A DNA stretch of 27,005 nt from a virus. The stretch is from the IMG/VR virus record IMGVR_UViG_3300031622_000015, positions 1-27,005 of that record. One strand, given 5' to 3'. This document shows positions 1 through 27,005 of this stretch, piece after piece (the stretch's first letter is position 1; the number at the start of each line of letters is the position of its first letter). The translations under genes and the position numbers were made by a program. The notes beneath the pieces were generated by a model that was given only the letters and a program-made list of their open reading frames with translations, had not been told where the DNA came from and ran no database searches.

Positions 1-18
1 CATATTAAAACTAGATTT

Positions 19-813
19 TTATCTATACCTGTTATACTCTTTAATATATCTATCATCACAAAATTTTGTTGTACCGGCTCCTGACCATACTATTGATTCT
101 CTATTTAAATCTTCATCTTTAAACGTTTTATCTAAGTTAAACACGTTTAATTTATTTTCCTGCAATACATCGTAAAAATACTTTTCATCAGCATCCCAAT
201 CTGTATAATTTTTAATTACCATATCTGACCATTTTTCGACGAATTTTTTAACCTTTGTATTATTATTAAATGAGATAAATCCTCCTTGGTATAGTTTGGT
301 ATGACCTTGTAAACGCTTTGAACCTTTATGTTGTTCGGTATATGGTTCATCTTCTACTACGCAAATATCATTTTCGTTTATATTATTAATAAGGTCATTT
401 AAATTACCTTTAACTATGGTATCAACATCACTATATAATACAGGTAAATTATATTTTTGTAGTGTATCATTGATAGTCAACACTTTACTATTAGAACAGT
501 AAGCTATCTCTTCACTATAAAGCCATCTACCAGCTCTAATACCTATTTTACTTTTTTGTAAACCTTCAAGTAGAGTATCATTGACATATTCCCCTTCTTT
601 AGATAACATATTTTTCTTTTTAGAAAGGTTTTTATTATCTATTATTTTTATAATATTTAAATTTAATTTTGAAAAGTCTGGATCAAAGCCAATACATCTA
701 ATAATAATTTTATCAAATGTGTTTGCACTGTTTATTTCTATCGATTTTAAAAAAACATTAATTAATGGTAAATATTTTTCATTCACACTACAAACGAGAT
801 TAACTTTACACAT
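19..813 (-). CDS. Glycosyltransferase-like protein (GT8-type fold)
   Basis: Probable nucleotide-sugar-dependent glycosyltransferase of 264 aa. Seen: a GT-A type core with a D-x-D motif, LYSDVDTIV (Asp129 and Asp131 from the chosen start), expected to bind the metal and sugar diphosphate, followed by an acidic segment and LYQGGFISFNN, which resembles the acceptor-side region of GT8-like enzymes. Start choice: the open frame extends to a TTG at 846, but the ATG at 813 lies exactly 5 nt after a late -10 octamer (ATTAAATA, 819-826), the same geometry as the other late genes here, so I use it. The acceptor is unknown; a late promoter suggests action on virion or cell-surface glycans during assembly. 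It is divergent from the late gene at 868. It could also be an uncharacterised nucleotide-diphospho-sugar transferase outside GT8. Confidence 0.65.
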   Translation of the reverse strand: MCKVNLVCSVNEKYLPLINVFLKSIEINSANTFDKIIIRCIGFDPDFSKLNLNIIKIIDNKNLSKKKNMLSKEGEYVNDTLLEGLQKSKIGIRAGRWLYSEEIAYCSNSKVLTINDTLQKYNLPVLYSDVDTIVKGNLNDLINNINENDICVVEDEPYTEQHKGSKRLQGHTKLYQGGFISFNNNTKVKKFVEKWSDMVIKNYTDWDADEKYFYDVLQENKLNVFNLDKTFKDEDLNRESIVWSGAGTTKFCDDRYIKEYNRYR

Positions 814-818
814 AGACT

Positions 819-826
819 TATTTAAT
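819..826 (-). promoter_or_regulatory. Late promoter -10 box (ATTAAATA)
   Basis: On the minus strand the octamer ATTAAATA is followed by 5 nt (AGTCT) and then the ATG at 813. This matches the T4 gp55-type late promoter (TATAAATA) and would put the transcription start on the A of ATG. Confidence 0.6.
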
Positions 827-851
827 TTAAAAAGGAGAATTATCAATTTTT

Positions 852-865
852 TATAAATATAAATA
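852..865 (+). promoter_or_regulatory. Tandem late promoter boxes TATAAATA
   Basis: Two overlapping perfect TATAAATA octamers lie at 852-859 and 858-865, just before the ATG at 868. The first would start transcription about 3 nt before the ATG. This is the only late promoter here whose start codon is not exactly 5 nt downstream. Confidence 0.7.
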
Positions 866-867
866 TA

Positions 868-1458
868 ATGGTACGTATTGAGTTAGCTGATATAAAAAAA
901 ACAAAATCTAATTTATTTTACTGTCAAAACGATAGTGGGCAAAAATGGTATATTCCGGATAGTAAGGTAAGACCGTGGGAAGTTAAAAGATATGGTATAT
1001 TAAATAAAAGTTTAAAAATATATTGTTTTTGGATTAATGGGACAGATATATACTTACGTGATGGTAATCATGAAAAAGCTTCTATTTTAACCACCCATGG
1101 TAGGTTATTTAGAAACACAAATGATATACTTGATATTTTAAAAAATAATGATTTAAAGTCAATATATGAAAAAGGTTTTGTAAATGTTATGATAGCCAAA
1201 GATACAAATGATTTTAGTAATAGTGCATTATATGCAACAAGGGGTGATAGTAATAATGAAATATCAGATGTAAGTCTAACAACTATAAAAGGACTTGCAG
1301 ATAAATTTAACTTTAAAGTTTATAAGTATGTTGACCCAAGTGGATCAAATATAATAAAATCTTTAAATGATAATGGAGGGTATACAAAAGATGGAGTATT
1401 TGTTACCTATAGTAAAAGTGGTGATTTAAATAAAGTAGCTATTTATAAACCATCATAA
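868..1458 (+). CDS. Late protein of unknown function
   Basis: A 196-aa protein I do not recognise. It has no signal peptide, no membrane segment and no capsid-targeting leader. The sequence is mixed alpha/beta in character, with aromatic-rich strands (YIPDSKVRPWEVKRYGI, KIYCFWINGTDIYLRDG) near residues 28-66. It is one of only two plus-strand genes in the left 11 kb. A tandem TATAAATA late promoter lies directly upstream, so it should be made late with the virion genes. Its 3' end overlaps the convergent oxygenase gene by 6 nt, with no visible terminator between them. Being late and alone on its strand, it could be a structural, assembly or lysis-associated protein, but nothing in the sequence decides this. 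Confidence 0.75.
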   Translation: MVRIELADIKKTKSNLFYCQNDSGQKWYIPDSKVRPWEVKRYGILNKSLKIYCFWINGTDIYLRDGNHEKASILTTHGRLFRNTNDILDILKNNDLKSIYEKGFVNVMIAKDTNDFSNSALYATRGDSNNEISDVSLTTIKGLADKFNFKVYKYVDPSGSNIIKSLNDNGGYTKDGVFVTYSKSGDLNKVAIYKPS

Positions 1459-2703
1459 ATTTTTTGTATTTAAATAATTTTCAGGATTGTTAGGGTTCCA
1501 AGTTAACTCTGCTTTTTCAGTATCTTCCTTACGAGATAGTTTTAAAGTTTTTATTTTTTTAAAGAAATCTCCAGTATTATCTAATTTTTTATCTTCTATA
1601 ATTTCATTAACTTGTTTAATAGAAAGGCTGTTATAGTTAATACACCCTTGTTGTTTATTAAATCTATCAGTAAATGATTTTTCTTTTCTATGTTTTATTG
1701 CTCTATCATTATTCCAGTCAACCCTACTTGGTGATAATTCATTAGTCGTAAATAAATTTTTCTTAATTTCATTTAAATGTCTTAATTTATTAATAATTCC
1801 CCATTTATCATTGGTATTATATATATCTAAATATTGTTCTTCATTTTCATATATATTATACATTATTGAATAACGACACTTTTTTATTTTTTTAGTAAAT
1901 GAATGATATGTACTTTCATTAGAAGAATCGGTAAATACATAACCGCAATTTAAACCATAAGGTGTGTCTTTAACAAAATTTTTATTTTCATCTAATAGTT
2001 CTGTACCTATATTACCTTCCCTATCAAAATCTAAAAATAACATCATGGTTAATAAATTATTTTTATCCATATGTACAGGATTATTATAACCGGGAAAATC
2101 TTTTACTAGTCTAATTAAATGGAGACCATCCTTTACACTTTTATTAGCTGTTTTATATATCCATTTATTGTACTCTTGTATAGATGATCTATTAGCTATT
2201 TTATCTACTATATTAGTTAGTATTTCATTGTTTTTATAATCTAAACGTTTTACGGTATATACCTGTCTTACCTCTTCCTTTTCTTCAGACTTGAAATCTA
2301 GAGTGTTAAAAAGTTCTTTTACCTCGTTTATTTCATTTTCACTAAAAACATTATCAAAAGTAAAATGTATAAACGGGGTTTTATCTTCTTTAAAATTTAT
2401 TAATTTATCTTTGTAGTAACTATGATAACCATGTTTAGACTCAAAATTTAAATCCGAACTTATTCTACCTATATATTGTAATAATTGATCTTTAGATATT
2501 ATAGTTTTAAGAGAACCAAACATTTCTATATAATCTATACGTTTTTCATCGTCTAACCATATATCTTTATTAACATTACATATATGTTTCCAATTTATCT
2601 CATCATCATATAAAGATAAATCTTTTGTAAAAAAAGGTCCTTGAGGCCCTCCTGTCGGGTCAACAGTTATACCGTTTAAATCGTCATGTGGAGCTGTTTG
2701 CAT
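1453..2703 (-). CDS. 2-oxoglutarate/Fe(II)-dependent oxygenase with C-terminal extension
   Basis: Probable non-haem iron oxygenase of 416 aa. Seen: in the middle domain (about 110-290) a jelly-roll signature with the iron facial triad HMD (His211, Asp213) and a distal His267 (STYHSF), followed 10 residues later by Arg277 (KCRYSIMYNIY), the usual 2-oxoglutarate-binding Arg. Residues 1-105 and 300-416 are extra; the C-terminal part is charged and contains SPSRVDWNND. Known of the family: hydroxylation of protein side chains, nucleic acids or small molecules; such genes are common in marine T4-like phages next to tail and fibre genes. Inference: hydroxylation of a virion protein (Pro/Lys/Asn) is plausible given its place directly downstream of two presumed structural genes. 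Its own late promoter is not obvious; the 8-nt gap suggests cotranscription with the upstream gene. Confidence 0.75.
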   Translation of the reverse strand: MQTAPHDDLNGITVDPTGGPQGPFFTKDLSLYDDEINWKHICNVNKDIWLDDEKRIDYIEMFGSLKTIISKDQLLQYIGRISSDLNFESKHGYHSYYKDKLINFKEDKTPFIHFTFDNVFSENEINEVKELFNTLDFKSEEKEEVRQVYTVKRLDYKNNEILTNIVDKIANRSSIQEYNKWIYKTANKSVKDGLHLIRLVKDFPGYNNPVHMDKNNLLTMMLFLDFDREGNIGTELLDENKNFVKDTPYGLNCGYVFTDSSNESTYHSFTKKIKKCRYSIMYNIYENEEQYLDIYNTNDKWGIINKLRHLNEIKKNLFTTNELSPSRVDWNNDRAIKHRKEKSFTDRFNKQQGCINYNSLSIKQVNEIIEDKKLDNTGDFFKKIKTLKLSRKEDTEKAELTWNPNNPENYLNTKNL

Positions 2704-2711
2704 TTAATATG

Positions 2712-3413
2712 CTATAAGTAACTTGGAGCCGGTAGTAGTAAAGGTGGCCAGTATTTTAAAATACTGTCACGATCGGTCAATTCTGCCATTTCCTCATCAA
2801 TTTCAGAGGTTAGGTCGCTTAGTAGGGTCAGTATAACTTCGATTTCTTCAACATCGTCAGTATTACCATCATTCTGACATTGGGTTTTTTCAGCAGTTAA
2901 AATTTCAACCGCTTTATTCTTATGTTCAGTTATTAAGGCTGTCCACTTCGTTTTTAAATCAGCAATATCAGCATTTAAAACTTCACTATAATTATTATAA
3001 CCTAATTTTATTGAAAGGTAAATATGTCCTAATGGTACATTACAAGCGTCGGTAGATAAAAACTTTTTCTCATGAAAAGCAATATAATCATCTGAACCGC
3101 TTAAAATCATTTGATATGCTGGGTCATCAAGAAATTTATCTATATTTAAAACTCCATCAACTTGGCGCTGAGTCATTTCATCATTATAAATGGTTATATT
3201 AGATATATTAGACAAATCTTTAGTAATAGTTGTACTATCATATATCCTATTTACTTGTATTCTATAGTTTGAAGCTTCTTGAAGAATTTCAAACGGTTGC
3301 ATATAGAAATTGTTATTTTCAAAATATTCAATGAATAATGTTTTTCCGATATTTTTATTTAAAATATCGGCATAGACTTGAATTGCAATATTATCTTCGG
3401 TATTTAATGACAT
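2712..3413 (-). CDS. Presumed virion protein, unknown function
   Basis: A 233-aa acidic protein not recognised. The N-terminal 90 residues look beta-rich (IQVNRIYDSTTITKDL), the middle has IDKFLDDPAYQ, and residues about 145-215 are predicted helical and Glu/Asp-rich, ending in a short Pro/Leu tail (PPLLLPAPSYL). It lies 12 nt downstream of the Gly/Ser-rich presumed fibre-like protein and 8 nt upstream of the oxygenase, so the three probably form one late transcript. It lacks the hydrophobic-x-Glu leader of the packaged-protein set. A role as a tail, neck or fibre accessory protein is a guess from context. Confidence 0.65.
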   Translation of the reverse strand: MSLNTEDNIAIQVYADILNKNIGKTLFIEYFENNNFYMQPFEILQEASNYRIQVNRIYDSTTITKDLSNISNITIYNDEMTQRQVDGVLNIDKFLDDPAYQMILSGSDDYIAFHEKKFLSTDACNVPLGHIYLSIKLGYNNYSEVLNADIADLKTKWTALITEHKNKAVEILTAEKTQCQNDGNTDDVEEIEVILTLLSDLTSEIDEEMAELTDRDSILKYWPPLLLPAPSYL

Positions 3414-3425
3414 TTTTTTATTAAG

Positions 3426-4175
3426 TTATGGAGTTGAAGCAGCAGGTATAACACTGAAGCTCTTTGATTTACAAAGTACTGTCATACCAGCACTAAAATC
3501 TCCTAGGTTCGTTCGTGCTGGAGGTGTTATGATTGTTTGGCCTCCAGTTGAACTATTAAATGAATTAGGGTCAACCGGGTCGGATCTAATTTGCCCATCT
3601 GTTTTAGAGTTATAAGCACATTTCCAATAAAACCCGAAAGAATTTGATGCTGGAGACGCCCCTGAACCGTGAACATTCGTAACTGTTACATAATACGTAC
3701 TATCGGGAAAGCTTCCTGGAGAGCCGGCGCTGCCGGTGCCGCCGATGGTGAAGACCGATGAACTAGTGCTCTGAGCGACCTGCGAACCCCCTTTAGCGGT
3801 AAATACTGTAACAGTAAAACTACCACCCCCACTGCTATCCACACTACCAAATAAAGGGGTTATTCTAATACCACCATTATCATTCCTGCCATACCGTTCA
3901 TAAGTTTCGTTTCTTATTGATATAGTACACCCAAAAATAGCTGAGCCTTTAAATTCAGACCATTTAACGTTTGTATACGCTCCTTTAACCATTGCCGGGG
4001 TTACTGCATAAGTTTCGAACCACCTTTTTAAACCAACCGGACCCGAATTTGCTTTATTTTGAGAATAAGTACCGCCACCGCTTTCATTAAATTTTATGTT
4101 GACCATAAGGTTTAAGCTAGTATTAGCACCACTAGCGCTTCCTATTCCAACTGTATTTCTTATATAACCGGGCAT
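3426..4175 (-). CDS. Gly/Ser/Thr-rich presumed virion (tail-fibre-like) protein
   Basis: A 249-aa protein rich in Gly, Ser, Thr and Asn with beta-strand patterning (FTVTVFTAKGGSQVAQSTSS; STYYVTVTNVHGSG), typical in composition of phage fibre or decoration proteins; no specific family is recognised. Cys residues are few (about 83, 186 and 235). It starts with an ATG placed 5 nt after a late box (AATAAATA, 4181-4188), so it is the first gene of a late transcript running into the two downstream genes. A patch at 3721-3780 (residues about 132-152, Gly/Ser linker) is about 67 percent GC by direct count, far above its neighbours. That may mean a recombined segment, as is common in adsorption proteins. 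Confidence 0.65.
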   Translation of the reverse strand: MPGYIRNTVGIGSASGANTSLNLMVNIKFNESGGGTYSQNKANSGPVGLKRWFETYAVTPAMVKGAYTNVKWSEFKGSAIFGCTISIRNETYERYGRNDNGGIRITPLFGSVDSSGGGSFTVTVFTAKGGSQVAQSTSSSVFTIGGTGSAGSPGSFPDSTYYVTVTNVHGSGASPASNSFGFYWKCAYNSKTDGQIRSDPVDPNSFNSSTGGQTIITPPARTNLGDFSAGMTVLCKSKSFSVIPAASTP

Positions 4176-4180
4176 ATTAT

Positions 4181-4188
4181 TATTTATT
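4181..4188 (-). promoter_or_regulatory. Late promoter -10 box (AATAAATA)
   Basis: The minus strand reads AATAAATA, then ATAAT, then the ATG at 4175. The spacing of 5 nt fits a T4-type late promoter with a leaderless start. Confidence 0.65.
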
Positions 4189-4189
4189 A

Positions 4190-4462
4190 CTATTTCTTCT
4201 TATTCCAGTCAACTCTCTTAGAACTTTTCTTTTTATACATTTTACCCTTTATTTTCTTACATGCAGCTTTAGTTGGTCTACATGCTGGATAACTACCTCC
4301 TGATTTTTTTGACTTTCTTCCGCAAGGTCCTCCAGTCTTACAATTTATCCAACCGCTAAATTTTTTACCCGTCTTAGGATCTTTACCACCGCGTTTAAAC
4401 CATTGATGGAGACTATCACTAGCTTCAATCAAATAATGGTCAACTAGATCATCAAATTTCAT
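4190..4462 (-). CDS. Small basic Cys-containing protein with capsid-targeting-like leader
   Basis: A 90-aa, very basic protein. Residues 1-13 (MKFDDLVDHYLIE) form a leader ending in L-I-E, the type of site cut by T4-like prohead protease, followed by the body: WFKRGGKDPKTGKKFSGW, a Cys cluster (INCKTGGPCGRK ... YPACRPTKAACKK) and a lysine tail. Four to five Cys in C-x5-C and C-x6-C arrangements could bind zinc. Similar small basic proteins are widespread in marine T4-like phages without known function. Inference: it is packaged in the head and binds DNA, perhaps helping neutralise or condense it. The gene overlaps the upstream 53-aa gene by one base (TAATG) and belongs to the same late operon. 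The final RVDWNKKK resembles a motif in the oxygenase. Confidence 0.75.
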   Translation of the reverse strand: MKFDDLVDHYLIEASDSLHQWFKRGGKDPKTGKKFSGWINCKTGGPCGRKSKKSGGSYPACRPTKAACKKIKGKMYKKKSSKRVDWNKKK

Positions 4463-4623
4463 TATTTACCAGCTTTACGCATTTTATTAGAATGCAATTT
4501 ATCGCCTGATTTTTTTGCTGCTTTATAAGCTTTACTACCTTTTCTTGCAGATCTCTTACCAGACTTTCTCTTTTTATTAATGTTAGCCCATAAGCTTTCT
4601 AATATTGTATCGAATTTATTCAT
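4462..4623 (-). CDS. 53-aa very basic small protein with capsid-targeting-like leader
   Basis: Small gene found by reading between its neighbours. It encodes 53 aa starting MNKFDTILESLW; I-L-E at residues 7-9 fits the prohead-protease site seen in its neighbours. The remainder is about 40 percent Lys+Arg (KKRKSGKRSARKGSKAYK ...). The ATG overlaps the end of the upstream gene (ATGA, 4 nt) and its TAA overlaps the ATG of the next (TAATG), which is strong evidence of a real translationally coupled gene. Composition suggests a nucleic-acid-binding, histone- or protamine-like peptide. No homologue is named. Confidence 0.75.
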   Translation of the reverse strand: MNKFDTILESLWANINKKRKSGKRSARKGSKAYKAAKKSGDKLHSNKMRKAGK

Positions 4624-4991
4624 TTCTTTTTCCAAATTTTACCTTTACGGCATCTTACCATTGCTCCTGATTTATATGCTGAAGTTTTTTTACCATATAC
4701 ACTATCAGCTTTTCTTTTACATCTATCTTCACCATCTTCTGCAGGGGGTAAACTATCAATATAAAAGTCACCTTCATGGTAGAGATTACCATCTTCTCGA
4801 TAATGTAAATGAGTATTAATTCTTACACCATTATCAAGGGTAATAACGTCGTACTTTTTATTGTGATCGACAACTTTACCTTTTGATGTGGAGTTTGTTG
4901 TACCACCACCGGATGTATCTTTTGTTGCATATACTATATTTTTACCAATATAGTTTGACGCCTCTTCATAATATGTTTTAAATGTCTTCAT
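4620..4991 (-). CDS. Small basic protein with capsid-targeting-like leader
   Basis: A 123-aa protein. The leader MKTFKTYYEE closely resembles the known start of T4 internal protein III (MKTYQEFIAE) and would be cut after Y-E-E. The middle (residues 15-75) has a short beta-barrel-like stretch (GKVVDHNKKYDVITLDNG) suggestive of an SH3-like or KOW-like fold. The C-terminal part has two Cys in a basic context (DRCKRKADSVYGKKTSAYK, then AMVRCRKGKIWKKK), a module I recognise from many small marine T4-like phage proteins of unknown function. Lys-rich overall. It lies in a compact late operon with the basic proteins on either side. Likely a packaged DNA-binding or head protein; the function is unproven. 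Confidence 0.75.
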   Translation of the reverse strand: MKTFKTYYEEASNYIGKNIVYATKDTSGGGTTNSTSKGKVVDHNKKYDVITLDNGVRINTHLHYREDGNLYHEGDFYIDSLPPAEDGEDRCKRKADSVYGKKTSAYKSGAMVRCRKGKIWKKK

Positions 4992-4997
4992 AATAAA

Positions 4998-5312
4998 TTA
5001 CCATTTTTTGCATGACCAGTAGCCTGCTGTTGTTCTATCCTTCTTTTGATCGCATTTATGACGTGCTCTGAAAGATCTACGAGCTGCTGGATTAGATTTG
5101 CGTATTCTCATTGTTTTCCTTTTAGCAGATGTACCGCCATGTCCAAAATTAACCTTCTTCACATTACCAGTCTTAGGATTTTTTACATACACCTTAAACT
5201 TCTTAACATCACCTCTTGTAGGTTTATTAAGAGTTACTTTTCTGCCTTTATATTCTGCGTCTTCGCTGGCGACTGCTTCCATAAGAGAAGAGTATAGTTT
5301 ATCGAATGTCAT
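4998..5312 (-). CDS. Basic Cys-containing conserved marine-phage protein with capsid-targeting-like leader
   Basis: A 104-aa highly basic protein. Leader MTFDKLYSSLME (L-M-E at 10-12), then a body ending in KVNFGHGGTSAKRKTMRIRK and SFRARHKCDQKKDRTTAGYW followed by SCKKW. I recognise this SFRARHxC...TTAGYWSC tail from small proteins of T4-like cyanophages, where it has no assigned function; a C/H arrangement (H, C, C) could hold a metal. It is the first gene of a late operon: AATAAATA at 5318-5325, then 5 nt, then the ATG. It is divergent from, and shares promoter DNA with, the gene at 5336. Probably packaged in the capsid and bound to DNA. Confidence 0.75.
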   Translation of the reverse strand: MTFDKLYSSLMEAVASEDAEYKGRKVTLNKPTRGDVKKFKVYVKNPKTGNVKKVNFGHGGTSAKRKTMRIRKSNPAARRSFRARHKCDQKKDRTTAGYWSCKKW

Positions 5313-5317
5313 TTAAT

Positions 5318-5325
5318 TATTTATT
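5318..5325 (-). promoter_or_regulatory. Late promoter -10 box (AATAAATA)
   Basis: Minus-strand AATAAATA, 5 nt, ATG at 5312. It overlaps by 3 nt with the opposing late box at 5323-5330. Confidence 0.65.
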
Positions 5326-5330
5326 AAATA
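5323..5330 (+). promoter_or_regulatory. Late promoter -10 box (ATTAAATA)
   Basis: Plus-strand ATTAAATA, then ATAAT, then the ATG at 5336. It is the same octamer as the box at 819-826 and is back-to-back with the promoter for the minus-strand gene at 5312. Confidence 0.6.
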
Positions 5331-5335
5331 ATAAT

Positions 5336-5866
5336 ATGAATAACGAAGCTAATCTAATATTTGAACAATATAAATCAGTAAATGAAAATATGGGTATGGG
5401 ACCCATGGTCGGTAAAATGGTAAATGTACCCGGACCAGGTTCACAAAATACAGCTTCTAAAGTAGTTGTATTAAAGCTTAATAATAAAAAAGATTCACCT
5501 TGTGAAGATGGAGAAGCAGTATTTATCCAAGCCGGTGATCAAAATGAATGTGAAAGTGGTTGTGATGATTGTAGTGATGATGATTATGATGGTGAATTAG
5601 ATATGGCAAGAGCTGAATTACTTAAAGCAGCAGAGTATGCAACTAAGTTATTTAACCATCTTGAAAATTTAGATAATTTAGAAGGTTGGACAGCTTCTAA
5701 AATAACAAAAGCTGCTGACTACCTATCATCAGTCTATCATGCATTAGAGTATGATAATTTAGATGCTGATGTAGAAGACGAGCAAGACCCTGATGTGGAT
5801 AGAGTAGAAGTTGACGAGTTAGACGATACTGAAACCGCTAAAAATACTGGTTACGCTGGAGCTTAA
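5336..5866 (+). CDS. Acidic late protein with capsid-targeting-like leader
   Basis: A 176-aa, strongly acidic protein not recognised. I start it at the ATG at 5336 rather than the in-frame ATG at 5306 because 5336 is exactly 5 nt after a late -10 box and because the protein then begins MNNEANLIFEQYKSVNE, with an I-F-E prohead-cleavage-like site at 8-10. Then follow a Gly/Met-rich stretch, a short segment with four Cys (PCEDGEAVF; NECESGCDDCSDDD, residues about 50-80), and a helical region (90-150) ending in an Asp/Glu tail. The CxxxCxxC cluster could bind metal. As an acidic partner beside several very basic packaged proteins it might balance charge or chaperone them; this is inference. It ends 4 nt into the convergent gene. 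Confidence 0.7.
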   Translation: MNNEANLIFEQYKSVNENMGMGPMVGKMVNVPGPGSQNTASKVVVLKLNNKKDSPCEDGEAVFIQAGDQNECESGCDDCSDDDYDGELDMARAELLKAAEYATKLFNHLENLDNLEGWTASKITKAADYLSSVYHALEYDNLDADVEDEQDPDVDRVEVDELDDTETAKNTGYAGA

Positions 5867-7839
5867 ATCAATTTATTGTCGAAGATTCTTTTAACTTCTT
5901 CATCTAATGAACCGTAAAGATCTATAATAAGATCTCTCCTACCTTGTTCGTCTGATTTTTTATATAATTCTCTAATTTGAGATGCACTTCTTATATCTTT
6001 ACCAAGAATATTAAAATCCATAGTAGGTAGAGTTGCAATATAACCGTGTTTATCTCCACTAGTCATTTTTTTAGATTTATCATACGGTTGAAAGTAACTT
6101 GGTTCACCATTTTTCTTTAAACCGAATTTAAAACGTGGTTTATCCCCTTCCATATCTTTTTCTGAAACAGCAAATATAACTTTAGTTTTATCTAAATCAT
6201 ATCTTTCTGTTATCTCATTTGCCAAGTATGGGTTAGCAGTCATTTCAACAAATTTTGGATCAATACCAGCACTTTGTATCATTCTTTGCTTTTCATCAAA
6301 TTCAAATGGTGAATTAGTATCATTTGTTTTACCGGACGTTGAAATAAATACATCTGCGGTCGGAAATTGTTGTTTCAATTTATCATAAACAGATGCATGT
6401 CCTTTATGAAAAGGGTGAAATCTACCTGGATATATAACTACTGTTTTTGTTAAATCTTCGGCTTCTTCAAATTCTTTTAACATCTTATACATTTCACCAA
6501 ATGAAGCTCTTTTTTGTAATCTCATACCTTCACCTGTATTAAAAATGGGTGGATTACTAATATATGATTCTTGATTTTCTGGAGACGTTGGTTTACCGGT
6601 ACCAAAATTAGCGCGGCTAAATTCTTCCCTGTCTACCATTTTAGTAATTTCAGCACCATCAGCAGTAACTTTTGATAGAGCAAATCCTTCCGGGGCAGTT
6701 GTTTGCCAGTTATTAGGACTTTCTTCAAGATATGTACCTAGCAGATCATTTTGTGTTATTTCATTAAAAATTTTAATTAAATTATTTTTTAAATTAGCAA
6801 TAATTTTAGTAATTTCGAAAGCATTTTTAATAGAAGGTTTAAGTGCTTTGAGAGATTTTAATGTTGATTTCATTTTCTCTTGCTTTTTAGCCTTACCTTT
6901 TTCACTTTTAAGTTTTTCTATCTCTTTGGTAAATCTACCACCAATATAGTTAACATATTCTTCAGTAGATATCGATGTATCTTCTAAGAATCTACCTGAT
7001 CTTATTTCTGAATTAATATAAGATTTAAGAGTACTTGTATAATCATCTAGAGAACTAAAATCTACCTTATCGGCTAATTTAAGAAGTTGTTTCTTTTTAA
7101 CCTTTACATCTTTTAAAAGTAATTTACCGAAAGATGATTTACTATTTTTAGGTTTATTTGCTAATACATTAAAAACAAACACTGTATTAGATGGTGAAAA
7201 TTCATCTGTTGAAGAAGTATATTTTTTAACTTTCAATATACCATTTTGTACCATATATTCGATATGAACTGCAACGCCTATCTTAGATCTTGCAATTTGA
7301 TCTCCATATGGGCTATTTTCAGTAACCGCATACTTAATAGTATTGGGGGTAAAGGTTAAAAATTTATTTTCATTTTTAACACCATCAATTGTTTCTGGTG
7401 CTTCATACACTTTCATTTGAGGATCAAACATATAATCCATTTGATATATACCTTTAAGATTTAAAGATGGTAAATACCGTAAAGCTAATATTAATTTATC
7501 TGCTAAACCACCTGTACCATGATTTTCGATAATATCTTCTTCGGAGTAGTTAATTTTTGGGTTTTTAGCAAAAGCTGATTTACTAGCTACGAAAAATTTA
7601 TTATTAGTATCAACACCTGCAACGATAGCAGGCGCGCCGTCAAACTTAGTAGATATTTTATAATCCGATTCGTCTACAAAATATGATATAGAAGATTCTA
7701 TTTGGTTAATAGCTTCTATAACACCTTGCTTACCTTTATTAAGTATATTTTCTTCTAAATGGTCAATATGCTTAACTGCTCCATCGATTGCATCAAAGAA
7801 TTCTAATAGTACTGTATGGTGTTGTTTAAATGTTTTCAT
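5863..7839 (-). CDS. Ligase-like (DUF6267-type) / cytidylyltransferase-like fusion with capsid-targeting-like leader
   Basis: A 658-aa two-domain protein. Residues 1-13 (MKTFKQHHTVLLE) form a T4-like capsid-targeting leader ending L-L-E. The N-terminal domain (about 55-330) has STKFDGAPAI, a K-x-D-G motif (Lys65) like motif I of covalent nucleotidyltransferases (DNA/RNA ligases, capping enzymes), with a later VKK (203-206) in the place of motif V; this matches the phage family I know as DUF6267. A Lys-rich helical linker follows. The C-terminal domain (about 465-658) begins TVVIYPGRFHPFHKGHAS, with the HxGH nucleotidylyltransferase motif (His478, His481), and carries DIRSASQIRELY (615-626), like the ISSTxIR motif of NMN/pantetheine adenylyltransferases. 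Inference: a nucleotidyl-transferring enzyme carried in the head and delivered with the DNA. The substrate is unknown. The candidate late box ATAAAATA lies at 7845-7852. Confidence 0.75.
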   Translation of the reverse strand: MKTFKQHHTVLLEFFDAIDGAVKHIDHLEENILNKGKQGVIEAINQIESSISYFVDESDYKISTKFDGAPAIVAGVDTNNKFFVASKSAFAKNPKINYSEEDIIENHGTGGLADKLILALRYLPSLNLKGIYQMDYMFDPQMKVYEAPETIDGVKNENKFLTFTPNTIKYAVTENSPYGDQIARSKIGVAVHIEYMVQNGILKVKKYTSSTDEFSPSNTVFVFNVLANKPKNSKSSFGKLLLKDVKVKKKQLLKLADKVDFSSLDDYTSTLKSYINSEIRSGRFLEDTSISTEEYVNYIGGRFTKEIEKLKSEKGKAKKQEKMKSTLKSLKALKPSIKNAFEITKIIANLKNNLIKIFNEITQNDLLGTYLEESPNNWQTTAPEGFALSKVTADGAEITKMVDREEFSRANFGTGKPTSPENQESYISNPPIFNTGEGMRLQKRASFGEMYKMLKEFEEAEDLTKTVVIYPGRFHPFHKGHASVYDKLKQQFPTADVFISTSGKTNDTNSPFEFDEKQRMIQSAGIDPKFVEMTANPYLANEITERYDLDKTKVIFAVSEKDMEGDKPRFKFGLKKNGEPSYFQPYDKSKKMTSGDKHGYIATLPTMDFNILGKDIRSASQIRELYKKSDEQGRRDLIIDLYGSLDEEVKRIFDNKLI

Positions 7840-7844
7840 TTTTT

Positions 7845-7852
7845 TATTTTAT
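7845..7852 (-). promoter_or_regulatory. Possible late promoter box (ATAAAATA)
   Basis: Minus-strand ATAAAATA, 5 nt of A, then the ATG at 7839. It overlaps the stop codon of the upstream gene. It deviates from TATAAATA more than the others, so confidence is lower. Confidence 0.4.
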
Positions 7853-9060
7853 TTGACTGTTAAACCTACTGCCCCGTAGAAATCGTCAGATTCTACCTTT
7901 GAAACGATAAAATGATCTACAATAATATTATACATATCATTAAATGTCGTTGAATCATCTACTTTAAAAGCATATGAATCTAAATTATCATCACAAGCCC
8001 AGAGTGTATTAAATTTATGTCCGTCAGAATGCCAATAATATAATATTTGGAGAGCTCCAATAATATTTTTTATATTATATTCATCCTTCACGAGATTTAA
8101 AATATCTTTTTCTGATAACCATTCCTCAAAAGAAGATATTACCTCATCATTAACTTGTTTTTTGGGTGTACCATACACAAGTAAATCAAAAATTGCATTT
8201 TCTTTTATAGATTTATCTTTTTCACTATCTAAGACCACTTGTATCATATGTACTAATGTTTCATATGCTTTTCTACCCTTCTCACCGGAGGTTGAAAAAG
8301 GTAACTTAAATTTTTCCGAAGTCGATTTAATATTGTTTAAAGCAACATCTGGATCACCGTGACCCATTCTAGCCTGTGGCCCTTTTACTTCAATCAATTC
8401 CCCTTTTCTTTCTAGATCGCCCTTTTTTGCCTTTTTTGTATCTGATAAAAATATAATACCGCCTAATTCTGGCCAACCTACACTAACCGAGCCTTTACCG
8501 GGCTGCTTACTGATAGCATAAACAAGAGACCTTGAATGCTCACCTATATATTTTGATGGATGTTCTTTAATTACAAAATCTACCCAATTAAATTCTGTAA
8601 CTAATGGTAAATCTGCTTGTACTTTATTAGTATTTAAATCATTTACAATATCTAGAACTTCTTGAAAGGCATCTTCTCCATCCATATCAACGAAATTCAT
8701 AATATGATTTTTAATATTAGATACAGCATCTCTATCTCCTTGTCCAAGTTTTGAAGAATATTTACCTATGGTTAATAATCTAGCAATACCGTCATCTATT
8801 TTTTGCTGTAGTTTTGGTTCATTTGCAGGTAAATATGCCTTCCCAGCCCCTTCTTTTTCGCTACGACCCTTCGGTATACGAAATTCTGCACCTGCAGCTC
8901 TCTCTAAATCTCCATCATCGAAGGGTAACCCATACTGTACTTCATCAGTAGGCATCTTTGATCTTAGATCTTCACCAATTACCCGTTGTCTTGGTAATTT
9001 AGATACTTTCTTACCAGCAGCTTCCTGTAAGTATGTGTCTGTTAGCGATTTCCAACTCAT
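7849..9060 (-). CDS. Late protein with capsid-targeting-like leader and possible PD-(D/E)XK nuclease core
   Basis: A 403-aa protein. Leader MSWKSLTDTYLQEAAGKK (L-Q-E at 11-13). The centre has GGIIFLSDTKKAKKGDLERK followed by GELIEVKGPQARMGHG: Asp215, then Glu224-x-Lys226, the spacing expected of a PD-(D/E)XK nuclease core (D-x8-E-x-K), with a hydrophobic strand before each. Several phage structural proteins have a similar GD...E(L/V)KG segment, so the motif may mark a structural relative rather than an active nuclease. The C-terminal 150 residues are mixed helix/strand without a motif I know. The gene overlaps the upstream proline-rich gene by 4 nt (ATGA) and sits 9 nt before the ligase-like fusion gene, inside the packaged-protein operon. 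Confidence 0.65.
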   Translation of the reverse strand: MSWKSLTDTYLQEAAGKKVSKLPRQRVIGEDLRSKMPTDEVQYGLPFDDGDLERAAGAEFRIPKGRSEKEGAGKAYLPANEPKLQQKIDDGIARLLTIGKYSSKLGQGDRDAVSNIKNHIMNFVDMDGEDAFQEVLDIVNDLNTNKVQADLPLVTEFNWVDFVIKEHPSKYIGEHSRSLVYAISKQPGKGSVSVGWPELGGIIFLSDTKKAKKGDLERKGELIEVKGPQARMGHGDPDVALNNIKSTSEKFKLPFSTSGEKGRKAYETLVHMIQVVLDSEKDKSIKENAIFDLLVYGTPKKQVNDEVISSFEEWLSEKDILNLVKDEYNIKNIIGALQILYYWHSDGHKFNTLWACDDNLDSYAFKVDDSTTFNDMYNIIVDHFIVSKVESDDFYGAVGLTVK

Positions 9061-9365
9061 GTTTCGATGTCAATATCTTGTGAATATTTTTTCATTATAT
9101 TAATAAGAGAGGTTAATGATTCTTTTGCGTTAGTTTCATTAATATCTGCTAATATACTAATTTGATCAATATCACTAGCTTCTATTTCTGTAACTAAAGC
9201 TTTTTTAATTAATCTCACCAGTAAGACTTCACCTTCAGGTGATAATTGAGTTACTTCTGGTACCGGTGCTGGCTCTTCAACAGGAGGAGCAACTGGCTCT
9301 TCAACAGGTACTTCAGCTTCATCTTGTTCTAATATTGTGTTATATTGTTCTAGGAATTTTTTCAT
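9057..9365 (-). CDS. Pro/Glu-rich small late protein with capsid-targeting-like leader
   Basis: A 102-aa acidic protein. Leader MKKFLEQYNTILEQDEAE (I-L-E at 11-13), then a Pro/Glu/Val linker (VPVEEPVAPPVEEPAPVPE) encoded in part by a 24-nt-period direct repeat, then a compact helical C-terminal domain (about 42-102: LLVRLIKKALVTEIEASDID ... LTSLINIMKKYSQDIDIE). It overlaps the upstream gene by one base (TAATG) and the downstream gene by 4 nt, so it is translationally coupled. Not recognised beyond this; probably a packaged or scaffold-associated small protein. Confidence 0.7.
   Translation of the reverse strand: MKKFLEQYNTILEQDEAEVPVEEPVAPPVEEPAPVPEVTQLSPEGEVLLVRLIKKALVTEIEASDIDQISILADINETNAKESLTSLINIMKKYSQDIDIET
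9269..9308. repeat. Short direct repeat in Pro/Glu linker
   Basis: CTGGCTCTTCAACAGG occurs at 9269-9284 and 9293-9308 (24-nt period). It encodes the repeated E-E-P-V/A-P residues of the linker and probably arose by slippage. Confidence 0.75.
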
Positions 9366-10180
9366 TATATTTTAATTGTTTTAATTTTGTTAGCTATCTT
9401 TTTCATAACATCCCCATATGCTTTATTAATTTCTTTTTGCGGATCTTTTTGAAATGATCTTCTCGTAGGATCATTAGCCAAGGTTTGAGCTACTTTAATA
9501 GCATCTCGTTGACCTTTATCTAAAAATGGTTGTTCTTGATCTTCTATACTAGTACCTCTCATAGAATTAATTTTATTATACATATCTTCGAGTTCTTTAA
9601 ATTCATCACCACCATCGTTAACCAATTCACCTTGTTCGATAGGTCTATTATGGTAATCGTCTACTACTACATCTTCTTTATTATAAAGAGCTCTTCTTGC
9701 TTCAGCATATTCACTGTTATTTCTAAAAGCATTCATTTTTTGTCTTAATTCTGACTTTTTTTCAGGATCTTTTTCTGTCATTATTAGACGAAACAAATCT
9801 TTACGTTCTTTTTCTCTTTCAAGGTGACCTTGATAGTCATGCTTCTTTTTAAACTCATCAGTCTCAGCTGCTCCTGAACGTAGGTTTGTAATATCATGAT
9901 TAACATAATCACCAAACTTAGTTAAAAATCTACTTAATAGTACTTCAGGTGAATCTGGAGAGTTCTTATTACCACCTATACCGTGAACGTTCATTGAATA
10001 TAATCTAGCAAAACTTCCAGAATCTAAAATATCTTTTCTAGACTTACCTACAAGACTTCTTAAAAAATCACCAAATGATTTGCCTGATTTCATTTGTACC
10101 ATTATTTCGTTGTCTGATGAGCCGATTGGCTGACCATATTCACGTAAAAACTGATTGGCCGTTTGATTAAATTTGTCCAT
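9365..10180 (-). CDS. Helical late protein with capsid-targeting-like leader
   Basis: A 271-aa, charged, mainly helical protein not recognised. It starts MDKFNQTANQFLREYGQP, with L-R-E at 12-14 as a prohead-protease-like site. Residues 30-110 include KSFGDFLRSLVGKSRKD and FARLYSMNVHGIGG; 120-175 is a strongly charged helix (LEREKERKDLFRLIMTEKD) likely to form a coiled coil; the C-terminus is basic (MKKIANKIKTIKI). It heads the operon that continues into the Pro/Glu-rich protein, the nuclease-like protein and the ligase-like fusion, with a good late box (GATAAATA) 5 nt before its ATG. It could be an internal head or scaffold-like protein. Confidence 0.7.
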   Translation of the reverse strand: MDKFNQTANQFLREYGQPIGSSDNEIMVQMKSGKSFGDFLRSLVGKSRKDILDSGSFARLYSMNVHGIGGNKNSPDSPEVLLSRFLTKFGDYVNHDITNLRSGAAETDEFKKKHDYQGHLEREKERKDLFRLIMTEKDPEKKSELRQKMNAFRNNSEYAEARRALYNKEDVVVDDYHNRPIEQGELVNDGGDEFKELEDMYNKINSMRGTSIEDQEQPFLDKGQRDAIKVAQTLANDPTRRSFQKDPQKEINKAYGDVMKKIANKIKTIKI

Positions 10181-10185
10181 ATTAT

Positions 10186-10193
10186 TATTTATC
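10186..10193 (-). promoter_or_regulatory. Late promoter -10 box (GATAAATA)
   Basis: Minus-strand GATAAATA, then ATAAT, then the ATG at 10180. It overlaps the end of the upstream gene. Confidence 0.6.
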
Positions 10194-10749
10194 TAATTAG
10201 AAGTAGTTTTGTAGATAGTCTATTAAAGTAATCTTTATTTAAAAACGTTAATTCGTAACGTTTTGTAAACTTTTTTACGCCTGAAAATGTATACTTACTA
10301 ATATCCATATTATTAATTTTACTTACCATCGAATTTATTGTTGTTTGAGCTTTACCATCATTTATACCGATTAGATGATCAAGATATACTATAGAATATT
10401 TACTTATAAATATTTTTAAAGGTAGGAGTCTATCTACTCTACGAAGAAAATTGGTAAAAAAGGTTAAAATGTCTTTTTCTTTAAAATATTTTGTTAATTC
10501 ACAGTCATCTAACTGAGTATTATTAAAGTATATAATAGACTTTGACTTGCAATTGAGTAACCTTTGACATATATTGTATATGGTATAGTGGTATATAAAC
10601 TTTTTAACCTGTAGATTGTTTATACTCTTTTCTAATAAGTTAAATTCATGTAAAGAATTGATTATCTCTGGTTGTATATCGTTTATTAATAACTCATTAA
10701 AGTCAATTATAGTAAAATCATAATTTTCTATATGTAAATCAGCCATCAT
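10189..10749 (-). CDS. Conserved hypothetical late protein
   Basis: A 186-aa protein, Ile/Leu/Asn-rich, with no motif I recognise. The start is uncertain: GTG (10752), ATG (10749) and ATG (10746) are consecutive codons; I use 10749. All three overlap the upstream GIY-YIG-like gene, implying coupled translation. Segments such as FIYHYTIYNICQRLLNC and FTNFLRRVDRLLPLKIFISK suggest a helical fold with an amphipathic core; there is no clear membrane span. It lacks the capsid-targeting leader, so it is probably not part of the packaged set even though it lies among those genes. Confidence 0.6.
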   Translation of the reverse strand: MMADLHIENYDFTIIDFNELLINDIQPEIINSLHEFNLLEKSINNLQVKKFIYHYTIYNICQRLLNCKSKSIIYFNNTQLDDCELTKYFKEKDILTFFTNFLRRVDRLLPLKIFISKYSIVYLDHLIGINDGKAQTTINSMVSKINNMDISKYTFSGVKKFTKRYELTFLNKDYFNRLSTKLLLIR

Positions 10750-11173
10750 CACTATTATTATAGTACTGTTCCAAAAACAATTTAGGAGCTTTACCTATTC
10801 TACAGTTTATAATACCATTATAATAATTTTCACTCAATAGAACATCCTTTTCAAACTGCATTTTAGTTTCGAAATATGATAATTCAAATTTGCTATTGCA
10901 AAATTTTAAAATTTTAAAGTTAAATTTATCTATACCTAGTGAAGATATATCACTATTAAGAGCATCTGATGAACCTGTATATGTTTTCCAATCACTTTCA
11001 ATGTAATCAATACGTTTACGTTTTTTACCTTTTAATGGTTTACGTTTTATTTTACGAACCATTTGCTTTTTACCGATATATTTCTTATCATTAATAGTGT
11101 TAATAATTTCATATATAAAACCGAAAGTACCTTCCGGTATCGGTTTATATACCTCCCATATACCTGTATCCAT
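10739..11173 (-). CDS. GIY-YIG-like endonuclease domain protein
   Basis: A 144-aa protein with a GIY-YIG-like core: GFIYEIINTINDKKYIGKKQ (residues 18-37) gives the first two strands and the Y-I-G element. It is followed by a basic stretch (RKIKRKPLKGKKRKR), a WKTYTGSS turn and a possible catalytic Glu102 (YFETKMQF). Known of the family: metal-dependent DNA cleavage in homing and repair enzymes. Short stand-alone versions are common in T4-like phages. Inference: nucleolytic trimming or resolution of DNA late in infection, or a homing relic. A late box (AGTAAATA, 11179-11186) sits 5 nt before the ATG. No capsid-targeting leader. Confidence 0.65.
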   Translation of the reverse strand: MDTGIWEVYKPIPEGTFGFIYEIINTINDKKYIGKKQMVRKIKRKPLKGKKRKRIDYIESDWKTYTGSSDALNSDISSLGIDKFNFKILKFCNSKFELSYFETKMQFEKDVLLSENYYNGIINCRIGKAPKLFLEQYYNNSDDG

Positions 11174-11178
11174 TTAGA

Positions 11179-11186
11179 TATTTACT
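11179..11186 (-). promoter_or_regulatory. Late promoter -10 box (AGTAAATA)
   Basis: Minus-strand AGTAAATA, then TCTAA, then the ATG at 11173. It overlaps the stop of the upstream gene. Weaker match to TATAAATA. Confidence 0.5.
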
Positions 11187-11451
11187 TTTTATTCTTGGAT
11201 TTTCTAGTTTTTCTCTTCTTCTTACCCACTTTACCGTTTCTGGAATAAGTTACACCTAGAGCTGTTGGTCTTCTAAAATCACCAGGAGCATAAGCATCTG
11301 TACCTGGAGTACCGCTAACTGTTGTACCATACCCAGCTGCAGCAGTAGGTCCTAAAGCCCCACCACCGACTGTATTTTCATCTTCCTCTGTTGTATTTTT
11401 CCTTTTTAGTATTTTTTTAAATGCTTTTTCAAATAAAGTTGTTTTCTTCAT
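11182..11451 (-). CDS. Small Gly-rich basic-tailed protein with capsid-targeting-like leader
   Basis: An 89-aa protein. It begins MKKTTLFEKAFKKILKRK, with an L-F-E site at 6-8. A Gly/Ala/Thr-rich middle follows (GGGALGPTAAAGYGTT), then TDAYAPGDFRRPTALG, a segment (DAYAPGDxRxPxxLG) I recognise from small proteins of marine T4-like phages, and a Lys/Arg tail (KKKRKTRKSKNKK). The basic tail suggests DNA binding. It is the first minus-strand gene left of the early block. Its promoter TATAAATACTATT is identical to the T4 late consensus and ends directly at the ATG. Confidence 0.7.
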   Translation of the reverse strand: MKKTTLFEKAFKKILKRKNTTEEDENTVGGGALGPTAAAGYGTTVSGTPGTDAYAPGDFRRPTALGVTYSRNGKVGKKKRKTRKSKNKK

Positions 11452-11466
11452 AATAGTATTTATAAT
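11439..11466 (+). promoter_or_regulatory. Sigma70-type promoter for uvsY
   Basis: TTGTTT (11439-11444), 16 nt, TATAAT (11461-11466), 6 nt, GTG start at 11473. The predicted transcription start is at or next to the start codon. Confidence 0.65.
11457..11464 (-). promoter_or_regulatory. Late promoter, perfect T4 consensus (TATAAATA)
   Basis: Minus-strand TATAAATACTATT followed at once by the ATG at 11451. This is the T4 late consensus, with the expected +1 on the A of ATG. It overlaps the opposing sigma70 -10 box of uvsY. Confidence 0.85.
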
Positions 11467-11472
11467 TAATAT

Positions 11473-11868
11473 GTGAGTTTATTAGATCAATACATAGATG
11501 AAATAGAAAAAGATTTACAAATTAATGAATTTAATCTTAAAGATTCATCGATGAAAGCACCAGCTCGTAAGCATTACTGGGTATCGAAATTAATAAGACA
11601 TAAACAAAATCTATTAAAACTTAGAATATTAAGAGATTCAGTAAAGAAAGAAATAGTAGGTAAAATTATAGAAGAAAGCCCAGTTAAAGTAACGATGCCG
11701 GTTGCTGAGAAAGCAAGTTATAGGCATGATAAGATGAAAGAAATATCTAAAAAAATTAGTAATGAAGAACTAATTATTGAATTCCTAGAAAAAACAGAGA
11801 GAACATTTAGTGCTATAGGTTTTGATATAAAAAATATTATCGAAATTATGAAAATGGAACAATTATAA
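11473..11868 (+). CDS. uvsY: UvsY recombination mediator
   Basis: Recombination mediator of 131 aa (T4 UvsY is 137). Known role: it loads the UvsX recombinase onto ssDNA coated with gp32 during recombination-dependent replication. The protein is helical and charged (QYIDEIEKDLQINEF, HYWVSKLIRHKQNLLKLRI) and ends AIGFDIKNIIEIMKMEQL, resembling the UvsY C-terminal helix; its place immediately upstream of uvsW, as in T4, supports the call. The start is GTG at 11473; the ATG two bases earlier runs into a stop at once. The uvsW ATG overlaps its stop (TAATG). It lies directly after a sigma70-like promoter and is probably leaderless. Confidence 0.8.
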   Translation: MSLLDQYIDEIEKDLQINEFNLKDSSMKAPARKHYWVSKLIRHKQNLLKLRILRDSVKKEIVGKIIEESPVKVTMPVAEKASYRHDKMKEISKKISNEELIIEFLEKTERTFSAIGFDIKNIIEIMKMEQL

Positions 11869-13286
11869 TGAAATTTGAATTAGCTAAAGAAAAAATTAGA
11901 TTAATAACTGATGACTTAGACGATATACGGGAACATTTTAGTGTTAAAGATGAAACAGCTCGTTTCCGGATGAGAGGTAGAGCTAGATTTTATTCTAATT
12001 CTCGTATATATTGTATAACCCCGACAGGTCTTTTTGAACCTGGTCTATTTTTTGATATTTTAACTTATATAAAGCAAGAATATCCTAATATAGATTGTCA
12101 AATAGATCAAGACATTTTACCTATAGTTAAGCCGACATATAAGGAAGAAAGAGCATATGATAATCTAAAATTTCCATTAAGGGATTATCAATTAGATTCA
12201 GTAAAAGAAGCATTAAAATTTGGAAGAGGTATTATAAAACTTGGCACCGGAGGTGGTAAAACTTTAACTATTGCTTCATTGTTAATGAGTCTTTATTCTA
12301 ATAATCCCAAATTAAAAATTTTAATATTGGTGCCAGACCTAGGACTAGTAAATCAAACATATAATGATTTTATTGAATATAATGTATTATTTAAATTTAC
12401 TAGATGGACTGGTAAAATAAAACCTGATTTAACCGCTAACTGTATTATAGCCAATAGAGGTATATTACAGAGTCAGTTTGATGATAATGATTGGATAAAA
12501 TATATCGATGTTTTGGTAGTTGATGAATGTCATACTATAAAAAAATCAAACAAAGTGAGTAAGATGGTTAATAAAATACATACTTTTAATAAGTTTGGAT
12601 TAACTGGTACTTTACCAGATGATAAACCGGAGCAATGGAATGTCATTGGTAAATTAGGTAAAGTAATATACGATAAGGATAGCTACCAACTTAGGTTAGA
12701 GAGCTATTTAACTAACGTCGACATTAAGATCATTAACATAAGTTATAGAGATAAACCTCTAGTAGTTAGTGGTGGTAATAACTTTAAAGCAGAGCTAGAT
12801 TTTATATATACCAATAATTTTAGAAATAATGTTATCAAAAATATATGTACTAAATTTAATAATAACTCTCTTATATTGGTTAACCATTTAGCCCATGGTG
12901 ATACATTATATGATAACTTAACTCAAATTGATAATAAGAAAGTTTATTTCGTTAAAGGTGAAGTTGATGTAGAAGAAAGAGATAAAATTAAAAAAATAAT
13001 GGAAACTAATAATGACGTTATATGTATTGCAATGAGTTCTATTTTTAGTACTGGTGTTAATATTAAAAATATACATATGATTATGTTTGCTTCTGGAGGT
13101 AAGAGTTTTATTAGAACGATCCAATCAATCGGAAGAGGTTTGAGACTACATGAAAGCAAAGATAAACTAATTATTATAGATCTTGCTGATAAGTTAAAAT
13201 ACGGTAACCGTCATTCCGATAAACGTAAAGAAATATATAATACAGAAAAAATTAATTATAATATAACAGAGATAGTTGAAAAATAG
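11868..13286 (+). CDS. uvsW: UvsW-like SF2 DNA/RNA helicase
   Basis: Superfamily 2 helicase of 472 aa (T4 UvsW is about 500). Seen: Walker A LGTGGGKT (Lys131), DECH box VVDECH (219-222), motif III LTGT (245-248), and motif VI QSIGRGLRL (419-427) with its arginine fingers. The N-terminal 90 residues match the position of the UvsW-specific DNA-binding domain. Known role: branch migration and fork regression, unwinding of R-loops at origins, and the switch from origin-dependent to recombination-dependent replication. Cotranscribed with uvsY. The end of the gene contains the -35 element of the gene 55 promoter. Confidence 0.9.
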   Translation: MKFELAKEKIRLITDDLDDIREHFSVKDETARFRMRGRARFYSNSRIYCITPTGLFEPGLFFDILTYIKQEYPNIDCQIDQDILPIVKPTYKEERAYDNLKFPLRDYQLDSVKEALKFGRGIIKLGTGGGKTLTIASLLMSLYSNNPKLKILILVPDLGLVNQTYNDFIEYNVLFKFTRWTGKIKPDLTANCIIANRGILQSQFDDNDWIKYIDVLVVDECHTIKKSNKVSKMVNKIHTFNKFGLTGTLPDDKPEQWNVIGKLGKVIYDKDSYQLRLESYLTNVDIKIINISYRDKPLVVSGGNNFKAELDFIYTNNFRNNVIKNICTKFNNNSLILVNHLAHGDTLYDNLTQIDNKKVYFVKGEVDVEERDKIKKIMETNNDVICIAMSSIFSTGVNIKNIHMIMFASGGKSFIRTIQSIGRGLRLHESKDKLIIIDLADKLKYGNRHSDKRKEIYNTEKINYNITEIVEK

Positions 13287-13303
13287 TATTTATACGTTAT
13301 AAT
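13276..13303 (+). promoter_or_regulatory. Sigma70-type promoter for gene 55
   Basis: TTGAAA (13276-13281), 16 nt, TATAAT (13298-13303), 6 nt, ATG at 13310. The gene 55 transcript would be leaderless. A TATTTATA sequence lies between the two boxes. Confidence 0.65.
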
Positions 13304-13309
13304 TAGGCT

Positions 13310-13783
13310 ATGGCTAATACTAAAAAAACTACTGGTAAGCGTAGAGGACCTAAACCAAAAAAGACTGAATACTATGTAGATCCACGGGAATTAAAAGCTG
13401 AACTAATTGCATATTATGAATGCGAAGATTGTACACCTAAATTAGGGGATATGATTCATAAGATAGCTCATGGTTTAAGTTATTCATCTAATTTTATTAA
13501 CTACACTTATCGAGATGAAATGGTAGGTGATGCTTTAGTTAAGATGTATACTGCTGTTACCAATAAAAAGTTTAATGTAGATTCAGAATACAATCCTTTT
13601 TCGTATTTTACTACTATTGCATTCCATGCTTTTATCAATAGAATTAAAAAGGAAAAGAAGCATGCTAATACATTATCTGAATATAAAGAAAAGGTTTATG
13701 AACAAGAAATGTTAGATTCAATGGATGGTAGGGTCTACGTAAAACCGATGTATGATGATGTAGATACAGAACCGAATGAATAA
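13310..13783 (+). CDS. 55: Late-transcription sigma factor gp55
   Basis: Phage late sigma factor of 157 aa (T4 gp55 is 185). Known role: it replaces the host sigma on RNA polymerase and recognises TATAAATA late promoters, normally with gp33 and the gp45 clamp. Seen: a basic N-terminus (TKKTTGKRRGPKPKK), then the region LSYSSNFINYTYRDEMVGDA ... NPFSYFTTIAFHAFINRIKK (about residues 55-117), which corresponds to sigma region 2 and is nearly the signature of marine T4-like gp55. Its presence explains the late promoters in the rest of the window. It overlaps gene 47 by 8 nt. Driven by an early-type promoter, as expected for a regulator made before late genes. Confidence 0.92.
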   Translation: MANTKKTTGKRRGPKPKKTEYYVDPRELKAELIAYYECEDCTPKLGDMIHKIAHGLSYSSNFINYTYRDEMVGDALVKMYTAVTNKKFNVDSEYNPFSYFTTIAFHAFINRIKKEKKHANTLSEYKEKVYEQEMLDSMDGRVYVKPMYDDVDTEPNE

Positions 13784-14816
13784 AGTAGCTATATTTTCTG
13801 ATTTGCATTTAGGTGTTCACCAGAATAATGATTTCTGGTTAGGTATAGCTAACAAATGGGCTGATTGGTATATTACTAATTTAAAATCGCAAGGTATTAA
13901 AGATATTATATTTTGTGGTGACTTTTTTCATTATAGAGACGAAATTTCAGTTAAGACTTTAAATTTTGCAAAAGATTTATTAGATAAATTTAAAGATTTT
14001 AATATTATCATGATAACTGGTAATCATGATGCATGGTATAAAGATACATCAGAAATTAATAGTTTAAGTATTCTTAAAGGTTATAAAAACTTAACAGTAT
14101 ATGATAAACTTGCTACTGTAGATTATAAAGGTAAATTAATATCATTTTGTCCTTGGGGTACAAAAATAGATGATATACCGAATAGTGATTTAATATTCGG
14201 TCATTTTGAACTAGAAAATTTTAAAATGAATATGTTTAAAATATGTGACCATGGAGATGATCCAGACATACTAGTTGAAAAATCTAAATTAATATTTACA
14301 GGACATTTTCATGCAAGGGATGAGAAACATTATAAAAAACAAGATAGTTCTATTATCTATGTTGGTAATCCTTATGAAATGGACTTTGGTGATACAATGC
14401 AAACGAAAGGATATTATATTTTAGATTTAGATGATATGTCATATGAATTTTTTGAAAATAATATTACACCAAAACATATTAAGATAATCTTATCTAAATT
14501 AATCAATATACCAGACGTTGAAAATGTATTTAAAGATTCATTACCTGGTAATATTATAAAATTAATTATTGATAAAAATATTAGTACCGATCATCTGGAT
14601 GCTTTAGTTACTAAATTAACTACATATAAACCAATTGAATTAAGGATTGATTATGATGTAAATTATAATCAACTTAAGATTGAAAACGATGAAGATTATG
14701 ATTTATCAGGTGTTGATATTAAACATGCAATTGAAGAGTTCGTTAATATGTTAGATATAGAAAATAAAAAAGATGTAGTAAATTATTCTACATCTTTATA
14801 TGAAAGAGTTAAATGA
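13776..14816 (+). CDS. 47: Recombination endonuclease subunit gp47 (SbcD/Mre11-like)
   Basis: Nuclease subunit of the gp46/gp47 complex, 346 aa (T4 gp47 is 339). Seen, in order: metallophosphoesterase motifs SDLHLG (Asp9, His11), CGDFFH (Asp49), TGNHDAWY (Asn83, His84, Asp85), FGHFE (His143) and TGHFHARD (His177, His179), giving a complete two-metal site. Known role: resection of DNA ends and host DNA degradation feeding recombination-dependent replication. The start overlaps the gene 55 stop (ATGAATAA) and its own stop overlaps the gene 46 ATG (ATGA), so the two subunits are coupled in translation. Confidence 0.93.
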   Translation: MNKVAIFSDLHLGVHQNNDFWLGIANKWADWYITNLKSQGIKDIIFCGDFFHYRDEISVKTLNFAKDLLDKFKDFNIIMITGNHDAWYKDTSEINSLSILKGYKNLTVYDKLATVDYKGKLISFCPWGTKIDDIPNSDLIFGHFELENFKMNMFKICDHGDDPDILVEKSKLIFTGHFHARDEKHYKKQDSSIIYVGNPYEMDFGDTMQTKGYYILDLDDMSYEFFENNITPKHIKIILSKLINIPDVENVFKDSLPGNIIKLIIDKNISTDHLDALVTKLTTYKPIELRIDYDVNYNQLKIENDEDYDLSGVDIKHAIEEFVNMLDIENKKDVVNYSTSLYERVK

Positions 14817-16618
14817 AATACGTATGCTTTAAAGAGTTAAAAATAAAAAACTTCCTGTCTATAGGTGAGGAGTTTGTAACTGTAAATTTTGAAAAAGGTT
14901 TGCATATTGTAACTGGTGTCAATAGAGATAAAGAAGATAGGAGAAACGGGGTCGGTAAAAGTACGATAGCTGATGGTTTATATTTTGCTATATTTGGTCA
15001 AACCCTTAGAGACTTAAAAAAGAATTTTATCGCTAATAATTTAACTTCAGGTACTTGTGAAGTACAGTTATCTTTTACTATAGATGACCCAAAACATGGA
15101 GTTAATGAGTTTGATATTATTCGTACATTAAACCCAAGTAAAGTTTATATCTATAAAAACGGTAATGATAAAACGAGAGATAGTATAACAAATACTAATG
15201 AATATATTAATACTATTTTATCTTCGACACCAGAAATATTTCAAAATTGCGTTATAATGACTCTTAATAATCATGTACCGTTTATGGGTAAAAGTAAGAC
15301 AGAAAAACGTAAGTTTATTGAGCAAATATTTAACCTTGAAATTTTTAGTAAAATGTTAGGTGAGTTACGTAATGAACATAATGAAATAAAACGCAACTTC
15401 GACATTGAAATTACTAGATTAGAAGAAACCAATAATCATTTAAATACTCAACAGCAGCAAGTCGATAACTTTGAAGAGAATAAAAATCAAAGAATTAATA
15501 GAATTGAAAATCAAATAAGCGTAAAAAATAACGATTTAAAAAATTATAAAGAAGAAAAAAATACTGTTGTATCATTAGATGAAAAACCTTATATTAATAA
15601 ATCGGAAAAACTAAATGAAGAAATAGTAGATTTAAAAAATATTAAAAATGAAAAGTATGAAAAAATTGTACAGTTAAAAACTAATTTAACTACTAATAAA
15701 AATACATTAACAAAAATTGGTACGGATGAAGCTACATGTCCGATGTGTTTAAGACCTTTAGAAGATCATGATAAAGATTTAATTGAAGAAGAAAAAGAAA
15801 AAATTAATATTATATTGGATGATATTTTAAATGATATAAAATATAACAAAGAAGATTATGAAAATACAGTTAGAGAAATTAATAGTTATTCTACAGCTAA
15901 AACGAAAATAGATAATAAACTTTTAAGTATAAAAACTCAAAAAGATAATATTTCTTATCTTGAACGTAATATAACTGAAATAGAAAATATTATTAACCAA
16001 TATCAAACTGATATAGATAGTATTAAAAATGAAACGAATTCATTCGATGATCTAATAAGTGAGACAACAAATAAGATTAATGTTATAAAGCAAGAAATAG
16101 ATTCTCTTAAAAAGGTTATAAATCTTATGGATGTTGTTAAGTTTGTTGTTAGTGAAGAAGGGGTGAAGAGTTTTATTGTTAAGAAGATACTTTCACATTT
16201 TAATGGTAAACTAACCCACTTTATGAAGAAGTTGGATAGTAATTGCGTTTGTATTTTTAATGAATATTTTGAAGAAGAAATCGTAAACGAAAAGGGTAAG
16301 ATATGCCTTTATAATAACTTTTCAGGAGCTGAAAGAAAAGCTATTGACTTGGCCTGCTTATTCTCTTTTATGGATATGAGAAAGTCTCAAGGTGATGTTT
16401 ATTATAATATTAGTTTTTATGATGAATTATTTGATAGTAGTTTAGATGAAAAAGGGGTAGATTTAGTTCTAGAGATATTAAATGAAAGAGTGCAAAAATA
16501 TAATGAATGTGTTATGGTTATAAGTCATCGTAAGGAAAGTATTAAATCTGCTAACGGTGATGTTATATTTTTAGAAAAACATAACGGCATCACTAGAAGA
16601 GTAAATTTTATTGATTAA
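14813..16618 (+). CDS. 46: Recombination endonuclease subunit gp46 (SbcC/Rad50-like)
   Basis: SMC-like ATPase partner of gp47, 601 aa (T4 gp46 is 560). Seen: Walker A RRNGVGKST (Lys49) in the N-terminal head; a long coiled coil (about 190-450) interrupted by a zinc hook CPMC (Cys309, Cys312); the ABC signature FSGAERKAIDLA (503-514); Walker B YDE (Asp537, Glu538); and the H-loop VISHRKE near the C-terminus. All elements are intact. A weak purine-rich ribosome site (GAAAGAG) lies in the end of gene 47. Directly followed, after 8 nt, by a glycosyltransferase gene instead of the usual replication genes. Confidence 0.93.
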   Translation: MKYVCFKELKIKNFLSIGEEFVTVNFEKGLHIVTGVNRDKEDRRNGVGKSTIADGLYFAIFGQTLRDLKKNFIANNLTSGTCEVQLSFTIDDPKHGVNEFDIIRTLNPSKVYIYKNGNDKTRDSITNTNEYINTILSSTPEIFQNCVIMTLNNHVPFMGKSKTEKRKFIEQIFNLEIFSKMLGELRNEHNEIKRNFDIEITRLEETNNHLNTQQQQVDNFEENKNQRINRIENQISVKNNDLKNYKEEKNTVVSLDEKPYINKSEKLNEEIVDLKNIKNEKYEKIVQLKTNLTTNKNTLTKIGTDEATCPMCLRPLEDHDKDLIEEEKEKINIILDDILNDIKYNKEDYENTVREINSYSTAKTKIDNKLLSIKTQKDNISYLERNITEIENIINQYQTDIDSIKNETNSFDDLISETTNKINVIKQEIDSLKKVINLMDVVKFVVSEEGVKSFIVKKILSHFNGKLTHFMKKLDSNCVCIFNEYFEEEIVNEKGKICLYNNFSGAERKAIDLACLFSFMDMRKSQGDVYYNISFYDELFDSSLDEKGVDLVLEILNERVQKYNECVMVISHRKESIKSANGDVIFLEKHNGITRRVNFID

Positions 16619-16626
16619 TTAATATT

Positions 16627-17847
16627 ATGCTAATACAAGGTAACCAGCCATTTCAAGCAAATGCACCATTTGCTGTTAATAAACCGTTTCAAAATAATGT
16701 AGTACAAAGTAAGCCACCGGTGGCTAACCCACCAGCTCAACCTGAAAATAATTTACCTAGATTTTTAAATTATTATGCTGATTATTCAGGTTGCGGTCAT
16801 TGGAGAATGATATGGCCAGAACAAGTAATGAATGCTCACTCTAAAGCTGTTGTTCATGGTACAACCGTAATGAATGTTGATGAAAGATATTATATACAAA
16901 CTAAAGGAGTAAGAATACAAAGACAAGCAACACCACAGCAACTTGAATTTGTTAAATGGTTAAGGAAAGTAGCAGATAAGAATAATTTTAGATTAATATA
17001 TGAAATTGATGATATATGTTTTGCAGAAGATATTCCTGATTATAACAAATATAAGACAGCATTTGAGGACCCTAGTATAAGAAAATCAGCTCAAGAAATG
17101 ATGTCAATCTGTGACGAGATTACAGTTACGTGTCCATTTATGAGAGATTATTATCGCGATAAAACAGGTAACCAAAATGTAACAGTATTACCTAATTTTA
17201 TGCCAAAATTTTGGTTAGATAGATTTTACGATAATAATAGGACGATGGAAAGCTTTGACAGGAATAAAAGAAAACCAAGAATCTTATACGCTGGTTCAGG
17301 GGCTCACTTTGACGTTGAAAATAGAGTTAAATTTAAAGACGATTTTTACCACGTTAACGAAGTTATTAGGAAAACCGTTGATAAATATACATGGGTATTT
17401 TTAGGAGCACATCCTTTACCGATACGAGATTTAGTGCAATCTGGAAAAGTAGAGTTCCATCCATGGAAAAGATTATTTGAATACGGTCAAGGTTTATATG
17501 ATCTAAACGTTAATATGGTTGTAGCTCCCTTACAAAATAATACTTTTAATAAAGCTAAATCAGACTTAAAATATATCGAAGCCTGTGCATTAGGATTACC
17601 TATTGCTTGCCAAGACTTATGTACATATGAAAATGCACCTATTAGGTTTAACACCGGTGATGAAATGATTGCTCAGATTGAAACAACGTTACAAGATAGA
17701 AAACGTTATAAATCTTTATGTAAAAAAGCTAGACAATATGCTGATACTCGATGGTTAGAAGATGATAAAAATATCGATTGTTATACTGAGTTATATCAGT
17801 ACGGTGTAAATGATTCAAGAAGATTAAATTTATCTAGATATAATTAG
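16627..17847 (+). CDS. GT-B glycosyltransferase (GT4-like) in the replication block
   Basis: Probable retaining glycosyltransferase of 406 aa. Residues 1-42 are a low-complexity Pro/Asn/Gln tail with repeated PFQ-N elements; the fold begins near PRFLNYYADYSGCGHWR (44-60). Further signs: LIYEIDDICFAEDIPDYN (123-140), VLPNFMP (187-193), the start of the second Rossmann half PRILYAGSGAHFD (217-229), and KSDLKYIEACALGLPIACQD (311-330), the donor-binding E-x-x-x segment of GT4 enzymes. No SD-like site or clear promoter is visible before the ATG, so it is likely read with genes 47/46. Function unknown: glycosylation of modified DNA bases, of phage proteins or of host surface glycans are all possible. 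Its place between genes 46 and 43 is unusual compared with T4. Confidence 0.75.
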   Translation: MLIQGNQPFQANAPFAVNKPFQNNVVQSKPPVANPPAQPENNLPRFLNYYADYSGCGHWRMIWPEQVMNAHSKAVVHGTTVMNVDERYYIQTKGVRIQRQATPQQLEFVKWLRKVADKNNFRLIYEIDDICFAEDIPDYNKYKTAFEDPSIRKSAQEMMSICDEITVTCPFMRDYYRDKTGNQNVTVLPNFMPKFWLDRFYDNNRTMESFDRNKRKPRILYAGSGAHFDVENRVKFKDDFYHVNEVIRKTVDKYTWVFLGAHPLPIRDLVQSGKVEFHPWKRLFEYGQGLYDLNVNMVVAPLQNNTFNKAKSDLKYIEACALGLPIACQDLCTYENAPIRFNTGDEMIAQIETTLQDRKRYKSLCKKARQYADTRWLEDDKNIDCYTELYQYGVNDSRRLNLSRYN

Positions 17848-17853
17848 GAACTA

Positions 17854-17862
17854 TGATATAAT
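17854..17862 (+). promoter_or_regulatory. Extended -10 promoter for gene 43
   Basis: TGATATAAT, an extended -10 element (TGnTATAAT), ends 6 nt before the GTG start at 17869. No good -35 box is present, which fits an extended -10 promoter. Confidence 0.6.
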
Positions 17863-17868
17863 TGATGG

Positions 17869-20430
17869 GTGAGTTATCGTAATATATACTATGATCCCCG
17901 TGAAAGATGTATTAATTTATTTACCTGGGATACCGACGGTAAAAGAATTAAAGTAACTACGTCCTATGACCCTTATTTGTATGTCGAAGGTAAGGGTGAT
18001 TATGAATCTATTTTCGGGACTAAACTGGTTAAGAAAAGTTTTAGGACTCAGTATGACCGATTCAAGTATATTAAAGATACTGGTATTAAAAGAGTATTTG
18101 AGAATCAGCCAGCAGTTCAGCAGTACTTAATTGATACTTTTTGGAAGGTTAACGAAACGACTGAATTTAGTAAAAACCCTATTAAGGTTATGTTTTTAGA
18201 TATCGAGACTTATTCCCCGGATGAGTTTCCTAATCCTCAAGACCCTACTCATACCTGTAATGTTATTACTTGCTTTGATTCATTAAATCGTCAATACCAT
18301 ACATTTGGTTTAGGTGAGTATAATAATAAAGATAAGGATGTAACATATGTGAATTGCTCTTCAGAAAGAGAGTTATTTATGAAGTTTGTTGAGTATGTTG
18401 AAAAGGACTACCCTGATATTATGTCAGGTTGGAATAGTGAGTTTTTTGATTTACCGTATATCTTAAATAGATGTACTCGTATACTTGGTGAGGAATGGAC
18501 TAATAGAATATCACCTTCTGGTAAGGTTTATAGTAGAACAATACGTGGTCAGTTCGGTCAAGAACAACAACGTTGGTATGTTGAAGGTATTTCATTAATT
18601 GACTATTTAGATGTATATAAACGTTTCTCAGTTGGGGTAAAAGAAAGTTATAAACTTGATGCAATTGGCGAGGCAGAGTTAGGTGAGAAGAAAGTAGATT
18701 TTGGTAATATGAATCTAGCAACTCTTGCTGATACTGATTGGCAAACGTTTGTTGAATATAATATTCAGGACGTTAGACTGCTAACTAACTTAGAAGATAA
18801 ACTAAAGTATACAGAACTAATTAAGATGTTGGCTTACGTTGGCCTAACTACCTTCGAAGCTGCTATGGGATCCCTTTCGGTGATCAACGGTGCAACGGCC
18901 GTTATATCAAGGAAGCGTGGTCAGTGTGTACCTTCGTTTATTAGGAATGCTGATACAGGTAAGAATCCAGGTGCATTTGTTGGTGAACCTTTGAAAGGTT
19001 TTCAAGAAAATATTATATCGTTTGATGCTAACTCTCTATACCCGAATGTGATGATATCTCTAAATATGTCTCCGGAAACTAAAGTAGGTAAGATTGAAGA
19101 TAAAAATGATAATGAAATAGTTATACGTCATGCTAATGGTCAGGTCTTTACTTTAACTCATGAAAAGTTTTTAAAGTTCTGTAAAAAGGAAGAGATAGCT
19201 ATTAGTAAAGCTAACGTGCTATTTACTCAAAAGTTTAAAGGGGTAATGCCTGAAATTTTAGATTACTATTATGATAAACGGGTTGTGGTGAAAACTAAAT
19301 TAGGTAAACTTAAGAGAGAGTATTCAAAGAGTAAGGTTAAAAATAAGGATCTTAAATTTGAAATTGATCAATTAGATGCAAAGCAGTTATGTATTAAAGT
19401 TTTAATTAATTCAATTTATGGTTACTTTGGTAATAAGCATGCCCCTTTTGGTGATGATGATATTGCAGCTTCAATTACTTTAACTGGCCAGGCAGTTATT
19501 AAACAGTCTAACGAATTACTTAAAAGGTATATTAAAGAAAAAGCTAATGTTGAGGATGAAAAAACTCTTAATGATTGTATCATATATAACGATACGGATA
19601 GCAGTTATATTTCAGTTAAACCTTTAGTTAAAGCAGGTTTAACTTTTACTGATGAAAATGGTAAGTTAACTCAAGCATTTCACGATGAGGTACAGAATAT
19701 TGAAGACTTCTTAAATGATGAAATTAAAGTATGGGGAATTAAAAACTTAAATTCTAAAGACTGTAGATTTATCTTTAAACGTGAGGTAATTGCTGATACT
19801 GGTATATTCTTACAGAAGAAACGGTATGTTATGCATATTTTAGATGATGAGGGTATACCGATGGATAAGTATAAGTATACCGGGGTTGAAGTTGTAAGAA
19901 GTACAATGCCAGATGCTATTAAACCCCATGTTAAAGATATTATTGAAACGATGTTATCCACTCAAAGTCTTGCTGAAACGAATGCTGTACTAGATAAAGT
20001 TTATAAAATATTCATTGACTTACCAGTTGAAGATATAACATTTGTATCTGGTTTAAAAGGTTATGAAAAGTATGCAGGACAATGTGATGATTGGAAGACT
20101 GCAAAAGGTATGCCTATACATGTTAAAGCTGCGTATTACCATAATATGTTGCTTAAAAAGTTTAATATTGAAAAGGAATATGAAACTATTAGTTCTGGTG
20201 ATAAGGTTAGATATTTTTATTTGCAGCAACCTAACCCTTACAATCTACCAAGTTTAGCATACAAGTATTATTATCCAGAAGAATTTAAAAAGATATTCCA
20301 TGTTGATTATGATAAAATGTTTGAAAAAAATCTCTATGCAGTTATTGAAAGATTTTATGATAACGTTAAATGGGCTATTCAAAAGCCTGGTAATGCAGTC
20401 CAGACTAATTTATTCGATCTTTTAGGTTGA
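17869..20430 (+). CDS. 43: DNA polymerase gp43 (family B)
   Basis: Replicative DNA polymerase, 853 aa (T4 gp43 is 898). Seen: exonuclease motifs LDIET (Asp111, Glu113), GWNSEFFDLPY (Asp194) and YNIQD (Tyr297, Asp301), all intact, so proofreading is expected; polymerase motif A SFDANSLYP (Asp386), motif B KVLINSIYGYFGN (510-522) and motif C YNDTDSS (Asp575, Asp577); KKRY in the thumb region; and the C-terminal TNLFDLLG, which looks like the clamp-binding peptide found at the end of gp43. The start is GTG, 6 nt after an extended -10 promoter, so the polymerase mRNA is predicted to be leaderless. The gene end carries the -35 box for the next gene. Confidence 0.95.
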   Translation: MSYRNIYYDPRERCINLFTWDTDGKRIKVTTSYDPYLYVEGKGDYESIFGTKLVKKSFRTQYDRFKYIKDTGIKRVFENQPAVQQYLIDTFWKVNETTEFSKNPIKVMFLDIETYSPDEFPNPQDPTHTCNVITCFDSLNRQYHTFGLGEYNNKDKDVTYVNCSSERELFMKFVEYVEKDYPDIMSGWNSEFFDLPYILNRCTRILGEEWTNRISPSGKVYSRTIRGQFGQEQQRWYVEGISLIDYLDVYKRFSVGVKESYKLDAIGEAELGEKKVDFGNMNLATLADTDWQTFVEYNIQDVRLLTNLEDKLKYTELIKMLAYVGLTTFEAAMGSLSVINGATAVISRKRGQCVPSFIRNADTGKNPGAFVGEPLKGFQENIISFDANSLYPNVMISLNMSPETKVGKIEDKNDNEIVIRHANGQVFTLTHEKFLKFCKKEEIAISKANVLFTQKFKGVMPEILDYYYDKRVVVKTKLGKLKREYSKSKVKNKDLKFEIDQLDAKQLCIKVLINSIYGYFGNKHAPFGDDDIAASITLTGQAVIKQSNELLKRYIKEKANVEDEKTLNDCIIYNDTDSSYISVKPLVKAGLTFTDENGKLTQAFHDEVQNIEDFLNDEIKVWGIKNLNSKDCRFIFKREVIADTGIFLQKKRYVMHILDDEGIPMDKYKYTGVEVVRSTMPDAIKPHVKDIIETMLSTQSLAETNAVLDKVYKIFIDLPVEDITFVSGLKGYEKYAGQCDDWKTAKGMPIHVKAAYYHNMLLKKFNIEKEYETISSGDKVRYFYLQQPNPYNLPSLAYKYYYPEEFKKIFHVDYDKMFEKNLYAVIERFYDNVKWAIQKPGNAVQTNLFDLLG

Positions 20431-20454
20431 TTTTTTAAAAAAATATATTAAAAT
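20427..20454 (+). promoter_or_regulatory. Sigma70-type promoter after gene 43
   Basis: TTGATT (20427-20432), 16 nt, TAAAAT (20449-20454), 5 nt, ATG at 20460. A TAAAAT -10 box is one mismatch from consensus. Confidence 0.5.
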
Positions 20455-20459
20455 ATAGT

Positions 20460-20828
20460 ATGTCAGATAAGAAATATACTACATTTATTGATAACGCAGG
20501 CCGTGCAATTTTTGCTGAGCTTGAAAGTGAAACACCTGATAATTTGGTTGCTAAAAACCCGGTTATGATTACGGTTCAACAAGGAGAGAATGGTCAAATG
20601 GCCGTACAGTTGTTTCCACTATTCTTCCAAGAATTCGTTCAACCTTCAGAAGATGATTCTAGAGCAAATTACTTTACTTATTCAAAAAATAACATTGCTG
20701 TAGGTTCTAATTTCCAGATTGAAAGTCGTATTGCGGATCAATATGAAAAAATAGTTAACCCTGTTTTAGTACCAGCTGGTCAAACAGCAGGAGAAGAAGC
20801 TGAAGTTATTAAACTATTCGACGATTAG
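20460..20828 (+). CDS. Conserved T4-like marine phage protein of unknown function
   Basis: A 122-aa acidic protein. I recognise its type (MSDKKYTTFIDNAGRAIFAE ... VQLFPLFFQEFVQPSE) as the small protein that often follows gene 43 in marine T4-like phages; it has no known activity. Residues 1-85 look like a small beta-barrel with strands around VMITVQQ and MAVQLFPLFFQEFV; the C-terminus is acidic (IKLFDD), a tail type that could interact with another replication protein. It has its own probable promoter. An A-rich stretch and a strong hairpin follow the stop codon. Confidence 0.75.
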   Translation: MSDKKYTTFIDNAGRAIFAELESETPDNLVAKNPVMITVQQGENGQMAVQLFPLFFQEFVQPSEDDSRANYFTYSKNNIAVGSNFQIESRIADQYEKIVNPVLVPAGQTAGEEAEVIKLFDD

Positions 20829-20855
20829 AAATAAAAAAAATATAAAATAAAAAAC

Positions 20856-20886
20856 AGCCTCTCATACCTAAAAAATATGAGAGGCT
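20856..20886 (+). promoter_or_regulatory. Strong RNA hairpin, terminator or translational switch
   Basis: An 11-bp perfect inverted repeat AGCCTCTCATA / TATGAGAGGCT with a 9-nt A-rich loop. On the plus strand only TTT follows the stem, so it would be a weak terminator; the long T-tract lies on the minus-strand side. The right arm contains GAGAGG, the only clear Shine-Dalgarno-like site near the ATG at 20895, so folding would hide the ribosome site of the downstream gene. Confidence 0.7.
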
Positions 20887-20894
20887 TTCCATGT

Positions 20895-21119
20895 ATGTCA
20901 CCTCAAGAAATATTTGATTATAAATTAGGATGGAAATCTTATTCATTTTCTATACCGTTCCACTCGGACTGGGAAATGGAGTATAGGGATTACTGTAAAG
21001 ATAATTTCAATAAATGGCAATGGGACATTTTAAAATGGACGAACGTTTACGAGCATACTATGTTATTCGAAATGGTAAAAGATGCTGATAAATTTAAAGA
21101 ATTTATTAGCAAACGATAA
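20895..21119 (+). CDS. Small conserved phage protein of unknown function
   Basis: A 74-aa protein starting MSPQEIFDYKLGWK. I recognise it as a small protein common in T4-like marine phages (MxPxEIxxYKxxW ... HSD ... YEHTxxFE) with no assigned role. Aromatic-rich, probably one compact domain; the conserved-looking residues are HSDWE (His29), NKWQWD and VYEHT. An in-frame ATG at 20877 lies inside the hairpin; I prefer 20895 because homologues as I remember them begin at this residue and GAGAGG lies about 10 nt upstream. The last codons (KFKEFISKR) reappear in degenerate form at 21982-22024, flanking the UDP-sugar dehydrogenase gene. Confidence 0.65.
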   Translation: MSPQEIFDYKLGWKSYSFSIPFHSDWEMEYRDYCKDNFNKWQWDILKWTNVYEHTMLFEMVKDADKFKEFISKR

Positions 21120-22024
21120 CATATATAAATGAAAAGTAAAAAAATTAAAATAGGTGTGGTTGGGAATGGCTTCGTCGGTCACGCAATGACTTTACTTCGA
21201 CCATCAATAGATGTATTAGTGTGGGATATTATACCAGAAAAAAGAGACCCGCGTAACCTTAATATTGAAAAATTCGTAAAAGAATCTGAAATTATTTTTA
21301 TTGCTGTACCAACTCCAATGAATAGTGATGGTAGCGCAAATCTTGATATCGTTATCTCCGTTTGTAAAGAAATAAAATTAATAGATAAAGATAAACATAT
21401 TGTATTACGATCAACAGTTCCACCTGGGACTTCTGAAAAACTTAACGTCAACTTTATGCCAGAGTTTCTAACAGAAAAAAATTGGAAACAGGATTTTAAA
21501 AATTGTGATCAATGGATTCTTGGATCATACGATAATTTGCTTTTAAATAAAATAAAACTTATATTAGAAACTGCTTATAATTATGGGTCAATTATAAATT
21601 CTAACGTTATTAGTTGCGAACCTGGGGAAGCAGAAATGATAAAATACTTAAAGAATGTTTTTCTTAGTGTTAAAGTTGGTTTTTTTAACGAGCTTGAATC
21701 TATATGTTTAAGTGCTGGGCTTAACTACGAAAATATTCGACAAATAGCAACGCAAGATAAACGTATTGGTGCTGGTCATACAATGGTACCAGGACCCGAC
21801 GGTAAGCGAGGCTTTGGAGGGACGTGTTTTCCTAAAGATACTAATGCTTTGGCAAGCTTTGGAAAAAATAAAGGTATTGAGACTCCTATCTTAAACGCAG
21901 TCATAAAAAGAAATGAAAAAATTGATAGACCTGAACAAGATTGGAAAGCAGATCAAGGCCGGGCAGTAATGAATAAAATATGCTAGTAAGTTTAAAGAAT
22001 TTATTGATAAATGATAATCATATA
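21084..22024 (+). repeat. Imperfect direct repeat flanking the UDP-sugar dehydrogenase gene
   Basis: Copy 1 starts at 21084 and copy 2 at 21982. Both are about 42 nt: GCTgaTAA, then a TTTAAAGAATTTATT core, then a tail ending GATAA(T)CATATA. Over the first 36 positions 29 are identical and all 7 differences are transitions. Copy 2 would encode SKFKEFIDK then stop, a decayed copy of the end of the upstream small gene (DKFKEFISKR). Confidence 0.7.
21129..21986 (+). CDS. UDP-glucose/GDP-mannose dehydrogenase family protein, short form
   Basis: NAD-dependent UDP-sugar dehydrogenase-like protein of 285 aa. Known reaction: two-step oxidation of the C6 hydroxyl of UDP-glucose (or a relative) to a uronate. 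Seen: Rossmann GVVGNGFVGHA (9-19), IAVPTPM (58-64), RSTVPPGT (94-101), MPEFLTE (110-116), AEMIKYLKNVF (168-178, Lys175 and Asn176), and the catalytic Cys233 in GFGGTCFPKD. The NAD and central domains are complete, but the usual C-terminal UDP-binding domain (family length about 390-450) is missing, so it may be a short phage form or need a partner. The flanking repeat suggests insertion into the gap between the small protein gene and uvsX. A weak candidate promoter (TTAAAG, 17 nt, TAACAT) precedes it. Confidence 0.8.
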   Translation: MKSKKIKIGVVGNGFVGHAMTLLRPSIDVLVWDIIPEKRDPRNLNIEKFVKESEIIFIAVPTPMNSDGSANLDIVISVCKEIKLIDKDKHIVLRSTVPPGTSEKLNVNFMPEFLTEKNWKQDFKNCDQWILGSYDNLLLNKIKLILETAYNYGSIINSNVISCEPGEAEMIKYLKNVFLSVKVGFFNELESICLSAGLNYENIRQIATQDKRIGAGHTMVPGPDGKRGFGGTCFPKDTNALASFGKNKGIETPILNAVIKRNEKIDRPEQDWKADQGRAVMNKIC

Positions 22025-22031
22025 CTATAAT
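22004..22031 (+). promoter_or_regulatory. Sigma70-type promoter for uvsX
   Basis: TTGATA (22004-22009), 16 nt, TATAAT (22026-22031), 7 nt, ATG at 22039. The -35 box lies inside the second copy of the repeat that flanks the dehydrogenase gene. Confidence 0.7.
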
Positions 22032-22038
22032 AGTATAT

Positions 22039-23142
22039 ATGAGTAAAGAAATTGATGATGTATTATCTATAATTGATAAATCTAACCCGTACGCCTCGTT
22101 TTTAAATGAGAGCGCTCTAAGTAATATAGATGGTTGGATAGATACTGGCTCTATGGTACTAAATGGTATTGTATCAGGTTCATTATTTGGTGGTATACCA
22201 AAAAATAGAATGACTCTATTAGCTGGTCCTAGTATGACCGGTAAGAGTTTTATATTGCAAAAGATTTTAGCCAATGCTCAGAAAGAAGGATTAACTCCAG
22301 TTATTTTTGATAGTGAAAATGCTATTGATAAAGATGGAGCAGAAGCATTAGGTCTGGATGTTAGTAAGGTAAAATATGTACCCGTTTTTAGTATTGAAGA
22401 ATGTCGTAATACTATTTTTGATTTCTTAACTAAAGTAAAGGAAAAGGGTCAAGAAGGTAAGTTTATTATTGCTATTGATTCTTTAGGTAATATGGAAAGT
22501 CAATTGCAGATTAATCGTCAGATAAAAGGTAATGTAAGTGCTGATATGGGTAGTAGAGCTAAAGCTATGAAATCTTTATTACGGACCTTAACTCAGTTAT
22601 CCGGATTAACTAAAACTACTATTCTAGCTACTAATCATATCTATGAAGACCCGTCAGCGATGTTTCCTTCGTTGGTAAAGGCAATGCCAGGTGGTACTGC
22701 TACTGTTTATCTTCCATCAGTTACTATTCAATTAGCTCGTAAGCCAGTTAAAGAAGATAAGAATACAGATGGTAAGTTAGCTGTAGGTCAGAAGAATTAT
22801 TCAGGCGTTATACTTAGAGCTTTAACTGTTAAAAATAGATTTGTTAAGCAATACTTGCAAGGTGAAATGTATCTATCTTTTGATAAAGGTTTAAACAAGT
22901 ATTATGGTTTATTAGATCTTGCAGTAGGTTTAGGAGCAGTAATACAAACTGGTTCAACTTATACTTTACCAGATGGTAAGAAACTTGGTTATTATAGTAA
23001 ATGGAAAGATGATACAGAATTATGGGACAATACTATTATACCTGTCGTGGAAGAAAAAATTAAACAAGAATGGAAATACAGTAATAAATCTGATGAAGAT
23101 GAAATTATACCAGACGAAGTAAACGATGAAGAAGAAGAATAA
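22039..23142 (+). CDS. uvsX: UvsX RecA-like recombinase
   Basis: Strand-exchange recombinase, 367 aa (T4 UvsX is 391). Seen: Walker A GPSMTGKS (63-70, Lys69), Walker B FIIAIDSLGN (142-151, Asp147), the ATNHIY segment, PGGTATVYLPS (a RecA-like L2/core region), and an acidic C-terminal tail (DEDEIIPDEVNDEEEE) that usually modulates DNA binding. Known role: filament formation on ssDNA with help from UvsY, strand invasion and recombination-dependent replication. It has its own promoter with a predicted leaderless start. The queC ATG overlaps its end by 17 nt. Confidence 0.93.
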   Translation: MSKEIDDVLSIIDKSNPYASFLNESALSNIDGWIDTGSMVLNGIVSGSLFGGIPKNRMTLLAGPSMTGKSFILQKILANAQKEGLTPVIFDSENAIDKDGAEALGLDVSKVKYVPVFSIEECRNTIFDFLTKVKEKGQEGKFIIAIDSLGNMESQLQINRQIKGNVSADMGSRAKAMKSLLRTLTQLSGLTKTTILATNHIYEDPSAMFPSLVKAMPGGTATVYLPSVTIQLARKPVKEDKNTDGKLAVGQKNYSGVILRALTVKNRFVKQYLQGEMYLSFDKGLNKYYGLLDLAVGLGAVIQTGSTYTLPDGKKLGYYSKWKDDTELWDNTIIPVVEEKIKQEWKYSNKSDEDEIIPDEVNDEEEE

Positions 23143-23875
23143 AATAGTTATAACCTTATCTGGTGGAATGGATTCATCTGTTTTACTCTATAAGGCAGCC
23201 GAACAGTATAATGAAGTGCATACTGTAACATTTAATTACGGTCAACGTCATAGTAAAGAGTTAGAAGCAGCTGAAAAGCAATTAGCTAACGCTAAATTTA
23301 ATTATACAAATGTTAAGTTTACTAATAAATTATTAGATGTTACTTATATTAAGGATATAGCTGATACATCTTCTCTTACTAATGATAATATAGATACACC
23401 TGACGTAAAAGATATAATGGGTGAGGCTCAACCTAAATCATATGTACCATTCCGTAATTTAATGTTTTTAAGCATATTGTTATCATATGCAGAAAAAATG
23501 GAAGCTGAGGAAGTATGGTATGGTGCAGCAGAAGCTGATAGTCTTGCTGGTTATTGGGATGGTTCAGTGCAATTTGTCGATAAAATGAATCAGATTTGTC
23601 TATTAAACCGTGAAGTAGATGTAAGGGTAAGAGCTCCTCTTCTTAAGATGAGTAAAAAAGAGATTATTTTAAATGGTGTTGAGCTTGGAGTCAATTTTAC
23701 TGATACATATACATGTTATTCTGGTGAATATCCATGTGATGCTAATAGTGCAAGTAGTGCTCTTAGGTTGAAAGGTTTTTTAGACGCAGGATTACAAGAT
23801 CCGTTACGTTATAAACAGCAAGATAAGTTAGATTCGGTTTATAGAGATAATAATTGTAAATCTATAATATATTAA
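23126..23875 (+). CDS. queC: QueC-family 7-cyano-7-deazaguanine synthase, degenerate zinc site
   Basis: QueC-type PP-loop ATPase of 249 aa. Known reaction: CDG + NH3 + ATP to preQ0, a precursor of queuosine/archaeosine and of 7-deazaguanine bases in some phage DNAs. Seen: PP-loop LSGGMDSS (11-18), FNYGQRHSKEL (36-46), YVPFRNLMFLS (106-116), GAAEADSLAGYWD (133-145), CYSG and a C-terminal LRLKGFLDAGLQDPLRY. The usual four-Cys zinc site is incomplete: Cys197 and Cys204 remain, but the next two positions (CDANSASSALR, normally CGxCxxCxLR) are Asn and Ser. It overlaps uvsX by 17 nt and is convergent with, and overlaps by 4 nt, the late gene beyond. Possibly works with the nearby glutamine amidotransferase. 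Confidence 0.85.
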   Translation: MKKKNKIVITLSGGMDSSVLLYKAAEQYNEVHTVTFNYGQRHSKELEAAEKQLANAKFNYTNVKFTNKLLDVTYIKDIADTSSLTNDNIDTPDVKDIMGEAQPKSYVPFRNLMFLSILLSYAEKMEAEEVWYGAAEADSLAGYWDGSVQFVDKMNQICLLNREVDVRVRAPLLKMSKKEIILNGVELGVNFTDTYTCYSGEYPCDANSASSALRLKGFLDAGLQDPLRYKQQDKLDSVYRDNNCKSIIY

Positions 23876-25152
23876 TAACCGTGTCTATTCATTCTTTCTT
23901 GAGAATGAGCATTTTGCATTTTTTGCCTGTGTTGATTGATCAAGTAGTTATTAATATCTTGTTGAGACATTGCAACTTGCTCTTCTTCTTCAGATTCTGA
24001 CGGTTTCTTTTTTCTAAGCTTACCTGTTATTGGGCATCTTTCTTCTCCTTCATCAGGTGCCTCATCAGGTTCCATTTCACCCATTTGATCATCATCAGGT
24101 GCCTCATCAGGTTCATATTGGTCATTATCGTCTTGTTCGTCTTTAGGTAAAATCTTTTTCATTAAATGACTACCAACAGCACCAGCTGCCCCGACTGCAA
24201 TCCCAGTTCCTAAGATAGGTAATATATTATCTTCTGCAGGTTCGTCTTCATCTTCATAATGATCTGCAACTGCTCTTGCATGAGATTGACCAGCCCTTTC
24301 TTGCTCTTTCTTCATTGCTTTAGCAATAGCTACCCCTCTTGATCTTTCATATGAAGAAATCTCACCATCATCATTTAAATCTGATTTTTCTTTATCAATT
24401 TCTTCACCTTCTGGAACACCAACACCATCTTGACGGCTCATATAACTAACAGCGTCGATTGCATTTGACATACCATCTTCTTCACCTTCTGGAAAATCAG
24501 CAACTAATTTTTCTCTATTACCCATTTCTATTTCTCCACCAAATTTATCAACTTTTTCTGTTTCACTTGGTTTAACAATAACAACTGAAACAATATCATC
24601 TTTAGATATATCATCTAAATTAAGTTTTTGACCTTTAAAAGAATTAAGAGTAACTCTATATTTTAAACCATCGCTTACTACTGTATATAAATCATTTTCA
24701 CCAACACCACCTTCAGATTTTAAGGTGGTATCCCCTCCAAGATTTAATTGTAAAGTTTCAAAACCTGTATCACCTTTCTTAAGACCTTCTTTTGCTGCGC
24801 CTCTTGCTCTTGTTGTAATTTGAACATCTGGTCTTGTAGCTAATGGTTTAGAAACATTGGCCATAATATTAATAGCATTTTGAATATTATCATCAGTTAA
24901 ATCTTCTAAATCTAATTCAGGATTTTCTTTTTGTAAGTATCTAATTACCTTGGTAGCAAAGTATCTAGGGGTCATTGTACCTTTAAGATCTCTAATATCT
25001 TCCATACCCATTAGTTTTGCTCTTAACGGATCAGCAATTTTCTTACCTCTTGCTTCTTGGACCAAATCATCGTCCCCTTCATGCATACCTTGCATATATT
25101 GAGAAGCACTTTCGTTAATAATTTTTTTGTTACCCCAGTTATGTAAATTCAT
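23872..25152 (-). CDS. Acidic late protein with EF-hand-like loop, Gly-rich segment and capsid-targeting-like leader
   Basis: A 426-aa acidic protein not assigned to a family. N-terminus MNLHNWGNKKIINESASQ, with an I-N-E site at 12-14 and a second V-Q-E at 31-33 followed by ARGKK, like LQEAAGKK in the 9060-7849 product. Residues 258-269 (DLNDDGEISSYE) are a full EF-hand calcium-loop pattern followed by RSRGVAIAKAM; such loops occur in other marine T4-like phage proteins. Residues 309-329 (NILPILGTGIAVGAAGAVG) form a Gly/Ala-rich hydrophobic stretch that could insert in a membrane. An acidic, partly repeated segment follows (EPDEAPD twice). First and only gene of its late transcript (AATAAATA box). 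Probably packaged in the head or part of the virion. Confidence 0.7.
   Translation of the reverse strand: MNLHNWGNKKIINESASQYMQGMHEGDDDLVQEARGKKIADPLRAKLMGMEDIRDLKGTMTPRYFATKVIRYLQKENPELDLEDLTDDNIQNAINIMANVSKPLATRPDVQITTRARGAAKEGLKKGDTGFETLQLNLGGDTTLKSEGGVGENDLYTVVSDGLKYRVTLNSFKGQKLNLDDISKDDIVSVVIVKPSETEKVDKFGGEIEMGNREKLVADFPEGEEDGMSNAIDAVSYMSRQDGVGVPEGEEIDKEKSDLNDDGEISSYERSRGVAIAKAMKKEQERAGQSHARAVADHYEDEDEPAEDNILPILGTGIAVGAAGAVGSHLMKKILPKDEQDDNDQYEPDEAPDDDQMGEMEPDEAPDEGEERCPITGKLRKKKPSESEEEEQVAMSQQDINNYLINQHRQKMQNAHSQERMNRHGY
24051..24114. repeat. 22-nt direct repeat in acidic linker
   Basis: A perfect 22-nt unit occurs at 24051-24072 and 24093-24114 (42-nt period); it contains CATCAGG twice. 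It encodes the repeated EPDEAPD segment on the minus strand. Confidence 0.8.
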
Positions 25153-25157
25153 AATAA

Positions 25158-25165
25158 TATTTATT
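25158..25165 (-). promoter_or_regulatory. Late promoter -10 box (AATAAATA)
   Basis: Minus-strand AATAAATA, then TTATT, then the ATG at 25152. It overlaps by 2 nt the -35 box of the opposing promoter at 25164. Confidence 0.65.
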
Positions 25166-25192
25166 GATTATTGTTAAGTTTTATACTATAAT
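25164..25192 (+). promoter_or_regulatory. Sigma70-type promoter for glutamine amidotransferase
   Basis: TTGATT (25164-25169), 17 nt, TATAAT (25187-25192), 7 nt, ATG at 25200. Near-consensus spacing and boxes, among the best promoters in the window. Confidence 0.75.
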
Positions 25193-25199
25193 ATATTAT

Positions 25200-25871
25200 A
25201 TGTGTGGTATATATTGTAGCAATGATTTAAGTACATTTGAAATATTAGAGGAAGCTAATAGAAAACGTGGTAATTTTTCTACTGGTATATTTTATTGTTA
25301 TAATAAAGCTAATTATAATATAATCCAAGAAAAAGGTAATATAAACTGGAATAAGACAAAAATACCACATCAAAAAGGACATTTATATTTGGGTCATAAT
25401 CAGGCTCCTACTGAAACCGGTAGAGGTTGGCAAGAGGAAACGTCTCATCCATTTTGGGTAGGTGATTGGATAGTAGCTCATAATGGAGTATTAACTAATT
25501 CTAATGAATTAATTGATGAGTTTATACCAATGCATGATAACCCTGTAGATAGTAGTATAATACCAGCATTATTAGATGAATTTGAGTATACTCACGGTCC
25601 TTGTGAAGATGCTGAAACAGAAGTACAAAATATATTGTATACTATTGAAAAACTTAAAGGTACATTTGCTTTATGGATAGTTAACATTAAAACAATGAAT
25701 ATATACATAGCAAGACAAGGTAGTACATTGTTTTACAAAGATAGTAATATATCATCTATTAGAGGTTGTGATTATAAAGAGATAAGTCAAGGTATACTTT
25801 ATAATTTTTCATATGAAGGTCTAACTGAAATAGATAGCTTTGTATATGATAGCCCATTTTTAACATTATGA
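25200..25871 (+). CDS. Class II glutamine amidotransferase
   Basis: N-terminal-nucleophile glutaminase of 223 aa. The start at 25200 is set by chemistry: MCGIYC places Cys2 as the catalytic nucleophile exposed after Met removal, and a strong promoter lies just upstream; the frame extends to 25164 but that start would bury the Cys. Other signs: LGHNQAPTE (65-72), in the place of the GHxRxAT substrate loop; IVAHNGVLTN (91-100, Asn95 and Gly96 for the oxyanion site); DSSIIPALLDE; and KGTFALWIV. Known role: release of NH3 from glutamine for a synthetase domain, which is absent here, so a separate partner is needed. QueC, 1.3 kb upstream on the same strand, is a candidate. It overlaps the GNAT gene (ATGA). 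Confidence 0.85.
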   Translation: MCGIYCSNDLSTFEILEEANRKRGNFSTGIFYCYNKANYNIIQEKGNINWNKTKIPHQKGHLYLGHNQAPTETGRGWQEETSHPFWVGDWIVAHNGVLTNSNELIDEFIPMHDNPVDSSIIPALLDEFEYTHGPCEDAETEVQNILYTIEKLKGTFALWIVNIKTMNIYIARQGSTLFYKDSNISSIRGCDYKEISQGILYNFSYEGLTEIDSFVYDSPFLTL

Positions 25872-26341
25872 ATATAAATTACGTTACGGTTAGTGAATTG
25901 GGTGAAGTAGATAAGTTAAGATTTATAAAATTTATCTACGATAACACCGATTCCTATATTTTAAACACATTTGGCCATACTTGGTCAAGTAGAAATTGGT
26001 GGGAGGAATACCCTATAGAGGTTTGTACAGATGACAGTGGTAAAGTACTAGGTTTACATGCATATACAGTTAATACTAAAGCAGAAAATACATTAAAAAC
26101 GTATTATATAGTTACATCAAAATATAATAGAGGTAACGGACTCGCTAAATTATTAATTAAAAATGCGTTATATAAACATAAGGATAATATTAAATTTTAT
26201 TATGTGAATTCAGATGTAAAAAGTGACGGGGCTATTTTTTATAAAAAATGGTTAGGTAATAACTATATCACCGAGGATAACGATTTCAATTCACAAGATG
26301 TAATTTTTAAGGAACCTATTTATAATATTATTGATGAGTAA
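25868..26341 (+). CDS. GNAT-family N-acetyltransferase
   Basis: Acetyl-CoA-dependent N-acetyltransferase of 157 aa. Seen: beta-strand TYYIVTSKYNRGNGLAKLLI (77-96), which is GNAT motif A with the pyrophosphate-binding RGNGLA (Arg88 to Ala93), and SDGAIFYKKWLG in the motif B region. Known role: acetyl transfer to an amine of a small molecule, protein or modified base; the substrate cannot be read from the sequence. No SD site is visible; it is translationally coupled to the amidotransferase (overlap ATGA) and overlaps the next gene by 8 nt, so the three form one operon. Confidence 0.75.
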   Translation: MNINYVTVSELGEVDKLRFIKFIYDNTDSYILNTFGHTWSSRNWWEEYPIEVCTDDSGKVLGLHAYTVNTKAENTLKTYYIVTSKYNRGNGLAKLLIKNALYKHKDNIKFYYVNSDVKSDGAIFYKKWLGNNYITEDNDFNSQDVIFKEPIYNIIDE

Positions 26342-26675
26342 ACTGAAGACAACTGGTAAACCTCGTCAGTTTGATACTGGCGCACAACGAGATAATGCTG
26401 ATAATAAACTAAGAATGAGTTTAGTACCTCATGCAGCTTTAAACGGTGTAATGTTGAGGTATATTCAAGGAGCTGATACCTATGGTGAGAATAATTGGAA
26501 GAAAGGCATGAAGCATTCAGTTTTATATGATAGTACTATGAGACATTTAATGCAAGACTTTACCGGAGATGATAGTGAAGATCATTTGGGAGCTGCTCTA
26601 TGGAATATTATGGGTATGATCTGGAATAGAGATCATAAACCTGAAATGGATGATAGAAAAGAATATGAAATATAA
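26334..26675 (+). CDS. DUF5664-type dATP/dGTP diphosphohydrolase-like protein
   Basis: A 113-aa protein with the pattern I associate with the DUF5664 family, which databases label dATP/dGTP diphosphohydrolase N-terminal domain: LVPHAALNGVMLRYIQGADT, then YGENNWKKGM, RHLMQDFTGDDSEDHLGAAL and WNIMGMIW. The paired acidic and His residues (Asp/Glu around 80-85, RHL) fit a metal-dependent all-alpha NTP pyrophosphohydrolase fold related to MazG. Inference: adjusts the nucleotide pool during replication, perhaps linked to base modification. An in-frame TTG at 26331 precedes the ATG at 26334; I use ATG. It overlaps the next gene by 11 nt. Confidence 0.7.
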   Translation: MSKLKTTGKPRQFDTGAQRDNADNKLRMSLVPHAALNGVMLRYIQGADTYGENNWKKGMKHSVLYDSTMRHLMQDFTGDDSEDHLGAALWNIMGMIWNRDHKPEMDDRKEYEI

Positions 26676-27005
26676 AATTTATACAGCTACAAAAGGTAAA
26701 AAAGAAGATACAGCCCTGTATAAATCTCTTAATAAAAAATATAACGATTTACCGATACATTATGAAGAAAAAAATACTAAAAGTTTGCAAAGTTGCTATA
26801 ACAACTTTTTGGAAGACGCTCGTACTAATAACATTGATATCTGTATGTTTATCCATGATGATGTTTTTATCAATTGCAGGGATTTGTTGCATAGGTTGGA
26901 CAATTATGGTAAAATGTATACAGTTTTTGGTCTCGCAGGGGCTAGTACGTGTAAGGTTAAAGAACCTGCTTTATGGCATCTTATGTCCGAGAGGAAAGAC
27001 CAAAG
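26665..27005 (+). CDS. Glycosyltransferase-like protein, 3' end beyond window
   Basis: Partial gene, 113 codons seen. It starts MKYKIYTATKGKKEDTALYK; NIDICMFIHDDVFI (57-70) is a GT-A like strand ending in an acidic DD, taking the place of DxD, and YTVFGLAGASTCKVKEPALW (85-104) followed by HLMSER is a segment I recall from phage and bacterial GT2-like glycosyltransferases. The gene overlaps the upstream gene by 11 nt and belongs to the amidotransferase operon. The sugar and acceptor are unknown. Confidence 0.65.
   Translation, partial: MKYKIYTATKGKKEDTALYKSLNKKYNDLPIHYEEKNTKSLQSCYNNFLEDARTNNIDICMFIHDDVFINCRDLLHRLDNYGKMYTVFGLAGASTCKVKEPALWHLMSERKDQ

Follow-up and report, generated by a model that had tools for sequence, protein, structure and literature searches.

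The 27-kb stretch of viral DNA analysed here (27,005 nucleotides; hereafter, the window) is best explained as part of a marine relative of T4 that uses capsid targeting of the T4 type and has an enlarged cargo island made up of modules, and we place the probability of this reading at about 0.84. The island proteins have a front-end tag like the one that loads proteins into the T4 head, so they are likely to be packed in the virus particle. In T4, the set comprises three internal proteins (IPI, IPII, and IPIII) and Alt, from which the capsid-targeting sequence (CTS) is removed by gp21.

Leader-bearing genes in the window

The window is a fragment, and its nearest near-full relative (G001) and a second relative (G002) were used for genome-wide comparison. 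The initial annotation had quoted ten leaders in the region 3426–11451 and one in the gene at 25152–23872, and all of these were recovered exactly as quoted. The neighboring genes 4175, 3413, 2703, 11173, and 868, which had been named as lacking a leader, do lack one, as does gene 10752. The features are listed below (a slash marks the predicted cut; p values are from the profile analysis described in the next section).

11428..11451 (-), leader of gene A (11451-11182), MKKTTLFE/; p = 0.096 with the T4-only profile, 0.04-0.06 with a larger model
10139..10180 (-), leader of gene B (10180-9365), MDKFNQTANQFLRE/; p = 0.001 (0.07 with T4 only)
9327..9365 (-), leader of gene C (9365-9057), MKKFLEQYNTILE/; p = 0.015-0.02
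8971..9060 (-), leader of gene D (9060-7849), MSWKSLTDTYLQEAAGKKVSKLPRQRVIGE/, a probable 30-residue propeptide; upstream hydrophobic-x-Glu at E13
7801..7839 (-), leader of gene E (7839-5863), MKTFKQHHTVLLE/; p = 0.007-0.009
5336..5365 (+), possible leader of gene F (5306-5866), MNNEANLIFE/; weak, p = 0.13-0.22
5277..5312 (-), leader of gene G (5312-4998), MTFDKLYSSLME/; p = 0.04-0.10
4962..4991 (-), leader of gene H (4991-4620), MKTFKTYYE/E; p = 0.001
4597..4623 (-), leader of gene I (4623-4462), MNKFDTILE/; p = 0.05-0.06
4424..4462 (-), leader of gene J (4462-4190), MKFDDLVDHYLIE/; p = 0.001-0.03
25054..25152 (-), possible leader of gene K (25152-23872); hydrophobic-x-Glu at E14 and E33 (LVQE/ARGKKI)
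10739..11173 (-), SegE-like GIY-YIG endonuclease gene within the island, without a leader; PF19835, E = 1.8e-31

Eight or nine leaders are convincing. Most of the eleven-member set proposed earlier is retained; the leaders of genes F and K (p = 0.19–0.30 for the latter) are weak by profile. The start of gene F is uncertain because a further in-frame ATG lies upstream, at 5306 on the + strand; NLIFE is conserved in its close relatives. In the homologues of gene A, the first 11–13 residues are constant and the bodies differ. The pattern MDxF...AN...L is conserved in gene B, with the cut Glu shifted downstream in some relatives, and gene C retains its hydrophobic-x-Glu despite changes of leader length. 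Gene I retains it as ITFDQLVE, and gene J retains YL[ITN]E/AS. The cut sites first assigned to genes D and K had to be revised, the final cut probably falling at a later Glu (E30 and E33, respectively). In an alignment of 15 sequences of gene D, E30 was invariant, whereas E13 was present in 12 and replaced by K or T in three, and conservation dropped exactly past residue 30 (change point); E30 is probably the better-supported cut. For gene K, the boundary E/ARGKKI is conserved with G001, and E33 is probably better supported than E14.

Enrichment of the leader motif in the island

The loose motif was defined as a hydrophobic-x-Glu (hxE) at residues 8–14, and the strict motif as the loose motif plus an aromatic at residue 3 or 4. 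In the window test, the island comprised the 11 genes called between 4190 and 11451. The loose motif occurred in all 11 of these and in 5 of the 20 other genes (Fisher p = 5.2e-5), in 9 of 11 island genes against 47 of 198 other genes in G001 (p = 1.5e-4), and in 9 of 10 against 48 of 186 in G002 (p = 7e-5). For the strict motif, the corresponding counts were 8/11 and 1/20 (p = 1.7e-4) in the window, 6/11 and 9/198 (p = 1.8e-5) in G001, and 7/10 and 14/186 (p = 5.8e-6) in G002. The aromatic at residue 3 or 4, which lay outside the criterion of the initial annotation, was found in 8 of the 11 listed leaders and in 4 of the 20 other window genes (p = 0.006). The GIY-YIG gene at 10739 has an hxE by the loose rule only.

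Hence, the hxE leader discriminates as had been proposed only in part: the island is enriched and the stricter form separates it, but the loose motif by itself cannot identify a leader because its background is about 25% (24–26% of non-island genes), examples being UvsY (MSLLDQYIDE) and gp46 (MKYVCFKE), and it was rejected as a classifier. Conservation of the hxE in relatives was also dropped as a discriminator, since UvsY keeps its hxE too.

A profile trained only on the N-termini of T4 IPI, IPII/III, and Alt gave a combined p of 4.9e-7 for the eleven leader genes; for the remaining window genes, the value was 0.32. This result and the strict-motif enrichment support the earlier identification of the leader as T4-like and capsid-targeting. 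Chance, that is, short hxE strings in AT-rich N-termini selected by eye, would account for the background frequency and for the false positives UvsY, UvsW, and gp46, which score on a par with several island genes. We consider it very improbable, however, given that the island is enriched in all three genomes compared (the window, G001, and G002), that an independent T4-trained profile detects it, that a cut boundary is conserved, and that, as described below, modules were swapped and leader-bearing cyanophage proteins are present in virion proteomes.

Leaders among proteins of the S-CREM2 virion

The virion proteins of cyanophage S-CREM2 were taken from published mass spectrometry (PMC10665884). 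When its 219 N-termini were ranked with the T4-only profile, the top six were five non-structural virion proteins detected by mass spectrometry and gp21 (p = 1.3e-4). The enrichment was confined to the top of the ranking, and the comparison of all non-structural virion proteins with non-virion proteins was not significant (Mann–Whitney p = 0.37). In S-CREM2, a clear leader is not seen on most of the non-structural proteins of the virion (gp155, gp156, gp160, and gp176 among them). Possession of a leader is therefore neither required for virion association nor fully predictive of it. A search for sequences similar to the leader of the S-CREM2 SAM hydrolase matched only S-CREM2 itself. The authors of two cyanophage proteomes caution that such non-structural proteins may be co-purifying contaminants. 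Five of those in S-CREM2 have a T4-like leader. If our reading is right, it offers an answer to the question left by these studies, namely whether virion-associated enzymes such as NMNAT, SAM hydrolase, and kinases belong to the cargo or are contaminants.

The leader could instead be a different N-terminal signal, serving, for example, binding of a host or phage partner or translation. Another N-terminal motif, MTRKDINLLAEAY, recurs on tandem genes of G002 and scores with the profile, and AT-rich genomes are expected to show some N-terminal codon preference. Nevertheless, the match to the features of the T4 CTS, the hxE cut sites, and the detection of leader-bearing cyanophage proteins in virions make this explanation very improbable.

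Exchange of leaders and bodies

Leaders and bodies were swapped during evolution, and the leaders behave as exchangeable modules on unrelated bodies. Families G and H share a leader, in that the leader of gene G was found at the DNA level on an H-family gene in L017. Gene H has a variable middle after its leader and then a constant C-terminal basic module; in L003, its leader is fused straight onto the C-terminal module. Different leaders also occur on one body: in G002, the leader of gene J is exchanged for MITFAEFFTE/ on the same kind of body. The description of the bodies as otherwise unrelated is correct for most of them, although several have small modules in common across relatives. Two body segments with matches elsewhere are listed below.

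11257..11364 (-), residues 30-65 of gene A, with homology to the major capsid protein gp23 in its mature N-arm
24136..24237 (-), Gly/Ala-rich hydrophobic module in gene K, also inserted in an H-family gene of L017

The segment of gene A, which is followed by a basic tail, matched residues 75–110 of G001 gp23; the 36 aligned residues were 58% identical (E = 3.6e-9 in a comparison with the full set of 212 G001 proteins). Across 104 bp, the Gly/Ala-rich modules of gene K and L017 are 78% identical in nucleotide sequence (E = 9e-15), and the module is missing from gene K of G001. No homology to the IP families was detected for any island protein with Pfam and PHROG.

Two enzyme-like proteins

Two of the island proteins, encoded by genes E and D, resemble enzymes.

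6592..7773 (-), DUF6267 domain of gene E; PF19782, E = 6.8e-77, 259.8 bits, cut-off 27
6163..6435 (-), C-terminal NMNAT/cytidylyltransferase-like domain of gene E; PF01467, 34.7 bits, cut-off 21
8383..8469 (-), PD-(D/E)xK-like signature of gene D; E198...G214-D215...E224-x-K226

The leader of gene E is conserved as xxFKQ[HY]....[LIN]E in relatives down to 57%. Residues 65–68 are KFDG, and KxDG, which is nearly invariant, may represent a nucleotidyltransferase/ligase-like motif. The predicted structure had a pLDDT of 61 overall and was informative for the NMNAT-like domain alone, for which NadD enzymes were the best Foldseek matches, with weak E-values (~1e-3 at best), in keeping with a nucleotidyltransferase fold. 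In G002, this domain is a separate gene (60666) with its own leader, MKSFKQFILE/. The DUF6267 orthologues of S-SZBM1, S-PM2, and S-CRM01 have no leader, so the DUF6267 domain is not always tagged. Cytidylyltransferase/NMNAT homologues have been reported in the virions of S-CREM2, S-SZBM1, S-SCSM1, S-CBWM1, and S-SM1, and their leaders, where read, are IPIII-like (MKNFSSFLTE and MRFRQFIIE); these reports bear on the island only through homologues of the NMNAT-like domain.

In gene D, E198, D215, E224, and K226 were invariant in 15 divergent sequences, despite a hypervariable body with ~20–24% identity. Its AlphaFold model (mean pLDDT 45.7) was too poor for a structure search, and sequence and profile searches gave no PDB match and no convincing Pfam match. 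The protein is a candidate PD-(D/E)xK-like nuclease.

Protease, scaffold, and fate of the island proteins

The initial annotation had suggested a search for a gp21-like protease, and PF03420 (Peptidase_S77) was found above the cut-off in five relatives (G001, G002, G004, G008, and G010); it was not found in the 27-kb window fragment. Also in favor of a T4-type system, the density of hxE in gp22 was 7.7 per 100 aa, against an average of 2.3, and gp23 contains hxE/A sites. The late promoter motif occurred 7 times in the window, where 11.6 occurrences were expected, and thus shows no enrichment, so the case for late expression of the island comes from context only; TATAAATA sits immediately upstream of gene A (11464–11457), and the island genes are probably late.

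The island proteins could instead be components of the prohead core or scaffold, which after processing would either remain in the head or be lost from it, without being injected. Consistent with this, gp21 itself scores with the leader profile, gp22 of G001 begins MDIKQILSE/A, several island proteins are small and basic, and gene A resembles the gp23 arm. Two enzyme-like proteins, however, would be superfluous in a scaffold, and the T4 IPs, which have the same kind of leader, are injected (PMC9026906, PMC12373910); we regard the scaffold explanation as unlikely.

Under the preferred reading of a T4-type capsid-targeting system, an N-terminal peptide, mostly of 9–14 residues and up to ~30, with an aromatic near residue 3–4 and an hxE at its end, would bind the gp22-type prohead core. 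A gp21-type protease would then cut the leader off, and the cargo would stay in the head with the DNA. This cargo would be a mosaic of small basic proteins, a gp23-arm-like peptide, the DUF6267–NMNAT fusion enzyme, and the hypervariable nuclease-like protein. Carriage in the capsid, as originally claimed, is probable for most of the set, including the two enzyme-like proteins. We infer packaging and cleavage in the window phage from sequence; injection and action in the host are speculative. Tentatively, the island might be a delivery platform with a constant label and fast-replaced payloads, in which the conserved 30-residue leader escorts a hypervariable PD-(D/E)xK-like nuclease that enters the host along with the genome and acts against host or competing DNA or defenses, beside an injected ligase/NMNAT-like fusion. 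If so, the same labeling would explain the virion-reported cyanophage enzymes, including a Cas9-like protein. More generally, if the main reading is right, head-loading leaders can be read from sequence in marine T4-like phages, yielding a catalogue of candidate injected proteins for abundant marine viruses with accessory genes that are for the most part uncharacterized.

Comparison with known systems

Like the T4 IPs and Alt, the island proteins have a short, modular N-terminal leader that ends in hxE and has an aromatic or hydrophobic side chain around position 4, their bodies are unrelated, their genes lie in a plastic locus, and a gp21-like protease and a gp22-like scaffold are present (here, in relatives). 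Unlike T4, about ten genes lie together, many leaders have 12–14 residues and one probably 30, and the bodies, lacking IP homology, include the DUF6267–NMNAT fusion, nuclease-like, and gp23-arm-like proteins. Among the cyanophage virion enzymes (SAM hydrolase, APH-like kinase, and cytidylyltransferase of S-CREM2, cytidylyltransferase of S-SZBM1, and kinase of S-CRM01), NMNAT/cytidylyltransferase homologues and IPIII-like leaders recur, and the S-CREM2 locus is similar, lying near uvsY/uvsW/late sigma in that phage; in contrast, the window enzyme is fused to DUF6267 and the remaining cargo differs. The accounts of these enzymes that were consulted make no mention of a leader. In the giant phages phiKZ and SPN3US, the head likewise contains many proteins, and a prohead protease cleaves N-terminal propeptides from several of them, but these propeptides are mostly long (often >100 residues), the protease belongs to another family, and the genomes exceed 200 kb. 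A search confined to openly available papers found none pairing "capsid targeting sequence" with "Kyanoviridae", so priority cannot be claimed. The cargo set had been called far larger than that of T4, which is correct against three IPs and Alt, but such a set is not unprecedented: T4 relatives reportedly have at least 10 IPs between them, giant phages have large sets of processed ejection proteins, and a leader is present on at least five non-structural proteins of the S-CREM2 virion.

Leader Motif in the Probable Cargo Island

No near match to the window record, 27,005 bases of viral DNA, was found among phage records. Its plus-strand genes encode UvsY, a UvsW-like helicase, a late sigma factor, and further replication and recombination proteins, such as a DNA polymerase. 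This polymerase shares ~30% identity with its counterparts in T4-like cyanophages, so the phage is a divergent marine T4-like myovirus. When its DUF6267 protein was used as the query, 64 loci were found in IMG/VR. Two of these records, with genes called by a simple script, served as comparison genomes: G001 (185 kb; DUF6267 protein 87–89% identical to that of the window) and the more distant G002 (184.5 kb; ~61%).

All of the leaders quoted in the initial annotation were present as quoted in the window sequence (11/11). In its loose form, the motif (hydrophobic-x-Glu, with the Glu at residue 8–14) occurred in 11/11 island genes vs 5/20 other genes in the window, 9/11 vs 47/198 in G001, and 9/10 vs 48/186 in G002, and the strict form, which also requires an aromatic at residue 3 or 4, in 8/11 vs 1/20, 6/11 vs 9/198, and 7/10 vs 14/186, respectively; these three tests are not independent because the window and G001 are closely related. 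The claim that the leader discriminates the island stands as enrichment in the window and both comparison genomes, but the loose motif has a background of ~25% of genes and is not by itself diagnostic. In G002, four tandem small genes (G002:C1:8033-9041) with differing bodies have a second common N-terminus, MTRKDIN-L[LI]AE, which mimics the leader.

We also scored N-termini with a profile built only from T4 IPII/IPIII (MKTYQEFIAE), IPI (MKTFKEFTSTTTPVSTITE), and Alt (MELITELFDE), with starts taken from the T4 record and internal methionine starts as the null. The combined p was 4.9e-7 for the eleven leader genes and 0.32 for the rest of the window. Taken individually, genes 5306 (5306-5866, p = 0.13) and 25152 (gene K, 25152-23872, p = 0.19) were weak. 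Of the approximately eleven cargo proteins proposed initially, eight or nine are convincing and these two weak. We consider the island a large modular cargo set with a real T4-like capsid-targeting leader, whose tagged proteins are likely to be packaged in the virion and their leaders likely to be cleaved.

Protease and Virion Proteins

The suggested search for a gp21-like protease was positive in relatives: Peptidase S77 (the gp21 family) exceeded the cut-off in five of them, G001 and G002 among these. G001 gp22 contains 7.7 hydrophobic-x-Glu sites per 100 residues vs an average of 2.3, and in gp23 such sites, followed by Ala, lie near the position that T4 would predict (G001, LNE|A; G002, FRE|A; the bar marks the predicted cut).

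The virion proteome of cyanophage S-CREM2 lists 52 proteins (PMC10665884 Table 3). When all 219 S-CREM2 proteins were ranked by the T4-only profile, the top six comprised the gp21 protease and five non-structural virion proteins (five out of 28, p = 1.3e-4):

Non-structural S-CREM2 virion proteins in the top six, with leaders
Cytidylyltransferase, MKNFSSFLTE
SAM hydrolase, MKDFDSFLEE
gp13, MKDLHSFLTE
APH-like kinase, VKRFDAFLTE
gp136, MQTFSMFFSE

Many non-structural S-CREM2 virion proteins lack a leader of this kind, a rank test over the whole set of virion presence against leader score was not significant, and the proteome authors allow for contamination among such proteins. In the Cas9-like gp12, RFASFMAE|A closes a longer N-terminus. 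This virion protein (OR473000 7704-10313) and the 183-residue S-CRM01 128c (HQ615693 100701-101252) have in common the long N-terminus RW..W..G......SF..E|A, with bodies of very different lengths behind it. The S-SZBM1 cytidylyltransferase, a virion protein by MS, begins MRFRQFIIE, and the S-CRM01 kinase, placed in virions by PMC10665884, begins MISFDQFLSE. Cytidylyltransferase has also been reported in virions of S-SM1 (PMC3037559), S-SCSM1, and S-CBWM1.

The T4 capsid-targeting sequence (CTS) is established, as are the residues involved and the removal step (PMC9026906), and T4 internal proteins, once injected, inhibit type IV restriction enzymes (PMC12373910). Genes for internal proteins were previously found via their signal, with at least 10 reported in T4 relatives (PMC12373910), and giant phages have large processed ejection sets (PMC5694885). 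In the openly accessible literature, we found no application of the CTS to this phage family.

Modular Architecture of the Probable Cargo Genes

The leaders behave as modules. In family H (window gene 4991-4620), the leader and a C-terminal basic module are constant and the middle is variable or missing; at locus L003, the leader is fused directly to the tail. The H gene of locus L017 starts MKTFDKLYSSLME, the leader of window gene G (5312-4998), with near-identical DNA. Family J bodies (window gene 4462-4190) carry the leaders MKFDDLVDHYLIE, MITFAEFFTE, or MEQMSQKSLLE. A hydrophobic Gly/Ala module is common to L017 H (L017:12839-13306) and window K (24136-24237), with 78% nucleotide identity over 104 bp; it is missing from the G001 K orthologue, and its carriers in related phages are two different cargo proteins. 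The G, H, I (4623-4462), and J proteins are small and basic.

In gene D (9060-7849), the mean pairwise identity among fifteen sequences was 0.62–0.74 over residues 1–30, then 0.22, then 0.14, and the best single change point fell after residue 30, an invariant Glu with a hydrophobic residue two positions before it in most sequences. The cut probably lies later than the E13 proposed initially: because E13 is lost in three sequences and the change point lies at Glu30, the propeptide probably comprises 30 residues. The body conserves E198, G214-D215, and E224-x-K226, a PD-(D/E)xK-like signature; searches for a nuclease fold gave no confirmation, and the product is a putative nuclease.

Gene E (7839-5863) encodes a 658-residue protein with DUF6267 and a C-terminal NMNAT-like domain that corresponds to the cyanophage virion cytidylyltransferase; in G002, a stand-alone gene encodes the NMNAT-like domain behind a leader of its own, MKSFKQFILE. 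DUF6267 has a nearly invariant KFDG, a putative match to the KxDG motif seen in ligase-type nucleotidyltransferases. Inside the island lies a leaderless SegE-like GIY-YIG endonuclease gene (10739-11173), which might help to spread it.

The middle of gene A (11257-11364 within 11451-11182) is homologous to the N-arm of the major capsid protein gp23, just past the predicted gp23 cut, and is followed by a basic tail; this stretch is possibly a shell-binding peptide. With the simple gene caller, no Shine-Dalgarno-like motif was found 5' of nearly all window genes. TATAAATA lies 5 bases upstream of the gene A ATG, a position that would suit a leaderless late mRNA.

Follow-up and report, generated by a model that had tools for sequence, protein, structure and literature searches.

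A DUF6267 domain of predicted ligase-type fold fused to a nucleotidyltransferase behind a capsid-targeting-like leader

The window, by which is meant the whole stretch of 27,005 nucleotides that was analysed (a 27 kb linear IMG/VR fragment), encodes on its minus strand a 658-residue protein in which a DUF6267 domain is fused to a HIGH-type nucleotidyltransferase (NT) domain behind a short leader resembling those of T4 head cargo. The favoured explanation, to which an even chance is given, is that the fusion is a late-expressed, capsid-targeted cargo of two enzymes, an RNA-ligase-like DUF6267 domain and an adenylyltransferase, that would be injected together with the DNA. A 185 kb relative, G001, served as a stand-in for the full genome of the window phage.

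Anatomy of the fusion

The features of the gene, all on the minus strand, are the following.

5863..7839, minus strand: DUF6267-nucleotidyltransferase fusion gene, 658 aa (open reading frame and Pfam)
7801..7839, minus strand: capsid-targeting-like leader MKTFKQHHTVLLE, residues 1-13, conserved in 91 FKQ-type loci, some of which are repeats of one contig
6592..7773, minus strand: DUF6267 domain, residues 23-416, predicted ligase-type nucleotidyltransferase fold (Pfam, AF2, Foldseek, VIA-align)
7636..7647, minus strand: motif I, K65-F-D-G68 (K in 145/145 sequences that cover it; D and G with a single exception)
7579..7581, minus strand: K87, candidate motif Ia (148/148)
7435..7437, minus strand: D135 in strand 131-138, candidate motif III (148/148)
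6685..6690, minus strand: E384-G385, motif IV (147/147)
6640..6642, minus strand: K400, first lysine of motif V (146/146)
6451..6600, minus strand: disordered linker, residues 414-463 (pLDDT < 50)
5866..6447, minus strand: HIGH-type nucleotidyltransferase domain, residues 465-658 (Pfam, NCBIfam, Foldseek, VIA-align)
6397..6417, minus strand: HxGH signature H475-PFHKG-H481 (sequence)
5971..5997, minus strand: second NT signature D615-IRSASQIR-623, ISSTxxR-like, read by eye in the window sequence

Both halves score above the Pfam cut-offs, as DUF6267 (23-416) and CTP_transf_like (469-559), and in PHROGs the first part corresponds to phrog_455, of unknown function, and the second to two cytidyltransferase groups. 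A first-pass annotation, which gave no strand, had described K65-F-D-G, H475-P-F-H478-K-G-H481, D615-IRSASQIR-623 and the leader MKTFKQHHTVLLE, and each lies at the residues it named. It had also claimed two nucleotidyl-transfer domains, with which the predicted folds and conserved motifs agree, and had called for structure prediction of both, which points to a ligase-type fold for the one and an adenylyltransferase-type fold for the other. The AlphaFold2 model of the full-length fusion has a pTM of 0.49 and a disordered linker, and no claim is therefore made on docking of the two domains.

The DUF6267 half

Assignment of the N-terminal half to DUF6267 (PF19782) is strong, with 259.8 bits against a cut-off of 27 (E=6.8e-77); no paper naming this family was found in the literature searched. 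Its AlphaFold2 model, built from 41 relatives, has a mean pLDDT of 79.5 and a pTM of 0.69. Foldseek returned no significant match for this model (best E 0.17), and the structures listed are mostly DNA ligases, tRNA ligases, NAD-ligase adenylation domains and RNA-editing ligases. In VIA-align RNA ligases fill the first 31 rows; one of them, 3qwu, bears the title of a putative ATP-dependent DNA ligase. The tool itself warns that Z scores of 7-8 are common for unrelated models, and the single scores are thus borderline: Naegleria RNA ligase at Z 8.6 (rmsd 3.5, 180 residues), Trl1 and REL1 at 7.5 each, T4 Rnl2 at 7.2 and T4 Rnl1 at 6.8, as compared to 5.5-5.9 for DNA ligases and 6.2 for the best non-ligase row. 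The weight of these model-based matches appears to lie in their consistency across rows rather than in any one score.

The motifs occur in the ligase order I-Ia-III-IV-V, and eleven residues (K65, D67, G68, K87, Q133, D135, E384, G385, K400, V402 and R404) are essentially invariant across 145-148 distinct sequences. In the predicted model K65 closes strand 61-65, E384-G385 lie before or at the start of strand 385-392, and K400 falls within strand 395-402. Set beside T4 Rnl1, the spacings are 22 residues from K65 to K87 versus 20 from K99 to K119 in Rnl1, and 16 from E384 to K400 in the window, or about 12 in cyanophages, versus 13 from E227 to K240 in Rnl1. The candidate motif III residue is Asp, not Glu, and was placed by its strand and not by residue-level structural alignment. 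In motif V the second lysine of KxK is replaced by V402 in 146/146 sequences, so that the motif reads K-x-V-x-R.

The domain resembles the RNA ligases of Naegleria, T4 (Rnl2 and Rnl1) and fungi (Trl1) in its predicted fold and in the motif order KxDG / candidate D / EG / K. It differs from them in its motif V, in a helical insert (residues 236-362) between motifs III and IV that is much shorter in S-SM1, and in that no domain resembling those of Rnl1 or Rnl2 is seen after motif V in the model. Nor is there a sequence-level match: the DUF6267 profile found no meaningful relative when run against PDB sequences, and the RNA ligase profiles PF09414 and PF09511 and the DNA ligase profile PF01068 did not match the fusion at E <= 1. 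HHalign comparison of DUF6267 with the T4 Rnl1 and Rnl2 alignments was negative as well, a test without power because its positive control, Rnl1 against Rnl2, was also negative. On the evidence of model and motifs it is highly probable that DUF6267 is a ligase-type nucleotidyltransferase. Because of the replaced motif V lysine and the helical insert, this is worded as the same predicted fold working like a ligase, not as membership of the Rnl1 or Rnl2 families.

The conservation of these motifs also bears on a role in virion assembly, in which the fusion would aid morphogenesis without being an injected effector. T4 gp63 (RnlA), of a different family from DUF6267 and not known to be packaged by way of a leader, is a precedent, annotated both as an RNA ligase and as a promoter of tail-fibre attachment; head-protein genes lie near DUF6267 in P-TIM40 and S-PM2, and the NT belongs to the cyanophage core genes. 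A purely structural protein would, however, have no need of near-invariant catalytic motifs. This explanation is considered very improbable.

The nucleotidyltransferase half

Both signatures of the HIGH family are present in the C-terminal half, HxGH at residues 478-481 and the ISSTxxR-like sequence at 617-623, and two generic profiles are exceeded: PF01467 at 37.1 versus 21 bits (E=2.3e-8) and the NCBIfam model TIGR00125 at 32.7 versus 27.7 bits. The closest structural matches of the model over residues 464-658 are phosphopantetheine adenylyltransferase (PPAT, Z 10.9) and NaMN adenylyltransferase (Z 10.6). These fold matches, together with the curated models, are the reason for describing the domain as HIGH-type and more like an adenylyl- than a cytidylyltransferase, probably nearer to the NMN/NaMN/pantetheine adenylyltransferases than to the CTP enzymes. 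The label cytidylyltransferase given in the first-pass annotation was therefore probably the wrong subtype, with the reservation that no specific model reaches its cut-off. A glycerol-phosphate or teichoic-acid cytidylyltransferase, as read in the S-SZBM1 paper, is likewise not favoured by either the fold or the curated models.

The domain shares its fold and both signatures with NadM/NadR and CoaD/NadD and scores under the cut-offs of these families. Two domains are joined in NadM and NadR as well; the partner in the window is a ligase-fold domain, not a Nudix domain or a kinase. Such resemblance suggests a packaged cofactor enzyme, in which an NMN adenylyltransferase-like NT would remake NAD+ after injection to counter NAD-depleting defences, with DUF6267 modifying a host target by use of ATP or NAD+, or else secondary. 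The top specific curated models for the NT are indeed NMN adenylyltransferases, NadM/Nudix relatives are present in other phages, and it has been argued that myoviruses often package NAD+-linked enzymes (PMC9503650). On the other hand, the NMN adenylyltransferase models (TIGR01527 and similar) are far under their equivalog cut-offs (28.8 versus 181.2 bits), a NadV/NAPRTase partner gene was not found in five relatives, and two quite different NT subtypes, GRFHPFHKGH and PGGYKPPTKGH, replace each other behind the same DUF6267 half, fused or separate. The cofactor enzyme is accordingly regarded as improbable.

The leader and the leader-bearing gene block

The fusion belongs to a run of seven consecutive minus-strand genes (4190-10180), of which the other six, with the promoter-like site upstream, are given here.

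10186..10193, minus strand: late-promoter-like GATAAATA, immediately ahead of the start codon of 9365-10180, at the head of the probable transcription unit of the fusion
9365..10180, minus strand: leader-like gene, MDKFNQTANQFLRE followed by Y (relaxed rule)
9057..9365, minus strand: leader-bearing gene, MKKFLEQYNTILE followed by Q (relaxed rule)
7849..9060, minus strand: next gene upstream of the fusion, leader MSWKSLTDTYLQE followed by A (no Pfam match; EVKG by eye PD-(D/E)xK-like)
4998..5312, minus strand: leader-bearing gene, MTFDKLYSSLME followed by A (phrog_7595)
4620..4991, minus strand: leader-bearing gene, MKTFKTYYEE followed by A, nearest to the T4 leader (PSSM, relaxed rule)
4190..4462, minus strand: leader-bearing gene, MKFDDLVDHYLIE followed by A (relaxed rule)

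HTVC008M gp131, of the same neighbourhood, looks homologous to the gene at 4998..5312.

In the fusion MKTFKQHHTVLLE is followed by FFDAIDGAV, and the leader with its FKQ motif is conserved across the FKQ lineage. The T4 internal proteins ipII and ipIII carry the leader MKTYQEFIAEA, and the fusion likewise has a short N-terminal leader and is presumed to be late cargo. T4 Alt starts MELITELFDED and is cut after ITE-6 (PMC5694885); Alt is an ADP-ribosyltransferase, unlike the fusion, and alt, modA and modB are missing from cyanomyoviruses (PMC2984593). A gp21-type prohead protease was found in 5/8 relatives searched (E down to 4e-36); the window fragment ends short of that region.

By a position-specific matrix derived from stand-alone NT leaders only, the window leader scores 10.5, versus a maximum of 4.9 among 729 internal-Met controls; the G001 version of the fusion leader scores only -1.5. 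Internal proteins of the T4 type are expected to have a short N-terminal leader ending in (L/I)xE. All seven genes of the block agree with a relaxed form of the leader rule, versus 23/224 in G001, a count that is only descriptive because the rule was relaxed after those leaders had been seen. Several minus-strand genes, among them 9365-10180, have a late-promoter-like NATAAATA site immediately ahead of their ATG. Counted over the whole window, TATAAATA is no more frequent than expected by chance, and it is informative only through its placement next to start codons.

It is also conceivable that the leader is no targeting signal and the fusion simply a late enzyme of the cytoplasm. The leader is 2-3 residues longer than that of T4, has an unusual Phe at P1' and fails the strict form of the rule. 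The same leader type is found, however, on unrelated neighbours and on enzymes detected in virions, and an untargeted enzyme is deemed very improbable.

Packaging in related phages

Homologues of the second domain have been detected in virions of S-SM1 (PMC3037559), S-SZBM1 (2 peptides; PMC9146016) and S-CREM2 (3 peptides; PMC10665884). These cyanophage virion cytidylyltransferases (T4-GC190; S-SZBM1_140 and S-CREM2 gp154 in the latter two) are likewise HIGH-type NTs, and 3/3 have a leader like that of the T4 internal proteins: MKKFSAFLNEAE in S-SM1, MRFRQFIIEAV in S-SZBM1 and MKNFSSFLTEAD in S-CREM2. The NT of S-SM2 starts MKSFFQFLSEAQ. In S-SM1 and S-SZBM1 the NT adjoins DUF6267, unfused and with the leader on the NT only. 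The DUF6267 neighbour in S-SZBM1, S-SZBM1_141, starts MAKNTHLEHLEDD, is leaderless and is absent from the proteome table, which is weak evidence because the NT itself gave only 2 peptides. In two stretches of S-CREM2 a leader rule written from the T4 and NT leaders marks 5/13 virion-detected versus 0/29 other proteins (Fisher p=0.0015), the marked virion-associated proteins including a SAM hydrolase, an APH-like kinase and the nucleotidyltransferase.

Since the virion NT homologues carry leaders, and since a related leader stands on DUF6267 of the window lineage within a block of seven leader-bearing genes, packaging of the fusion in the capsid is likely. The packaging proposed in the first-pass annotation is thus upheld as probable, by the leader block, the late-promoter-like sites and the three proteomes that contain a homologue of the second domain. 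Its further proposal of a new type of factor stands in part: packaged phage enzymes, and the virion NT of T4-like cyanophages, are already known, whereas the ligase-type reading of DUF6267, its leader in the window lineage and the fusion are new as far as the literature searched shows.

Distribution and gene neighbourhood

DUF6267 occurs in 467 phage records, nearly all of them T4-like cyanophages, with HTVC008M, Melnitz and others in addition; some of these others are phages of Pelagibacter and of Methylophilales. Conversely, almost every T4-like cyanophage has the family. The family corresponds to cluster T4-GC71. In P-TIM40, S-PM2, S-SM1 and S-SZBM1 the gene immediately downstream of it is the cytidyltransferase gene T4-GC190. 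Where relatives of the window lack the fusion, DUF6267 is followed, usually at once, by a separate NT with its own leader (such as MKTFKQFFFEETGR or MKSFKQFILEQQGK). DUF6267 and the NT being habitually adjacent elsewhere, the fusion joins two usual neighbours. In the Pelagibacter phage HTVC008M, which has a leader MYNDLLVE followed by D, a gene for a Zeta/AAA_33-type P-loop kinase lies between them. A general programmed frameshift in cyanophage DUF6267, an idea that arose from tblastn matches stopping near residue 195, was rejected: among the genomes read the frame changes only in S-PM2, and the gene is intact in P-TIM40 and S-SZBM1.

The strongest rival reading, itself unlikely, sees in DUF6267 the nick-sealing ligase otherwise missing from marine T4-like phages; it would work in intracellular replication or repair, and the FKQ leader would be a later addition for storage or delivery. 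Cyanophage DUF6267 is leaderless, sits between gp41 and gp61 in the gp43-uvsX-gp41-gp61 region, and went undetected in the virions of S-SZBM1. Marine T4-like phages bearing DUF6267 gave no match to ATP-dependent DNA ligases (0/7 and 0/5, some of the five being fragments), the NAD-dependent family is likewise unmatched there, and an ATP-dependent ligase is present in T4, Konradin and Aes508. A review notes the absence of gp30 from cyanomyoviruses and mentions distant homologues among the possibilities (PMC2984593). Against nick sealing are the lack of an OB domain in the DUF6267 model and the higher scores of RNA ligases than of DNA ligases (Z 8.6 versus 5.9); moreover a host ligase is able to substitute, the gene of the window lineage is located in a late leader-bearing block, and the genome G002 also has ligases of the Rnl1 and Rnl2 types.

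Proposed function and significance

In the favoured explanation, that of an injected two-enzyme cargo, the leader would direct the fusion into the prohead scaffold, where a gp21-type protease may clip the leader, and the fusion would enter the host with the DNA to act at time zero, ahead of early phage gene expression. K65 of DUF6267 would attack ATP (or NAD+) to form lysyl-AMP, whose AMP would then go to a 5'-phosphate end. That end would most likely belong to RNA, such as a tRNA that a host anticodon nuclease has cleaved. The C-terminal HIGH-type adenylyltransferase would draw on ATP in the synthesis of a dinucleotide, NAD+ for instance, or of a related activated cofactor. Leader cleavage, injection, the RNA substrate and an NMN-like substrate are steps that we infer. 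No sequence evidence fixes RNA as the substrate of the modelled DUF6267 domain; two observations favour repair of RNA ends right after injection, namely that RNA ligases are the structural neighbours and that a kinase gene lies between DUF6267 and the NT in HTVC008M. A coupled version is a long shot: within minutes of the start of infection DUF6267 would move AMP onto host proteins or the ends of host RNA, with NAD+ (or ATP) as donor, and the NT would remake the dinucleotide donor on the spot.

A ligase-type fold gives concrete, testable biochemistry to DUF6267, a family without an assigned function, and bears on the question whether a distant, so far unrecognised ligase is encoded by cyanomyoviruses, in which gp30 is lacking. 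From the leader analysis comes a possible means of predicting the head cargo of marine T4-like phages, and hence the enzymes that are first to enter the host where Alt is absent. If the coupled version were true, the fusion would represent a class of packaged enzyme not described before, and DUF6267 would be a widespread marine-phage effector able to travel in the capsid.

Late-promoter-like sites

The sequence NATAAATA stands about 13 nt ahead of the ATG of five minus-strand genes of the window, and in a 185 kb relative (G001) it precedes the gp21- and gp22-type genes at comparable spacing. By their position these sites look like late promoters of the T4 type whose leaders are very short.

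NATAAATA sites in the window
11464 (-), ahead of gene 11182-11451
10193 (-), ahead of gene 9365-10180
5325 (-), ahead of gene 4998-5312
4188 (-), ahead of gene 3426-4175
25165 (-), ahead of gene 23872-25152

The last of these late genes, 23872-25152 (-), has a leader-like start, MNLHNWGNKKIINE and then, after the presumed cleavage point, SASQ; it is surrounded by plus-strand replication genes. At 23126-23875 (+), adjoining uvsX, the encoded protein looks QueC-like by eye (SGGMDSSVLL), and two relatives (L034 and L050) have more genes that by eye look queuosine-like; together they hint that the DNA of this lineage may be modified.

Capsid-targeting-like leaders on other proteins

In several lineages the gene lying upstream of either DUF6267 or the nucleotidyltransferase (NT) has a product that, judged by eye, resembles a PD-(D/E)xK-type protein (motifs ELIEVKG and TDFTIGNNKISLKSG); a Pfam search of those tested gave zero matches. 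The protein bears a leader in the window and in HTVC008M.

PD-(D/E)xK-like genes, by eye
Window 7849-9060
HTVC008M, L066:4914-5972
Locus L065:5157-5936
Locus L299:4412-5731

Pelagiphage-type DUF6267 proteins (L241 and other such loci) begin with MYNDLLVEDKNT or MELLNEDKNT, similar to the T4 Alt start (MELITE, cleavage site, LFD), and because of this resemblance may also be cleaved and packaged. The Cas9-like virion protein gp12 of S-CREM2 (L313:4205-6814) has a leader-like LRFASFMAEAAV at about residue 17-28, which suggests either that the start was called wrongly or that this packaged protein carries its targeting signal internally.

DUF6267, NT and RNA ligases

In S-PM2 (NC_006820; region L067:7986-9765) a frame change near L067:8497 splits DUF6267, and the second half is in frame with the cytidyltransferase ORF, whose annotated start is further downstream; the change may be a sequencing error, decay or a frameshift. 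HTVC008M gp129 (L066:7709-8371), a Zeta-toxin/AAA_33-type P-loop kinase, is sited between DUF6267 and NT. Since another relative (G002) encodes both Rnl1-type and Rnl2-type RNA ligases (165096-165668 and 174426-174920) besides DUF6267, the functions of DUF6267 and of these ligases are probably not redundant.
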